Shown here in pieces: positions 1 through 64,000 of a DNA stretch of 64,000 nt. Made by a program: the position numbers and the translations under genes. Origin of the DNA: Humisphaera borealis (lineage in GTDB: Bacteria > Planctomycetota > Phycisphaerae > Tepidisphaerales > Tepidisphaeraceae); NCBI RefSeq assembly GCF_015169395.1, contig NZ_CP063458.1, positions 6,324,001 through 6,388,000 on the forward strand. Reading direction: 5' to 3'. Position 1 is the first letter of the stretch. Each line of letters opens with the position of its first letter. Below the pieces are notes generated by a model. It was given only the letters and a program-made list of their open reading frames with translations, searched no databases and had not been told where the DNA came from.

Positions 1-315
1 TTGCTCTACCCGAGTGAGACCGATGCGCCGCTGATTCCGTTCCGATGGAAACGCGGAAAACGAAGCGCCGTCGAGTCCGCGATCGCCAACTCCAAAGAGC
101 GCTCGCCGGTCGAGACCATCCCGTTCGACACCTTCTTCGAACCGTTGCTTCGGTCCACTGACGCCGAGCGGTTCGCGACGCTAAAGCGTCTGCTTCAGGA
201 TCGCCTGCAAGACCTGGCCGTCGTGCGAGTCGGATCGCCACGTGTGACGATCTACGTGATAGGACGCCAGGGCCACTACTGGGCAGGCGTGTGGACGGAA
301 TCGGTGGAGACTTAA
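1..315 (+). CDS. NuiA-like nuclease A inhibitor, 5'-truncated
   Basis: This is the C-terminal about 104 residues of a protein resembling the cyanobacterial sugar-non-specific nuclease inhibitor NuiA. The reading frame is open at the window edge and the first codon (ttg) reads as an internal leucine in a YPSETDAP stretch, so the start lies upstream. Similarity is recalled, not searched: a YPSE(T/S)(D/E)xP segment near the start, a PVE...DTFFEP segment in the middle, and a C-terminal VGxxxxxVYxxGRxG...WTESVET stretch, which closely parallels the end of NuiA (VGK...LAGLSTKVVET). Family members bind and block an EndA/NucA-type nuclease; no partner nuclease is visible here. A small cytoplasmic protein without signal peptide is expected, but the N-terminus is missing. 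Confidence 0.7.
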   Translation: MLYPSETDAPLIPFRWKRGKRSAVESAIANSKERSPVETIPFDTFFEPLLRSTDAERFATLKRLLQDRLQDLAVVRVGSPRVTIYVIGRQGHYWAGVWTESVET

Positions 316-346
316 GGCAACAGTCCGGCGAGCGATGAACGCCGTC

Positions 347-982
347 CTACTTCGACGGCTTTGTCGCCGCTGCCTTCATCTTTTCGTCCAGGGCCTTCAT
401 GGCCGCCTGCATCTTCGGACGCATCGCCTGTTCCATCTCCTTCGGCGTTTTGAACTTCCCGGCTTCGACATCGGGAATCACTTCCATCATCGCGGCGGTC
501 ATCGCGGGGAAGAGTGTGGTAACGACCTGCCTTCCGTTGGGGTTTGCCGCAATATCCGCCACCTTCCAGGCACCGCCGGTCTTGGAAAGCTTGATGTCCG
601 GACCGACGGTTGCGGTGTCGCCGGAAATAGTGACCTCATACCGGGCCATCCGCTTCTTAAGGCCCTCGACGGTCAGGTCGTCGCCTTGCGGAGGCTTTTC
701 ATTTGGCATCGCCTTGAGGACGGCGGCCACCAGTTTCTTTCTGGCATGAATGACCGCGTGCATGTGCTGCGCGAGTTCGACCTGTTCCTGGCTACCCACA
801 AACGCCGACTTGGCCTTGGCGAAGTCGGGGTCGGCAAGGAGGTCGGCAAACGCGATCGCGGCAGCGCGAACTGTCACCTGATCAGCGGAATCCTTGGGGG
901 CATCCTCCGCGCGGACGGCCGCCGCAGAAATCGCCAGCAACGCAAACATCGCAACCGCGAGAACACTACATTTCCGCTTCAC
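347..982 (-). CDS. Secreted protein of unknown function
   Basis: A 211-aa protein with a clear Sec signal peptide: a basic start (MKRKC), a hydrophobic core LAVAMFALLAISAAA and a likely cleavage site near AVRA-ED. The start is GTG; an AAGGAG Shine-Dalgarno lies 5 nt upstream, which decides it. The mature part has an alanine/lysine-rich helical N-terminal half, a short beta-like middle (YEVTISGDTATVGPDIKLSKTG, with a typical W-K-V-A-D strand after it) resembling secreted NTF2/DUF-type 'lumen' proteins, and a C-terminal charged helix (KMQAAMKALDEKMKAAA). I do not recognise the family. It is probably periplasmic and stands alone, in the same orientation as the ThuA-like gene upstream of it. Confidence 0.7.
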   Translation of the reverse strand: MKRKCSVLAVAMFALLAISAAAVRAEDAPKDSADQVTVRAAAIAFADLLADPDFAKAKSAFVGSQEQVELAQHMHAVIHARKKLVAAVLKAMPNEKPPQGDDLTVEGLKKRMARYEVTISGDTATVGPDIKLSKTGGAWKVADIAANPNGRQVVTTLFPAMTAAMMEVIPDVEAGKFKTPKEMEQAMRPKMQAAMKALDEKMKAAATKPSK

Positions 983-1086
983 TTGATCTCCTTGTTTCCC
1001 GTTACCTCAACGTCGCCCATAATGCACTGCTTGTCCCACCGGAACCAGCAGACGCCATGGGCCGGTTCGAACCTAGCCGACGCTCG

Positions 1087-2073
1087 TCAGAGCTGCCCGG
1101 CGGCGAGATGGGTCGCTGCTGGCGCCGGCATCCCGTTGGCACGCGACCGCTGCGCTTCGGCCATCCACCGACAGGCGTTCTCGACAATCTTCAGCGGCGC
1201 CGCTTCCTTGTACACCGCGTGTGTTTCGTGGCCGGGTCGAAAGTAGAACACCTTGCCTTTGCCTACATTCCAGACCATGCCGCTTCGAAAGTGCTCCCCG
1301 GCGTCCCACTTTTCCTCGAACACCACCGCGTCCGGCGAGGGGACATGGAACGGCTCGTCGTACATCTCCGTGTGCGGAATGTCGAACTTCGCCGGAACGC
1401 CTTTGGCAATCGGGTGCTCGGCGAGCAGCGTAGTGACGTGGCTCGGCTTGCCGTCATTGCGCCACGACGGAAAGCAGCAGATCGGCAGCCGGATGATGAG
1501 CTCAACCTGACCCGTCGCCGCATCGACCTTTTTCTCGGCCGACGGCGTCATGGGCGTGGTCTTCGACGGGGGCTTGCCGGGCAGGGGGGTAACGAACGTG
1601 ACCTTCGCCGACTTCCTCTCGGCATCGGTCAGCAGCTTCATCGCGTCGGCGGTGGCGCGTCGGTTCATTGCTTCGACAAACGGCGTTGCCCAGTGGGCCG
1701 AGTGCAGGGCGACAAGGGACAATTTCCCCGCTTCGATCCGATCGGCGATCCGCTTGGCGGTTGCCGGTAGTACGTCGCGGTGCTTCTGGTGACCCCACCA
1801 GACGATGACATCGGTGCTGTCGAGGATCGCATCGGAAAGTCCCTGTTCGGGATCCGACAAGCCGACGGACCGGACCTCAAATCCGGGTTGCTTTCGAAGG
1901 TAGTCGGCGATGGTGTCGCCCAGCCAGGGGTCGTAGGCCTGCTTCTGGGCCGGCTGGCGTTCGTCCCAGACCAGGACGCGTGTCAGCGCTGGGTCAGCGG
2001 CGGGCAGTTGTGCCGCCATCGACATGACGAGAACGACCACGGCCAGGACCAGGCGTTGGATCATGAAGCCCAT
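1087..2073 (-). CDS. ThuA-like domain secreted protein
   Basis: A ThuA/trehalose-utilisation domain protein of the kind abundant in planctomycetes, where it usually sits beside sugar oxidoreductases and isomerases. The class I glutamine amidotransferase-like fold is indicated by the N-terminal VLVWDERQ strand, DVIVWWGHQKH, a VALHSAHW segment in the place of the nucleophile elbow, MYDEPFHVP and a terminal GKVFYFRPGHETH. A signal peptide (MIQRLVLAVVVLVMSMAAQLPAA) favours a start at 2073 or the ATG at 2064; the longer open frame to 2127 lacks a leader. It is divergent from the sugar isomerase at 2230, so the two probably share a catabolic theme. Substrate unknown; no catalytic activity is established for most ThuA homologues. 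Confidence 0.85.
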   Translation of the reverse strand: MGFMIQRLVLAVVVLVMSMAAQLPAADPALTRVLVWDERQPAQKQAYDPWLGDTIADYLRKQPGFEVRSVGLSDPEQGLSDAILDSTDVIVWWGHQKHRDVLPATAKRIADRIEAGKLSLVALHSAHWATPFVEAMNRRATADAMKLLTDAERKSAKVTFVTPLPGKPPSKTTPMTPSAEKKVDAATGQVELIIRLPICCFPSWRNDGKPSHVTTLLAEHPIAKGVPAKFDIPHTEMYDEPFHVPSPDAVVFEEKWDAGEHFRSGMVWNVGKGKVFYFRPGHETHAVYKEAAPLKIVENACRWMAEAQRSRANGMPAPAATHLAAGQL

Positions 2074-2229
2074 GTTCGCACGGCCCGCCCCCCAATCGCA
2101 AGTGTTGCCGGGCCAGACCGTTGACAAGGGGAAGTTCCTCCGCTGTGATTCGGGCTATTGTGAAGGTGTTCAGGCCTTCCGGCCCTCCGGGCGGATGGCC
2201 CTCGGAATTGCGCGTAGGAGAGAAAAACA

Positions 2230-3255
2230 ATGGCTCGTCCCGTCACCCTGTTTACCGGCCAGTGGGCCGATCTTCCGTTCGAAACCGCCTGCAAACTCGC
2301 TCAGAAGATGGGCTACGACGGCATCGAGCTGCCCTGCTGGGGGGATCACTTCGACGTCGAAAAGGCCAATAAGGACGCCGGCTACTGCAAGGGCCGCTGG
2401 GACATTCTCAAGGCGCACGGCCTGAAGAACTTCGCGATCAGCGCGCACCTGGTCGGCCAGGCGGTGTGCGACCTGATCGACGAGCGGCACAAGAGCATCC
2501 TGCCGCCGGAAATCTGGGGCGACGGTTCGCCGGAAGGCGTCCGCAAGCGCGCCGCGCAGCGCATGATCGACACCGCCAAGGCCGCCCGGAAGCTGCGTGA
2601 AGCCGCCCCGGAAAAGATCGACTTCCCCGCGGTCGTCAACGGCTTCACCGGCAGCAGCATCTGGCACAGCATCTACGCCTTCCCACCGACCAGCCAGGAA
2701 TACTGGCAGAAGGGCTTCGACGACTTCGCGACGCGCTGGACGCCGATCCTGAACGAGTTCGACAAGGTCGACGTCAACTTCGCCCTGGAAGTTCACCCGA
2801 CTGAAATCGCGTTCGACATCGCCAGCACCGAGCGGGCGATCAAGGCGATCAAGGAGCACAAGCGGTTCGGCTTCAACTACGACCCCTCGCACCTGGGCTA
2901 CCAGGGCGTGGACTACATCAAGTTCATCTACGCCTTCGGCAAGCGCATCTTCCACTGCCACATCAAGGACGCGTGGTGGGGCAAGGGCACGGGCGAGGTG
3001 GGTGTGTTCGGCGGGCACACGACCTTCGCCGACCCGCGCCGATTCTGGGACTTCCGCAGCCCCGGTCACGGCGACGTGGACTTCAAGCGGATCATCGTGG
3101 CGCTGAACGACGTCGGCTACCAGGGCCCGCTGAGCGTGGAATGGGAAGACAGCCGCATGGACCGCGAGTTCGGCGCAGCCGAGGCGTGCCAGATGGTGAG
3201 AAAGATCGACTTCAAGCCGTCGGCGATCGCGTTCGACGGGCAGTTTGATCGGTGA
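2230..3255 (+). CDS. Sugar phosphate isomerase/epimerase (TIM barrel)
   Basis: A 341-aa xylose-isomerase-like TIM-barrel protein (AP endonuclease 2 / IolE superfamily). The expected metal ligands are visible in order: Glu in ALEVHPTE (about residue 198), Asp and His in NYDPSHLG, His in [10 protein letters not shown] and Glu in LSVEWED near the C-terminus. The N-terminal strand-turn [15 protein letters not shown] is also typical. No signal peptide, so cytoplasmic. A GTAGGAG Shine-Dalgarno 7 nt before the ATG supports the start. In planctomycetes such enzymes accompany ThuA-like proteins and Gfo/Idh oxidoreductases in degradation of modified sugars; here the ThuA-like gene is divergent. The exact isomerase or epimerase substrate cannot be read from sequence. 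Confidence 0.9.
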
Positions 3256-3379
3256 GATTGCTCTAATCGAGTTCCAATCTGGCAGTCAGCTTCTCGCCCC
3301 CGTTCGGCGAGGTAGTCTGGCGCTGCGCGCACGACAGGCAGAATTTCAAACCCATCATTGGCGTGGTTGATATAGTGTA

Positions 3380-3607
3380 GTGATGGTCCAAATAGCAGAC
3401 CCCGTGACATTCTCGGTTCCGCGAAAGGTGCTTAGCGATATTGCCGTGCTGTCGGATGAGCTCACTGATCGCATGCACGAGCTGCTTGAACGCAATACCG
3501 ATGGGCTTCTCAGCGAAATTGAACGCAAAGAGCTCAATACTCTCGTGAATGTCGCTCAGTTCGGGCAGATTATCGCCCTGGCACTACAGCCCCCGAGCAA
3601 CCCGTGA
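3380..3607 (+). CDS. Small protein coupled to HNH nuclease gene
   Basis: A 75-aa acidic, mostly helical protein: VPRKVLSDIAVLSDELTDRM, LLERNTDGLLSEIERKEL, NTLVNVAQFGQIIALAL. The ...EIERKELNTLV... segment matches, from memory, small helical proteins encoded directly upstream of stand-alone HNH endonucleases in cyanobacteria and planctomycetes. Two adjacent ATGs (3380, 3383) could start it. Its TGA (3605-3607) overlaps a GTG (3604) that begins the HNH frame, a GTGA arrangement typical of translational coupling. By position it may be an antitoxin or accessory protein of the nuclease; that is inference only. Confidence 0.7.
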   Translation: MMVQIADPVTFSVPRKVLSDIAVLSDELTDRMHELLERNTDGLLSEIERKELNTLVNVAQFGQIIALALQPPSNP

Positions 3608-4037
3608 GCCTGTCAGCGATCTCGAAAGCACTTCGCCGAGCGGTCTTGATCGCGATCGGGGGTACTGCAGGTACTGCCAGTTGTCCCAGATCGGTCAAGC
3701 GGCAGTGTTTCACATCAATCACGTGACTCCCAGGTCCCGAAGCGGTGCGACGGTCGAGTCGAACCTTGTTCTTCAGTGTCCGAATTGCAGCCTTCACAAG
3801 TCAAATAAGTTGATGGCGACGGATCCTCTGACGGGTGCGGTGTTGCCCCTGCTTCATCCGCTTCAGCAGAACTGGCACGCTCACTTTGTGCTGACGGACG
3901 AAGGACGTTGCCTGGGCATCACCGCAGTAGGCCGAGCAACGGTCGAGGCGTTGGCAATGAACGCCGACCTGCCGCGGATGGCTCGCTTTCTGCAGGTCCG
4001 GTCAGGATTGCTGGCGGCAACAAACCCTTCCAACTGA
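3604..4037 (+). pseudogene. HNH endonuclease, apparent frameshift near 3648
   Basis: The body, in the frame ending at 4037, carries a recognisable HNH module: CRYCQLSQ, HINHVTPRSRSG, NLVLQCPNCSLHKSNKL, then DPLTGAVLPLLHP, all typical of the small HNH family with a CxxC pair at each end. The N-terminus expected for this family (LSxxLRRAVxxR before the first CxxC) is present but in another frame: GTG at 3604 reads VSLSAISKALRRAVL, then runs out of frame at about 3648. One missing base there would give LRRAVL-DRDRGYCRYC without a gap. An alternative is a start at ATG 3549 in the body frame, but that N-terminus looks unrelated and overlaps the upstream gene by 59 nt. Either a real disruption or an assembly error. 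Confidence 0.65.
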
Positions 4038-4084
4038 CAGCGTTGCGTACGGCGACAAAGTCAGTAGGCGTTGCTCTGCGCCAT

Positions 4085-5776
4085 TTAAAACTTCAACACA
4101 CACGCCGCGCACGGCGCCATCGTCAGGCTTATCCGCGAACTTGCGAAACTCCGCTCCTGCCCCGTGATAAGGTCCACGCAGTTGAACGGGCCCGTCTCAC
4201 CGAGGAATGGCGACAGGTCCGCCTCAAACGCGTGCTCACCGCCGATGTCGAAATTGCAGATCACCAGAAGCCCCGGCAGTCCCGGTCGGCCGTCCTTCCG
4301 GAAGGCAGCCATCAGTGCGTGGTGGTTGTTGTCGACAAATTGACAGTTCTCGCCACGCCTGAATGCCGGCTCGGCAACGAGAATGTCGTTCACCCGCCGC
4401 AGAAAACCGGCGAACTGCGGGCACTCCGCCGGCACCACGCGTGGCTGCTTGCCGATGAACTCGATCTTGCGCTCGATCCCCCATTCCACACCCTGCGTTA
4501 TGCCCGTTGCACCCGTCCCCAGCAGTGCCGCGGCGACATAACGCGGCACCGTCGACTGAACCGATCCGAACTCCTGGGCCGGCGATCCCGAATCGTGCGA
4601 CGTCACCGGCATGAAGAATCGCACGTGCTCCGACACCGAGTGGATGTACTTGATGTACTCCCGCAACTGGGGCACGAACTTGCTGTCCCAGGGCGTCGCC
4701 AGGATGAGGTTCAGGTTCCACTGCGGAATGGTCGACAGCAGGGTGCTGGAATCCGTGAAGTACTCAGCGATCACGCCCACGTTGGGGTAAGTCGCCCGGA
4801 GCGACTCGGTGACCGAATCGACAAACCGCTTGTCGCTGCTGTGCAGATTGTCGAACCGAATGAAGCCATCGGTCTGGCTGGCATAGTTGGCCCAGAACAG
4901 CGCGTATTCCGTCATGTAGCGCCAGATGTCGGCACGGATTTGCCGCGAGGGGTGCTCGTAGTCGATCAGCACAAGGTCGTCCCATGAGAGCCAACCTTTG
5001 TCGCACCAGTAACGCGCGCGACGCAGCCCGTCGGGGCTCGACTGGTCGGGGACAATCCATTCCGGTGCACGCTTGACGATATTGCTGTCAACGCCGACGT
5101 GATTCAGCACCAGGTCGAAGCAGAGTCGCATTCCCAATGCTTTTGCGACCTCGACAAAGTTCTCGAGCTGGGCCAGACCGCTCTGATACGAGTCGGCAGC
5201 GCCATACATGGGATCGATATCGAACAGCTCGCGAGCCGAGTAGGGGCTCTGCGACGTATCGAGCACGGTCAGTGGCAGAAGGTGGACGGTATTGAACCCC
5301 ATGTCGCGGATTCGCTTCAGATCGGCCGCCCAGTCGGCGATGGAGCCTGACACACTCGGAATCAGCGTGTAAAGGCGCATGTGATCGACCTGAGGCGGGT
5401 CGACCAGAACCCACGCGTCGGGGATCGGATCGTGAATCCAGGTCATTCCCCCGTCCATCGATGCCTGGGCATGGAACCAGAAAAGTCCCGGCCGGTCCGG
5501 CGTGATGCGGCAAAACAGCGTCTTGTCGTTCACAAGCTCCATGGGGACTTCGACGCAGTCGTTGGCACCTCTGGCGTTCAGCGAAGTGACAAGAACGGCG
5601 CGAATCCCCTGTGGCAGCTTGTCGCTGGCGTGGATGCTGACTTCAAACGGACTGCCGACAAACGCCCGCGAGTATTGCTGGCGACCGGTCGGGTACGACC
5701 GACGGACTTCCTTTGCGAGGGTCTTTACGCGGGGACACGCCGGCAGGGGCGGAGCGGGACGACGTGCTACGGGCAT
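4085..5776 (-). CDS. GH13 alpha-amylase-family glycosidase
   Basis: A 563-aa glycoside hydrolase family 13 protein with an N-terminal beta domain (about 1-130), a TIM barrel and a C-terminal beta domain. The four conserved regions can be read: region I FDLVLNHVG (about 220-228), region II GFIRFDNLHS with nucleophile Asp about 309, region III GVIAEYF with acid/base Glu about 338, and region IV VTSHDSG with His-Asp about 394-395. All three catalytic carboxylates are kept. The FDN-H element after the nucleophile resembles the RVDNPH stretch of GlgE-type maltosyltransferases, so a transferase or debranching-like role in alpha-glucan metabolism is possible. No signal peptide. An AAGGA element sits before the ATG at 5776. 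It stands alone, downstream of the dehydrogenase in the same direction. Confidence 0.88.
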   Translation of the reverse strand: MPVARRPAPPLPACPRVKTLAKEVRRSYPTGRQQYSRAFVGSPFEVSIHASDKLPQGIRAVLVTSLNARGANDCVEVPMELVNDKTLFCRITPDRPGLFWFHAQASMDGGMTWIHDPIPDAWVLVDPPQVDHMRLYTLIPSVSGSIADWAADLKRIRDMGFNTVHLLPLTVLDTSQSPYSARELFDIDPMYGAADSYQSGLAQLENFVEVAKALGMRLCFDLVLNHVGVDSNIVKRAPEWIVPDQSSPDGLRRARYWCDKGWLSWDDLVLIDYEHPSRQIRADIWRYMTEYALFWANYASQTDGFIRFDNLHSSDKRFVDSVTESLRATYPNVGVIAEYFTDSSTLLSTIPQWNLNLILATPWDSKFVPQLREYIKYIHSVSEHVRFFMPVTSHDSGSPAQEFGSVQSTVPRYVAAALLGTGATGITQGVEWGIERKIEFIGKQPRVVPAECPQFAGFLRRVNDILVAEPAFRRGENCQFVDNNHHALMAAFRKDGRPGLPGLLVICNFDIGGEHAFEADLSPFLGETGPFNCVDLITGQERSFASSRISLTMAPCAACVLKF

Positions 5777-5852
5777 TCAGCAATATCCTTTTGAGCGACT
5801 GGCGGCTGGCAGCATGTTACGTGGATAACGCGGGTTGAAAAGTCACACTCGT

Positions 5853-6851
5853 TCAGATGACGCGGTCGGCGAGTTTCTCGCCGAGCAGGTAACGATCCAG
5901 GTTCGCCACAAAGTGCTTCACGAGGCGGGCGAACTCGTCCGTGTGGCCGCCCGCTGTATGGGGGGTGATCCAGCAGTTGGGTGCGTCCCACAGCGGGTGA
6001 TCCCTGGGCAGGGGCTCCGGATCGGTGACGTCAAGATACGCCGCCGACACCTGGCCGCTCTTGAGCGCCGCAATCATCGCAACCTGATCGACCGTGTTGC
6101 CTCGACCGATGTTGTAAAACACGCTGCCCTGCTTCATCCGCATGAACCGCTCGGCGTTGAAGTAACGGTCGGTGCCGGCGGCGGCGGGGAGGATGTTGAT
6201 CACGTGATCCGCCTGCCCGAGATGCGCGTCGGCTTGGTCGGTCGGCACCATCATGATGCCCTCGTCGCCGGCGATCTTGCGGCGCACGCCAATCAGTTTC
6301 ATGTGGAAAGGAGCGAGCAGTTCCGTCAGCCGCCGGGCGATGGTGCCGTAACCGTAGATCATCGCCGACTGTCCGACCAGAAGCCGCGAATTGCTGCGGT
6401 GGTGGGCTTGTTTCCAGCTGCGGAAGTTACTGCGTTCGTGTTTCTGCTCGAGGATCATCTCGGGCAGTTGCCGCGCCAGTGCGAGCATGAACGAAAAGAC
6501 GTGCTCGGCGCATGGCTCTTCGTAGACCTGCGAGCTGGTCGTCAGAATTCCACCCCGCGCCGCCATCGCCGACCGCAGCTCGGCGGTGTCGTAACGCGTG
6601 TAACCGGCGGTCGTCAGGTGAACCCACTTCAGGCGGGGCGTTTCGATGACTTGTTTAGGGTCGGGTTGCCCGAACGCGACATCGGCATTGGCCAGCAGCG
6701 GGTCGTAGCCGCCCGCCGCCAGATTCGATGTCTGCAGCAGCGGGGGCATCAGCAGCTGGTGATTTCCCAGGCCGGCGGACAGCGTCTCCATCGCGGGTTC
6801 GGGAAACGCGGCGTTGCAATAGATCGTCAGCGGGGCGGTGGACATGCCCAT
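5853..6851 (-). CDS. D-2-hydroxyacid dehydrogenase
   Basis: A 332-aa NAD(P)-dependent D-isomer-specific 2-hydroxyacid dehydrogenase. The Rossmann motif is GYGTIARRL (about 167-175). The active-site Arg is in NIGRGNTVD, the Glu in DPEPLPRDHPLW, and the catalytic His in ITPHTAGG, all in canonical order and spacing. It reduces 2-ketoacids or oxidises D-2-hydroxyacids in the cytoplasm; substrate unknown. Two in-frame ATGs (6851 and 6845) begin it, neither with a strong ribosome site. It lies just upstream of the GH13 gene (76-nt gap), so the two may be cotranscribed, though no metabolic link is evident. Confidence 0.9.
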   Translation of the reverse strand: MGMSTAPLTIYCNAAFPEPAMETLSAGLGNHQLLMPPLLQTSNLAAGGYDPLLANADVAFGQPDPKQVIETPRLKWVHLTTAGYTRYDTAELRSAMAARGGILTTSSQVYEEPCAEHVFSFMLALARQLPEMILEQKHERSNFRSWKQAHHRSNSRLLVGQSAMIYGYGTIARRLTELLAPFHMKLIGVRRKIAGDEGIMMVPTDQADAHLGQADHVINILPAAAGTDRYFNAERFMRMKQGSVFYNIGRGNTVDQVAMIAALKSGQVSAAYLDVTDPEPLPRDHPLWDAPNCWITPHTAGGHTDEFARLVKHFVANLDRYLLGEKLADRVI

Positions 6852-6894
6852 GGTTTAGCCGCGAAGCGGGGCCAAAGCCAGTTCCAGCCGGTCG

Positions 6895-7152
6895 TCATTT
6901 GCCGGTGTACTTCGCGGGATTCTGCTGGAACTTCCGGCAGCAACCTTCACTGCAGAAGTAGTAGGTTTTCCCATCGGCCGAGCAGTGCGGAGTATTCCCC
7001 TCAACGACCACATCCACACACGCCAGGTCGGCGTTGTGCTTGCAGACCAGGCACTCGGCGTGCTTGCTGCCGTCGGCGGCCGGCGGCGTCGTGCCACATC
7101 CGGCCAGGCAGAACAAAAGGGACAACAGGGTTCCGGCAATAAGGCGATTCAT
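6895..7152 (-). CDS. Small lipoprotein with YHS/TRASH-like metal site
   Basis: An 85-aa predicted lipoprotein: MNRLIAGTLLSLLFCLAGC ends in an LAGC lipobox, placing the mature protein on a membrane. The remainder has a CLVCKHNADLAC cluster and a C-terminal GKTYYFCSEGCCRKFQQNP segment, which matches the YHS/TRASH pattern (YYFCSxxCxxxFxxxPxKY) used for heavy-metal binding. With six cysteines it is a plausible periplasmic metal-sensing or metal-carrying protein. It lies directly downstream of an outer-membrane channel-like gene in the same orientation (60-nt gap), which fits a metal-handling pair. Confidence 0.8.
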   Translation of the reverse strand: MNRLIAGTLLSLLFCLAGCGTTPPAADGSKHAECLVCKHNADLACVDVVVEGNTPHCSADGKTYYFCSEGCCRKFQQNPAKYTGK

Positions 7153-7212
7153 CGCGGTCCGCTCCGGCAGGGCGTAATCAATTCTTCAGACAGCTCTGAC
7201 ACGTGTCGTCGA

Positions 7213-8166
7213 TTAGATCGAAAGTTCCAGCGTCGCCGCCAGCTTAAAACGCGTCTCGACCTGTTCTCCGTTGAGTTCCTGGATCACGGGGAAGCTGGGA
7301 GCGACCGTAAACGCCAGGTTCTCATTGACTCGGACACGCACACCCGGAGTGAGATAGACCGTCCAGCCGCCGCTGTTGTCGTTCTTCGCGCCGTCGGCCT
7401 CATCTTTCCCGAGCCAAACTGCATTGACCTCGCCGAAAACACTGACGTTCGGGAACTGCTTCACCGAATCGGTCAGCCGGTACGCGACCGCCACGCCCAG
7501 GTCGAGCCGGTCGCCGACCTCGAAGCTGTCGTGCTCGGTTCGCAGGGTGTAAAGGCCGCTGGCGTCGATGGTCACGTGGGAGGTCAGGTAGCGTGAATAA
7601 GCGACCCCGAACTGATAAGCCCAGGCACCCGTGCCCGGCTGGCTCGAAGGCTCGAGCACTTCGCCGTTATCGAGCGCGACGTCGTCTCGCCCGGTCGGTG
7701 CAATCACACCACCGACGACCGATAAATTGCCCGGCTGCCCGCTCAGCAGGCGGTACTTGAGGTTAAACTGAAGGTCTGTCAGACCTTCGGGATCGGCGAT
7801 GCCGGACTCGACATCGCCGCCGTCGGCCTCGGCATCGATGAAGCCGTTGCCCTTGTAGTATCCGATGCTTGCGTTGATCTGCAGGTCGTCGGTCAGGCCG
7901 TAGGAGGCACCGCCGGTGGTCAGATGACTTTCGGAAATGGAATCAAACCCACCGGCTTTCAGTGCCCGGCGTTCGGCGCCGGCCCGGCTGATGTCCTGAA
8001 AGTTGGTGTAATCGTGGCGAAGTGAGAAATCCCACTTCCCTTGCGCGAGCGTTTCACCGGAAATGGTCGCGCTCCCACCGCCGGAGGTGCCCGGGCCATG
8101 GTTGGCATGGGCGGTGAGGGGGCAAAGGGCCAAAAGGCACAGGGCGAGCCAGTTGCGAGTTTTCAT
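7213..8166 (-). CDS. Outer-membrane beta-barrel (transporter-like) protein
   Basis: A 317-aa protein starting at the ATG at 8166 (the open frame extends to 8286 without a leader). The signal peptide is MKTRNWLALCLLALCPLTAHA, followed by a His/Gly-rich NHGPGTSGGG mature start. The rest alternates hydrophobic and polar residues in strand-sized units ending in aromatic or charged turns (WDFSLRHDYTNF, LTDLQFNLKYRLL, VTIDASGLYTLRTEHDSF, NLAFTVAPSFPVIQEL) and finishes with a strand (RFKLAATLELSI), as in porin-like or phenol-degradation MetA-type outer-membrane proteins. I infer an outer-membrane channel. Its neighbour is the metal-binding lipoprotein gene at 6895. Confidence 0.75.
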   Translation of the reverse strand: MKTRNWLALCLLALCPLTAHANHGPGTSGGGSATISGETLAQGKWDFSLRHDYTNFQDISRAGAERRALKAGGFDSISESHLTTGGASYGLTDDLQINASIGYYKGNGFIDAEADGGDVESGIADPEGLTDLQFNLKYRLLSGQPGNLSVVGGVIAPTGRDDVALDNGEVLEPSSQPGTGAWAYQFGVAYSRYLTSHVTIDASGLYTLRTEHDSFEVGDRLDLGVAVAYRLTDSVKQFPNVSVFGEVNAVWLGKDEADGAKNDNSGGWTVYLTPGVRVRVNENLAFTVAPSFPVIQELNGEQVETRFKLAATLELSI

Positions 8167-8316
8167 GAAGGTGGTTGGTTTTGGGGAAATCTTTTCCGCG
8201 GCAACAGGCGTTGTTCCTATACGCAGGGCGATAAAATGGCAACCATTGGGACCCCTCAACGGTCGTGCGGAAAGGGCCCACTCCAACGTTCCCGGAAATT
8301 GGATGCTCGCGCTTCG

Positions 8317-8344
8317 TTGACAACCCCATTGTGTGACTTATACT
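8317..8344 (+). promoter_or_regulatory. Sigma-70-type promoter for trnT-tuf
   Basis: TTGACA (8317-8322) and TATACT (8339-8344) are separated by 16 nt, close to the vegetative consensus. Transcription would begin near 8352, about 70 nt before the threonine tRNA, and run into tuf. Confidence 0.6.
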
Positions 8345-8421
8345 TTCCGCCCTTCTACGCCCCCGGTGCGCCATCCCTATCGATGGTGTTTACGGGTCGG
8401 TGTGCGGAGGATTTCGAACTC

Positions 8422-8493
8422 GCTGCCATAGCTCAGTGGTAGAGCGCCACCTTGGTAAGGTGGAGGTCCTGGGTTCAAGCCCCAGTGGCAGCT
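8422..8493 (+). tRNA. trnT: tRNA-Thr (GGT)
   Basis: A 72-nt cloverleaf: acceptor GCTGCCA pairs with TGGCAGC, the D arm is GCTC...GAGC, the anticodon stem CCACC/GGTGG encloses a TTGGTAA loop (anticodon GGT), and the T arm carries TTCAAGC. Discriminator T; no encoded CCA. The tRNA-Thr-tuf order is common in bacteria. Confidence 0.95.
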
Positions 8494-8499
8494 TTGTTA

Positions 8500-8595
8500 T
8501 TGCCGGTTGCCGATTTGCGATTGCCGATTGTTGAGGCGCGCGGTCGAGCCACTGAAAAGATGCAATCGGCGATGGGCAACCGGAAAATCGGCAAT
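8500..8595 (+). repeat. Spacer palindrome built on GATTGCCGATTG words
   Basis: The whole trnT-tuf spacer is an imperfect inverted repeat. The left arm (8500-8530) reiterates GATTGCCGATTG/CCGGTTGCCGAT; the right arm (8563-8595) carries the complement (CAATCGGCGATGGGCAACCGG). About 31 bp per arm. It ends just before the tuf ribosome site and has no T-run. Confidence 0.75.
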
Positions 8596-8610
8596 CTTTA
8601 GGAGACAGCA

Positions 8611-9807
<1,197 letters not shown>

Positions 9808-9810
9808 ATT

Positions 9811-9892
9811 AAGCAGTACGCGGTAGGCAGTAGGCAGACAAAGCGGCGGCAGGTTTCTACTGCGTACCGTTTGCCTGCCTACTGCCTGCTTT
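9811..9892 (+). repeat. Spacer palindrome built on GGCAGTAGGCAG words
   Basis: The tuf-rpmG spacer folds on itself: the left arm (9811-9845) contains AAGCAGTACGCGGTAGGCAG and the right arm (9858-9892) contains CCTGCCTACTGCCTGCTT. The same word family returns, differently arranged, in the next spacer. Confidence 0.8.
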
Positions 9893-9905
9893 TCGAGGAA
9901 CTACA

Positions 9906-10070
9906 ATGGCTAAGATGAACCGCGAGATGGTGTGGCTTCAGTGCACCGAAACGGGTGACCTGAACTATCGCACCGAGATTAAGGTGTCGGGTGGCGTGCA
10001 GAAGATCGAGGTCAAGAAGTACTCGGCCCGCCTCCGCAAGCACACGCTCCACAAAGTGAAGCGCAAGTGA
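9906..10070 (+). CDS. rpmG: Ribosomal protein bL33
   Basis: A 54-aa bL33: MAKMNREMVWLQCTETGD, NYRT, then KKYSARLRKHTLHKVKRK. The family pattern (VxLxCTETGxxNYxTxKN...LxLKKYxPxxRKHTxHKExK) is clear. Of the four zinc-ligand cysteines of the C+ form only one remains (CTETG), so this is a zinc-independent C- type. GAGGAA lies 7 nt before the ATG. It sits between tuf and trnW, as in many bacteria. Short, basic component of the 50S subunit. Confidence 0.95.
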   Translation: MAKMNREMVWLQCTETGDLNYRTEIKVSGGVQKIEVKKYSARLRKHTLHKVKRK

Positions 10071-10074
10071 TCTG

Positions 10075-10170
10075 TCAGTAGGCAGTACGCAGAAGGCAGT
10101 AAGGCAGAAAAGACAAGACGATCAATCGACTTCTCTTTCCTGCGTACTGCTTACTGCCTTCTGCCTACTG
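10075..10170 (+). repeat. Spacer palindrome, GGCAGTAnGCAG words (second copy)
   Basis: The rpmG-trnW spacer is nearly all inverted repeat. The left arm (10075-10108) reads CAGTAGGCAGTACGCAGAAG and continues in kind; the right arm (10140-10170) reads TGCGTACTGCTTACTGCCTT and continues. It abuts the tRNA 5' end and could direct processing. Confidence 0.8.
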
Positions 10171-10174
10171 CGTT

Positions 10175-10247
10175 ACGCCGGTAGCTCAATTGGCAGAGCA
10201 GCCGTCTCCAAAGCGGCAGGTTGCAGGTTCGATTCCTGCCCGGCGTG
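10175..10247 (+). tRNA. trnW: tRNA-Trp (CCA)
   Basis: A 73-nt cloverleaf: acceptor ACGCCGG/CCGGCGT, D arm GCTC...GAGC, anticodon stem GCCGT/GCGGC around CTCCAAA (anticodon CCA), T arm GCAGG-TTCGATT-CCTGC, discriminator G, no encoded CCA. The position between rpmG and secE is conserved in many bacteria. Confidence 0.95.
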
Positions 10248-10518
10248 CTCGAGGACAACCTGGAAACGGGTGAATGAGGGAGCCATGAGGCTCCTCTGCG
10301 GGTTTTGCCCGGTCTCCGGCCGATGAGTTGTGAAGCCGCTTTCTGTTGCGGGGCGTCGCCTGACCGGCGTCGCCCCGTTGGCCAGACGGACCACACCGCG
10401 GGTCGAGCTGCTTGAGCTGGTTGATGAGTTCCGGTCGCCAGCAGTCGCCCGGCAATGCCCGTCTTACGAGGCCACCGACGACCGCGAGGCGTCGTGATCG
10501 GTTCCCGGATGGAGAGGT

Positions 10519-11250
10519 ATGGCATCTGTGATGAAGGACAACGAGGACGACACCGACGCCACCGAGGGGCCGGACGAATCTGCCCAGAGTTCCAAGGGAA
10601 AGAAGCCCGAGAAGGACGACGTCCGCGCACTCGATGTGGCCCGTGAGAAGTCGCCCCGCACCGGCTCTTACTTCGCGATCTACAAGAAGGGCCAGGGCTA
10701 CTGGACCCGCATGGGAACGCTCCTGGGCGTTCTCATCGTGGGCCTGATGCTCTGTTACACCCTGTATGCCGAAATTCCCCGGTTCTTCGCCGCCCAGTCG
10801 TCCGCGGAAGTGAAGCTCGACGACGAGATTCGCAAGCTGCAGGGCGAACTGACAACGCTGGAATTGTCCGGTGACGCCAAGCCGACAGACATCAAGGCGC
10901 GGCAGGAAGTCATCGCCAACAAGCAGACGAGCCTGGTCGAGACGCGAAACAGCCGAACCCAGCTCGGAACGCGTTGGGCGATCGGCATCGCGGTCGGCTT
11001 CGGAGTGATCTTCTTTGGTATCGCGATTCGGCTGATGAACAAGCCGGACAATGTCGATTTCCTCATCGCGACCGACAGCGAGATGAAGAAGGTGAACTGG
11101 ACCAGCCGCAAGGAGCTCGTTGGCTCCTCGAAGGTGGTCATCCTGTTCATGTTCTTTATCGCGGCTTACCTGTTTTTGAACGACCTGTTTTTCGGCTGGC
11201 TGATGTGGGTGATCGACGTTCTGAAGTTCCCACCGCCGCCGTTCAAGTAG
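10519..11250 (+). CDS. secE: Preprotein translocase subunit SecE, enlarged
   Basis: SecE by position (trnW-secE-nusG) and by its C-terminal domain: VDFLIATDSEMKKVNWTSRK is the amphipathic SecE signature, followed by a hydrophobic helix VVILFMFFIAAYLFL. At 243 aa it is far longer than the usual 60-130. Order: an acidic/Ser-rich N-terminus (1-45), TM1 (about 67-88, LLGVLIVGLMLCYTLYAE), a charged coiled-coil-like loop (about 95-145, DDEIRKLQGELTTLE), TM2 (about 152-172), the conserved amphipathic helix, then TM3. SecE stabilises SecY in the inner membrane. The start is ambiguous: ATG 10519 has GGAGAGG almost touching it, while ATG 10531 is spaced about 13 nt from it. Confidence 0.9.
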   Translation: MASVMKDNEDDTDATEGPDESAQSSKGKKPEKDDVRALDVAREKSPRTGSYFAIYKKGQGYWTRMGTLLGVLIVGLMLCYTLYAEIPRFFAAQSSAEVKLDDEIRKLQGELTTLELSGDAKPTDIKARQEVIANKQTSLVETRNSRTQLGTRWAIGIAVGFGVIFFGIAIRLMNKPDNVDFLIATDSEMKKVNWTSRKELVGSSKVVILFMFFIAAYLFLNDLFFGWLMWVIDVLKFPPPPFK

Positions 11251-11251
11251 G

Positions 11252-11321
11252 GTCCGCCTCGGTGGACGCGATCTGAGCGGTTTATCTGAACGTAACGGTC
11301 TTGGCGTCCGCCAAGGCGGAC
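11252..11321 (+). repeat. Pair of GTCCGCC/GGCGGAC mini-palindromes (secE-nusG)
   Basis: GTCCGCCTCGGTGGAC (11252-11267) and GTCCGCCAAGGCGGAC (11306-11321, followed by CCTAC) fill the spacer. Each is itself a 6-7 bp palindrome and the two can also pair with each other. The same word recurs in the next spacers at 12520, 12568, 14088 and 14148. Confidence 0.75.
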
Positions 11322-11341
11322 CCTACGGAATGGTTTGAGTC

Positions 11342-11884
11342 ATGCAATTCTTCGTCCTGCGAGTCGCGAGCAACAAGGAAGACCGCGTTCGAGAAGCCCT
11401 CGAACGCAAGGTCAAGATCGAAGGGCTCGAAACCCACGTGGGCCGAATCCTCGTCCCCGTCGAACGCCACATGACCCACAAGGCCGGCGTTCGCAAGGAA
11501 AGCGAACGCAAGCTCTATCCGGGCTACGTCTTCGTCGAACTGCAACTCGACAAGGAAGGCCGCATCCCCGAGAAGGTCTGGTTCACGATCAAGGAAACTG
11601 AAGGTGTCGGCGACTTCATCGGCTCCAATGGCAAGCCGAGCCCGATGAGCCCCAAGGACGAAGAGCGGATGATCCAGGAGGCCGAGAAGAAGGACGAAGT
11701 CGTCACCCCGGCCGACGCGTTCAAGAAGGGCGACAAGGTCAAGGTCACCAACGGCGCGTTCCAGAACTTCGAAGGCGAAGTCGACGAGGTCATTCCGGAC
11801 AAGGGCATGATTCGTATCGTCACCAACATCTTTAACCGCCCGACGCCGCTGGAGTTGGAATACTGGCAGATCGAGAAGTTGTAG
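11342..11884 (+). CDS. nusG: Transcription antitermination factor NusG
   Basis: NusG, 180 aa. The NGN domain (1-115) begins MQFFVLRVASNKEDRVREAL and contains KLYPGYVFVELQL, the typical GY(I/V)(L/F)V strand, plus VGDFIGSNGKPSPM, the FVG...PxPL equivalent. The KOW domain (about 128-180) reads FKKGDKVKVTNGAFQNFEGEV in two pieces and ends in a hydrophobic strand. It binds RNA polymerase and links transcription to Rho or translation. It follows secE by 91 nt of repeat DNA; the transcript probably ends at the hairpin downstream. Confidence 0.96.
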   Translation: MQFFVLRVASNKEDRVREALERKVKIEGLETHVGRILVPVERHMTHKAGVRKESERKLYPGYVFVELQLDKEGRIPEKVWFTIKETEGVGDFIGSNGKPSPMSPKDEERMIQEAEKKDEVVTPADAFKKGDKVKVTNGAFQNFEGEVDEVIPDKGMIRIVTNIFNRPTPLELEYWQIEKL

Positions 11885-11902
11885 GAGGAGGGCGCGAAGT
11901 AG

Positions 11903-11994
11903 GAAGGCACAAAGGCATTGAGGCACGAAGGCACGTAGGCTTCGACTTTCAACCCCTTCGTGCCTGTGTGCCTCAATGCCTTCGTGCCTTTTTT
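11903..11994 (+). terminator. Long palindrome with T-run after nusG
   Basis: Inverted repeat of about 32 bp per arm built on AAGGCACGAAGGCA-type words: left 11903-11935 (GAAGGCACAAAGGCATTGAG and onward), right 11959-11990 (CGTGCCTGTGTGCCTCAATG and onward), followed at once by TTTTTT (11989-11994). It looks like an intrinsic terminator made from the same kind of reiterated-word palindrome found in the other spacers. Confidence 0.65.
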
Positions 11995-12003
11995 CGAGCC
12001 GCC

Positions 12004-12031
12004 TTGCCATTCCCGACCATTTTGTTATATT
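12004..12031 (+). promoter_or_regulatory. Putative promoter for rplK operon
   Basis: TTGCCA (12004-12009) and TATATT (12026-12031) with a 16-nt spacer, in a locally AT-rich patch immediately after the nusG terminator. Start of transcription would be near 12038, 44 nt before rplK. Confidence 0.5.
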
Positions 12032-12081
12032 CCCCGCCCCTTTTGTCGGATTGAAAGCCTTAGAAAGCCGAGCCCAGAGCC

Positions 12082-12510
12082 ATGGCCAAGAAAGAAATCA
12101 CCAGCGTCTTCAAGATTCAGGCCCCCGGCGGCACCGCGACCCCCGCGCCGCCGATCGGACCGGCTCTCGGTGCCAACGGCGTGAACCCCGGCCAGTTCAT
12201 CCAGCAGTTCAACGCCGCGACCGCCGCCCTCAAGGGTAAGGTCGTCGGCTGCGTGATCACGGTCTACAAGGACCGTACGTTCACGTTCGAAGTCAAGAGC
12301 CCGCCGGCCAGCGTCATCCTCAAGGATTACGTCAAGGCCGAGAAGGGCTCGGGCGAGCCGAACAAGAACAAGATCGGCAAGATCACCATGGCCGAGTGCA
12401 TCAAGCTCGCCAAGGAAAAGGGCAAGGACCTCAACTGCTTCGACGAAGCCGCCGCCGGCAAGATCCTCGCGGGCACCGCCCGTTCGATGGGCATCACGGT
12501 CGAAGGATAA
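12082..12510 (+). CDS. rplK: Ribosomal protein uL11
   Basis: uL11, 142 aa, normal length. The N-terminal domain carries the thiostrepton-site proline region FKIQAPGGTATPAPPIGPAL and LGANGVNPGQFIQQFN; the C-terminal RNA-binding domain carries NKNKIGKIT and ends in AGTARSMGITVEG, the family terminus. It forms the GTPase-associated centre of the 50S subunit with 23S rRNA and the L10-L12 stalk. First gene of a rplK-rplA-rplJ-rplL unit with its own candidate promoter. Confidence 0.97.
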   Translation: MAKKEITSVFKIQAPGGTATPAPPIGPALGANGVNPGQFIQQFNAATAALKGKVVGCVITVYKDRTFTFEVKSPPASVILKDYVKAEKGSGEPNKNKIGKITMAECIKLAKEKGKDLNCFDEAAAGKILAGTARSMGITVEG

Positions 12511-12519
12511 GCAAGTAGT

Positions 12520-12583
12520 GTCCGCCTTGGCGGACGCATACGGCACGATCAACGAAATACCTGTTGCGTCCGCCATCGCGGAA
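12520..12583 (+). repeat. GTCCGCC/GGCGGAC mini-palindromes (rplK-rplA)
   Basis: GTCCGCCTTGGCGGAC (12520-12535) is a perfect 16-bp palindrome apart from its central TT; a degenerate copy GTCCGCCATCGCGGAA lies at 12568-12583. Together they occupy the spacer before the rplA ribosome site. Confidence 0.75.
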
Positions 12584-12665
12584 CCTGCAGAAATACGAGG
12601 GCGCACCACGGCCCGTAACAGTGGGAGCTTCGACGGAGCTTTGTCCGTCCCAGGAGCGAAAGCAC

Positions 12666-13361
12666 ATGGCAGTCGTAGTAGAGCGCCGCTCAAAGCGCTA
12701 CAAGGAAGCCGCCACGAAGAAAGTCACGGCCCCCGTTTCGGTGGACCAGGCGATCGACGTGCTCAAGTCCTTCAAGCCCACCAAGTTCGACCAGTCGGTC
12801 GAGCTCATCTTCAATCTCGGTATCGATCCCAAGCACGCCGACCAGATCGTCCGCGGCTCTGTCTCGCTGCCCCACGGCATCGGCAAGAGCAAGCGGGTCG
12901 TCGCGTTCTGCCCGGAACACCTGAAGGTCGCCGCTTTGAACGCCGGCGCCATCAAGGCCGGCGGTCAGGAATTGGTCGCCGAGATCGAGAAGGAAAACTT
13001 CACCGATTTCGACGTCGCGATCGCCACCCCGGACATGATGCGGTTCGTCGGTCGTCTCGGTAAGGTGCTCGGCCCCAAGGGCCTGATGCCCTCGCCCAAG
13101 GCCGGCACCGTCACCGCCGACGTCGGCACCGCCGTCCGCGAATACGCGGCCGGCAAGGTCGAGTTCCGCAACGACACCGGCGGCAACGTCCACACGGTGG
13201 TCGGCAAGGTGAGCTTCGAGAAGGGTCAACTCGCCGAAAACATCAACGCGATGATCGCCCAGGTCCGCAAGCTCAAGCCGCAGACCAGCAAGGGCGCTTA
13301 CGTGCGTAAGGTGGTCGTTAAGAGCACCATGAGCCCCGCGGTTGAACTGGTGATTTCGTAG
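12666..13361 (+). CDS. rplA: Ribosomal protein uL1
   Basis: uL1, 231 aa. The start at 12666 ([15 protein letters not shown]) is chosen over an upstream in-frame codon because it gives the family N-terminus and has AGGAGCG nearby. Family landmarks: [19 protein letters not shown], an [12 protein letters not shown] segment equivalent to RGTVxLPxGTGK, the signature [19 protein letters not shown], and a C-terminal [20 protein letters not shown]. It forms the mobile L1 stalk and in many bacteria represses its own rplKA mRNA. Confidence 0.97.
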
Positions 13362-13362
13362 T

Positions 13363-13440
13363 TTTGTCATTTGCCACTTGTAACTGGTCACTCGCCAAAC
13401 ACGAGTGACAAGGGACAAATGACCAGTGACCAATGACAAA
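13363..13440 (+). repeat. Spacer palindrome built on GTCAnTGGTCA words
   Basis: The rplA-rplJ spacer is an imperfect palindrome. Left arm 13363-13394 (TTTGTCATTTGCCACTTGTA and onward); right arm 13402-13440 (CGAGTGACAAGGGACAAATG and onward, ending CAATGACAAA). It uses a different word from its neighbours and ends 11 nt before the rplJ ATG, over its ribosome site region. Confidence 0.8.
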
Positions 13441-13451
13441 GGACTATTCCC

Positions 13452-14066
13452 ATGAGCAAGTACGTCAAGAACCTCATCACCAAAGACCTGACCAAGCGTT
13501 TCGACGGCGTTGAAGCCGTCGGCGTCATCAACCCGCGCGGCCTCGACGCGACCAAGAACAACGCGCTCCGCCGCAAGATGCGCGAGAACGGTCTCCGCGT
13601 CACGGTCGTCAAGAACAGCCTAGCCAAGCGGGCCGTCGAGGGATCGAAGCTGACCGGCTTCGACAAGCTTCTCGAAGGCCCCAGCGCCATCATCTACGGC
13701 AAGGAAACCAGCATCTCGACGCTGGCCCGCCTGCTGCTCGATGAGAAGAAGGCCAACGAGAAGATCGAACTCCGCGGTATCTTCTTCGACGGCGAAGTCT
13801 ACACCGGCGATGCCGGTGTGAAGACCGTCAGCACGATGCCGACTCGCGAAGAAGCGATCTCGAACGTCCTGTCGGCACTGCTCGGACCAGGCAAGAAGCT
13901 CGCCGCCGCCCTCAAGGGCCCCGGTGGCACGCTCGGTGCCGTGCTCAAGACGATCGAGACCAAGGCCAAGGAACGCGGCGATTCGCCCGACGGCGACGCG
14001 GCTCCGGCCGCGGCGGCTCCGACGGCTGACGCTGCTCCGGCAGCCGATGCTCCGGCGGCGTCGTAA
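13452..14066 (+). CDS. rplJ: Ribosomal protein uL10
   Basis: uL10, 204 aa. The N-terminal rRNA-binding domain includes a start (MSKYVKNLITKDLTKRFDG) and an RRKMRENGLRVTVVKNSLAK segment typical of L10 (LRxxxRxxGVxxxVxKNTLxxxA). The C-terminal helix that binds L12 dimers follows LLGPGKKLAAALKGPGG. The last about 30 residues are an Ala/Pro/Asp-rich low-complexity tail (DGDAAPAAAAPTADAAPAAD), longer than in E. coli L10 (165 aa). It anchors the L12 stalk. AAAGGA lies 8 nt before the ATG. Confidence 0.96.
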   Translation: MSKYVKNLITKDLTKRFDGVEAVGVINPRGLDATKNNALRRKMRENGLRVTVVKNSLAKRAVEGSKLTGFDKLLEGPSAIIYGKETSISTLARLLLDEKKANEKIELRGIFFDGEVYTGDAGVKTVSTMPTREEAISNVLSALLGPGKKLAAALKGPGGTLGAVLKTIETKAKERGDSPDGDAAPAAAAPTADAAPAADAPAAS

Positions 14067-14087
14067 GCAACGAGCGCTGCCGTTGGG

Positions 14088-14163
14088 GCCGCCTTGGCGG
14101 ACGCGACGACTCAGCACTCAGCACTTTTAACTCAATACTTTGATTTGGTCCGCTCAGGCGGAC
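14088..14163 (+). repeat. GTCCGCC/GGCGGAC mini-palindromes (rplJ-rplL)
   Basis: GCCGCCTTGGCGGAC (14088-14102) and GTCCGCTCAGGCGGAC (14148-14163, followed by CCTAC) flank a segment with the tandem word ACTCAGC. They are the fifth and sixth copies of this mini-palindrome within 3 kb. Confidence 0.75.
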
Positions 14164-14290
14164 CCTACATTCCGCTCCGCAGTCATCGACTGTCCCTTGC
14201 GGGTTAAACCGTCTCAGTGTGAGGCGGGCTCTTGAAGTCGCGGAATACGGATCGACACGTAGGACCACGAAACGGTCCGGAAAGATTCCC

Positions 14291-14686
14291 ATGGCAGACG
14301 TAGCAGAAGACATCAAGGCTCTCGGAGAAAAGCTCGCCGGTCTCACCCTCAAGCAGGCCGTCGAACTCGCGGCCTACCTGAAGGAAGCCCACGGCATCGA
14401 AGCCGCCGCTGGCGGCGCGGTGGTGATGGCAGGCGGCGGTGGCGCGGCGGCCCCGGCGGCGAAGGAAGAAGAGAAGACCTCTTTCGACGTCGTCCTCAAG
14501 TCGGCCGGCGACAAGAAGATCCAGGTCATCAAGGTCGTTCGCGAAGCGACCGGCCTGGGCCTGAAGGAAGCCAAGGACCTCGTCGAAGGCGCTCCCAAGG
14601 TCGTCAAGGAAGCCCTCCCCAAGGCCGACGCCGAAGCCCTCAAGAAGAAGCTCGAAGAGCAGGGCGGCACCGTCGAGCTCAAGTAA
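14291..14686 (+). CDS. rplL: Ribosomal protein bL12 (L7/L12)
   Basis: bL12, 131 aa. N-terminal dimerisation domain ([20 protein letters not shown]), an Ala/Gly hinge rich in AAPAAKEEE, and the conserved C-terminal domain with [40 protein letters not shown] and [20 protein letters not shown]. The start at 14291 gives the standard N-terminus; the open frame 72 nt further upstream is spacer. Binds elongation factors as the ribosomal stalk. Last gene of its unit: a strong terminator follows, and rpoB, its usual neighbour, is 10.2 kb away. Confidence 0.97.
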
Positions 14687-14724
14687 GCTCGAACGCCGAC
14701 TTCGCGATTCGCGTGAAGAACCCA

Positions 14725-14763
14725 AAGCGACCCGTCCGATTCGGACGGGTCGCTTCTTTTTTT
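14725..14763 (+). terminator. Rho-independent terminator after rplL
   Basis: AAGCGACCCGTCC pairs with GGACGGGTCGCTT around a short GATTC-type loop (stem arms 14725-14737 and 14743-14755), followed by a run of Ts (14757-14763). A textbook intrinsic terminator ending the ribosomal unit. Confidence 0.9.
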
Positions 14764-15275
14764 GGCTCCACAAGGAGAACCGCGGATTGCGCCGATTCTA
14801 CGGATGGCCTTGGCTGCCGACCGGATGTTTCACCACGGAGTTCATTGTGAGACCTGCGGGCTGTCACGGAGTTGATGAAAAGTGTCGCCGGCACGAACAG
14901 GCCCGAAGGGCCCAAATGCTATATCCCAAGGCAACGCCCTGAGCGTCGTGGCGTTCAACATTCGTTCGACTTGCAGGTTGCGCCGATCACATTCGGGCAG
15001 CTTCCTGGTGAATTCTCCGTGTTCTCGGTGTCCTCCGTGGTGAGCCGGCATTTTCCGGTTTACCGCGAAGCGTGATTGAAATCCTCCAGCGTCGCGTCTT
15101 GTGCCAACGACGGCTGTTGCGATCAGGTCGCTAATGCAACTGACCGGCAACTACGAATCGACGTTCACATATCTGTCCGGCAGCGGTAACTTTTAGTAGC
15201 CGGGGGCGGGATCGACAGCCGACTCGCCCAGGAACCGGTCAATCGTTTCACTACCCCTTTTAAGGTGAGGGTTCC
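14764..15275. other. Spacer with CACCACGGAG/CTCCGTGGTG word pair
   Basis: No gene seen. CACCACGGAG (14831-14840) and the segment 15012-15043 (ending TCCTCCGTGGTGA), which reiterates TCTCCGTGTTCTCGGTGTCC, form an inverted word pair 170 nt apart, in the style of the other spacer palindromes. No convincing promoter or RNA gene. Confidence 0.5.
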
Positions 15276-15500
15276 ATGAAGCTCGGACGTATCGCATTGG
15301 CGTTGGCAATGGCTTTCGCGGTTGGCTCTTTCGCGGGTGCCGAAGAGAAGAAGCCGGCTGAAAAGCCCAAGTACACGGAAGGCTCCTGCTGTGACAAGGC
15401 TTCCAAGGCCGGCAAGGAATGCAAGCATCCCTGCTGCGTCGAAGCCGCCAAGAAGAGCGAAGTCTGCACCAAGTGCAACAAGCCGGCCGAGAAGAAGTAA
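15276..15500 (+). CDS. Small Cys-rich secreted protein
   Basis: A 74-aa protein with a signal peptide (MKLGRIALALAMAFAVGSFAGA, cleavage about residue 22) and a mature Lys-rich chain holding seven cysteines arranged CC-x8-C-x4-CC-x11-C-x2-C (GSCCDKASKAGKECKHPCC, EVCTKCNKP). The CC...CC and CxxC patterns suggest metal binding or disulphide structure in the periplasm. I do not recognise a named family. GAGGG lies 5-9 nt before the ATG. It faces the sialidase-like gene tail-to-tail across a hairpin terminator. Confidence 0.8.
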   Translation: MKLGRIALALAMAFAVGSFAGAEEKKPAEKPKYTEGSCCDKASKAGKECKHPCCVEAAKKSEVCTKCNKPAEKK

Positions 15501-15530
15501 CCCTTCTTCCTCGTCTCGCGCCAACCAGAA

Positions 15531-15570
15531 CCGCCCCGATGACTGTCAAGGCCATCGGGGCGGTTCCGTT
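15531..15570. terminator. Hairpin terminator between convergent genes
   Basis: Perfect 11-bp stem CCGCCCCGATG (15531-15541) / CATCGGGGCGG (15553-15563), loop of 11 nt, then TTCCGTTT. It sits between the ends of the Cys-rich protein gene (+) and the sialidase-like gene (-) and may serve both. Confidence 0.65.
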
Positions 15571-15594
15571 TCCGGGCAGTACCGGCAGGTAGCT

Positions 15595-16806
15595 TCAGGG
15601 CGCCTTCTTCTTTTCGGGCTTGCTGACCAGCACTCGCTCGGCGGCACCGGGCGATTCGAACCGCCGCGATTCGACGTCCTTCTCTGAAAACCGTGCGATG
15701 AGGATCTCGCCGTCGGTCGCGCGGTTGCGGTCGTAGACGATCCAGATCAAGCCGTCCGGTGACTGGAAGCCGTCGGGATAGGACACCGCCGACCGCTCGT
15801 CGAGCATCAGTCCGCCTTCCCAGGTCTTGCCGTCGTCCTTCGATAGAAATGCCGACAAGTGAGACCGCTGCTTCAACGCCTCGTCGATACCGCCATTCTT
15901 GACCAGCAGGAGATTGCCCGATGCCAGTCGGCGGAGGAAGAACCGCGCGCTGAGGTTGCGTATTCCGGAAGGCCTGGGTTCCTGCCAGGTGCGCCCGGCA
16001 TCGACCGAGAAGGATTCGGCGATGTGGCCGGCGCTCGTGCGGGCGAGCATCCAGAGCCTGCCGTCTTTCAGTTCGACGATCATGTGTTCGTCGAACGCGG
16101 TGTTGGGAAAGCGAGCGCCGCCGCGGCGCGTCCAGGTTTTGCCCTGGTCGGTCGAGGCAAAGACGTTGGCCATGCGGAACTCGTCCAGTTCCTTGAACGC
16201 CGTTTCACGCTCGGGCTTGTTGATGCGGTCGCGTGTCCAGAGCGAGATGGGCATGAGCCATTCGCCGCTCTTGAGCACGGTCGGCTTGTTGAGGGTGCAT
16301 CCATGCCAGATGCGGCGGGGGGCCGACCAGGTCGGTTCATCGGCGTCCGGGTTGTCACAGGTGATTGCCCAGGCACCGGCACGGCCGTCGAAGTAGCCGA
16401 CCGACTGATCGAAAAAGAGCCAGAGCCTGCCCGTCGGACCGGTCCAGAAGTTTCCGACGAGCGTTCGACGGCGCGGGATACCCGGCGGATCGGAAGGGTC
16501 GATCACGAGCCGGGGCTTCGACCAGGTCTTTGCGCCGTCGTCGCTGCTGGCGGCAACGAAAAAGCCGTGGTCGTTGTCGCCGCCGGCGACCCAGCAAGCC
16601 CAGACGCGCCCCTTGGGCGTGCGGTCCATGCCGATCACCATGCCGTAGTCGCGCCCCTGCGCGTCATACTCGGGGCCCGGCTTCGTGACAATGACCGGCG
16701 TTTCCAACCCCCAGTCGATGTTCTGCGTCGCCGCCGCCGGCTCAGCCGCATGAACTGACGCACCGATGATGACGACAAACATTCCCGTGAGCAGTCGCTG
16801 GAGCAT
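15595..16806 (-). CDS. Secreted sialidase/BNR-like glycosidase
   Basis: About 403 aa. The ATG at 16806 gives a signal peptide (MLQRLLTGMFVVIIGASVHA); the longer frame to 16863 does not. Four Asp-box repeats mark a six-bladed propeller: SSDDGAKTWS, STDQGKTWTR, SVDAGRTWQE and SKDDGKTWEG. An Arg-rich IPRRRTLVGN and a C-terminal YPDGFQSPDG-x-IWIVYDRNR (Tyr/Asp/Arg) fit the exo-alpha-sialidase-like family common in planctomycetes. Substrate unknown: planctomycete members act, or are supposed to act, on sulfated or acidic polysaccharides. Two related proteins are encoded at 33507 and 49331. Confidence 0.85.
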   Translation of the reverse strand: MLQRLLTGMFVVIIGASVHAAEPAAATQNIDWGLETPVIVTKPGPEYDAQGRDYGMVIGMDRTPKGRVWACWVAGGDNDHGFFVAASSDDGAKTWSKPRLVIDPSDPPGIPRRRTLVGNFWTGPTGRLWLFFDQSVGYFDGRAGAWAITCDNPDADEPTWSAPRRIWHGCTLNKPTVLKSGEWLMPISLWTRDRINKPERETAFKELDEFRMANVFASTDQGKTWTRRGGARFPNTAFDEHMIVELKDGRLWMLARTSAGHIAESFSVDAGRTWQEPRPSGIRNLSARFFLRRLASGNLLLVKNGGIDEALKQRSHLSAFLSKDDGKTWEGGLMLDERSAVSYPDGFQSPDGLIWIVYDRNRATDGEILIARFSEKDVESRRFESPGAAERVLVSKPEKKKAP

Positions 16807-16898
16807 GGCCCCGAATCTACCACGGCAGCAGCCCCGGCAGTATCGGTGCGCGGCGGATCGCAAGTCGGATCAGAATCGAAGACCGCGATGGAACTTTC

Positions 16899-17288
16899 TC
16901 ATGAACCCAGTGCGTCGGCTCTTTGCCTGGCCTGCTCGGCGACGCCGTTGCAAACCAGGGCACAAAGGTCGAAGACCAGCGGCATGGCGATGTGGTAGAT
17001 GACGCGATTGCCATCCTGGCTGCGGCCGACGATGCCCGCGGTGGCCAGCACGCCGAGTTGCTTGGAGGCGTTCGCCTGCTTGATGCCGAGGGCTTCGACG
17101 ATCTGTCCCACATTTGCCGGTCCGCGCTGAAGCATCTGCAGAATGCGCAGCCGGGTCGGCTCGGCCAGTACGCCAAAGAGTTCGGCAACGGCCGCCAGCT
17201 GCGAATGCCCCAGCGGTTTGTGCGCGGCGGCGGATTTGGCACGACGCGGGTTCGGTTGGGTGTCAGACGTCTGCGGTTTCGCGGCCAT
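16899..17288 (-). CDS. ArsR/SmtB-family transcriptional repressor
   Basis: A 129-aa winged-helix repressor. The HTH is clear: LAEPTRLRILQMLQRGPANV, GQIVEALGIKQANASKQLGV, then the wing LATAGIVGRSQDGNRVIYHI. The N-terminal 25 residues are basic and disordered. Two cysteines in the last helix (FDLCALVCNGV, CxxxC) could be a redox, persulfide or metal switch; the classic ELCVCDL metal site of ArsR is absent. GGAAG lies 9 nt before the ATG. It is divergent from a CMD-rhodanese operon and both start from a symmetric promoter/operator at 17309-17340. The pairing with a YgaP-like rhodanese recalls the E. coli ygaV-ygaP unit, whose ArsR-type regulator responds to sulfide; a similar role here is inference. 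Confidence 0.9.
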   Translation of the reverse strand: MAAKPQTSDTQPNPRRAKSAAAHKPLGHSQLAAVAELFGVLAEPTRLRILQMLQRGPANVGQIVEALGIKQANASKQLGVLATAGIVGRSQDGNRVIYHIAMPLVFDLCALVCNGVAEQARQRADALGS

Positions 17289-17308
17289 GGATTTGATCTT
17301 CCTTTGAT

Positions 17309-17340
17309 TTGACTATATCACCAATTAGCAATATAGTCAA
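17309..17340. promoter_or_regulatory. Symmetric divergent promoter/operator of arsR
   Basis: A perfect inverted repeat, TTGACTATAT (17309-17318) and ATATAGTCAA (17331-17340), 12 nt apart. On the + strand it reads TTGACT-17 nt-TATAGT (17309-17314, 17332-17337); by symmetry the - strand reads exactly the same (17340-17335 and 17317-17312). One palindrome therefore supplies both divergent core promoters and a dyad fit for a dimeric ArsR repressor. Confidence 0.8.
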
Positions 17341-17440
17341 TCAGTTGATTGATTCCACCGAGCAAATCGGGTGCGACCCATGCGGGGCACCATCCCGATA
17401 AGTCCGCCGCGAAGAATCGATCCAGGCCTACAGGAGAGCC

Positions 17441-17809
17441 ATGAACACCAATGCACAGAGCTATTATGAGAACAACGCCCGCGCCACCCGCCCCGTCCGC
17501 GAAGCGATGCCGGAGCTGATCAAGGGTTTCGGCGGTCTGCATCAGGCCGCGATGAAGCCCGGCGCCTTGTCCACCGCCCAGAAGGAACTGATCGCGCTGG
17601 CGATCGGCCTGGCGGTTCGGTGCGAAAACTGCATCTACTCCCACGTGCAGGCGGCGCTGAAGCACGGCGCGACACGCGAGCAGATTCTGGAGGCCGCCGG
17701 CGTGGCCGTCATGATGCAGGGAGGGCCCACTTATACTTACCTGGCGCGGGTGACCGAGGCGCTCGACGCCCTCAACCCGCAGCCCGCCGCCGAAGGCAGT
17801 GCAGCCTGA
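17441..17809 (+). CDS. Carboxymuconolactone decarboxylase-family (AhpD-like) protein
   Basis: A 122-aa CMD-family protein. The core LSTAQKELIALAIGLAVRCE leads into a redox CxxC with the AhpD-type follow-on histidine (CENCIYSHVQAALKHGATRE), then EQILEAAGVAVMMQGGPTYTY. These small helical proteins form oligomers and typically act as peroxiredoxin-like thiol reductases or peroxidases. AGGAGA lies 5 nt before the ATG. It is the first gene after the ArsR operator and is followed 56 nt later by a rhodanese, so it is probably induced with it under oxidative or reactive-sulfur stress (inference). Confidence 0.92.
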   Translation: MNTNAQSYYENNARATRPVREAMPELIKGFGGLHQAAMKPGALSTAQKELIALAIGLAVRCENCIYSHVQAALKHGATREQILEAAGVAVMMQGGPTYTYLARVTEALDALNPQPAAEGSAA

Positions 17810-17865
17810 GACAGTGCTCGCGGTTGTCGTTGATATCGAGCCCTACAAATGAACAGGAGACTGTC

Positions 17866-18396
17866 ATGAACATCCCGACGATTCAGCCCGAGCTGGCCTT
17901 TCGCGCCTGCGAAGAAGATGCATCGATCCAACTGCTGGATGTCCGCACGCCAGCCGAGTTCGAACAGTTGCACGCCCGCGGTGCCAGGACGCTTCCGCTG
18001 GATCGGCTCGACGACGTTGCGGTGCGGGGAGTGATGGGGACGGCGGGGGAGAAGCCCGTCTACGTCATCTGCAAATCCGGGGCGCGCGCGGCCAAGGCGG
18101 CCGAGGCGTTCATCAAGGCCGGGTGCAAGAATGTTTCGAGCATTGCCGGCGGAACGGAGGGGTGGCAACGGTCGGGACTTCCCGTCGTGAAGGGCGTCCG
18201 CCGAGCCATCAGCCTGGAGCGGCAAGTCCGGATCGGTGCCGGGGCATTGGTGGTCTTGGGCGTGTTGCTTGGGGTGCTGGTGCATCCCGCGCTACTGGGC
18301 CTGAGCGCGTTCGTCGGTGCCGGGCTCGTCTTTGCCGGCATCACCGACTGGTGCGGTATGGGCCTTCTACTGGCGAAGATGCCGTGGAACCGGTAA
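17866..18396 (+). CDS. Rhodanese-DUF2892 membrane protein (YgaP-like)
   Basis: A 176-aa protein starting at ATG 17866 (the longer open frame overlaps the CMD gene). Residues about 1-105 are a rhodanese domain: LLDVRTPAEFEQLHARGA and the active-site loop VICKSGARAAKAA with the sulfur-carrying Cys, ending in IAGGTEGWQRSGLPVV. Residues about 112-176 are a DUF2892 unit (SLERQVRIGAGALVVLGVLL, then FVGAGLVFAGITDWCGMGLLL) with two transmembrane helices. This is the architecture of E. coli YgaP, an inner-membrane sulfurtransferase. Last gene of the ArsR-controlled operon. Confidence 0.92.
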   Translation: MNIPTIQPELAFRACEEDASIQLLDVRTPAEFEQLHARGARTLPLDRLDDVAVRGVMGTAGEKPVYVICKSGARAAKAAEAFIKAGCKNVSSIAGGTEGWQRSGLPVVKGVRRAISLERQVRIGAGALVVLGVLLGVLVHPALLGLSAFVGAGLVFAGITDWCGMGLLLAKMPWNR

Positions 18397-18473
18397 TCGC
18401 CTTCCAGGGATTCACCGCTAGTAGTGCACGCGCAAAGCCAGTGCAGGGGGGACGAACGCAATAGCCCCCGCGC

Positions 18474-19274
18474 TCACCAGCCCTTGCCGGTGTAGAGACG
18501 TTCTTCGGAAAGTTCGTCGCGACCGAGGCGTTCGACGTGGCTGTCGCCGAAGAGCACGTTCGCCCGCTTGTTATGACGCAGGTATTCGAGGGAGCGGTCG
18601 GGGTCGACCCACTGGTACCAGTCGTTGAAGGTGTCGCCGTTGCCGTCGGTCACGCTCTCGTAGCCGTCGTTGGCGAAGATCGTCTTGGACGAGTGCCGCA
18701 TTCTGGCAAGGTTACGGCCTTCCCAGGTGTTGTTTTTGCGGTGGAACAGCGCGATCTCGTCCTTGTCGCCGAAGGTCGAAAGCCTAAACGCGTCGGTGCC
18801 GCGCTTGCCACCGTTGTTGCCGCCGTAGCAGTTCTGGGCGTACGAGGTGTAAATCGATCCCTGGGCGAAGGTAAGTCCGTCGCCGTTTTCGCCGTCGGTG
18901 GCATCAGGGCAGTTGAAGAGCACCTTGGGAAGATTGCCAACAGTCGCGTAAAGAACGCCCCAGTAGGCATTTGTGTGGTTCGGATCGATCATCCGCGACA
19001 TGTTGAGCGGATCCTGCCAGTTCGTCGAGTTCCGCCACTGGCCGATGAAGCCCTTGTTCTGGGTCATGTAGAGCTGCACGGCAACGCCGATCTGCTGCAA
19101 CTGCGAAGCGCATTTGATCGCCCGTCCCTCAGCACGAGCCCGATTGAGCGATGGCAGCAGGATGCCAATGAGAACGGCGATAATCCCGATCACAACCAAT
19201 AACTCCACCAGCGTGAAGCCCCGGGCCTTGGAACGAACGGCGGAATACGGAGGAGCGATCCTTGCTTGGTTCAT
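18474..19274 (-). CDS. Pseudopilin-like protein with prepilin N-terminus
   Basis: A 266-aa protein of the large planctomycete family with a type IV prepilin/pseudopilin leader: after a basic 18-residue leader, [20 protein letters not shown] (cleavage G/F by a prepilin peptidase, then a hydrophobic helix) and [20 protein letters not shown]. The C-terminal half is a beta domain with Cys pairs and ends near [12 protein letters not shown], the (F/L)(A/G)DxHV motif typical of this group. Exported and processed; assembly into a filament is possible but not shown. It stands alone. A 7-5-7 palindrome lies upstream at 19325. Confidence 0.88.
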
Positions 19275-19324
19275 TATCCGCCCATTGTCCGTCCGAAGTG
19301 TTAACGCTGTCGCACCTGCTCCTT

Positions 19325-19343
19325 TAACGTTGCGTGAACGTTA
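19325..19343. promoter_or_regulatory. TAACGTT-5-AACGTTA palindrome
   Basis: TAACGTT (19325-19331), GCGTG, AACGTTA (19337-19343), about 50 nt upstream of the pseudopilin gene and 43 nt after the end of the dehydrogenase gene. A dyad of this size can be a regulator site; no T-run, so not an obvious terminator. Confidence 0.35.
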
Positions 19344-19385
19344 CGCGAGGGTTTCCCGCACTTTCCCCCTTCGGCGTGCGGTGGC

Positions 19386-20453
19386 TTACGGGATGACGGC
19401 GACGCGCGCGGCCGAACCCTTCTCACTCTCGCTCACCCATGAATCGACATCCGACAATGGAATCCGTCGCCCGATCAAATCCTTGAACAGCGCCGACGCG
19501 TCGCTCCCGGCAAAGAACGACAAAGCAGCCGCGAGATCCTGTGCCGTGTAGTTGTGGATCCCCCGAATGGTGATCAGTCGGCGGACGATCGACTGCGCAT
19601 CAATTGGTAGAGGGTCGTCGGGGTACACCGCGCCGACGAGAATCGCCCGCCCGCCGAGGTCCAGCCTGCTGATGGCGGCGGTCGTCAGTGCCGAGTTCCC
19701 GGTGCATTCGATGAGGATGTCGAACTGACCCTGGGGCACCTCGGTCGATCCGAGCGACGCGCCCAACCGCCGGGCGTCGTTCAAGCGGCCTACGTTCAGA
19801 TCGACGACGGTCGTCGATGCGGGTGACTGCAAACCTGCCGCGGCACAGGCCAGAAGCCCGAGCATCCCCGCCCCGGTGACCAGCAATCGCTTCCCCTTGA
19901 GCTCGCCCGCAGCGGCCAGTGCATTCATGACGGTCGCGCCAGCGCAGGTGGCGGTCGAGGCCAGTTCGTCGGGCACGCCGGTGGGAACACGCACGACAGC
20001 CGTCCCCGGCACCAAATGACAATGGGTCGCCAGTCCGCCACTCAGCGGTGCTGTGTGTTGATGTCCGGGCACCACGTCGTTCAGGGCCTGATGTCCGTAC
20101 TTCCAGGCGAACCTGCATTTCTGCGGCATTCCCGCGACGCAACGGTCGCACCGACCGCAGGACGCGACAACCGCCCAGACAATACGGTCGCCGATGGCGA
20201 GCGGCTCGCCGTTGAGATCGACCGGCGGCTCATCGGAGCCCAGACCTTCAACGACGCCGACGATCTCGTGGCCGAGTATCGTCGGCAAGGGCGTCTGTCG
20301 TTTACCCGTCCACGAATGAACATCGCTACCGCAGATCGTGCAGCAGCTCACGCGAACCAGCGCTTCGCCGGATACAAGTCGCGGAAGGGCGACGGACTGA
20401 AGGACCGGATGAGTCCCAGGAACTGAGAAAACAGCGGCTTGGGCGGATGTCAT
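19386..20453 (-). CDS. Phosphonate-associated zinc alcohol dehydrogenase
   Basis: A 355-aa medium-chain Zn-dependent dehydrogenase. The ATG at 20453 is chosen; the frame upstream to 20546 runs into phnE. Catalytic zinc region CCTICGSDVHSWTGKR and GHEIVGVVEG; structural zinc knuckle CGRCDRCVAGMPQKC; Rossmann VTGAGMLGLLACAAAG followed by VVDLN. It lies 89 nt downstream of phnE in the phnD-phnC-phnE direction, and the family 'putative phosphonate catabolism associated alcohol dehydrogenase' (TIGR03366 as I recall it) has just this context. Substrate unproven; oxidation of a hydroxy- or amino-hydroxy-phosphonate is a reasonable guess. Confidence 0.85.
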   Translation of the reverse strand: MTSAQAAVFSVPGTHPVLQSVALPRLVSGEALVRVSCCTICGSDVHSWTGKRQTPLPTILGHEIVGVVEGLGSDEPPVDLNGEPLAIGDRIVWAVVASCGRCDRCVAGMPQKCRFAWKYGHQALNDVVPGHQHTAPLSGGLATHCHLVPGTAVVRVPTGVPDELASTATCAGATVMNALAAAGELKGKRLLVTGAGMLGLLACAAAGLQSPASTTVVDLNVGRLNDARRLGASLGSTEVPQGQFDILIECTGNSALTTAAISRLDLGGRAILVGAVYPDDPLPIDAQSIVRRLITIRGIHNYTAQDLAAALSFFAGSDASALFKDLIGRRIPLSDVDSWVSESEKGSAARVAVIP

Positions 20454-20542
20454 GGTGGCTGCCTGGGCGTTGCGGTGCTTTGATCCGAATGCCAGCGAAC
20501 TGGCGTAAGTCAGGAATGGGCCGGAGGTGCAGGCATTGCACG

Positions 20543-21574
20543 TCACATCAACCGTTTCCGAATGCGCTGGGTCAGAAACTCCAACGTGAGTACCGTCGCG
20601 AAGACCACCAGCAGAATCGTGGTCACGTGACCAAAGTTGGACATGTCCCAGCGGCCCTTCAATTCCATGCCGATTCCACCGGCCCCGACGATGCCTAGCA
20701 CAGATGCCGACCGGACGTTCCGCTCCAGGATGTACTGTACGTAGGCTACGTACTGCGGAAGAACCTGCGGTAGCACCGACATCCGAAGCACCTTCAGCCC
20801 GCCGGCCCCGGTGCTGCGGAGTGCCTCCTGGGGTCCGGCATCGGCGTTCTCGATATCGTCGGCGAAGAACTTCCCGAGAAAGCCGAAGCTATGGATGCCC
20901 AGCGCCAGCACACCCGCAATCGGGCCGAACCCGTACAGCAGAACAAAGAACATCGCGATGATGAGTTCCGGCATGCTGCGACTGAAACTGCACATGCCCC
21001 GGGCAGCGGTGTAAACGACAGGATGCGGCGAATAGCCGCGAGCACCGAGCACGCCGAGCGGGGCGGCGATCAGGACGGCGAGCAGGGTGCCCCAAAGGCC
21101 CATCTCGATCGTCTTGAGCATCAGCAGGCAGACGCGTGTCAGGTATCCCAGCGGCTCGATCAGGTACTGCCTTACGCCGGCCTCGACGTACTTTCCGGTG
21201 GCGACGTCGTATTCTCGCACCGGTTCGGAGATCAGATAGCTGTTTGGCGGCAGGTGCGCGGGGTCGAAGCCGTCGATCCGTGAGACTTCCGTCTTTTCCG
21301 CGAGCACCAGCGGCAACGCCGCACTCCAGAACAGTCTCCAGCCGCGCGAAACACCATCCTCCTGGCCGATACCGGCGATATGAACAGCACCTTCGGCGGT
21401 CATGACCGCCGCCCGATCCAATTCCGTCCGCCGGGCCGAGAATGCAAGCAACAGCGCCACCAGCGCGGCGAGCAGGAACCACCGCTTGGAGATTCCCGGG
21501 CGCAGATTCCAATCGCCAGGCTTGGGCCGGAGATCGTCGGGCGGGCTTGTGGTCGGCAGTGAGACAGTGCTCAT
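20543..21574 (-). CDS. phnE: Phosphonate ABC transporter permease PhnE
   Basis: A 343-aa integral membrane permease. One N-terminal TM (RWFLLAALVALLLAFSA, about 31-47) precedes a periplasmic loop, then the core permease with LGTLLAVLIAAPLGVLGARG, FSRSMPELIIAMFFVLLYGF, the EAA-type loop around EALRSTGAGGLKVLRMSVLP and ASVLGIVGAGGIGMELKGRW, all typical of PhnE. Its ATG overlaps the phnC stop (ATGA, 21571-21574), so translation is coupled. It forms the inner-membrane channel for phosphonate import with PhnC and PhnD. Confidence 0.95.
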   Translation of the reverse strand: MSTVSLPTTSPPDDLRPKPGDWNLRPGISKRWFLLAALVALLLAFSARRTELDRAAVMTAEGAVHIAGIGQEDGVSRGWRLFWSAALPLVLAEKTEVSRIDGFDPAHLPPNSYLISEPVREYDVATGKYVEAGVRQYLIEPLGYLTRVCLLMLKTIEMGLWGTLLAVLIAAPLGVLGARGYSPHPVVYTAARGMCSFSRSMPELIIAMFFVLLYGFGPIAGVLALGIHSFGFLGKFFADDIENADAGPQEALRSTGAGGLKVLRMSVLPQVLPQYVAYVQYILERNVRSASVLGIVGAGGIGMELKGRWDMSNFGHVTTILLVVFATVLTLEFLTQRIRKRLM

Positions 21575-22407
21575 GGGATCGCCATCTGCGGCGTAAGGGC
21601 CGACGAGCGGGGATTGTTACCGCCGGTCTCATCGGATGAGGGTGCGGGCGGTGGCGAGGCCAGCAGTTCGCCGCCATAGATCGAGTCGACGCCCAACGCG
21701 GCCAACACTTCGGGGGGACCGTCGAACACCACCTTCCCGTTCTTCATCGCGACGATGCGATCTGCAAACTTGATCGCCAGGTCGACCTGGTGGAGCGAGC
21801 AAAGGACCGTCGTACCGCGAGACCGGGTGCTGTGCCGCAGCAGCTCGAGAATCGAAGACGACGTTTGCGGGTCGAGGCTCGCCACCGGCTCGTCGGCAAG
21901 AAGTACCGGCGGGTCGAGCATCAGCGCCCGCGCGATCGCGACCCGCTGCTGCTGGCCGCCGGACAGTTTCGAAGCCTTTCGATAAAGATGCTCTTCGCCG
22001 AGCCCGACTTCCGCGAGCAGAACGCAGGCCTTGCGGCGGAGGTCGCGAGGGAACAGCCGCAAGAGCGTTCTCGGCAACGAAACCTCCGGCAGTGCGCCGG
22101 CCAGTACGTTGTCCATCACCGTGAGCCGGGCGACGAGGTTGAACTGCTGGTGAACCATGCCCACGCGTCGCCGCACGTCGCGAAGGGTTCGGGGCGAGAC
22201 GGTCGTGTCGCCGACGCGTACTTCACCGACATCGACTCCGGCCTGCAGTTCGGTCAGGCCGTTGACCGCGCGAAGCAGCGTCGATTTGCCGGCCCCGCTG
22301 GATCCGAGGATGACGCAAAACTGACCGGGCGGAACGCTCAGCGACACGTTGTCGATCGCCCTCGTCCCGCCGGGAAATGTCTTGGTGATGTTCCTGAACG
22401 TAACCAT
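21571..22407 (-). CDS. phnC: Phosphonate ABC transporter ATPase PhnC
   Basis: A 278-aa ABC ATPase. Start at ATG 22407 (MVTFRNITKTFPGG); the longer frame adds an unlikely Cys-rich extension. Walker A GSSGAGKST, Q-loop MVHQQFNLV, signature LSGGQQQRVAIARAL, Walker B VLLADEPVASLD and H-loop CSLHQVDLA are all present; the NGLTELQAGVDVGEVRVGDT insertion after Walker A is typical of PhnC. The C-terminal about 30 residues are a Pro/Ser-rich tail. It powers the phnE permease, with phnD 58 nt upstream. Confidence 0.95.
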   Translation of the reverse strand: MVTFRNITKTFPGGTRAIDNVSLSVPPGQFCVILGSSGAGKSTLLRAVNGLTELQAGVDVGEVRVGDTTVSPRTLRDVRRRVGMVHQQFNLVARLTVMDNVLAGALPEVSLPRTLLRLFPRDLRRKACVLLAEVGLGEEHLYRKASKLSGGQQQRVAIARALMLDPPVLLADEPVASLDPQTSSSILELLRHSTRSRGTTVLCSLHQVDLAIKFADRIVAMKNGKVVFDGPPEVLAALGVDSIYGGELLASPPPAPSSDETGGNNPRSSALTPQMAIP

Positions 22408-22465
22408 GGAGGATGAAACAGACGACGGCGGATCGACTCGGCAAGCTGCGACGCACACCTGCCGA

Positions 22466-23446
22466 CTACTGTCCGGCCTTCTTGAGAATCTCGCCCTTGA
22501 GCGCGTCGGTCACGGCGGCGAGTTTTGCCATCGCGGCGTCAAACTCGGATTCGGGATAGTCGGCGTTGTAGCGATCGACCTTCTTGCCGCCGTAACCGCG
22601 GATCATCTCGGGCTTGACACTCGGCTGCTTGTGGATGCCGTTAAAGCCGTCGCGAAGCTTGGTCTTCAGTTCCGGCGGCAGCTTTCGGTGCATGGCAAGC
22701 GGGGGGTAGGGAATCGGCTCGCTCTTGGCCAGCAGGCGCACTTTGGTCGGGTCAATCTGCTTGTCGGTGACGGCCTTCTCGAAGCTGTTGAAGGCGCACC
22801 CGGCGGCGTCGGTCTTGCCGGCCGACAGCGCGGCCAGGGCATTGGCATGACTGCCGGTGATGTAAACCTTTCCGAGGTCCTTCACCGGATCGACACCGGC
22901 GGCGATCAGCATCGCGATCGGGTAGTAGAAGCTGCTGGTCGAATTGACGTCTCCCAGCGCGACGGACTTGCCCTTCAGGTCGCCGAGGACTTTTGCCGTC
23001 GAATCGGCCGGCACGAAGATCCCGGAGAAGTAGACCGATTCCCCTTTCTCAACCGCGACGGCAAGCAGTTCCGCCGCACCGGCTTGTCGGGCCCGGTGGT
23101 AGGTAACCGGGCCGAAGAACGCGACGTCAACCCGTTCGTTGGTCATGCCCTGTACGACCGCGTCGTAGGACGCTGCGACCTTGAGATCGAACTTCAGTCC
23201 GGTCGAGGCAGAGACCGCGTTAAACACGGGCTGGAAGTCGGCGATCGTGCCTTGCTCGGTGCCGCCATCGGCCGGCACCAGCACCACACGAAGAGGCCGC
23301 TCGGCGGAGCCGTCATTCAGTCCGGCCGCGTCGGCACGCTGGGTTGTCGGGGCATCTTTCCGCCCCGACTGAGAGTCACAACCGACCGCCAGCGCAAGAG
23401 CGGAAGCCACAACGAGAGACCAGAAGCGAAGCGCGGAAACCGCCAT
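22466..23446 (-). CDS. phnD: Phosphonate-binding lipoprotein PhnD
   Basis: A 326-aa periplasmic binding protein. The ATG at 23446 gives a lipoprotein leader (MAVSALRFWSLVVASALALA then VGC). Family landmarks: LRVVLVPADGGTEQGTIADF, VFNAVSASTGLKFDLKVAAS, ASYDAVVQGMTNERVDVAFF, GPVTYHRA, then VALGDVNSTSSFYYPIAML, and AGKTDAAGCAFNSFEKAV. This matches PhnD (FxxxLxxxTGxxVxxxxxxxYxAxxxAxxxxxxDxAxxG...). Binds phosphonate (or phosphate/phosphite) outside the inner membrane and feeds PhnE-PhnC. First gene of its operon. Confidence 0.93.
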   Translation of the reverse strand: MAVSALRFWSLVVASALALAVGCDSQSGRKDAPTTQRADAAGLNDGSAERPLRVVLVPADGGTEQGTIADFQPVFNAVSASTGLKFDLKVAASYDAVVQGMTNERVDVAFFGPVTYHRARQAGAAELLAVAVEKGESVYFSGIFVPADSTAKVLGDLKGKSVALGDVNSTSSFYYPIAMLIAAGVDPVKDLGKVYITGSHANALAALSAGKTDAAGCAFNSFEKAVTDKQIDPTKVRLLAKSEPIPYPPLAMHRKLPPELKTKLRDGFNGIHKQPSVKPEMIRGYGGKKVDRYNADYPESEFDAAMAKLAAVTDALKGEILKKAGQ

Positions 23447-23569
23447 GATAATTGCCTCAAGTGGAGCACAGGGAGTAGACGGACCGCCGCCGGGCCAACG
23501 CCCGAGTTGCCCGGTCAACAATCCGTCGGCGAACTGTGCGGGAAGAAGACTCTCCCGATGCAAGGGCTG

Positions 23570-23598
23570 CATTAAGCTGGCAATCGGACCTCATTAAG
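23570..23598. promoter_or_regulatory. CATTAAG repeats at 11-bp phasing (Pho-box-like)
   Basis: CATTAAG at 23570-23576 and 23592-23598 are exactly 22 nt apart, with a weaker CAATCGG at the midpoint (23581-23587). Three 7-mers phased by 11 bp is the layout of PhoB-type boxes. They lie in the divergent phnD/phnZ spacer. The word itself is not the E. coli consensus, so this is a candidate only. Confidence 0.35.
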
Positions 23599-23686
23599 AG
23601 CCCGGCGGTCGAGCGCACGTCCTTGGAATGCAAGGTTTCACTAAGAGGGTTGCGGGGAGCACATTCGAGGACTAGCGTCCCGCGGT

Positions 23687-24256
23687 ATGACACCGACAGA
23701 CGTGGTGAATGAGATCTTCGAGACGTTCAGGGAACGGGGGCACCGCCATTACGGCGAAAACGTGACCGAACAGCAGCACGCCCTGCAGTGCGCGACCTTC
23801 GCGCAGGCCGCCGGCGAGCCCAACCATGTGGTCGCGGCCTGCGTGTTACACGACTACGGCCACCTCGTGCACGACCTCGGCGAGGACGTCGCCGGTCACG
23901 GCATCGATGCCCACCACGAAGACCTCGGTGCCCACGTGCTGTCCGAATGGTTTCCCGCCAAGGTGGTCGACCCGGTCCGGCTCCATGTCGCCGCCAAGCG
24001 ATACCTCTGCTGGAAGGAGCCTGCCTATCTCGCCGGTCTTTCCGCCGCCTCGTATCAGAGCCTGATGTTGCAGGGCGGCCCGATGAACGACGCCGAGGCT
24101 AGCGCGTTCGAATCACACCCTCATTACCAGTCGGCAGTTCAACTGCGGCGTTACGACGACATGGGCAAGAGACCCGAGATGGCGACCCCGGGCCTGGAGT
24201 CGTTTCGACCGCTCTTGGAGAGCCTGGTCGTGACGAATGTGAGGCCAGGGTTATGA
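23687..24256 (+). CDS. PhnZ-like HD-domain phosphonate oxygenase
   Basis: A 189-aa HD-domain protein matching the 'phosphonate degradation associated HDIG' group that includes PhnZ, the mixed-valent di-iron oxygenase that cleaves 2-amino-1-hydroxyethylphosphonate to glycine and phosphate. Visible: HRHYGENVTEQQHALQCA (the Tyr/Glu substrate lid and first His), CVLHDYGHLVHDLGED (HD metal pair), GIDAHHEDLGAHVL, RLHVAAKRYLCW (His and Lys-Arg), and a closing ESHPHYQSAVQLRRYDD. Soluble. Divergent from phnD across 240 nt. No PhnY-type 2-oxoglutarate dioxygenase, normally the partner that makes the hydroxylated substrate, is found in the window. Confidence 0.88.
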   Translation: MTPTDVVNEIFETFRERGHRHYGENVTEQQHALQCATFAQAAGEPNHVVAACVLHDYGHLVHDLGEDVAGHGIDAHHEDLGAHVLSEWFPAKVVDPVRLHVAAKRYLCWKEPAYLAGLSAASYQSLMLQGGPMNDAEASAFESHPHYQSAVQLRRYDDMGKRPEMATPGLESFRPLLESLVVTNVRPGL

Positions 24257-24296
24257 GGAGAAGCGGTTGATGTTCTGTCGCGGCAAGGATTTCTGC

Positions 24297-24324
24297 TTGA
24301 CACGGTAAAGAGAACGACTACCAT
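24297..24324 (+). promoter_or_regulatory. Putative promoter for rpoBC
   Basis: TTGACA (24297-24302), 16-nt spacer, TACCAT (24319-24324). The -35 is perfect, the -10 matches four of six. It lies after the phnZ-like gene and points to rpoB, which here has lost its usual rplJL promoter. Confidence 0.45.
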
Positions 24325-24367
24325 CTCCCGGTTCAGTTGGCGGACGCGCAATTACAACTACGTCAGT

Positions 24368-24415
24368 AACGAGACAGAACACCGCCCGGGAATCGGGCAG
24401 GGGTGTCCTGTCGTT
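24368..24415 (+). promoter_or_regulatory. Leader hairpin upstream of rpoB
   Basis: An imperfect stem of about 20 bp: left arm 24368-24389 (AACGAGACAGAACACCGCCC and onward), right arm 24394-24415 (CGGGCAGGGGTGTCCTGTCG and onward), followed by TTCTTTG. Located about 40 nt after the predicted start of transcription, it could be an attenuator or an mRNA-stability element. Confidence 0.4.
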
Positions 24416-24893
24416 CTTTGTTGCGCCACGGCCGATAAGTTCCTGATTTCCGCTCTAGGGCGGCGATTGCGGACCTTCGGCACCGGAAACTGAGTTTTCG
24501 AATGTGCGACGTGCATTCGATCGACGCGTGCAACCGCGTCGCCCTGATCGAACGGCGAACCTTCGGGCCGTCGTTCGGTTGTCAGGGCGAAGCGTGTGGT
24601 GTATCGGCCGGGGGCCGACTGCCGCTCGCATGGGCCCGTTACGCAAAGAAGCGCCAATCCGTTGCCGGCCGGATGGGATGCGAAAAAGCGTAGCGCGGCT
24701 GGTCTCGGCCTCTCTGATTGGAACATCCCGCGAGGAGCGGGAATTCTTGAATTTTGTGTCCTGGTAACCAAGTGAATGGGTAGCGCGGTCGCGTTCTGAA
24801 CGCCAGGCGACAACCGCAACGCCCCTCCACCCAGCCACCTCGACACATTCAAGCTTTGATGCTCCTCGTCATTGTTCGCACAAAGGAAGACTG

Positions 24894-28703
<3,810 letters not shown>

Positions 28704-28711
28704 GAACGTGA

Positions 28712-28930
28712 ATGACGACGACTGCCAGCGGCCCTTATTTTGAGCACATCCTTTGGTTTTTCCTTCCTTGGGTGTGCCTCATAGGGGCCTTGGTAGTGGG
28801 CACGGTGATTGTCTCGGCAGCCGTCTCTAAACGTTCTCGTCGGAACAACGACATTCGCGGATTTGAAGTGAAACCAATCACGGACAAGCAAGTCCGTGCT
28901 GACACGAAAGAAGAAGACGATCATGGCTGA
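28712..28930 (+). CDS. Possible single-pass membrane microprotein between rpoB and rpoC
   Basis: A 72-aa open frame that fills the rpoB-rpoC spacer, starting 9 nt after the rpoB stop and overlapping the rpoC start by 8 nt. It has an unmistakable hydrophobic helix at about 12-38 ([20 protein letters not shown]), a basic stop-transfer cluster KRSRRNN and a charged acidic C-terminus (TKEEDDHG). Against it: no good Shine-Dalgarno, and third-codon GC is visibly lower than in rpoB/rpoC, so it could be chance. I do not recognise a family. If translated it would place a membrane protein inside the RNA polymerase operon. Confidence 0.45.
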
Positions 28931-31900
28931 AAGCGTCTACGATCGCATTAACGACTACGGCTCGGTCAAGATCCAGCTCGCCAGCCCGAACGACATCCGT
29001 TCGTGGTCCTTCGGCGAAGTGAAGAAGCCCGAGACCATCAACTACCGCACCTACCGCGCGGAAAAGGACGGCCTTTTCTGCGAGCGCATCTTCGGTCCCG
29101 AACGGGACTGGGAATGCTCCTGCGGCAAGTACAAGGGCACGAAGTACAAGGGCATCATCTGTGACCGCTGCGGCGTGAAGGTGACGCACTCGCGCGTCCG
29201 CCGTAAGCGCATGGGCCATATCAATCTGGCCGCCCCCATCGTGCACATCTGGTTCTTCAAAGCCCTCCCCAGCCGCCTGGGCGCGCTGCTGGACATGAAG
29301 ACCAGCGACCTCGAAAAGGTCATCTACTTCCAGGACTACGTCGTCACCGACCCCGGTGAATCGCCGTTGAAGAAGAAGCAGATCCTGACCGAAGACGAGT
29401 ACCGCGCCGCGTACGAGAAGTACCAGCACCGCTTCCAGGCCGAGATGGGCGCTGAAGCGGTCAAGAAGCTGCTCGGTATGCAGAACCTCGACGCCGAGCA
29501 GGCCAAGGTTCGCGCCGACATCGAAAAGACCAACAGCAAGCAGAAGATCAAGGACCTGACCAAGCGTCTCAAGATGATCGAAGCCATCCGTGGCTCCGAG
29601 AACAAGAGCGAGTGGATGGTCATGGACGTCATTCCGGTCATCCCGCCGGACCTGCGTCCGCTGGTTCTGCTCGAAAGCGGCAACTTCGCGACGAGCGATC
29701 TGAACGACCTGTACCGCCGCATCATCAACCGCAACAACCGGCTCAAGAAGCTGGTCGACCTTAACGCGCCTGAAGTCATCATTCGCAACGAAAAGCGCAT
29801 GCTGCAGCAGGCCGTCGATGCGCTGTTCGACAACGGCCGTTGCCGTCGTCCGGTGCTCGGCTCGTCCAACCGCCCGCTCAAGTCGCTGACCGACATGATC
29901 AAGGGCAAGCAGGGTCGCTTCCGCGAAAACCTGCTCGGCAAGCGCGTCGACTACTCGGCCCGTTCGGTCATCGTGGTCGGCCCGGAGCTGAAGCTCCACC
30001 AGTGCGGCCTTCCCAAGAAGATCGCGCTGGAGCTCTACCAGCCGTTCATCATCCGCAAGCTCAAGGAGCACGGACTTGCCGACACGATCAAGTCGGCCAA
30101 GAAGATGCTCGAGCGGCGTGACCCCGAAGTCTGGGACATCCTTGAAGAAGTGATTTACCAGCACCCGGTCATGCTGAACCGGGCACCCACGCTGCATCGT
30201 ATGGGCATCCAGGCGTTCGAGCCGGTGCTCGTCGAAGGCAACGCCATCAAGATCCACCCGCTGGTCTGCAAAGGCTTCAACGCCGACTTCGATGGCGACC
30301 AGATGGCCGTCCACCTGCCGCTGTCGATCGAAGCGCAGATCGAAACGCACGTGCTGATGCTGGCGCCGAACAACATCTTCTCGCCCGCCAACGGCAGCCC
30401 GATCATCTCGCCGTCGCAGGATATCGTGCTCGGTATCTACTACATCACGGCCGAGCGTGATTTCGACAAGGGCGAGTTCTCCCTTTTCAACAGCCCGCAG
30501 GAAGCGATGCTGGCCAAGGAACTGGGCAAGATCAACATGCATACGCGGATCTTCGTCCGCCTGAACAACCGCAAGTCGGTCGTAGCGTCGGAAAAGGCGT
30601 CGCCGGTGTCGATCATCGACGAAGCATGGAAGGCGCTGGAAGTCGAGCGCAAGCGTCGCGACGTGAACTACGTCGCCAAGCCCAAGCCCGCCCACTTCAA
30701 GAGCAACGTCATCCTGACGACGGTCGGCCGCTGCATCTTCAACGACGTGCTGCCGGCGGACATGCCGTTCTACAACGTCGCCCTGACCAGCGCCGGCCAG
30801 AGCCGCGTCATCGCCGACTGCTACGAGCGTCTCGGCCGTCCGGCGACCATTTCGCTGCTGGACAACATGAAGGCCCTGGGCTTCAAGCGCAGCACGCTCG
30901 CCGCGCTGTCGTTCGGCATCACCGACATCCGTACGCCAGACTCGAAGCAGACGATTCTGGACGAAGGCCAGAAGAAGGCCGACAAGATCGAAAAGAACTT
31001 CCGCATGGGCGCCATCACCGATCAGGAGCGGTACGCCCAGCTCATCGACCTGTGGGGCCACGCCCGCAAGCAGGTCACCGACGACCTCATGGATGCGCTC
31101 GCCAACGACTACCGCGATGACAGCGGCAAGCCGATGGGCAAGGAAGAGGCGATGAAGGCCCACCGGCCCAAGTACCTCAACCCCATCAACATGATGGCAA
31201 CGAGCAAGGCCCGAGGCTCGGTCGACCAGATGCGTCAGCTCGGCGGCATGCGCGGCCTGATGGCCAAGCCGTCCGGCGAAATCATCGAAACCCCGATCAA
31301 GTCTAACTTCCGCGAAGGCCTGTCGGTGCTCGAGTACTTCTCGTCCACCCACGGCGCGCGTAAGGGCCTGGCCGATACCGCACTCAAGACCGCCGACTCG
31401 GGTTACCTTACCCGTAAGCTCGCCGACGTCGGCCAGAACGTCATCATCAACCAGATCGATTGCGAAACGCTCAACGGCATCACCAAGACCACCATCTATA
31501 AGGGTGAAACGGTCGAAGTGGAGCTGAAGGAGCTGATCGTCGGCCGTACCGCCCGGGATACCATCCGCAACCCGATCACCGACGAGACGATCGTCTCGGA
31601 AAACCAGCTGATCACCGGCGAAATCGCCGACAAGATCAAGGACCTCAAGCTCGACAGCATCCGCGTCCGCTCGCCGCTGACCTGCGAAGCGACCCGCGGC
31701 GTCTGCGCCCGCTGCTACGGCGTGGACATGAGCACCAACCAGCTCGTCGAAGAAGGCCTGGCGGTCGGCATCATCGCCGCTCAGTCCATCGGCGAACCGG
31801 GCACTCAGCTCACCATGCGTACGTTCCACACCGGTGGTGCGGCCCAGTCGAGCTACATCGAGAACGACATCAAGACGACCAACGGCGGTATCGTCTCTCA

Positions 31901-33380
31901 CCGCGATATCGCGGCCGTCCCCGTGAAGGACGACGAAACCGGAGCCATCCGCAACGTCGCTCTGAAGCGTAACGGCGAAATCGTGGTGCTCGACGCCAAG
32001 GGCCGGGAACTCGAGAAGTTCAAGGTCCCCTACGGCGCAACTGTCATCGCCAAGGACGGCGAAAAGGTCAAAGCCCGCGACCAGCTCGTGGTGTGGGATC
32101 CGCACATCACGCCCATCCTGGCCGAGAAGGGCGGTATCGTCCGCTACGAAGACATCGAAGAAGGCGAAACCGCCCGGCTGGAAGAAGAGCGTAAGGGCTC
32201 GACCAGCACCGGTGCCGCCAAGCTCGTCGTCATCGAGCACAAGGGCGAACGCCACCCGCGTATCACCATCGAAGGCGCAGACGGCAAGATCCTCGACTTC
32301 CATTACCTGCCCGCAAAGGCGCGTATCGAAGTCACCAACGGCCAGAAGATCGAGGCCGGTCACCTCCTCGCCCGCCAGCCGAAGGAATCGGCCGGCACGA
32401 TGGACATCACCGGCGGTCTGCCGCGTGTCACGGAAATCTTCGAGGCTCGCAAGCCGAAGGACCCCGCCGTGCTCGCCGAGATCTCCGGCGTGGTCGAACT
32501 CCGCGACGACAAGCGCCGCGGCAAGGTCACCATCAACGTCAAGAACGAGTCCGGCATGGAAAAGGAGCACCACGTCCCCAAGGACAAGGAACTCCAGGTC
32601 CACGCCGGCGACTACGTCGAAGCCGGCGACCCGCTCATCCGCGGGCCGATCATTCCGCACGACATTCTTCGCATCAAGGGCGAAGAGTCGCTGCACGTCT
32701 ACCTGCTGACCGAAGTCCAGAACGTGTACCGTTCGCAGGGCGTGAAGATCAATGACAAGCACATTGAAATCACGCTCAACCAGATGCTCCGCAAGGTGAA
32801 GGTAGACGATCCGGGTGACACCAAGATGCTGCCCGGCGAAGTGGTCGACAAGTTCAAGTTCCGTCAGGCCAACGACATGGTCGCCCAGAGCGTCCGCGTC
32901 GTCGAACCCGGCGGCACCGACTTCAAGGAAGGCGACGTCGTCACCAAGGCCGAGTTCAAGGACGCCAACGAAGGCGCCGAAGCCAACGGCAAGGAACCGG
33001 CCAAGGCCAAGAAGCCCCGTCCGGCCCGCGGCAAGACACTCCTGCTGGGTATCACCAAGGCGTCGCTGCAGAGCGAGTCGTTCATCTCTGCCGCGTCGTT
33101 CCAGGAAACCACCAAGGTGCTCACCGAGGCGGCTCTCGCCGGCGCGGTGGACAGCCTGCTGGGCCTGAAGGAGAACGTCATTCTCGGCCACCTGATCCCG
33201 GCCGGTACGGCGTTCAACCCGCACCTGAACCTGAAGCTCATCCACCTGGCCGAGCCGCCGGAGATGCCCGAGCCCGAGCCCACCCCGACCGCGACCACAG
33301 GCAGCTTCAGCGCCGCCGGCCTGCCCCGCAGCCCGCGCGACATGATGATGTCCAACCCCGCGTTCAGGCCGCAAGGCTGA
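28923..33380 (+). CDS. rpoC: RNA polymerase beta' subunit
   Basis: RpoC, 1485 aa. Start at ATG 28923 ([20 protein letters not shown]); the frame nine codons longer has no support. First zinc site [20 protein letters not shown]; catalytic Asp triad in [16 protein letters not shown]; clamp and rudder region [20 protein letters not shown]; second zinc site [13 protein letters not shown]; bridge/trigger helices around [20 protein letters not shown]. Near the C-terminus an acidic/Lys-rich linker (about 1340-1375, [20 protein letters not shown]) precedes [20 protein letters not shown], and a tail ends in [12 protein letters not shown]. It forms the active centre with RpoB. A strong terminator follows. 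Confidence 0.98.
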
Positions 33381-33416
33381 TCGATCGCTCCGCGAACTGA
33401 CGCCTGACAACCCATC

Positions 33417-33449
33417 GCCCCGGAGTGCTGATCGCACTCCGGGGCTTTT
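33417..33449 (+). terminator. Rho-independent terminator after rpoC
   Basis: Perfect 11-bp stem GCCCCGGAGTG (33417-33427) / CACTCCGGGGC (33435-33445), 7-nt loop, then TTTT. It ends the rpoBC transcript 37 nt after the rpoC stop. Confidence 0.92.
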
Positions 33450-33506
33450 CGTTGCGCCGTTTCACACCCGCGCGAACGGCGGGGCCCCCGTAGGGGTACT
33501 GCAGGC

Positions 33507-34703
33507 ATGAACCAATGCGCCCGCCTGACCGTCGCGATCCTGTTCCTCTGCGCCGCGGTGCCCGCCACAATCGCCGCCGCACCCGACTGGAAGCAGCAGG
33601 CGACCGACGACGCCAGGAGCGACCGCACCTCCATCGCTTACGACGGCAAAACGCCCGACAAGCTCGTCTGCGACACCACGCTCCGGCAGTTGCCCGACGG
33701 CTCCTGGGCGCTGTTCATGCTGGCCGGCGACGACTTCGAACCCTCGCCGAAAAACTACATCGGCCTGACCCGCAGCACCGACGAAGGCAAAACCTGGTCG
33801 CCGCTCCAGCCGGTCGACATCGGCATGCCGCGCCAGGGCAGGACGGCGGGGCAGGGGCCCACCGAACTGCTCGTCCGTGGCAGCCGTGCCACCCTCTATT
33901 TCTCCACTCATTCCCAGACCTGGGGCCGCGACTGGCAAAGCTGGCTCATGCACTCCGACGACAACTGCAAGACCTGGGGCAGGCCCGAGCCCCTCCCCGG
34001 CCGGCTTGCCAACTTCACCTTCATCCGCAATCACATCACCACCCGCGACGGCCGAATCCTGCTTCCCTTCCAGCACTACCTCGGCCCCGGCCCCAACGTC
34101 CCGCCGCCGCCTGCCGAGGAGAAGCCCTGGCACCAGGCCCTCCGCCATTACGTCAGCAATCCCCGCAACGGCGTGCTGATGAGCAGCGACGGGGGCAAAA
34201 CCTGGACCGAGCACGGCGACATCCGCATCACCGACGACGACCGCTACCACGGATGGGCCGAAAACAACATCGTCGAACTCGCCGACAACCGCATCGCCAT
34301 GATCATTCGCGCCGACCGCCTCGGCGGCGTCCTCTACTATGCCGAGAGCAAAGACGGCGGCCGCACCTGGCCGGCCGCCGCGACGAAAACCGACATCCCC
34401 AACCCCGGCTCCAAGGCAACGCTCTACGGCCTGGGCGGCGACACCGTCGCGATCCTGCACAACCCTAACCCCAAGTTCCGCAGCCCCATGGCGCTATGGA
34501 TCAGCTTCGACGGCATGAAAACCTGGCCCTACCAGCGCGTACTGCAGGCCGAAAGCTGCGACGGCCCCAAGGGCCGCATGAACTACCCCGACGGCTTCGT
34601 AAGCAGCGACAAGCGCTGGCTGCACTTCGCGTTCGACGACAACCGCCACCGCGCGGTGCACTACAGCGCCAAGCTCCCGCCACCGACCAATGGCCGGGAG
34701 TGA
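33507..34703 (+). CDS. Secreted sialidase/BNR-like glycosidase
   Basis: A 398-aa exported protein: signal peptide [20 protein letters not shown] then TIAAAPDW. Five Asp boxes mark the propeller: [48 protein letters not shown] and [12 protein letters not shown]. Between them are typical elements: [40 protein letters not shown] (conserved E and R) and [20 protein letters not shown] with DDNRHR. Probably acts on acidic or sulfated glycans in the periplasm or outside. It is distantly related to the proteins encoded at 15595 and 49331. It starts about 60 nt after the rpoC terminator, so it has its own promoter. Confidence 0.87.
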
Positions 34704-34806
34704 CGAGAGCGGCGCGGAGGGAAGACGGAAAGCGAATCAACGAGAGGTATGTCCCCCCTTTCTTCGCCAGAAGTGCGATGTCCGGCTCTGGTTGCTAACC
34801 AGTCGG

Positions 34807-37545
34807 TCAATCATCATTCATGATCGTCCCCACGCCTTGCCCGTCGTCGATGATCGCGCCGATCGGACTGGTAAGATTCACGAACACCGTCTCGTTCACG
34901 CCCTTGATCGTGTCGCCGTTGATCACCACCGAGATCGTCCTGCTCGTCTGTCCGGCGGCGAAGGTGATGGTCCCGCTCGTCGCCTGGTAGTCGTTGAGCG
35001 CGGTCGTGGCCGTCCCGTCGGCGGTCGCGAACTTCACGCTGACTGCCGTGTTGGAAGCGCGATCAAGCGTCACGGTGAAGTTCATCAGCCTTGTCCCGCT
35101 GTTGCCCTCGATCACGCTCGGGGCATTGCTGATGCGGATCGCCGGCGTGTCGTCGTTCACGATCGTGCCGACGCCGTTGCCGTCGCCGATGACCGCCACC
35201 GTCAACGCGCTGAGGTTTACAGAGAACGTCTCGCTCGGTTCGACGAGCAGGTCGCCGTTGACCGCGACGGTCACGATCACGGATTTCGCGAACGTGGGAA
35301 TGGTCACGGTCCCGGCCTTGGCGACGAAGTCAATTCCCGCGGCTGCGCTGCCGGGAGCCGTGGCGTACTTGAATGTCACCGGCTGATTGATCTTCCGGTC
35401 CAGCGAGATGGTGAACTGAACCGTCTTCGAACCGCTGTTTCCCTCGGTGACGCTCGCGTCGCTGATCGACAGTGTCGGCGGGGGGACGTCGTCGTTCAGA
35501 ATCGTGCCGGTGCCCCTGCCATCGTCGATGACCAAGTTTGTCGGGTTCGACAGGTTCACGACAAAGCGCTGATCGCTTTCAATATTCGTGTCGCCGATGA
35601 CCTTGACCGTCACCGTCCGCGTCAACTGCCCGGCGGCGAAGTGAACCGTGCCGCCGGCGGCCTGGTAATCGAAGCCGGCGTTGGCGATCGCTCCGGGCGT
35701 TGCGCCGTCGGCGGTCGCCCAGTTGACGGAGGCCGACCCGGTGCCGGACGAGCGGGTCAGCGTGAACGTGAACGACTTCAATCCCGCATTCCCCTCGGCC
35801 AGCGAAACGTCGGCAATCGAAACCTTCGGCGTGGAGGCCGCGGCCGCCTCGAACGCGCCGACATCGACCTGCGCTCCGACGATGCGCGGGAAGCCCGCGC
35901 CGCGCTGGTCGTTGGTCGTGCCGCCGGGGATCAGCGAATTGTTCCCGGCGTTCAGTGCCGGGCTCCCCGACAGCAGCGCCATCGTAGCGGTCGGGCCGCC
36001 CTGGATCAGAAGCGGACCGAGTTTCGGATCTCCGCTGCCCAGGACGCCGAGCCCGACGAGGTCGGTCCTGCGGATCAGGTTGTTGGCGCTGCCGGCGAAA
36101 GTGGGCACGTTGCCCTCGTTGTAGTCGAGCGCGTCGACGTCGGTGATGCTGTTGTCCTGCTGGCCGACGATCGAGTTGGTGAGCCTGGCCGAAGCCGTCT
36201 TGCCCGCGCCGTCGCTGAGGACGTAGAGGTTGCGGCCGCGATTCACCGAGACGGTATTGGCCGACAGCGTGCTGTTGGCAATGGTCAGGGACCCGTTGCG
36301 GCTGAAGATCGCGCCGCCGATCCCCGACCCCGGCGACGCCTTGTCCTGCTGGTCGTCGCCGTTGGCCGCGGTTCCACCGGCACCGCCTTGCGCGGCGTTT
36401 GCGGTGAAGGTGCTGTTGACGATGGTGACGGTGCCTTCGTTATTGAAGATCGCGCCGCCGAAGCCCGCGCCGCCGCCTCCTGCGCCGCCGCCGGGTCGAT
36501 CGATGTCTTCGATGAGGCCGTGGCTGCCAGCGCCGGCTTCGAAGCCACCGTCGGCACCGAGCGCGCCGTCGCCGCCACCACCACCGCCGCCGCCGAATCC
36601 TCCGATGCCGCCGGTGCCGAGTGTTCCGCCGGCGCCACCACCGCCGCCGAAGCCGCCGGCGCCGCCGTGGCCGTTGGCGCCACCGCCGCCGCCACCACCG
36701 CCGTGTCCACCCGCGCCGCCGGGCGCCGAGGCCGCGCCACCGCCGCCGCCCGCCCCGGGCGCAGCGCCGCCGAGGTCGGATGTAGAGGCGGCGTTGTCGC
36801 CGGGCTGGCCGCCGGAGCCTCCGGAGCCGCCGGGCGCGCCGTTGCCGTCGGTGGCGTTGCCGCCTGCGCCAATGCTGCCACCGCCGCCGCCGCCCAGCGC
36901 GCCCGCGCCGCCGTTACCGCCGATGCCGCCGCCCCCTCCGCCGCCCGATGGCGTCGGAGCGAGCTGGATGATGCCGCCGTCCCCGCCCTTGCCGCCGACC
37001 GCGGCGTTGGCGGTCAGCGTGCTGCCGACGATCTTCAGCGTCCCCTCATTGAAGAAGACGCCGCCCATGCCCGCGCCGCCGCCGCCTCCGGCTTCGCTGG
37101 CGGTCTCCTGGAAGGTTGCGCCGTCGCCGCCGACGATTCGAAAGTCCCGCAACGTGAGATTCGCCAGCGACAGGTCACCGCCGGCGACGATGCGAGCCAG
37201 GCGCAGGCTTGCGACGGTGGAGTCACGCTTCAGCGTAGCGCCGTTACCCTCGATTCGGATCTCGCTGCTGATCGCCGGCAGCGCCGAAGCCCCAAAGCTC
37301 GAATCGATCGCGGTCGCGAACGTGTAAGTCGAGCCCGCCGCCAGAGAGATCACATCGGCTTCGCCGTTGGCGTTTGCCACGCCTATCGCCGTCACCAGAC
37401 CGGCGACGTCGCCTGCGGCGATCGCGATGTCGGCGAAGAGACGGCGCGTTTCCAGTGGTTCGATCCGCGACCAGAACGCCCGCATGTAACCCGGCGAGAT
37501 CCCGGATGGCCGACGGCGACGTTTCCCGTTTTCTGCGAGACTCAT
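34807..37545 (-). CDS. Gly-rich exported protein with three Calx-beta domains
   Basis: About 912 aa from ATG 37545 (an ATG at 37554 is also possible). The N-terminus is basic (GKRRRRPSG) then RAFWSRIEPLETRRLFADIA, the planctomycete N-terminal export motif (E-x-LE-x-R-x-L). Next a parallel beta-helix-like region (VIVNSTFTANAA-type coils, 'STLTANAAVGGKGG'), interrupted by about 200 residues of almost pure Gly/Ala (GGGGGAGG-type, like PE_PGRS). The C-terminal third has three Calx-beta repeats, each opening with (S/P)xxEGNxG and closing with GTIxNDD (about 600-912). Likely a large cell-surface or secreted adhesin-like protein with calcium-binding modules. Confidence 0.85.
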   Translation of the reverse strand: MSLAENGKRRRRPSGISPGYMRAFWSRIEPLETRRLFADIAIAAGDVAGLVTAIGVANANGEADVISLAAGSTYTFATAIDSSFGASALPAISSEIRIEGNGATLKRDSTVASLRLARIVAGGDLSLANLTLRDFRIVGGDGATFQETASEAGGGGGAGMGGVFFNEGTLKIVGSTLTANAAVGGKGGDGGIIQLAPTPSGGGGGGGIGGNGGAGALGGGGGGSIGAGGNATDGNGAPGGSGGSGGQPGDNAASTSDLGGAAPGAGGGGGAASAPGGAGGHGGGGGGGGANGHGGAGGFGGGGGAGGTLGTGGIGGFGGGGGGGGDGALGADGGFEAGAGSHGLIEDIDRPGGGAGGGGAGFGGAIFNNEGTVTIVNSTFTANAAQGGAGGTAANGDDQQDKASPGSGIGGAIFSRNGSLTIANSTLSANTVSVNRGRNLYVLSDGAGKTASARLTNSIVGQQDNSITDVDALDYNEGNVPTFAGSANNLIRRTDLVGLGVLGSGDPKLGPLLIQGGPTATMALLSGSPALNAGNNSLIPGGTTNDQRGAGFPRIVGAQVDVGAFEAAAASTPKVSIADVSLAEGNAGLKSFTFTLTRSSGTGSASVNWATADGATPGAIANAGFDYQAAGGTVHFAAGQLTRTVTVKVIGDTNIESDQRFVVNLSNPTNLVIDDGRGTGTILNDDVPPPTLSISDASVTEGNSGSKTVQFTISLDRKINQPVTFKYATAPGSAAAGIDFVAKAGTVTIPTFAKSVIVTVAVNGDLLVEPSETFSVNLSALTVAVIGDGNGVGTIVNDDTPAIRISNAPSVIEGNSGTRLMNFTVTLDRASNTAVSVKFATADGTATTALNDYQATSGTITFAAGQTSRTISVVINGDTIKGVNETVFVNLTSPIGAIIDDGQGVGTIMNDD

Positions 37546-37684
37546 GGGGTGCATTCCTTGAGGGGAAGAAAAGGGGCGATAGATCCAGCCGACCACAGAG
37601 AACGCGGCAGTCGCGCTGATGGCGCCGAACGCGGCAAGGCGCGGGGTTGGACGTGCGACACGGGGAGGGCCGCAGACACTACCC

Positions 37685-40213
37685 TCACGGCAGCACAACC
37701 ACGACCCGAATCTGGCCGGAGTTGTCGGCGGACTTGTCGTCTTCACAGTACAGGAGCAACTCGCCATCCTCGGGCGCTGCGATCGTTGCACCTGCGGTTA
37801 CCCGGCCTCCACTCTTGCCGATCCGCCAGTGCATCGCCATGAAGCCCTTATTCCGGTCCACACGGCCTCGGTAGTCGTACGGCTCGTCCTTCCCGCTCTT
37901 CCATTTGTCCGTCAGGTTCGGTTCGAAGACGATCTTGTCGCCCGCCTTCAGCTGAATACCCGTGGACACCGGACTCCGCGGAAGGTTCTTCGCGGTAACG
38001 GTGATCTCGGTGCGCTTCGGCGGGTTCGGCTTGACGGGCACAGCAGGCGTGGTGGGATTCGCCTGGGCCGGCGGATTCGCCGGGGCGGGCTCCGGGGCCG
38101 GCTTCGCGGTCGTATCGACGATCACCGGCTTCGGTGTCGCTGGCGACTCGACCCGGGCGATGACATTCGCCGCGTCGCCCGTCACCAGCCGCACTTTCGT
38201 CCACACCGACTTGCCGGTGAAGAACAGCTTCGCCCGCCGTTCCGACAACTGCGCGACGGCGGCTTTGACGTCCTGAACCGTTCGGCTCACTTCCGGCTCG
38301 AACGCGCCGTTCGTGAAGACACCGACCGACACGGTCACTGTCTTGCCGTGCCGCTCCAATCGGATCACACGCGGCCCCGGCGTACGGACCGAGCCGATCG
38401 ACTTGCCCCACTCGTCTCCCAGCGTCAGGGCGACGCCTGCTGGCGAGTCGCCGTTCGGGCGAATCACGACCCGCAGCGATCCTTCATTGGTCATGTCTCC
38501 CAGACCGGCGACCACCCATTCGGTTTTCGGCACGTTCACCCAGAGATCCAGGACGAAATCCTTCGACAGGTAGTCCTCGGCCTTGGTGACAATCTTCGTC
38601 CCGCCGTCCGGAATCGACATCCCTTCGGCGGTGACACTGAACGTTCCGGTCGCGATGAAGTCCGGCGGGAGTTTCGGGTTGTTCAGCAGGAACGCCCCCT
38701 CGGCGGGATCTTTCGCTCCGGGTTGTGCTTTGGGGGCGCCGGGCTCGGGGAACCTGACTGGCGCATCGGGGGAGCGGACCGTCGCGCCGCCGAAACCGGA
38801 GGCGCCGACCGCGGCGACGCCCGTCGCCAGCCGTACTTCGGTGAACACGACCTGCCCGGAGAAGTAGAGTTTGGCCCGCTTTTCCGACACGTTCGGGTTG
38901 GCAACGAGGGGGTTGCTCACCGTCTGGGTCATCTCCGGGACGAACTTGCCGTTTTCGATCGCACCGACGGAGACCGTGACCGGTCCGCCGATGCGCTGGA
39001 AGCGAACGACATAGGGCTCTTCGGAGCGGACCTTGCCGAACGACTTGCCCCACGTGTCACCCAGGGTCAGAAATGCCTGACGCCCGTGTCCGTGGTCGTT
39101 GCGGATGACGACCCGAATCGAGCCCTTTTCGGTCGTGTCGCCGATGCCGACGACAACCCACTCGTCATTCTTGGGCACCTCTACGTGCATGTCGAAGACG
39201 AAGTCTTTCGACAGGAAGTCGGCGGTCCGGGTTGCGATGATGCAATCCTTCGCCGGGCGGATGCCCACCTTCTCGGCGCCGAAGGTTCCCACCGCGGCCA
39301 GGAACGCCGGCAGGGTCCGCGAAAGCTTTGAGGAGACATCCGTCGAAACGCCCGGCGACGCCGGCGCCGCCCCGTCCCCGCGGGTGGTGGTGAGACCGAT
39401 CGCCTCCATCTCTTTCTGGACCGCCTCGGCGCGATCAAGGTACTTCAGCCGAGTGAAATTGCGGATGGCGTCGCGGTATGCGGAGGTGAGTTTCTGGTTC
39501 GCCAGCTGAACGGCGGCGGAATACCGATTGCGCGCCCCCAGAACCTGCGAGTCGTTGGTGCCGTCGGGAAGCGTGTTGTCGGCCTCCGCGGCCGCCTTGG
39601 CGTCCGTCAGCCGCTTGACGCCGTTGAGATCGCCGGCGGCGGTCATGGCGGTGATCCTCGTGGAGATGACCGTTACGTACGCGGTGCGCGACTCATCGAC
39701 CGATCGTCGATAGTCGGACTTCGCACGATCGAGCAGCATCGCGACCGCTTCGGGAGAATCGGCATTAGGGCCGTCAGGCTGACCGCTGAGCAGTTGCTGG
39801 CGCTCCTTGCGGAGGTTCAGCGCGGCGTCAAACTTCTTGGCGTCGTTGTAGGCTTGGATAGCGGTTTCGTACGCACCGACGAGTTGTCCGTCGGCCTTTC
39901 GCATTGCCAGTGAATACTGCGCGACGGCGTCCGAGAGCGTCGCAAGGTTCGGCAGGATGCCAGCCGTGACGAACGCATCCTTGTGCGCGGTGAGGACCTT
40001 CAGTTCTTCGAGGTTTCCCGCCGCAGCAGCCGTCCGGATGAGCCGATCCATCGCCTGCGTGAGTGCGGTCTTGGCGGCACTGCGGCTCTCCTGATGAGCG
40101 ACCTTCGCCGCCGCGAGGTCGTCGGGGACCGTCTCGACCGCAACCTGCCCGCGCAAAGTTGCTACGCTGAGGACCGTCAAGCAGAACAATGACGTGATGC
40201 GACGAGCAATCAT
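37685..40213 (-). CDS. Secreted protein with duplicated domain and LecA-like C-terminus
   Basis: About 842 aa from ATG 40213 (GGAGG 7-11 nt upstream). Signal peptide MIARRITSLFCLTVLSVATL. Residues about 25-290 are an Ala/Lys-rich helical region of roughly 40-residue repeats (DRLIRTAAAAGNLEEL, DAAVQLANQ-like). Then come two copies of a beta domain (about 330-455 and 525-650): SKDFVFDMHVEVPKNDEWVV and SKDFVLDLWVNVPKTEWVVA, each followed by G-SxRVVIR, LTLGDxWGKS and VTVSVG. A Pro-rich linker (about 690-735) leads to a C-terminal domain like P. aeruginosa galactose lectin LecA: GIQLKAGDKIVF, YDYRGR, FMAMHWRIGKSG, GELLLYCEDD and DNSGQIRVVV. The function is unknown; carbohydrate binding is likely. 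Confidence 0.75.
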   Translation of the reverse strand: MIARRITSLFCLTVLSVATLRGQVAVETVPDDLAAAKVAHQESRSAAKTALTQAMDRLIRTAAAAGNLEELKVLTAHKDAFVTAGILPNLATLSDAVAQYSLAMRKADGQLVGAYETAIQAYNDAKKFDAALNLRKERQQLLSGQPDGPNADSPEAVAMLLDRAKSDYRRSVDESRTAYVTVISTRITAMTAAGDLNGVKRLTDAKAAAEADNTLPDGTNDSQVLGARNRYSAAVQLANQKLTSAYRDAIRNFTRLKYLDRAEAVQKEMEAIGLTTTRGDGAAPASPGVSTDVSSKLSRTLPAFLAAVGTFGAEKVGIRPAKDCIIATRTADFLSKDFVFDMHVEVPKNDEWVVVGIGDTTEKGSIRVVIRNDHGHGRQAFLTLGDTWGKSFGKVRSEEPYVVRFQRIGGPVTVSVGAIENGKFVPEMTQTVSNPLVANPNVSEKRAKLYFSGQVVFTEVRLATGVAAVGASGFGGATVRSPDAPVRFPEPGAPKAQPGAKDPAEGAFLLNNPKLPPDFIATGTFSVTAEGMSIPDGGTKIVTKAEDYLSKDFVLDLWVNVPKTEWVVAGLGDMTNEGSLRVVIRPNGDSPAGVALTLGDEWGKSIGSVRTPGPRVIRLERHGKTVTVSVGVFTNGAFEPEVSRTVQDVKAAVAQLSERRAKLFFTGKSVWTKVRLVTGDAANVIARVESPATPKPVIVDTTAKPAPEPAPANPPAQANPTTPAVPVKPNPPKRTEITVTAKNLPRSPVSTGIQLKAGDKIVFEPNLTDKWKSGKDEPYDYRGRVDRNKGFMAMHWRIGKSGGRVTAGATIAAPEDGELLLYCEDDKSADNSGQIRVVVVLP

Positions 40214-40383
40214 GTGAGGCCTCCAGCACGAGAGCAAGTTGGTGAGATCGGGACGTGTCAATGCCCCACCTAGTCGACCTGACCCGGAAAGAATCCGGTA
40301 GGCGCGACCCCCTGTCAAGCCAGTTTTTGAGGTGATGGGGGGAGTCGGGTGTAGCGCAGATTTTCGGCACTGGCGTGTTTTTC

Positions 40384-40430
40384 GGGTGCCATGGGCTGCG
40401 GTGCTCTGCTGCCCGTGGTGATGCCTCACC
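40384..40430. repeat. Dispersed intergenic repeat, copy A
   Basis: GGGTGCCATGGGCTGCGGTG, then CTCTGCTGCCCGTGGTGATG, resembles the sequence at 55030-55076 over about 47 nt (roughly three quarters identical by eye). Confidence 0.6.
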
Positions 40431-40514
40431 GCCGCGACATGGCGGCGGGGGCCGACCCGGCTTCGGGGACCGACCCTGGGGCGGGAGGGCGGATTCCACT
40501 TGTAATCCACACGC

Positions 40515-40539
40515 CCGTACTTAACATATACCGTACTTA
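40515..40539. repeat. Direct repeat CCGTACTTA x2
   Basis: CCGTACTTA at 40515-40523 and again at 40531-40539, 16 nt apart, inside TTAACATATACCGTAC... AT-rich DNA about 300 nt upstream of the 842-aa protein gene. Could be paired binding sites or promoter elements. Confidence 0.4.
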
Positions 40540-40547
40540 TATACTGG

Positions 40548-40578
40548 CGTTACCAGGTTCCGCGGGAGCCTGGTTGCG
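40548..40578. repeat. Palindrome CGTTACCAGG / CCTGGTTGCG
   Basis: CGTTACCAGGTTCC and GGGAGCCTGGTTGCG around GC form a 31-nt near-perfect palindrome, another word class of the spacer palindromes. Confidence 0.6.
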
Positions 40579-40904
40579 TCTCTCCGTGCGCCACCCGACG
40601 GGTGTGATCCGGCGGTGCTGGTGTGGACTCCACGGATAGGTTCTTCAGGTCTGTCGGCCCTTGACGGGGAGGATCAGACGCGATCGGCCTGCGAATCGTC
40701 GGCCGGGCGCTATGAATCGGAATGCCTTGTGGAACGTCCTCCCGCGCGCTCGTCGTCGCGGGCGTGCTGATGTTTTGGCGTTCGGCCGGGCACTGGCTCC
40801 AGGCGGATTCACGGACTCGGGCGATCGATGTGATCGCGCGGGGTGGTCTGTTTTGGGAACGGGCGTCTGGGAGCGTCGCCGGTGTGGCGGCGGGGAGGTG
40901 TCGC

Positions 40905-41010
40905 CTTGGGTTCGTTCGGCAGAAGCTTCTTGGGTTCGTTCGGCAGAAGACCGCGCGGCGTCCGACGTTCGATGTTCGGCGTTCGACCTCATTCTTGGGT
41001 TCGTTCGGCA
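40905..41010. repeat. Tandem CTTGGGTTCGTTCGGCAGAAG repeat
   Basis: Identical 21-mers at 40905-40925 and 40929-40949, and a 17-nt partial copy at 40994-41010; related GTTCGGCGTTCGAC words lie between. Confidence 0.7.
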
Positions 41011-41057
41011 ACGGAGCAGCGCATGGGAGCGCGACCTGGCCACAACCCCCACCCTAG

Positions 41058-41084
41058 CCCTCCCCCGGAGTACCGGAGGAGGGG
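41058..41084. repeat. Palindrome CCCTCCCCCGG / CCGGAGGAGGGG
   Basis: CCCTCCCCCGG-AGTA-CCGGAGGAGGGG, a GC-rich 27-nt palindrome of the same style as the others, in the spacer after the repeat above. Confidence 0.55.
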
Positions 41085-41173
41085 ACAGGAGGCGATCTCG
41101 GGATCGTTCGGCGATGTGACGCGTCTGCGTTGCTTCGAAACTGACCCGTGCATCGGGAGGGTTGATGGACGAC

Positions 41174-42952
41174 CTACTGAGCGACCCCCAGCAGCGCCGC
41201 CGTCGGCAGGCAGACGGCGCGGATCGCTTGAAGGTCCTCGGCGTCGAGGGCGTCGCGCTTGCCGGCGCGGACGGTGGAGGGTTCGATCGGTTCTCTCAGC
41301 GTGCCAGGGTTGAACCCTTCGAAGATCCGGCCCATCACCGACATCGGGTCGGTCACCGCCTGGGTGTACGGCACGACGATCAGGCCGGCGCTGCCGGCGT
41401 TGGCGCCGCCGGACATCGCGACGGCGTCGAGGATCTGGTCGGCGAGGTAGCGCCACCACGCCGCCCGACGCCAGGCGGGATTTTTGAGTTGGCCGACGTC
41501 AACGAGGGCGCGGCGCTGGCGGTCGGAAAGGAACGGGTCGCGCAAGCCGCCGTGACTCATCTTCTTCACGTCCGCGGAAAGGAGGTGCGAGAACGTGGTC
41601 TTCCAACTGGCGATGACATCGAACGGGTTGCGGATGCAGACGATGAGCTTGGCCGCGGGCATGGCGCGGCGCATCGCGGGCAGGCGGCTCAGGAAGCCGA
41701 GCGGGCTTTTGACGCCGAGGACGAAGTCGCGCGAGGTCACCGCCGGCAGATACTGGGTCTGCTCGTTGGCTTCCATGGTTTCGTCGGTGACCTTGCCGTC
41801 CTTGAGCTTGTTGAGGATGGGCCGGCGTTCGAGGATTTCGCGGCGCTGGTCGCGGTAGAACGCGCCGACGCCGTAGGGAATGAGTTCCTTGCGCAATGGC
41901 CGGCTGATGCCGTCGGGCTCGTTGAGGACGACGCAGTTTTCGTAGCGGTGGAGGAGGTTGCAGAGGTAACTGGTGCCGCTCCGCGGGAAGCCGGTGATGA
42001 TGAGTTCGGGGGTCGGCGTCCGGTGGGGCGAACTGGGTTGTAGTGCAGCCGTCCCGGCCGCGGCTGGCGCGACGACCGCACCGCCAACACCACTGGTCAG
42101 CAGCGGGGCGTATTCCGGGTCGGCCTCGATGCGCTGCTTCAGGGCCGGCCGTTCGTTGCAGAGGTCGCGGGCGAGGTCGACCAGCATCGGCTCCCGCCGA
42201 AGGACCGGCGGCGAATGGTAATGGGCGAACAGCGGCGGCCGGGCGTAGTCGATGGCCTTGATGTGGACGGGGTAGTTGTAGCGCTCGTCGAGGCAGGCAT
42301 AGGGAAGCTTCAGTTTCTTGATCGCGACGGGCAGCGCGATCTGATCGAGATGCGGCCGCTTCAGACGGACGCCCCACTTGGCATCGATGCGGCGGCAGGA
42401 TTCGAGCCAGGCGTCGCCGAAACCGCTGGTGGGGTCGGCGGCGATCAGGCCGGCATTGAAGTAGGGGTGTACGAGCTGGCCGTAGACGGTCGATGCGACG
42501 CGGTCGTCGGGGAGCTTGAGTTTCATCGCCGCATACGCCCGCCGCCACTGGCGGTACTCGGTGAGGTTGGCGAGGTCGACGGCCTTGGCGGCAACGGGAA
42601 AGTCGAACGCCGGATCGCCGTCGAAGGGCCCGGTCAGGAGGATGTCGGAATCGATGAAGACGAGCCGGTCCATCGTCGTCTTGAGGAGCATGCAGGAGAT
42701 CTTGTTGCCGATGGGGTAGTCGTCGGCGACGAGGTTGGTGATCGGCTCGATGCGGCAGCCGAGGTCGTGCAGCAGGGCGGTGGTGTCGGCGGCGAGGGTG
42801 CCCCAGCGGGCGGCGGGGGACGGGACGGCGGCGATCAGTTCATGCTCGCAGCGCAGGAAACGCTTGAGCGACGCCGCCAGCAGCAAAGCCTTGTTCTCCA
42901 GCACGCCGGCCTGGCAGACGAAGACGAACGCGTAGGAGCGGACCTTGCTCAT
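41174..42952 (-). CDS. Glycosyltransferase-sulfotransferase fusion protein
   Basis: About 592 aa from ATG 42952 (GGAGG 11 nt upstream; ATG 42970 is an alternative). N-terminal half (about 1-275): a GT8-like nucleotide-sugar transferase pattern with FVFVCQAGVLENKALLLAAS, the DxD in RLVFIDSDILLTGPF, YFNAGLIAADP, RPHLDQIALPVAIKK and a final FAHYHSPP. C-terminal half (about 310-592): a PAPS-dependent sulfotransferase with the 5'-phosphosulfate loop ITGFPRSGTSYLCNLLHRY and the 3'-phosphate motif IVCIRNPFDVIASW. The two are joined by an Ala/Pro linker (VVAPAAAGTAALQPSSP). The protein could add a sugar and sulfate it, or modify one glycan at two sites. Cytoplasmic. Confidence 0.82.
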   Translation of the reverse strand: MSKVRSYAFVFVCQAGVLENKALLLAASLKRFLRCEHELIAAVPSPAARWGTLAADTTALLHDLGCRIEPITNLVADDYPIGNKISCMLLKTTMDRLVFIDSDILLTGPFDGDPAFDFPVAAKAVDLANLTEYRQWRRAYAAMKLKLPDDRVASTVYGQLVHPYFNAGLIAADPTSGFGDAWLESCRRIDAKWGVRLKRPHLDQIALPVAIKKLKLPYACLDERYNYPVHIKAIDYARPPLFAHYHSPPVLRREPMLVDLARDLCNERPALKQRIEADPEYAPLLTSGVGGAVVAPAAAGTAALQPSSPHRTPTPELIITGFPRSGTSYLCNLLHRYENCVVLNEPDGISRPLRKELIPYGVGAFYRDQRREILERRPILNKLKDGKVTDETMEANEQTQYLPAVTSRDFVLGVKSPLGFLSRLPAMRRAMPAAKLIVCIRNPFDVIASWKTTFSHLLSADVKKMSHGGLRDPFLSDRQRRALVDVGQLKNPAWRRAAWWRYLADQILDAVAMSGGANAGSAGLIVVPYTQAVTDPMSVMGRIFEGFNPGTLREPIEPSTVRAGKRDALDAEDLQAIRAVCLPTAALLGVAQ

Positions 42953-43159
42953 GCGGTGGCAAACCTCCATGTTTCACGGCGGGGGCGATCCATTCGCCTG
43001 CGCCGCCGACAAAGGTAAGCAAAGGTGGCGTGTGAGCAACAGGAGAACCTTGCCATCGGTCGTCAAGACTTTCCGCGGGGGCGTGACATTGCACGAAGAA
43101 GTCGTCAGGTTGTCATCCCAAGGCTTTCCGAAGGACGACGCGGGAGGTGCCAGGCGAAA

Positions 43160-44944
43160 TCATTCTTTTTTCCGCCGTAGCAGACGAGACAGAAGCGATC
43201 GCCGTCGCTTCTTTTTGTGGTCTGGCAGTCGGCCGCGATGGGGGGCGACGATCGATGCGTTGAGCTCGTGCAGCAGTTCCGACGCCTGGCTGTACTGTTC
43301 GCGGGTGAAATCGATACCGAGTTTGTTAAGCAACTGGATCGCCGCTGGCGTCTTGCCCGCGAGATGTTTCCGGAAGATGGCCTGCTCGCGCGACGCCAGC
43401 ATTTTCAGGTAGCGCAGCGCCAGTGTTCGTACCGGCATCGCACCGGCGTAGTGCCATTCGGTGTCGATCTGTTTCAAGCCGACGCCGTTGATGATCAGGT
43501 TGGGCGGCGTGCAGTCGAAGAAGTCGGGCTTGAGGAGGGACTGGTACTTATCGGTTGGGTCAATCGCGACCACGCCGACTTTGAGAAGGTGATCGATCCA
43601 GGACCGCAGGTGCGCGATCGCACCGTCGAAGTCGCCACGCTGGAGGAGGTCGACAACGAGATGTTCGAGTTGCGGACCGGTGCGGTAGGCCTCCGTTCCG
43701 ACGACATTCGTGAGCTTGGTGCCGGCAGGCGGTTGGACGTCGATCAGCCGGGACTTGCGGACGAGGATCTGTCCGCCGTCGCCCAGGACCATCGCCGTGC
43801 GGGTATTGAACCAAGGCTGTCGATCGGTGACGTAGCCGGCGGCGAGCAGTTCCGGGGGCGAGAGTCGCGGGGTTTCCTCGGCGGCGATGACGAGAAAGGA
43901 GTTGGCCAGGTCGGCGAGCAGGCCGTTGCGGTGGAGCACGGATCGCACTTTGCGTTCGTCAGCGGGCAGGGCGAGACGACGGCCTTCGTGGGTGGTTTCG
44001 ATGAGCCGAAGGATGGCGGCTGGGTCAAAGTCGGGTGTGTGGAGGGCACGATCGGTCAGCACCCAGCTCGGCAGCTTGTAGTCCGGGAACGGATAGTGGA
44101 ACTCCATGGCGGGGAAGCCGGACGCGGCAAGGTACCGGGACAACTCGGCCTTACCGACAGTCTTGACGCCCGCAGGTTTGTAGAGGTCCTGGACGCCGTC
44201 GAAGGGCCTGCCGGTGTGGTCCTCCGGGCTGCCACAGAAGTACTTCAGGCCGAGCTGGTTCTCGATCGCCAGCAGAAGCACACCGCCGGGCTTGAGAAAG
44301 GATTTGGCAAGGCGGAGGCAGTCGAGGAACGGGTCGGGCGTCTTGAAGAAGACGGGAGAGTATTCGAGCACGCCGATGAGCGTGACGATGTCGAATTTCC
44401 GGCCGGTGTCGATCGCCTGGAAGTCGCTGCAGAAGACGCGGACGTTGGGCAGGTCGGCGGTTCGGGCGGCGGCACAGGCGGCGCGGATCGGGCCGCCTTC
44501 GATCGCCCAGACGTCGCCGGCGGCCTCACCGAGCTGCCGGGTGATCGCGCCGCAGCCGGCACCCAATTCCAGCACCGAATGCTCCCGGCCGATCGTCAGG
44601 TGGCGAAGCAGGTTGTGCCGGGCGGGGGAGAAGTGATAGAGCGTCGGCCAGGAGGCGATATGCCGGAGGAGTTCCTGCGAAAACTGGCTGCGGTCCGTAG
44701 TCGCGCCGAGCAGGTCGAGGGTTTTCCGTTCGACCTTCTGACCTTCGGAATAGCTGAACGCCTCATGGCCGGGACGCATCCAGACACCGGAAGCGGGATC
44801 GCGACGAAATTCATCGACGGGTGTCTGGGTAAGCAATGTCCGACTCCATTCGAAATCCTTACGAAACGGCAATACGACCTGAACAGTATGGCCTGCGTTG
44901 ATCCGCTCTGCAAAGTCATGGCGGTCGCGTATCCATGCCGCCAC
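43160..44944 (-). CDS. SAM-dependent methyltransferase, long form
   Basis: A 594-aa class I methyltransferase starting at GTG 44944. Motif I VLELGAGCGAITRQLGEAAG (about 139-158) with the acidic residue in VWAIEGGPIR, then the CSDFQAIDTGRKFDIVTLIG segment (motifs II/III) and LKPGGVLLLAIENQLGLKYF. The C-terminal about 300 residues are a separate domain with FDCTPPNLIINGVGLKQIDT and EWHYAGAMP (a D-x-PxN...IDxEW pattern known, as I recall, from large methyltransferases of glycan clusters), then a basic tail KKKRRRSLLSRLLRRKK. Probably modifies a surface glycan or glycoprotein; lies in a cluster with sugar-modifying genes. Confidence 0.85.
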   Translation of the reverse strand: MAAWIRDRHDFAERINAGHTVQVVLPFRKDFEWSRTLLTQTPVDEFRRDPASGVWMRPGHEAFSYSEGQKVERKTLDLLGATTDRSQFSQELLRHIASWPTLYHFSPARHNLLRHLTIGREHSVLELGAGCGAITRQLGEAAGDVWAIEGGPIRAACAAARTADLPNVRVFCSDFQAIDTGRKFDIVTLIGVLEYSPVFFKTPDPFLDCLRLAKSFLKPGGVLLLAIENQLGLKYFCGSPEDHTGRPFDGVQDLYKPAGVKTVGKAELSRYLAASGFPAMEFHYPFPDYKLPSWVLTDRALHTPDFDPAAILRLIETTHEGRRLALPADERKVRSVLHRNGLLADLANSFLVIAAEETPRLSPPELLAAGYVTDRQPWFNTRTAMVLGDGGQILVRKSRLIDVQPPAGTKLTNVVGTEAYRTGPQLEHLVVDLLQRGDFDGAIAHLRSWIDHLLKVGVVAIDPTDKYQSLLKPDFFDCTPPNLIINGVGLKQIDTEWHYAGAMPVRTLALRYLKMLASREQAIFRKHLAGKTPAAIQLLNKLGIDFTREQYSQASELLHELNASIVAPHRGRLPDHKKKRRRSLLSRLLRRKKE

Positions 44945-44999
44945 CGGACCACATCCGCCTACGCCAATCCCTCGAAAGTTCTAGGTGTTGCAGCCCTTT

Positions 45000-45995
45000 A
45001 TGGTTATAATTCGGGACGCGACCCACATCCCTGCCCGAAGGTGCCTAATTCGCAGGCCTCGACCCAGCTCGGCGTTCACACTTGTCGAATTGCTCGTCGT
45101 TACGGGCATCATCGCGGTACTGATCTCCATTGTGCTTTCTGTTTCCAGCGGCATCCGAAAGCAGGCGCGTGTCGTCCAGTGCTGTGCGAATCTGCGAAGC
45201 ATCGGGCAGGCGACGCTGGCCAATGCGGCCGAGCGGGGCGGATACCTTCCACTGGCCGGACGAATCACCGTGCAGGACACGTCGTCGGTCTATGTCCTCC
45301 CCAGCGCCCTCGGCGACGACAGCGTCCGGCACTACAGCTATGCCAAAATTCCGAGCCTCAACATCCTAACCCTCGTCCCGTTCATCGCCGCGCTCGCCCC
45401 ACATCTGGGTGTTGCCGACCTCCCGCGCAACGACTGGAACGCGCTGGACCAGGCGTTAAATGCCAAGGACGGTGCCTGGCGGCACTTCACCTGCCCGGAC
45501 ACGAATTCCTACGACAAAGCGACCGTCGGCACCGCCCCCGGCGACAATACCGTCGAGGGTCAGGCGACCATGATGCTCGTAGCCACCGACAGGCAAACCT
45601 TCATCGCCTGGGCGACCAATTCCGATTACGTCATCAACGAAGGCGTCTTCGGGCATCACTACAATCCGGCGTTCGCTCGCAACCGACTGTCCGGGAAGCT
45701 GGCCCGTATCACCCGCCCGCCGGAGACCGTCCTTTTCACCGACGGCGTTCCACGCACGACGATCGCCGACCCCTTGATGCCCTTCGGTTGGATGACCTGG
45801 ACCCCAAGCCTCAACGGCGTCGGTACCGCCACCCTGACCGATGCCCTGAACAACACCCCACGGGCCAGTTCCTCGGAGAACTTCGACCTGCTCCGCCACA
45901 ACCGGCGGATGAACGTCGTCTTCGCCGACGGGCACGTCGAGACCCTCCAGATCACGCCCGAATCGCTCGCCCACGTCCACCTGATTTCGCCCTGA
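45000..45995 (+). CDS. Pseudopilin-like protein with prepilin N-terminus
   Basis: A 331-aa protein with a basic leader and [20 protein letters not shown] (prepilin peptidase site before F), then VLSVSSGIRKQARVVQCCAN and LRSIGQATLANAA, as in other planctomycete pseudopilins. The C-terminal domain contains conserved Asp/His strands and ends in NVVFADGHVETL, the family's FADGHV motif. The start is uncertain: ATG 45000 lies right at a TATAAT box (45005-45010), so the real start or promoter may differ; GTG 44985 is another choice. Divergent from the methyltransferase gene. Confidence 0.82.
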   Translation: MVIIRDATHIPARRCLIRRPRPSSAFTLVELLVVTGIIAVLISIVLSVSSGIRKQARVVQCCANLRSIGQATLANAAERGGYLPLAGRITVQDTSSVYVLPSALGDDSVRHYSYAKIPSLNILTLVPFIAALAPHLGVADLPRNDWNALDQALNAKDGAWRHFTCPDTNSYDKATVGTAPGDNTVEGQATMMLVATDRQTFIAWATNSDYVINEGVFGHHYNPAFARNRLSGKLARITRPPETVLFTDGVPRTTIADPLMPFGWMTWTPSLNGVGTATLTDALNNTPRASSSENFDLLRHNRRMNVVFADGHVETLQITPESLAHVHLISP

Positions 45996-46246
45996 CAGCA
46001 GGGCTGCTACCGCATCAAATCAATTCGAGCGTCCCCAAAAGGCAGACGTTCGGCCAAAAAATAAGAGATATACCTATTGCCATTCACGCAGAACCCCGAT
46101 ATTCTCTCGTGGGTTCACTTAGAAACCCGTGGCGTAATAGGGTAACTCTTGGTGTCCGATGTGTACATCTCGTATCGAATAGCAATTTAGTGCGGCCGTC
46201 AATGTCGCGCCATCTTTGGTGCTTGCTTGTCTACTCGGGAGCGAAA

Positions 46247-47839
46247 ATGCGCCAGCGGGTCTCGCTTTGCATGATCGTGCGCAACGAGGAGCACAACCTG
46301 CCGCGAAGCCTTGCGGGGTTGGCCCAACTCTTCGATGACATCGTCATTGTCGACACCGGTTCGACTGATGGCACTCGCGCCGTGGCCGAAGCGATTGGTG
46401 CCCGCGTATACGACTTCACCTGGTGCGACGACTTCTCCGCCGCCCGGAACTTCGGTCGCCGCCAGGCGACCGGCGACTGGATCTTCTGGCTCGATGCCGA
46501 TGACCGGTTCGACGCCGAGAACCTGACCCGCCTGCGCCGTCTCCTCGAGCAGCTTCCGGTCGCCGATGAACTGTCCCACGACTTGATCTACGTCATGTCG
46601 TGCCGGTCTGCCACCTGTAACCCGGGCGTGTCGTTCGACATTGCCCACACCCGGCTTTTTCGCAACCGGTCCGACATCGCGTGGCGCGGCCGCATTCACG
46701 AGCGTCTCGTTCACGGCGGCTCCGGCGCCGGACTGGCCGACAACGAACTGGTCTACACCGATGTCGTCATCCATCACGAAGGGTATCGCGACGCCGAGCA
46801 GTGGGCCGCCAAGCAGCTTCGCGACCAGCGGGTCCTGGAGCGCGAATACCTCGTGCACCCCGACGATCCGATGACAGCGTTCTACCTCGGTCGGGTTTTC
46901 GCGGCCCAGCGACTGGCGGACAAGGCCATCCCGTTTCTGCGACGCAGCATCCAGAACGATCCTCAAAGTCTCTACAGTTCCACGCCCAAGGCCGCCAGCA
47001 TCCTGATTAAGTGCCTGATCGAAAGCAGTCGATTCGACGAGGCCGTCGCGGCGGCCGATTCGATGTGTCAGCGTTTTGCCCACAACTTCGAGCTTTTGTA
47101 CGAGTGCGGGGCGGTGTATCTGCTCGCGGGCCGGGCCGTCGATGCCGAGAATTGCGCCCGGGCGCTTCTCGCCCAGTCGCCGTCCGAGCCGACATCCCGC
47201 TCCTCGGCCGACCAGTGCCGGGCCGGGCTCGCCGTGGGCATGGACACCCGCGCCGCCCGCATGCTGCTCGCCGAAGCCCTGTGTGCGCAGGGCCGCCCGC
47301 GAGAGGCCGCCGGCCAGCTTCGTACACTTCTGGTGCAAGACCCGTCGAACGTCGTCGCCTGGGCGATGCGCGGTGAAGCGAGCCTTTGCTGTAACGACCT
47401 TCACGACGCCGAACTGTCGCTCAAGTCGCTCTCGGCGTTGCCGAACGCCACCTTCCAAACCGCCATCCTTCGGGCACTGTTCTGCTCGCGCAGCCGGCAG
47501 TTCACCGAAGCATTGCGTTGGGCCCGCAAGGCGATCGCGGCACGACCCGAAGTCCCTTCCGGATGGATCACCCTGGGCAACGCGCTCTACGACGAAGGCG
47601 TCGACTGGCGCGGATGTGCCGCTGCGCTCGAACAGGCACTGCGGCTCAACCCGCGACTCTCGCAGGTGCGCCAGCAACTGCAGCGCGTTCAGGCTTACAT
47701 CACGACGTCGGCGCAGCACCAGACCGCTTCGCAACGCACTTCCACGGCAGCGGGGCACGACGCCGACACGACCCCGCTCGCCGCTCCGTCCGGCCCTCAC
47801 GCCGACCACACCGAGCGACCCTGGGGAGGCCTGGCATGA
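46247..47839 (+). CDS. Family 2 glycosyltransferase with TPR repeats
   Basis: A 530-aa protein from ATG 46247 (GGGAG 6 nt upstream; the open frame extends far upstream without meaning). Residues about 1-230 are a GT2 (GT-A) domain: SLCMIVRNEEHNLPRSLAGL, VDTGSTDGTRAVAEAIGA, the DxD-type WIFWLDADDRF, and WRGRIHERLVHGG. Residues about 230-520 are helical tetratricopeptide-type repeats (FYLGRVFAAQRLADKAIPFL, ASILIKCLIESSRFDEAVAA, AARMLLAEALCAQGRPREAA, ILRALFCSRSRQFTEALRWA). This GT2-TPR layout is common in exported-protein and capsule modification. Its stop overlaps the PIG-L start (ATGA, 47836-47839). Confidence 0.88.
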   Translation: MRQRVSLCMIVRNEEHNLPRSLAGLAQLFDDIVIVDTGSTDGTRAVAEAIGARVYDFTWCDDFSAARNFGRRQATGDWIFWLDADDRFDAENLTRLRRLLEQLPVADELSHDLIYVMSCRSATCNPGVSFDIAHTRLFRNRSDIAWRGRIHERLVHGGSGAGLADNELVYTDVVIHHEGYRDAEQWAAKQLRDQRVLEREYLVHPDDPMTAFYLGRVFAAQRLADKAIPFLRRSIQNDPQSLYSSTPKAASILIKCLIESSRFDEAVAAADSMCQRFAHNFELLYECGAVYLLAGRAVDAENCARALLAQSPSEPTSRSSADQCRAGLAVGMDTRAARMLLAEALCAQGRPREAAGQLRTLLVQDPSNVVAWAMRGEASLCCNDLHDAELSLKSLSALPNATFQTAILRALFCSRSRQFTEALRWARKAIAARPEVPSGWITLGNALYDEGVDWRGCAAALEQALRLNPRLSQVRQQLQRVQAYITTSAQHQTASQRTSTAAGHDADTTPLAAPSGPHADHTERPWGGLA

Positions 47840-48600
47840 AGTCTCGCGGAACGTCATCCGACCGAGGCGGCATGTCCAACGGCGACGCCTCGACCCAGCT
47901 CGCACTGGTCCTGTCGCCACACCCCGACGATGAATCGCTCGGCTGCGGAGGGACGATCAAGCTCATCACCGACGGCGGCGGGGCGGTCGACGTCCTGTTC
48001 ATGACCCGCGGCGAGAACGGGTTCGCACCCGGCCGCATCCCGACCGCCGCCGATCGCGTCGACCTCGCCGCCCGCCGCGAATCCGAAGCCCGCGCCGCCT
48101 GCGAGCGTCTGGGCGTCCGCAGGGTCGCGTTCCTCAACGGCGTCGATGGCTCTCTCGGCGCCACACCGTCGCTCAGCAGTTCGATCCTCGCCGCCCTCGT
48201 CGAAGGCAATTACCGCTCGGTCTTCTGCCCCTGGCCTTACGACCGCCACGGCGATCACCAGGTGACATACCGAATGCTCCACCAGGCGCTGGCCGGCCTG
48301 AAACGCGAGATCGACGTCTGGCTCTATGAGATCTGGACTCCGATGGAGCCCAATTACTATGTCGCGATCGACGGCGTGCTCGAAGCAAAGATGGACGCGT
48401 TCGCCGTTCACGAAAGCCAGGCCGCCGTCCTTCCGTACACCGAGGCGTTCCGCGGGCTTGCCAGATACCGCGGCCTGAGCTGCCCGCCTGCCCGCGCCGC
48501 CGAGGCCTTCTTCTATTGCTCCAGCACGCAGCTCCTGAACCACGAAGGCATCCCCTGGCCCAGGCCGCCGTTCGCCGCGCCGGCCGGCGTCCGCCGCTGA
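47836..48600 (+). CDS. PIG-L family N-deacetylase
   Basis: A 254-aa LmbE/PIG-L protein translationally coupled to the GT2 gene (ATGA overlap); ATG 47872 would shorten it by 12 residues. The zinc motif LSPHPDDESLGCGGTIKLI (about 28-46, AHPDDE type) and the third ligand region PWPYDRHGDHQVTYRML (HxDH) are intact. Also FMTRGENGF and RRESEARAACERLGV. Removes an acetyl group from an N-acetyl-sugar or related substrate. With the upstream glycosyltransferase it probably makes and then de-N-acetylates the same sugar. Confidence 0.93.
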   Translation: MKSRGTSSDRGGMSNGDASTQLALVLSPHPDDESLGCGGTIKLITDGGGAVDVLFMTRGENGFAPGRIPTAADRVDLAARRESEARAACERLGVRRVAFLNGVDGSLGATPSLSSSILAALVEGNYRSVFCPWPYDRHGDHQVTYRMLHQALAGLKREIDVWLYEIWTPMEPNYYVAIDGVLEAKMDAFAVHESQAAVLPYTEAFRGLARYRGLSCPPARAAEAFFYCSSTQLLNHEGIPWPRPPFAAPAGVRR

Positions 48601-48660
48601 GATTCGGCGCGATGCCCCGCGACCACCCGTCCCGCGGCGCGTAACTCAACCGGAAGCCGA

Positions 48661-49299
48661 ATGACTTCCTCCCTGTCGAAGGAAAACCATCTGCTCGAAC
48701 GCTTCGGCGTCACCGTCTGCCGCAACGTCGATCAACCCGGCGTCGGTATTGATGTCGGCTATCTCGTCGATTTCTCGCAGATGCCCGTCTGCACGCCCGA
48801 CCAGCAACGCATCGAAGCCGTCCTCCAATCCCGCGATCTGACGAACCGCGACCTGCTGCATGTCGGCATCGGCAATTCGCACCTGGCGATGCGACTGTCG
48901 CCGCGCTGCCGGCTGATCGACGGCATCACCGTCGCCGAGGCCGAGCGCCAGCGTGGCCGCGCGACCGGGCTGGCCAACTATCGCGCGCTCAAGGCCAACA
49001 AGTACGCGGTCAGCCTGGCGGCGATCCTCAACCGGCACTACGACCACATCATCGACAACAACTTGGCGAGCTTCGCCTGCTGTGGATTTCACCTGATGCT
49101 GATGATGAGCAGCTATCGCCTGATGCTGCGCCACGGAGGTAGCATCCTCACCGACCGCCAGGGGATGGAATGGACCGTCAGTGACCCCCGATGGAAGCTG
49201 ACCGAGCCCGACCTCGGCGCACTGGCGAACGCGCTCGGGCTGAAGCTGTCGAAGACCACCGAATGGGTGTACGAACTCACCAGGCCGGTCGAGAGCTGA
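48661..49299 (+). CDS. Methyltransferase-like protein of glycan cluster
   Basis: A 212-aa soluble protein, ATG 48661 with GGAAG upstream. The middle reads DLLHVGIGNSHLAMRLSPRC (like motif I of class I methyltransferases: LHVGIGxS) followed by LIDGITVAEAERQRGRATGL (acidic loop equivalent) and YDHIIDNNLASFACCGFHLM, then MLRHGGSILTDRQGMEWTV. It therefore looks like a Rossmann-fold methyltransferase with weak motifs; the family is not one I can name. It follows the PIG-L gene by 60 nt and may be last in the operon. Confidence 0.65.
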   Translation: MTSSLSKENHLLERFGVTVCRNVDQPGVGIDVGYLVDFSQMPVCTPDQQRIEAVLQSRDLTNRDLLHVGIGNSHLAMRLSPRCRLIDGITVAEAERQRGRATGLANYRALKANKYAVSLAAILNRHYDHIIDNNLASFACCGFHLMLMMSSYRLMLRHGGSILTDRQGMEWTVSDPRWKLTEPDLGALANALGLKLSKTTEWVYELTRPVES

Positions 49300-49330
49300 A
49301 TCGGCCGGGTGGGCGTTACATCCGTTGACG

Positions 49331-51145
49331 CTACTTCAACTTCTCCAGGGGAATGACCGCCAGTTCCGCGCTGTTGTGGTTCCCCCGGCGGCCGCCGCCG
49401 TTGGAGTAGCCGACGTACAGCTTGCCCTCGTGCTCGACGGCGCAGGGATAGGAGAGCGAAGCGCCGTCGGCCACGTCGCCGGGGCCCTGGGGGAAGATCG
49501 ACGGGCGGATGATAAACACCCGGCTGAAGACCGACTCGCCCGGCTTGCTGACGGCAATGGTGAGCGGCGTGCGGCGGCCGCCGCTGTCGGCGGTCGTCGT
49601 GCAGACCAGGTAGCGCTGGCCGGTACTCAGCATGCCGGCGGCGGGCTTGGAGGTGGCCATCGGCAGGTTACTCGGAGCCGACGCGATCCACTTTCGGCCG
49701 TAGTCTTTGCTCACGGCGATCAGCGCCTGCGCCTTGCCGCCGAAGCGGGCGATGTTCGTCACATTCGGGCCGTCAACGACAATCGCAGATTCACCCCACA
49801 TCGTCAGCCCGTCGACCGCCGGGATGACGACCAAGTCCCATTTCGTCAGGTCGTCGCCATGACTGATCGCGATGGCGGCGGGGTTCTTGGTTGTGTCGGA
49901 GAACGCACCTGCCTTGATGCCGGGCATGATCCAGTTTCCGTCGGCCATCTTCACCGGCTGGTTCAGCGCCCAGAACCCGCCGTCGACCACAACACCCAGC
50001 GGCTTCCAGGTATTCGTGGTTTCATCGAGCACGAAGGCGCGGGTGTGAATCTTCTGCATGCGGCCGTAGAACGCGCCGTGAAACGCCCAGAGCCTGCCGC
50101 CGTGCGACAGGAAAACGCCGTGACTGATGGACAGGTCCGGCTCGGCCTCACCCGTGCCGATGGTGAAGGGATCGCCCCAGGTTTTGCCGCCATCTTCGCT
50201 GACGCGGCCGCGGGCTTCTTCGCCGTGGGTGTTCTCTTCGCCTTTGTTGTGCCCGAACGACGCGTAGAGCTTGCCCCTGTGCCAGCCGAGGCCCACGCCA
50301 TGCAGCCAGACGTAACCGTCCTTGTCGGGCTCGTTGGCTTTGATGACACGATACTCCACGCCGCTGAGCACTGGGATCTCGGCGGCCTTCGGAAGTTTCA
50401 CGTTTGCGTCCCAGAGCGGCGTGTCGGCGACGATCGCCTTGGGTATCTCGTGGACGGCAGCGATCGGCTTGTACAGCGCGGCGACTTCTTCGGCGCTCAG
50501 CACGCGCGGCACGAACTGCGCTTCATCGACCGCGCCGCTGAACAACTGCACGCGTCGGCCGTTGTCGTTGATGCCGCCGAGCGTGATCGGGGCCTGCGTC
50601 GCCGGCATCGGGGCTTTCAGCTTCGCTTCGCCGACGGGTTGTCCGTTGACGTAGAACGCCGCCCGGCTGGCGTTGATGGTCAGTGTCGCGAGATGCCAGT
50701 GGCCGGCTTTGACGGCGTCCCTGGTCGCGATGGTCGCCCAGCCCCCATGCTGTACGTACGCCTTAAGCTTGCCATCGGGTTCGACGGCGATCGACCACTG
50801 GCGCTCGTTGAGCGAGTAGCGATTCTTACCGGCGACGACCTGCTGTCCGCTCTCGGGCGCGTAGGGGTTGAACCAGACGGAGAACGTGAAGCCATCGGAG
50901 GCGTTCAGCGCGGCGGTGTCCTTCAGTTCGATGACTGAGGTGCCGTCAAGCACGAGCGACTTACCGAGCGCACCGGCGGCCGCCCTGGCAGTGCCAAAAA
51001 CTTTGATCGTCGGATCGGTCGCATCGAGCGACCAGTTCCGAGCGGTCGCCGAGGGAGCGGTGTCCGGCGTGACGGGTTTAATGTCAACGGCGACCGCTGC
51101 CGAGCCAAGAGCGATAACAGAAAGGATAAAAGCGGTGTGTTTCAC
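49331..51145 (-). CDS. Secreted LamG-sialidase-like protein
   Basis: About 604 aa from a GTG at 51145, which gives a signal peptide (VKHTAFILSVIALGSAAVA); the open frame to 51202 has no leader. Residues about 45-210 are a LamG/concanavalin-like domain (LVLDGTSVIELKDTAALNAS, GFTFSVWFNP, HWHLATLTINASRAAFYVNG, LFSGAVDEAQFVPRVLSAEE). Residues about 240-600 are a sialidase-type propeller with SEDGGKTWGDPF and SKDYGRKWIASAP Asp boxes and DGYVWLHGVGLGWHRGKLYA. A carbohydrate-binding module tethered to a glycosidase, probably acting on polysaccharide outside the cell. Third of three such proteins in the window. Confidence 0.85.
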   Translation of the reverse strand: MKHTAFILSVIALGSAAVAVDIKPVTPDTAPSATARNWSLDATDPTIKVFGTARAAAGALGKSLVLDGTSVIELKDTAALNASDGFTFSVWFNPYAPESGQQVVAGKNRYSLNERQWSIAVEPDGKLKAYVQHGGWATIATRDAVKAGHWHLATLTINASRAAFYVNGQPVGEAKLKAPMPATQAPITLGGINDNGRRVQLFSGAVDEAQFVPRVLSAEEVAALYKPIAAVHEIPKAIVADTPLWDANVKLPKAAEIPVLSGVEYRVIKANEPDKDGYVWLHGVGLGWHRGKLYASFGHNKGEENTHGEEARGRVSEDGGKTWGDPFTIGTGEAEPDLSISHGVFLSHGGRLWAFHGAFYGRMQKIHTRAFVLDETTNTWKPLGVVVDGGFWALNQPVKMADGNWIMPGIKAGAFSDTTKNPAAIAISHGDDLTKWDLVVIPAVDGLTMWGESAIVVDGPNVTNIARFGGKAQALIAVSKDYGRKWIASAPSNLPMATSKPAAGMLSTGQRYLVCTTTADSGGRRTPLTIAVSKPGESVFSRVFIIRPSIFPQGPGDVADGASLSYPCAVEHEGKLYVGYSNGGGRRGNHNSAELAVIPLEKLK

Positions 51146-51426
51146 AGGGCCTGCTTTCGGCTTGGCATGCTGCAATCGCAGTGGGCATTTGTCCACGCAC
51201 ACGAGTCAGTGAATTCGGTTACCGCCAGATCGCCACCACCGTTTACTGCTGGCAAATGCAAGCCCAGCCAACTTGGGCTGCAGCGATCGATCAGTACACT
51301 TCCCTGCAGGCGACGGCGAACCAGCCCCGTCGCATCTCCTGACTTCTGGCCGGCCAAGCACGAATACATCCGTTCTGGTGGGGAAGTGACCGCGCTGCGC
51401 GTCGGGCGGCGAGCGACGAGAACCTG

Positions 51427-51885
51427 ATGACCCTGCAGCCCTACCGAGAACCTCTGCGCGTGACCCTGCTCCGCACGGGCGCGATCGCGCTGGGCGTCGG
51501 GGCAGCGCTTGTCTGGCGGTGGGGCGGACCGTTAACGCCCGGCTTCTACGGGCGCTGGTTCGTCGCGTCGCTGCTGGCGCTTTGGCCGACACTGGGCGGG
51601 CATTTCGTCGAACTCTGGTATCTGAACCGGCTGCGCCCACGCCTGCGATCGGGCCGGCCAGCACAGTCGGCTGCGCGCGTCGGCGTCTGGTTCGTCGGCG
51701 GCGTCATGCTGGCTCTGTGCATGGAACTGTCCGCACGGGCGCTTGGTCTGACCCCGAGACTCGGCTCGATGTCATGGCCCGCGCGGGCCTCGGTGGGCGG
51801 CATTGCCTTCATCGGCATCGAACTGGTGGTCCACCTGGCATTACAACTAGGTGGCCGGCCGAGCTTCTACAACGGGCGCGGATGA
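51427..51885 (+). CDS. Integral membrane protein of unknown function
   Basis: A 152-aa protein with about four hydrophobic helices: TGAIALGVGAALVWRWGG, WFVASLLALWPTLGGHFVEL, VGVWFVGGVMLALCMELSAR and ASVGGIAFIGIELVVHLALQ, and short Arg-rich loops (NRLRPRLRSGRPAQ) that predict an inside orientation for the second loop. No family recognised. ATG 51427 follows shortly after ACGAGAAC. Stands alone, convergent with the M48 gene region. Confidence 0.65.
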   Translation: MTLQPYREPLRVTLLRTGAIALGVGAALVWRWGGPLTPGFYGRWFVASLLALWPTLGGHFVELWYLNRLRPRLRSGRPAQSAARVGVWFVGGVMLALCMELSARALGLTPRLGSMSWPARASVGGIAFIGIELVVHLALQLGGRPSFYNGRG

Positions 51886-51912
51886 TGCCGCGTGCCTTTT
51901 TGTAGGGGCAGC

Positions 51913-54850
51913 TCATCTCCCGCCCGGCCGTCCACCGCCGCCGCCTCCCGCACCGCCCGGCGAGTAGCCGCCACCGCCTGGTGAATAGCCGCCCGGGCGA
52001 CCGGGGGGCTGATATCCACCGCCGCCGGGGCTCGGGCGGTTATAGCCCGGCGACGGCCGGTTGTATCCGGGGGAGGGTGAATCGTACGGGTTCGGCGATC
52101 CGTTCGGATAGCGGGGGTCGTACCCCGGCGAACCCGGGCGGTTGGGCTGGCCGTTGTTGTAGCCGGGCTGCCCGGCGCGCGGGTCGTACGGATTGCCGGC
52201 GTAAGGGTTCGAGCCGTACGGCTGGCGGTTGTACGGGTTGTGTCCTGCGTACGGATTCGGTCCGGCTCGATTCACGCCGTACGGGTCGCCCGGGGCGTAC
52301 GGGTTCCGCGGGCTGTAAGGCGACTGGGCCATCAGGTACGCCGGGGGTGTGGGCTGGTAGCTGCTGTAGCTGCTGCTGACGCCGGAGAAACTCGCCGGCC
52401 GCCATTCGGCCACTTCGCCACGACCGCCGCCCCAAACCATCTGCGGCAGTGTCGGCGGACTGATGCTGTACCAGACCATCGTCGCGACCATCACCACTCC
52501 GGCCAGCGACCGACCCGCGTAGCCGAGCCAGTACACCCGGCCCTCCTTCTTCGCCCGCGCCTTGTCCAGCTTGTCGGCCTCGGACTCGCGGTCGGCGGGC
52601 TCGCCGAGCGGTTCCAGGCCGGCGGCGATCTCGGCTTTCTCTGCCCAATCTGTCAACGTGGACAGTGTTCGATTGAAGACGTTGTAATACTTGCCGATGG
52701 TCGCCTCGGAACAACGGCTCGCCTCCACCGGTCATCGTTCTTGGGAATGTCGTCCACCAGCGCCGCCCCGAGCGTGCAGTCGGCAACGCCGTGCGCGTAG
52801 GGGTAGGGAATCTCGTTCAACTCCGACCGGATGTCGCGCAGCAGGTCGATCACCTCGTTGTCGACGGAGATGATCCGGTTCACCAGCGGCTGATACGGGT
52901 TGGCGGGGTTGTACGCGGGGCAGAAGATCTCCAGCGACATCGCCGCCTCTCGCAGCGCGTCGATCCTGGGCTGAACGCCCTGTAAAGCGTGCGAAACCCG
53001 CACCAGGGGCTCGATCTGCGAGCGTGGATCCCTTGACGGCAACGGAGCGCCTTCGGCGTCGAACTCCAGCGGCAGACGGGCAAGAACACCGCCGTCGCCG
53101 AGAAGTTGCAAAGCCAGGTCCAGTCGCCGCCGGGCGGGCTCTTCGAAGGCGGCGAGCTGCTGGGACGTGGTATTGAAGACCGGTCGTTGCGCGGCCTGCC
53201 GGGCCCTGGCCTTGCGGAGCACGCCGCCGGCCTTGGGGTTGAACGAGAAGATGCCGCACAGTTCGAGCTGCGCCCGCGTCGCCGACATCACGCCGGCGGC
53301 TTCATGGTACTGTTCGACCGCGTTGCCCATCTGGTCGGCCTGCGTGAGGACCGCCTGGCGTGCATGGCCAAGTTCGGCGGTGACGGCGGCGAGGTCGTCC
53401 GCGGGCTGGAGCGCGTCGAGCGAGGCACCGATGGGCCGGGTCGGTGCCATCTGGTTGCGGAAGAAACGCCGCAACGACTTGGCGGCCTGCCGGTGGGTGT
53501 TGCGATCGCCTGCGATGTCGGCGGTGGCAACCAGTTGCGTCGTGCCACGGACCTTTTCCCATTGCTCGTCGCCCAGCGCCTCGCGGTAGAACGCCTCGGT
53601 CGCCTGTCGGCAGGTGCCACCGAAGTCGGCAAACAAGCCTGACGCCGGCTCGGTACAGGCGACGATCGGGTCGCCGCCGGTAGCGCGGACGCTTCGCACC
53701 CGGTCGCTGTGGCTGGGGTGCGTGTCGAACCAGCCGGTCTTCTCCGACTCGACAAGCTTCAGGATGTCGTCGCGATGCTCGGCCAGTTGTCGTGCATTGG
53801 CCGAGACCAGCGCGGGCACGTCGTCGGCGAGCCGCTTGTTGTCGAGTGCGTCGGCCAGGTCGTAGCGGGCCCGCTGTGACGCAATGCCGAGAAACACCAG
53901 CAGCCTGCTCGTGTCGACAAAGTCATCGACGCCGGCAAGTCCGGCTTCCAGCCGGTCGGCGTCATATTCCATTCGGCGGAGCACGTGGCAACTCAGCAGG
54001 TGCGACCCGAGCATCATCAGCCAGAGGACGCCCCGCATCGGTTCGACGAACGCCAGCGCGACCCAGTAGAACATCTTCGCCAGCACGTTCGACGAGTAGC
54101 GCATGCGCCAAGCTTTTCGTCAAACCGGTCGCGACTGAAGACGACGGCGGCGAAGAAACCCGTCAACCGGCGGACCAGGTACGAACCGGTCATTCCGCCG
54201 CGCTGTTTGAAATGCCCCAGTTCGTGGCCGATCAGCCCGGCAAACTGCCGGACCGACAACCCGGCCACCAGCGGCAGTCCAAGGCGCAGCACGAGCTTCC
54301 CGCCGACCATGCTCCACAAGCCGCCGCTCAGGCGGGCGCTGGCGTTGGGATCGCAGTCGACCTCGATGCGCTCCGGCCGGCGGGCACCGGTCGCGACGCA
54401 GAGCCGACGCACGAACTCGAACAGCGCCGGCTCATCCGTCTCGGTCAGCGTCAGCACATCCTGCGGGCGCGGCTTCTGCCGGAAGAAGATCGGCTTGATC
54501 AGGAACAACAGCAGCAACACGCCGAGGATTGCCATCGGCAGATGGAAGATGAAGTAGGGGCCGAACTCGAGCGAAAGCACCGACTGGACGACGTGCCAGA
54601 CCGCCAGCCAGCCGAGGAAAATCACCAGTGCGATGTAGATCAGCGGGAGCAGAATAAGGCTCCCGGCCAGCAGCGCGATGGTGATGCGATAACCGAGGCT
54701 GATCTCCGCCGGCGGCAGCGAGGCATTGATCGCGCCGACCAGTCGTGAACGGCCGTCATCGGCACCGGCATTTGCAGGAGCCGATCCGGAGACGTCCGGC
54801 CACGCAGCAACATCTGCCTCAGCCGCCACACCCGCGGGCCACGTGGACAT
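51913..54850 (-). pseudogene. M48-family metallopeptidase, broken by two apparent frameshifts
   Basis: Three successive minus-strand frames read as one protein of about 960 aa. Part 1 (54850 to about 54104): signal-free N-terminus, two TM helices, and the zinc motif GHELGHF. Part 2 (about 54104 to 52735): begins MRYSSNVLAKMFYW, has the third zinc ligand in EYDADRLEAG and PSHSDRVRSV, then a long helical domain. Part 3 (about 52735 to 51913): VEASRCSEATIGKYYNVFN, a TM helix (LAGVVMVATMVWYSI) and a Tyr/Pro/Gly/Asn-rich tail (NPYAGNPYDPRAGQPGYNN, SPGGGGY). Joining part 1 to 2 needs one added base near 54105 and part 2 to 3 one more near 52735. Loss of function or two assembly errors. Confidence 0.7.
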
Positions 54851-55194
54851 GAGAACCACCCTGGAAAGAAATGTCAGATCAGAAACTGTCGCCGCAGGGC
54901 CATGCCCGCGCGCCCCGGAGGATCAAGTGCAGCCCCCGTTGCGGCAGAAAATATACAGGCCGCCCGGAAGAATCCAGCGGAAAAGATGATTGGAGTGTGG
55001 CGCAGGGGCTTTGCACTCGCGCGTCCCCCGGGTGCCTTGAGCTGTGGTACTCCACTGCCCGTGGTAAGGCGTGCCCGCGATGCCACCGCCACGGGCAAGC
55101 GAGTACGTTTGCCCATGCCACCCAAGACCCGGCAGTCCTCGCCCATCGCGTCACCAGCGCGTGCTTCAGGCGCGGATTCACGCTCGCAAGCAGC
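54851..55194. other. Spacer containing dispersed repeat
   Basis: No gene. Contains copy B of the dispersed repeat (55030-55076) and, next to it, TGCCACCGCCACGGGCAAGC with a partial inverted echo (TTTGCCCATGCCACCC), again a word-palindrome style element. Confidence 0.5.
55030..55076. repeat. Dispersed intergenic repeat, copy B
   Basis: GGGTGCCTTGAGCTGTGGTA, then CTCCACTGCCCGTGGTAAGG, resembles 40384-40430. Both copies are intergenic. Confidence 0.6.
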
Positions 55195-55488
55195 TCACTT
55201 CAACTTCTTCTTCAGCAACTCGCCGGCGTAAATACCGGTGACTTCCATCAGCTTCGAAATCTCGGTCATCTGCGCTTCGGTCGGCTCTTTGGAACCGATG
55301 GTCTTCTTCAGTTCTTCGGCAACTTTTTCCAGCTCGCCGATGCGCTTTTCCAGGTCGGCGGTGCTCATGCCTTCGGCCTGCTTGCGGACTTCGTCGGCCG
55401 GCTTCTTCAGGTCGGCAGTCGCACCGCTGTCGCAACCGGAAAGGAGGATGCCAAACACCAGAACCGCCACAGCAAGGATTTGTCGCAT
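55195..55488 (-). CDS. Small coiled-coil lipoprotein
   Basis: A 97-aa predicted lipoprotein: MRQILAVAVLVFGILLSGC with an LSGC lipobox. The mature chain is a charged helix with heptad-like spacing (ADLEKRIGELEKVAEELKKT), then KEPTEAQMTEISKLMEVTGI. It resembles small periplasmic coiled-coil lipoproteins of unknown role. Located after the patatin lipoprotein gene in the same direction (114-nt gap); possibly cotranscribed. Confidence 0.75.
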   Translation of the reverse strand: MRQILAVAVLVFGILLSGCDSGATADLKKPADEVRKQAEGMSTADLEKRIGELEKVAEELKKTIGSKEPTEAQMTEISKLMEVTGIYAGELLKKKLK

Positions 55489-55602
55489 CGGCGGACTCTA
55501 CCCGTGAGGATGGCGGGGTCAAGCAACGTTCTGAAAGTTCGAGCGGCGAACGGCCGACCGCGACGAGCACCCTGGCAGCTATCCTGCGCGACCGGCAGTC
55601 GG

Positions 55603-56832
55603 TCAGCGGGCCGCCTGGTTGATGTCCGCACTGCGAGTCGCGGGAGGCTGAGCATCGTACGACGGCTTGGACCGCCATGCGGTGCCGTCGGTGCCGGCCT
55701 TGTATCCCAGGTCGAACAGCCGCGACATGTACTTCTGGTCGAACATGCTCTTGCTGTCGTCCAGGAAGTGATGGGGAATCGAGGTGACCGAATATGACAT
55801 CTTGTTTTCGCGGGCTTCGTAATAAAGCGACCAGAGGTCGCCTCCCGCTTGCGATTTGATCAGCGTCGCGATTGAGCGTGCGGCGATGTCCGCGACCTTG
55901 GCATTGACCACCTTGTGGTCAGGGCCGTAGTGGGCATTGCGAATGACATGCAGGTGCGAGTTGCGCTGCACCCCGTGCTGATCGCGAATCTCGTAAACCC
56001 GCACTTCCGAAGGAAGCAGGAACATCTCGCGTGTCACACCGCCGTCTACATGCATCTCCTCGTATTCCTTGCCGTCGGCACCTTTGACCTTGAGGTAAAC
56101 CGGCGGAAAGGCGGCGGGGATCGCCGACGACGCCAGCAGCACCTTGCGGAACAGCTCAACCCGATCTTTGCGGCCGGAGCAGGCGATCGCACCGATGTCC
56201 CAGACGACCGGCCGACCGGCGTCGAGATTGGTCGTCCCGATCAGCAGTCGCCGACCCTTGCGGTGTTCGGCGGCGATATCCTCGAGCATCTTGGGGGTGA
56301 AGTATTTCTCGGCGAGTTTCACCAGCGGAGAGGTGTCGTAGGCACTGTCGCTGTGAAGCAGCGCGAAGTACCCCTGGAAGACCGCGATGTCCTTCTGGTC
56401 GACGCTGGTGTAGACCTCACGCATCGGCTTGTCGTAGGCGCTTCCCAGGAACGCAAAGGGTGCCGTCAGCGCACCTGTGCTGATGCCGGTGACCACTTTG
56501 AACACCGGACGATTTCCGCTGGCGGTCCAGCCACACAGCACCCCCGCGCCATACGCCCCGTCCTGCCCGCCACCGGAGATCGCCAAGTAATGGGCGTCGG
56601 GAAATGCCTTCACGTCCGACCCGATCCCCAGTGCCGCGCGCTCCTGCGCCCAACTGGCAACGAAGGTATCAATCATGGTACTGCTGGTTTGATCGCCCCA
56701 GAATCGGGCCTGGTCAAATCCTTCGAGCGACACGGTGGTGACCTGCGACTGCGGCACGGGCGAGCGCGTCCGCGAAGCGCCGCAGCCGGTCAGGGTCAGC
56801 AACACGATCAAACAGCCGATGATGCTTCGCAT
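55603..56832 (-). CDS. Patatin-like phospholipase lipoprotein
   Basis: A 409-aa predicted lipoprotein (MRSIIGCLIVLLTLTGC, lipobox LTGC). Patatin domain: oxyanion glycine-rich loop AISGGGQDGAYGAGVLCGWT (about 88-107), nucleophile elbow VVTGISTGALTAPFAFLG (GxSxG), and the dyad Asp in HVDGGVTREMF (DGG). A Ser-Asp lipid acyl hydrolase acting at a membrane, probably periplasmic. ATG at 56832. The role in the cell is unknown. Confidence 0.9.
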   Translation of the reverse strand: MRSIIGCLIVLLTLTGCGASRTRSPVPQSQVTTVSLEGFDQARFWGDQTSSTMIDTFVASWAQERAALGIGSDVKAFPDAHYLAISGGGQDGAYGAGVLCGWTASGNRPVFKVVTGISTGALTAPFAFLGSAYDKPMREVYTSVDQKDIAVFQGYFALLHSDSAYDTSPLVKLAEKYFTPKMLEDIAAEHRKGRRLLIGTTNLDAGRPVVWDIGAIACSGRKDRVELFRKVLLASSAIPAAFPPVYLKVKGADGKEYEEMHVDGGVTREMFLLPSEVRVYEIRDQHGVQRNSHLHVIRNAHYGPDHKVVNAKVADIAARSIATLIKSQAGGDLWSLYYEARENKMSYSVTSIPHHFLDDSKSMFDQKYMSRLFDLGYKAGTDGTAWRSKPSYDAQPPATRSADINQAAR

Positions 56833-57141
56833 AATTCACGTCGGAAAAGAGGGCAATGCTCGCGGAACTTTAGTCGCGTCGGGACGGCCACACCGCGCCG
56901 GGAGACGTGCTCGCAACGCCCGCGGGATAAGACCCAAAACAGCCGGCCCGTGTCAAGCAAGAGCTTGACGTTTCATGGCAATCGAGGGGAATCCGCAATG
57001 CTCAGACTTGAGCCGACCGGCACGCTGGGGGCGGTGCGGCCGCTGGGTGGATATCGCGCAACGCGATGAGAATCCGGATGAACCCCCGGCGCGGCCGCCT
57101 GCGTCCCGAATATAGGGGCACACCTCTTGCGGAGCCGACAA
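56833..57141. other. Divergent spacer, nothing recognised
   Basis: Separates the patatin gene (-) from the large repeat protein (+). A GTCAAGCAAGAGCTTGAC hairpin lies near 56952. No gene, RNA or strong promoter seen. Confidence 0.4.
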
Positions 57142-60100
57142 ATGAAACGCGCAACTTCCTATCGTCTGCCGGCGTTACGGCCGGGGTCGACCATTCAACG
57201 CCGCCTCTCGATCATTCGAAGGACCTTCGCCGCCGCGATCGACCGGGCCGTGCGGGCCTTCTGGCACAACTGGAAACAGATCCAGATCCGAAGCGTTGCC
57301 GAGCCCCTGGAGGTTCGGGTGCTGCTGGCGGCGAACCTGCTGGATACGTCGTTCGGCGGTGGCGACGGCATCGTCACCACGGACGTCGGGCCCGGCTATG
57401 AGTTCGCGTCCGCGATCACGGTTCTGGCCGACGGCCGGATCCTTGCCGCCGGCGTCGCACCCGGCACGACTTCCGCCGCCGGCAGCGAGTTTGCGCTCGT
57501 CCGCTACAAAGCCGATGGCACACGTGACACCACGTTCGGCGGGGGGGACGGCATCGTAACGCTCGGGTTCGGGTTTGGTAACGACGCGGCCAATGCCATC
57601 GCCGTGCTACCCAGCGGCAAGATCCTGGTCGCCGGTACCGCGACCGTCGGCAAGGGGTCGGTGGCGAACACCGACTTTGCCCTCGCCCGCTTCAATGCCG
57701 ACGGAAGCGTGGACAGCACCTTCGGCGGCGGCGACGGCCGGGTTACCACACCGGTGGGTAATTCGAATGAAGTCGGCCGGGCCATTCTGACGCTGGCCGA
57801 CGGGGACATCCTGGTCGCCGGCCGCGGACAGATCTACACGCCGGAAGGCAGCGAAATCCGCAACTTCGCGGTGGTGAGATACAACGCCAATGGCACGCTG
57901 GACAGCGGGTTCGGCGGCGGAGACGGGATCGTCGTGACCGACATCGCGGAATACTCCAGCGAAGAAGCGAGTGCCCTGGCGCGCGGTCCCAACGGATCGT
58001 TCTATGTCGGCGGAGTCGGGGACTCCGCCGTCGTTCTCACCCGCTACAAGCCTGACGGCACGCTCGATGCCACCTTCAGCGACGAGGGCATCGCAACTTA
58101 CCCGGACTACTTCAGCTATTCGGACCTCACGGTCGGTTTAGCCACACTGTCTGAGGGGGACGTGCTGATCGCAGGCAACACGGGGGACTACACCAATGTG
58201 CTGCGGTTCAACGCCGACGGCAGCCTCGAAACGGCCTTCGGCTCGGAAGGACGCACGCAGCTCTATTCCGGCAGCTACACGGCGACCGGCGCGCCGCTGG
58301 CCGTTATGCCCGACGGCAAGATCGTTGTCGGCACGGGCGCATTCTCCGCGGCCAGGCTCACCGCCGATGGATTCGCCGACCCGACCTTCGACGGCGAGGA
58401 CGGCGTCTTCACCACCGATTTGACGCCGGTGATCGGCAACTACGAAAGCACCGGCGGCGCACTGGCATTGACGGCCGACGGCAGGATCGTGACGGCCGGA
58501 AGAATCCGGACCTATTCGTCCGCCGGCACCGACGACGACCAGTTTAGTCTCGTGCGACTGAAGAACGTTCAATCGACTGCCCCACAGGACACCGACGATC
58601 AGTTGAACGAAGCGACCATCCTGACAGTGGGCGCAGTGCGCAACGGCGCGATCGATTCCGGCACCGACGTGGACATGTACAAGGTCAATGTCGTCGCAGG
58701 TCAGCGGCTGGACTTGGACATCGATCGACCGGCCGGCAGCAACCTCGATTCCATCCTGCGCGTGTTCGATCGATTCGGGAACGAGATGCAGACCAATGAC
58801 GACGCCCCCGCACCCGGCGAAGCGGCTGGCGGTACGGACTCGTACCTGCGGCAGTTCTTCCTGTTCGCCGGCACCTATTACGTCGGCGTCTCGGGCTCGG
58901 TCAACGGGTCTTACAGTCCAGTGGACGGCACGCATGACATTGCCGGCACGGCCGGGGCGTACACACTGCGCGTCACGAACGTGCCGCAGCCGCCTGATGC
59001 GGACGACCAGATCGCCGAGGCCCCTGCGATCGGCATCGCCGACGCGCCGCGTGCGGGCAAGATCGCGACTGATCTGGACGTCAACCTGGTGAAGGTATCG
59101 GTAGCGGCGGGGCAGCGCGTCGGGTTTGATGTCGATGTCCAGGGCACCAGTAAGCTCAACTCCTACCTGCGGCTCTTCAAGTCCGACGGTACGGAACTGG
59201 CCGCCAGCGACGACAGCCCCGCCCCCGGCGAAACCTCCGGCACAGAGTCGTACTTTGAGTACCTCTTTAGCACCGCCGGCACGTACTACGTCGGCGTTTC
59301 GGCCAGCGGCAACAGCGGGTACGACGCCGTTACCGGTCGAGGCGATTTCCCTGCCGGGACGGGCGCCTACACGCTCGACCTGGTGAACGTTCCCAACCCC
59401 GATGCCGACGACCAGTTCTCGGAAGCAGTCACGATTGTTCCCAGCATACGCGGCGGGGCAATCGAGAACTCGACCGACGTTGACATGTTCAAACTGACCG
59501 CGACGGCCGGCAACTTCATCCAGCTCGACCTGGATCGCCCGGTCAACGGCACGCTGGACTCCATCCTCCGCCTGTTTGACAGCGAAGGCAACGAGCTGGC
59601 GTTCAGCTACAACGACCCCGCGCCGGGCGAGCAGAACTCCACCGACTCGTACATCGAGTTCACCGTCCCTACGACTGGAACGTACTACGTCGGCGTATCC
59701 GGCGAGTGGAACCGCGACTACAGCCCGGTCACCGGTTACGGCGACAATCCGGCCAGTAAGGGCGTCTACCAGTTGTCGCTGAAGGTGAGCCCGGCAGCAC
59801 CCAACCGTGATGCCGACGACCAGATTTCTGAGGCGAAGCTTCTCGGCGCGGTTGCCGTGAATGCCGCGATCGACGGCCAAAAAGATGTTGACATGTACGC
59901 GCTGAAAGTCGCCGCCACCGAGTCGGTCGAACTTTACGTCAGCAATGCGAGTGTCGCGTCGTACCTGCGGCTGTTTGACAGCGGCGGGACCGAACTGGCT
60001 TACAAATCGTACTACGACAGCAACTCCGACCCCTCCATCCTTTACACCTTCACGACCGCGGGCACTTACTACCTGGGTGTTTCAGGAAGTTGGAACGCCT

Positions 60101-61356
60101 ATTACGACCCGTCCACCGGCAACGGCGACTCCGACGGCTCGACGGGAACCTACCGCCTGAACCTCCGTCGTCTTCCGATCGACGCCGACGACCAGATCGG
60201 CGAGGCGAAAACGCTCGCCGCAGGTGCCGAGGTCGACGGTGTTGTCAGTACGAAAACCGACGTCGATATGTACGCGATCAAGGGCGTGGCCGGCGAAGAA
60301 TGGAACGTCGCCGTCAGCACGCCGCTGTCGGACCTGGCTCCCACGCTTCGGATGTTCGACGCCGACGGGAACAATATGGCCGCCACCTGGCTCACAGACT
60401 CGTCGCTCCGGTTCGGCTTTGCCAAGTCCGGAACGTATTACTTCGGCATTTCCGGGTCCGGAAACGACAGCTACAACCCGATCACCGGCCTGGAAGACTA
60501 TCTCGGCATCACCGGCACGTATCACATCAGCGTGCGCAAGCTAAGTGCCGACCCCGACGATCAGATTCGCGAGGCACGGCAAATCGCCTTGGGCACTACG
60601 CGATCGGACTCCATCTCCCCGCGTTCTTCAGACGTGGACATGTACTGGTTCCAGGGTGTCGCGGGTAAAGCCGTCGCAATCGACCTGGACCGGCCGGCCG
60701 GCGGGATCGCCGACGCGGTACTTCGCCTGTTCAATGCCAACGGCGATGGCATCGAGACCAACCAGGGTCGGCCGGCCCCCGACGAGCAGCCCAATGCCGA
60801 GTCCTACATTGACTTCGTTCCGTCGGCGGACGGCATGTATTACGTGGGGGTGTCAAGTTCCGGCAACCCGAACTACAACCCCCTTACCGGCGACTTCGAC
60901 TCAGAAGGCGGCACCAGTGGGGCGTACTCGCTCACGGTGCGCAGCTTCAGCGATCCGGACGATCAGTTCGCGGAGGCCGTCAACGTGCCGATCGGCTCGG
61001 TCCGCGCCGACGCGATCAGTGATGTCGGCGACGTGGACATGATCAAGTTCACGGTCCCGGCCGCGGGTCAACGCATTGCGATCGACCTCGATCGACCGGC
61101 AGGTAGCTCGCTCGACTCAGTTATGCGACTGTTCGACGCCAGCGGCAACGAATTGTCCAACAGCGACGACACGCCGGCACCCGGCGAAAGACTGAGCACC
61201 GAGTCTTACCTGGAGTATGTCTTCAGCAAACCGGGCACGTACTACGTTGGCGTGTCGAGCCACAACAATTCGGTCTACGACCCATGGACCGGCGTCGGCA
61301 AACGGCCGGGCAGCACGATGGGCGCATACACGCTGCGGATCAGCCGTCTGGCGTGA
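57142..61356 (+). CDS. Giant exported protein, delta-60 and PPC repeats
   Basis: A 1404-aa protein from ATG 57142. A basic N-terminus, then RAFW...AEPLEVRVLLAANLLDTS, the planctomycete N-terminal export motif. Residues about 65-480 hold about seven delta-60 repeats (FGGGDGIVTTDVGP..., FALVRYKADGTRDTTFGGGD, VLPSGKILVAGT). From about 485 to the end are seven PPC-type (bacterial pre-peptidase C-terminal) units of about 115 aa, each opening D(A/T/P)DDQxxEA, with DVDMYKVNV, DLDRPAG, LRLFD, NDDxPAPGE and a closing GTYYVGVSG. Likely a secreted or surface protein; the function is unknown. Confidence 0.88.
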   Translation: MKRATSYRLPALRPGSTIQRRLSIIRRTFAAAIDRAVRAFWHNWKQIQIRSVAEPLEVRVLLAANLLDTSFGGGDGIVTTDVGPGYEFASAITVLADGRILAAGVAPGTTSAAGSEFALVRYKADGTRDTTFGGGDGIVTLGFGFGNDAANAIAVLPSGKILVAGTATVGKGSVANTDFALARFNADGSVDSTFGGGDGRVTTPVGNSNEVGRAILTLADGDILVAGRGQIYTPEGSEIRNFAVVRYNANGTLDSGFGGGDGIVVTDIAEYSSEEASALARGPNGSFYVGGVGDSAVVLTRYKPDGTLDATFSDEGIATYPDYFSYSDLTVGLATLSEGDVLIAGNTGDYTNVLRFNADGSLETAFGSEGRTQLYSGSYTATGAPLAVMPDGKIVVGTGAFSAARLTADGFADPTFDGEDGVFTTDLTPVIGNYESTGGALALTADGRIVTAGRIRTYSSAGTDDDQFSLVRLKNVQSTAPQDTDDQLNEATILTVGAVRNGAIDSGTDVDMYKVNVVAGQRLDLDIDRPAGSNLDSILRVFDRFGNEMQTNDDAPAPGEAAGGTDSYLRQFFLFAGTYYVGVSGSVNGSYSPVDGTHDIAGTAGAYTLRVTNVPQPPDADDQIAEAPAIGIADAPRAGKIATDLDVNLVKVSVAAGQRVGFDVDVQGTSKLNSYLRLFKSDGTELAASDDSPAPGETSGTESYFEYLFSTAGTYYVGVSASGNSGYDAVTGRGDFPAGTGAYTLDLVNVPNPDADDQFSEAVTIVPSIRGGAIENSTDVDMFKLTATAGNFIQLDLDRPVNGTLDSILRLFDSEGNELAFSYNDPAPGEQNSTDSYIEFTVPTTGTYYVGVSGEWNRDYSPVTGYGDNPASKGVYQLSLKVSPAAPNRDADDQISEAKLLGAVAVNAAIDGQKDVDMYALKVAATESVELYVSNASVASYLRLFDSGGTELAYKSYYDSNSDPSILYTFTTAGTYYLGVSGSWNAYYDPSTGNGDSDGSTGTYRLNLRRLPIDADDQIGEAKTLAAGAEVDGVVSTKTDVDMYAIKGVAGEEWNVAVSTPLSDLAPTLRMFDADGNNMAATWLTDSSLRFGFAKSGTYYFGISGSGNDSYNPITGLEDYLGITGTYHISVRKLSADPDDQIREARQIALGTTRSDSISPRSSDVDMYWFQGVAGKAVAIDLDRPAGGIADAVLRLFNANGDGIETNQGRPAPDEQPNAESYIDFVPSADGMYYVGVSSSGNPNYNPLTGDFDSEGGTSGAYSLTVRSFSDPDDQFAEAVNVPIGSVRADAISDVGDVDMIKFTVPAAGQRIAIDLDRPAGSSLDSVMRLFDASGNELSNSDDTPAPGERLSTESYLEYVFSKPGTYYVGVSSHNNSVYDPWTGVGKRPGSTMGAYTLRISRLA

Positions 61357-61394
61357 ACGATCAGCGGCATGAAGCGATAGGAGTGATGGCTGCT

Positions 61395-61424
61395 CGAGCC
61401 AGGGACGACATCGCCCCTGGCTCG
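61395..61424. terminator. Hairpin between convergent genes
   Basis: CGAGCCAGGG (61395-61404) pairs with CCCTGGCTCG (61415-61424), 10-bp perfect stem, 10-nt loop, no T-run. It lies between the ends of two convergent genes and may act for both. Confidence 0.45.
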
Positions 61425-61463
61425 GGTGCTTTGGGGCGCCAGCTGACTCGACACGGCCGCCGT

Positions 61464-63245
61464 TCAGCAAGCGCGTCGCCTGCGGCGAAGTCCAAGCCCT
61501 GCAGCGGCGATCAGCAGTACCGCGGCGGAACCAGGTTCCGGGACCGGGACGATCTCGAACAGGCCGCCGCCGGCATCCACTGTGGCCGCGCCGTAGGTAC
61601 CGGGGTCGAAGCCAAGGGGGTTCACGAACTGAACGGCATTCACCGCAGCCACCGCCGGTGCGCCGACGACCAGAAATCGATCCGCGCCACCGCCGGTGGC
61701 AAGGCCGTCCCAGTTGGTCACGCTAAGCGTCCCGGCGGTGAACGTCGCCCCGCCGAACGTCAGCACGTTGCTGCCCGTGGCTACGCCGAACTTCAGGGTC
61801 GAGGTTCCCGAACTGATCGAGAGCGTTCCCAGTGTTTCAGAAAAGCCGTTGCTGTCGAGCGTTCCGCCGTCGAGCACCAGTGAACTGCTATTCGGGATGA
61901 CGTCGGCGGCACCCAGTTGAAGGATGCCGGAGATAAGGTTCGTCGGTCCGGAGTAGGTGTTTGCGCCACTCAGCACCGCCTTCTGAACGCTGCGCGTGCC
62001 CGTGGTGACATCCCGTACGATCAGGCCGGTCACGCTGGACCCGATGACCGACGAGATCGTCACCGTTCCCGTAGCGGCAGCATTGGTGCCTGTACCGGCG
62101 TTCTCAAGTCGCAGCGCACCTGTGATGTTGATGTCGCTCGTGTTAACCGTGACGCTCCCGCCGTTGCTGCTGATGATGCTCTGAATTGTCAGGTTGTTTG
62201 TGCCCGTAATCCCGCCGGTGAGGACGGGATTGGCCGATGCGCCGAGATTGTTGATGGTGAGTACGCCAGTCGTGCCGGAGGCAACGATGATCGGCCGACT
62301 GAGCGTAAGGGTGGAGAGGCGCAGGACTGCAGTCGAACTGCCGGAAGTCGCGCCCAGGGTGACGCTGCCGGTCGATCCGAACGCGCTGGCGTTCCGCGCC
62401 AAAACGTTGCCGGCGCGGATGAAGGTGTCGCCGGTGTAGGTGTTGATCGAGGTCGCGGTGAAGTCGAGCGACCCTGCACCCAGCTTGGTAATTCCCACGC
62501 CCGCATCGCCGCCGACGATGCCGGCAATGACGAGGGTGCTGGCATTGTTGGTCGTAATCGAGCGGCTGGCAGCACCGAGTGAGACGGCGTTGTTGAAAGT
62601 GATACTGCCGGTATTGGTGGCGTCGCCGAAAGCCACATCGCCACCGATCGTGATTCCGCCGGCGAACTTTCCCGAGAGGTCGCGTCCGTTCGTGCTGGTG
62701 GAGCGGACCGTGCCGCCATTGAGGGTCAGCGCGCCGCCGCTGCCCAGCGCGTTGACGCCGCCGACCGCAACCGTGCCGGCGTTCAGCGTGAATCCGCCGG
62801 GGTACAGATTGCCGTTGGACGAAATCCACGTTCCGGCGCCGTTCTTGATGAATCCTGTGCCTGCGGCAGTCGAAATCGACTGGGCGGCGAAGTCGAGCGT
62901 CGAACCCGCGCCCACGTCCAGTGTCCTGACCAGTCCGCCGGTGCTGTAGGTTCCTGCGGCAGTCAGGGTGACCGTCGCACCGGCGTCCACCGTGATATCG
63001 CCAACGGGAGTGTTGGTGACATTCGTAATCGACGAATTGGCGGTGAAGCGGGCGGCGGAGTTGTTGGTCCAACCGGCATCAAACGGACCGGCCGCAGTCG
63101 CGCCCCAATTCACCGCCGTCCAGGTGGCGTTGGTGCCATTCGTGTTCCAGAACAGTTGGGCTCGTGCCTCAACCGCGCCGCAACCCATCATCGCAGCGAC
63201 AAGCAACAATCGACCACGTCGGCAGCCTAGCCACTTTGAATACAT
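61464..63245 (-). CDS. PEP-CTERM autotransporter-type beta-strand repeat protein
   Basis: About 593 aa from ATG 63245 (GAGGT 4 nt upstream). Signal peptide CRRGRLLLVAAMMGCGAVEARA. The chain is dominated by autotransporter-associated beta-strand repeats: LFWNTNGTNATWTAVNWG, GTGFIKNGAGTWISSNGN, LTLNGGTVRSTSTNGRDLSG, AGSLDFTATSINTYTGDTFI, VLSGANTYSGPTNLISGILQ, LVLDGGTLDSNGFSETLGTL. It ends in a canonical PEP-CTERM: VPEPGSAAVLLIAAAGLGLR followed by RRRRAC. Exported by Sec, then sorted by an exosortase (none in this window) and probably released to the surface or matrix. Confidence 0.93.
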   Translation of the reverse strand: MYSKWLGCRRGRLLLVAAMMGCGAVEARAQLFWNTNGTNATWTAVNWGATAAGPFDAGWTNNSAARFTANSSITNVTNTPVGDITVDAGATVTLTAAGTYSTGGLVRTLDVGAGSTLDFAAQSISTAAGTGFIKNGAGTWISSNGNLYPGGFTLNAGTVAVGGVNALGSGGALTLNGGTVRSTSTNGRDLSGKFAGGITIGGDVAFGDATNTGSITFNNAVSLGAASRSITTNNASTLVIAGIVGGDAGVGITKLGAGSLDFTATSINTYTGDTFIRAGNVLARNASAFGSTGSVTLGATSGSSTAVLRLSTLTLSRPIIVASGTTGVLTINNLGASANPVLTGGITGTNNLTIQSIISSNGGSVTVNTSDINITGALRLENAGTGTNAAATGTVTISSVIGSSVTGLIVRDVTTGTRSVQKAVLSGANTYSGPTNLISGILQLGAADVIPNSSSLVLDGGTLDSNGFSETLGTLSISSGTSTLKFGVATGSNVLTFGGATFTAGTLSVTNWDGLATGGGADRFLVVGAPAVAAVNAVQFVNPLGFDPGTYGAATVDAGGGLFEIVPVPEPGSAAVLLIAAAGLGLRRRRRAC

Positions 63246-63933
63246 CGACCTCGCAACTTTTGACACATCGGAACCTGTACAACCGGACATCAGGCACTTC
63301 TCCCACAGAAGAAAAGACGTTACTCCAAATCGATATGGCACCGAGGCGCCAGAGCGAAAGCTTCACTGCCTGATCGCGCAGCCATCGCACCACCTTAGGA
63401 GTGTTGTTGCCGCGCTAATAGGTTTCGTGATGCGGGCAGATGCAGGCTCAACGAGTGCAGATGCCGCTTTCAAAGCTCGCCTGTCAATCAGCAAGTGGCG
63501 TGCCTACCTGGACGCGATCGCCGCACACACCCCCGTAGTTCTCGGGCGCCGCGGCCGGCAGCTTTCCTGCATCCCCAAGGATGCCGCCCAGAAGTCGCCG
63601 GGCTGATCACGTACCTAGATGCTCTTAGCATTAATCCGCGCTGCCGGCGCCGCCAACCAACGAGTCTCGGCGAGCCTCCCGGCATACGACTGTCGCCCAG
63701 AGGACGCCCGGCCCTCCGCACTTTGCGCCAATTAACACCTACGTGCCGAAGGCTTCCGTCCCCGCGCCCTCCCCTAGGACCATCCCTATCAACACATTCT
63801 TGTGAAATCGCATGAGCCTGGTCGGCGTCGGTAGGGCAGATGCGGATGTTGTTGCGGTCGATGATGACCGCCCGCCGCTATCGGACGTTTCGCCCGGCGT
63901 GTCCTGGCCGTGCGGATTTGTGAGGGATACGGC
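63246..63933. other. Spacer before last gene, nothing firm
   Basis: No gene supported. One plus-strand frame ends at 63606 with a plausible-looking but unrecognised C-terminus; it has no start or ribosome site. Confidence 0.35.
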
Positions 63934-64000
63934 ATGCGCTTTCGAACTCTCTCCCGTAAGTCGTGTATCGCCAACCCGATCGAGACGCTGGAGCCACGGC
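63934..64000 (+). CDS. Start of a planctomycete exported protein (truncated)
   Basis: Only 22 codons lie in the window, from ATG 63934: MRFRTLSRKSCIANPIETLE then PR. The basic start followed by I-E-T-LE-P-R is the planctomycete N-terminal export motif also present in the proteins encoded at 37545 and 57142. GAGGGA lies 7 nt upstream. The rest of the protein is outside the window. Confidence 0.6.
   Translation, partial: MRFRTLSRKSCIANPIETLEPR

What the first reader, a model, noticed from the sequence alone, without database searches (positions are those of the whole stretch)
41174..49299. Candidate surface-glycan modification cassette
Within 8 kb: a GT-sulfotransferase fusion, a long methyltransferase, a GT2-TPR transferase coupled (ATGA) to a PIG-L deacetylase, and a methyltransferase-like protein, with a pseudopilin gene in the middle. 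Together they could build, de-N-acetylate, methylate and sulfate a sugar, possibly on the pseudopilin itself. No polymerase, flippase or export genes are near, which favours modification of a protein rather than a capsule.
Basis: inference. Interest (0 to 1): 0.6.

Follow-up and report, generated by a model that had tools for sequence, protein, structure and literature searches.

The report
Sugar-capping enzyme among unrelated glycan genes
This stretch of a bacterial (probably planctomycete) genome holds several real sugar-handling enzymes, but they are not a conserved set; the most informative one belongs to a kind that caps surface sugar chains with a methyl-phosphate group, and the pilin gene between them is probably a bystander.

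Summary
The genes are really there, but the "cassette" is not conserved as a unit. Three strand blocks are seen: a GT–sulfotransferase fusion plus a long methyltransferase (−); a pseudopilin (+); and GT2-TPR / PIG-L (ATGA overlap) / a divergent methyltransferase-like protein (+). No sampled genome repeats the combination. The pseudopilin is one of 67 in the genome (about 7% chance of one in any 8 kb).

The main result: the "long methyltransferase" is a methyltransferase–kinase of the type shown in Klebsiella pneumoniae O7 to cap O-polysaccharides with methyl-phosphate. All seven residues named for O7 line up at a constant offset, and five kinase-part residues are invariant in 61 sequences. In 51 of 80 relatives the Wzt exporter gene is within 10 kb, usually touching; in 7 the gene lies by flagellin/FliD genes. 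So "no export genes nearby, therefore a protein" does not follow. This genome has Wzm/Wzt and flagellin genes elsewhere; the acceptor stays open. The window copy is a short form, without a long coiled coil or adjacent exporter, and is essentially alone in its phylum sample.

The parts
41174..42970 (-). Fusion of a GT-like domain (about residues 1-300, DSD, YFNAG, LDQ motifs) and a PAPS-type sulfotransferase domain (321-551, motifs GFPRSGTS and IRNPFDVIAS)
   Evidence: Pfam Sulfotransfer_3 E 3e-12; full-length 55% relative in one other genome, G163
43160..44944 (-). Methyltransferase-kinase of the ORF6-O7-N type; start probably TTG at 44836 rather than GTG at 44944
   Evidence: Pfam MT domains; family alignment A3 of 61; residue match to O7; AF2 model pLDDT 90; codons
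43973..44836 (-). Methyltransferase half of that protein (about residues 37-324)
   Evidence: Structural matches such as CgnL 7pd7, Z 15.2
43220..43972 (-). Kinase-like half (residues 325-575) with invariant D477, N482, D494, E496, W497
   Evidence: Invariant in 61 of 61; model of this part alone pLDDT 91.4; best structural matches all kinase fold, APH(3')-Ia Z 8.2
44985..45995 (+). Pseudopilin (N-terminal methylation motif, H-X9-DG C-terminus); probably a bystander
   Evidence: Pfam N_methyl, TIGR04294; one of 67 in the genome
46247..47839 (+). GT2 glycosyltransferase with C-terminal TPR repeats
   Evidence: Pfam Glycos_transf_2 E 2.6e-22 plus TPR; nearest named model SunS peptide glycosyltransferase, far below its cut-off
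47836..48600 (+). PIG-L type de-N-acetylase, translationally coupled to the GT2 gene (ATGA)
   Evidence: Pfam PIG-L E 9e-25; diacetylchitobiose deacetylase relatives; overlap read
48661..49299 (+). Divergent methyltransferase-like protein, function unassigned
   Evidence: No family; phmmer E 1.6e-6 collinear with a class I methyltransferase

Best explanation
The 8 kb is a composite of glycan-tailoring genes in at least three strand blocks, not one conserved cassette. Its best-defined member is a methyltransferase-kinase that most likely phosphorylates the non-reducing terminal sugar of a surface glycan with ATP and then methylates that phosphate with S-adenosylmethionine, capping the chain. 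The acceptor glycan is made and exported by genes elsewhere in the genome. The GT-sulfotransferase and the GT2-TPR/PIG-L pair would add and trim (sulfate, de-N-acetylate) residues of the same or other surface glycans. Shown here: family membership of the methyltransferase-kinase, its intact catalytic residues, and the lack of co-conservation. Inferred from the Klebsiella O7 enzyme: the two reactions. Pure inference: the acceptor, and any cooperation among the genes. The pseudopilin is taken as a bystander.
For: 423 candidate stretches encode relatives; 80 were fetched. A strong Wzt lies within 10 kb in 51 of 80; in 47 it is within 4 kb upstream on the same strand and in 34 it abuts the gene. 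O7 residues Y28, Y66, G91, G93, E112, Y158 and D441 (PMC11231755) correspond to window Y65, Y103, G128, G130, E149, Y195 and D477, offset 37 (36 for the last); the Pseudomonas plasmid relative has the first six at exactly the O7 numbers. D477, N482, D494, E496 and W497 are invariant in 61. Models: MT half like CgnL 7pd7, C-terminal half like aminoglycoside phosphotransferases, as reported for O7. Non-conservation: fusion full-length in one other genome, MT-kinase nearly absent from the phylum sample, trio not repeated. Own-genome exporters.
Against: No exporter or polymerase lies beside the window gene. In the window's own clade 11 of the 15 other rows have neither Wzt nor flagellin nearby. 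The model shows no long coiled coil after the kinase part, unlike O7 and WbdD. The kinase-fold match is weak (best Z 8.2; no Foldseek match under 0.001). The O7 sequence itself was not at hand; the comparison rests on published residue numbers. No activity has been measured.
Confidence: 0.68

Rival explanations
1. The methyltransferase-kinase caps a protein-linked glycan, most plausibly on flagellin encoded elsewhere in the genome, as its relatives beside flagellin genes may do.
For: 7 of 80 relatives lie by flagellin or FliD genes, four of them 99-394 bases from a flagellin gene; two such relatives (L071, L098) are in the window's own 16-row clade; this genome has four flagellin-like genes, one about 180 kb away.
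Against: Flagellin contexts are a minority and scattered on the tree; no relative of the window genes was found beside this genome's flagellins.
Confidence: 0.2
2. The genes form one cassette that builds, de-N-acetylates, methylates and sulfates a glycan on the pseudopilin.
For: Physical proximity within 8 kb; GT2 and PIG-L are translationally coupled.
Against: No co-conservation; 67 pseudopilins in the genome, so chance proximity is about 7%; the pilin has no special paralogue; the genes lie on both strands.
Confidence: 0.04
3. The GT2-TPR/PIG-L/MT-like trio is an independent small pathway making a modified amino-sugar compound or glycolipid, unrelated to the methyltransferase-kinase.
For: The trio is on the other strand; PIG-L resembles BshB1/BshB2 and chitobiose deacetylases, and PIG-L genes are common in the phylum (238 of 294 genomes).
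Against: BshB scores are far below the family cut-offs; no small-molecule pathway genes were identified beside it.
Confidence: 0.2

Closest known systems
Klebsiella pneumoniae O7 ORF6-O7-N methyltransferase-kinase terminator (PMC11231755)
   Same: MT domain then an APH-like kinase domain; all seven residues named in the paper align at a constant offset of 36-37; CgnL is among the best structural matches of the MT half in both
   Different: O7 has a CBM-like domain, a coiled coil and two C-terminal GT2 modules and belongs to an ABC-transporter-dependent O-antigen cluster; the window protein ends soon after the kinase part and has no exporter beside it
WbdD of E. coli O9a (PMC3482155)
   Same: Same logic: kinase plus methyltransferase capping a glycan with methyl-phosphate
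   Different: The O7 paper reports that WbdD's kinase differs in sequence and structure from the O7 type; WbdD was not listed among matches of the window protein, which is no test of exclusion
SunS-like GT2 glycosyltransferases
   Same: GT2 domain with similarity running into the following region; best named model hit
   Different: 68.9 bits against a cut-off of 350; no glycocin precursor was identified
PIG-L deacetylases (diacetylchitobiose deacetylase, BshB, MshB)
   Same: HPDDE and HGDH motifs, PIG-L family
   Different: Substrate unknown; scores below all equivalog cut-offs

Membership tests
Methyltransferase-kinase enzyme family (ORF6-O7-N catalytic pair) | Collinear sequence similarity over both domains to members in O-polysaccharide clusters | tested here: met
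   35-38% over 77-84% of the protein to plasmid relatives beside Wzm/Wzt; 61-row alignment
Methyltransferase-kinase enzyme family (ORF6-O7-N catalytic pair) | S-adenosylmethionine-binding residues Y28, Y66, G91, G93, E112, Y158 of O7 | tested here: met
   Y65, Y103, G128, G130, E149, Y195, each kept in 58-61 of 61 rows
Methyltransferase-kinase enzyme family (ORF6-O7-N catalytic pair) | Kinase catalytic Asp (O7 D441) | tested here: met
   D477 invariant in 61, with N482 and D494 at kinase-like spacing
Methyltransferase-kinase enzyme family (ORF6-O7-N catalytic pair) | Second domain of kinase (APH-like) fold | tested here: inconclusive
   The 50 listed chains are of kinase fold, best Z 8.2, but no Foldseek match is under 0.001
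Methyltransferase-kinase enzyme family (ORF6-O7-N catalytic pair) | Phosphorylation then methylation of a terminal sugar | not testable with these tools
   Needs an enzyme assay
Export-coupled chain terminator (role of WbdD and O7 ORF6) | Gene in a cluster with Wzm/Wzt | tested here: not met
   None in the neighbourhood; Wzt_C matches only at 2.35, 4.57 and 5.16 Mb of the genome, more than 1 Mb away
Export-coupled chain terminator (role of WbdD and O7 ORF6) | Extended coiled coil after the kinase domain | tested here: not met
   Model shows only short helices 548-565, 576-580 and 584-593, the last two at low confidence
Pseudopilin glycosylation cassette | Co-conservation of the modifying genes with each other and with a pilin | tested here: not met

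The most novel reading that the evidence does not exclude
Methyltransferase-kinase capping enzymes known from O-antigens have been recruited, in several lineages, to cap protein-linked glycans such as those of flagellin, and the short form in this window is one of these; methyl-phosphate-capped glycoproteins would then exist in bacteria.
Probability: 0.2. Interest if true: 0.6.

Novelty: new member of a known kind. Interest (0 to 1): 0.4.

Why it matters
It turns a loose list of 'methyltransferase plus glycosyltransferases' into one concrete, testable claim: a methyl-phosphate cap on a surface glycan. It also widens the O7-type capping family, for which the paper listed alphaproteobacteria, gammaproteobacteria and cyanobacteria, to many phyla and to flagellin loci. 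And it corrects the inference that missing export genes nearby imply a protein target.

Tried and rejected
Pseudopilin as target: unsupported. A pilin near the closest PIG-L paralogue at 0.516 Mb looked suggestive, but it is only about the tenth closest of the 39 paralogues compared. G313 as a second genome of the phylum with the enzyme: a 3.6 kb contig with Wzm, Wzt and an MT 76% identical to Nitrosospira, in a genome listed with 7% contamination, so probably contamination. Fold search with the whole 594-residue model found only methyltransferases, so the kinase half was modelled alone. WbdD and AmiN were not listed among structural matches, which does not exclude them. The orphan against the MT alignment by hhalign gave nothing. 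Pfam finds no family in the GT half of the fusion; 'GT' there rests on motifs read by eye. Promoter and terminator scans were at chance level. Literature searches for flagellin with methylphosphate, and for flagellin glycosylation with WbdD, found no papers in the held library.

Full report
Observation. The open frames and family scans give a GT-sulfotransferase fusion at 41174-42970 (-), a long methyltransferase at 43160-44944 (-), a pseudopilin at 44985-45995 (+), a GT2-TPR protein at 46247-47839 (+), a PIG-L deacetylase at 47836-48600 (+) overlapping it by ATGA, and a 212-residue protein at 48661-49299 (+). Family alignment suggests that the methyltransferase starts at a TTG near 44836, leaving about 150 bases to the divergent pilin. 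Catalytic motifs are intact by reading: HPDDE and HGDH in PIG-L, DTGSTDG and DADD in the GT2, GFPRSGTS in the sulfotransferase.

Is it a cassette? The combination was looked for in relatives and not found. The orphan has essentially no relatives in 294 genomes of the phylum. The fusion is full-length in one other genome (G163, 55%), and none of the other window genes was found near it. The long methyltransferase has no strong relative in the phylum sample apart from a probable contaminant. PIG-L is common (238 of 294), but none of the PIG-L loci fetched from other genomes carries the trio. Among 80 loci of methyltransferase relatives none holds the fusion, PIG-L or the orphan. The genes lie in three strand blocks.

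The pseudopilin. The genome has 67 matches to the N-terminal methylation motif, one per 107 kb, so the chance of one falling in an 8.1 kb stretch is about 7%. A second lies in this same window at 18474-19274. Only 1 of 80 methyltransferase-relative loci holds a pilin-like start. I take it as a bystander.

The long methyltransferase. Two plasmid relatives cover most of the protein and both sit directly after ABC exporter genes. A scan of one genome per species for 84,980 species gave 423 relatives, of which 80 were fetched. In 51 a strong Wzt match is within 10 kb; in 47 it is within 4 kb upstream on the same strand, and in 34 it abuts the methyltransferase gene. In 7, flagellin or FliD genes lie nearby instead, four of them with flagellin 99-394 bases away. 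Flavobacterial relatives follow dTDP-rhamnose-type genes and precede a probable flippase (gene names there by reading, not by family search).

The identity came from a paper on Klebsiella O-antigens (PMC11231755). There ORF6-O7-N is a methyltransferase-kinase whose kinase domain has no recognisable sequence similarity to known kinases. It puts phosphate and then methyl on the terminal rhamnose, and D441A kills the kinase. The O7 residues Y28, Y66, G91, G93, E112, Y158 and D441 match window Y65, Y103, G128, G130, E149, Y195 and D477 at offset 37 (36 for D441). The Pseudomonas plasmid relative carries the first six at exactly the O7 numbers. D477, N482, D494, E496 and W497 are invariant in 61 sequences. 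The whole-protein model has pLDDT 90; its first half resembles CgnL (Z 15.2), the best match reported for O7. The second half modelled alone (pLDDT 91.4) matches kinase-fold chains in the list shown, led by aminoglycoside phosphotransferases (Z 8.2), although no Foldseek match is under 0.001. The paper reports AmiN at Z 7.4 for the O7 domain.

Differences. The window protein ends soon after the kinase part and shows no long coiled coil, and no exporter is adjacent. By tree it falls in a supported 16-row clade (SH-aLRT 97) in which most members have neither exporter nor flagellin nearby. I therefore place it in the enzyme family, but not among export-coupled chain terminators. This genome does hold Wzt_C matches at 2.35 (below the family cut-off), 4.57 and 5.16 Mb, the first two with a Wzm-like permease near, and flagellin-like genes at 2.50 and 6.19 Mb. 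The acceptor could be either kind of glycan.

How it likely works. Shown here: family membership, intact catalytic residues, lack of co-conservation. Inferred from O7: phosphorylation and then methylation of the terminal sugar. Pure inference: the acceptor, and that the fusion and the GT2-TPR/PIG-L pair tailor the same glycan.

The orphan. It is weakly collinear with a class I methyltransferase (phmmer E 1.6e-6 against a small set) but departs from the usual glycine motif. I leave its function open.

Verdict. Most of it is ordinary glycan enzymology. The capping enzyme, and the spread of its family into flagellin loci, are the part worth following.

Noticed in passing
L071, L098, L099, L135 (also L067, L087, L095): Methyltransferase-kinase relatives, in very long open frames (probably fused to GT modules as in O7), sit beside flagellin or FliD genes; the six that are in the alignment keep the kinase residues. 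This suggests capping of flagellin glycans; no paper on it was found in the held library.
   Followed up: partly
window 18474-19274: A second pseudopilin (DUF1559 type) next to a phosphonate-type ABC transporter operon at 20543-23572.
   Followed up: no
window 61464-63341: Protein with passenger-associated-transport repeats and a weak PEP-CTERM motif, a possible sorting substrate.
   Followed up: no
window 49331-51202: LamG plus BNR (sialidase-like) protein converging on the glycan genes from the right.
   Followed up: no
G313:C209 (L256): 3.6 kb contig with Wzm, Wzt and a methyltransferase-kinase 76% identical to Nitrosospira in a genome listed with 7% contamination; probably contamination.
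   Followed up: yes
e.g. G078:C94, G188:C13, G123:C3: In many genomes of the phylum PIG-L domains come in pairs about 2 kb apart, suggesting a recurrent two-deacetylase arrangement.
   Followed up: no
G000:C1:5150500-5170400 (L143): An ABC ATPase with a Wzt_C domain directly followed by a methyltransferase gene, with no Wzm-like permease found beside it.
   Followed up: no
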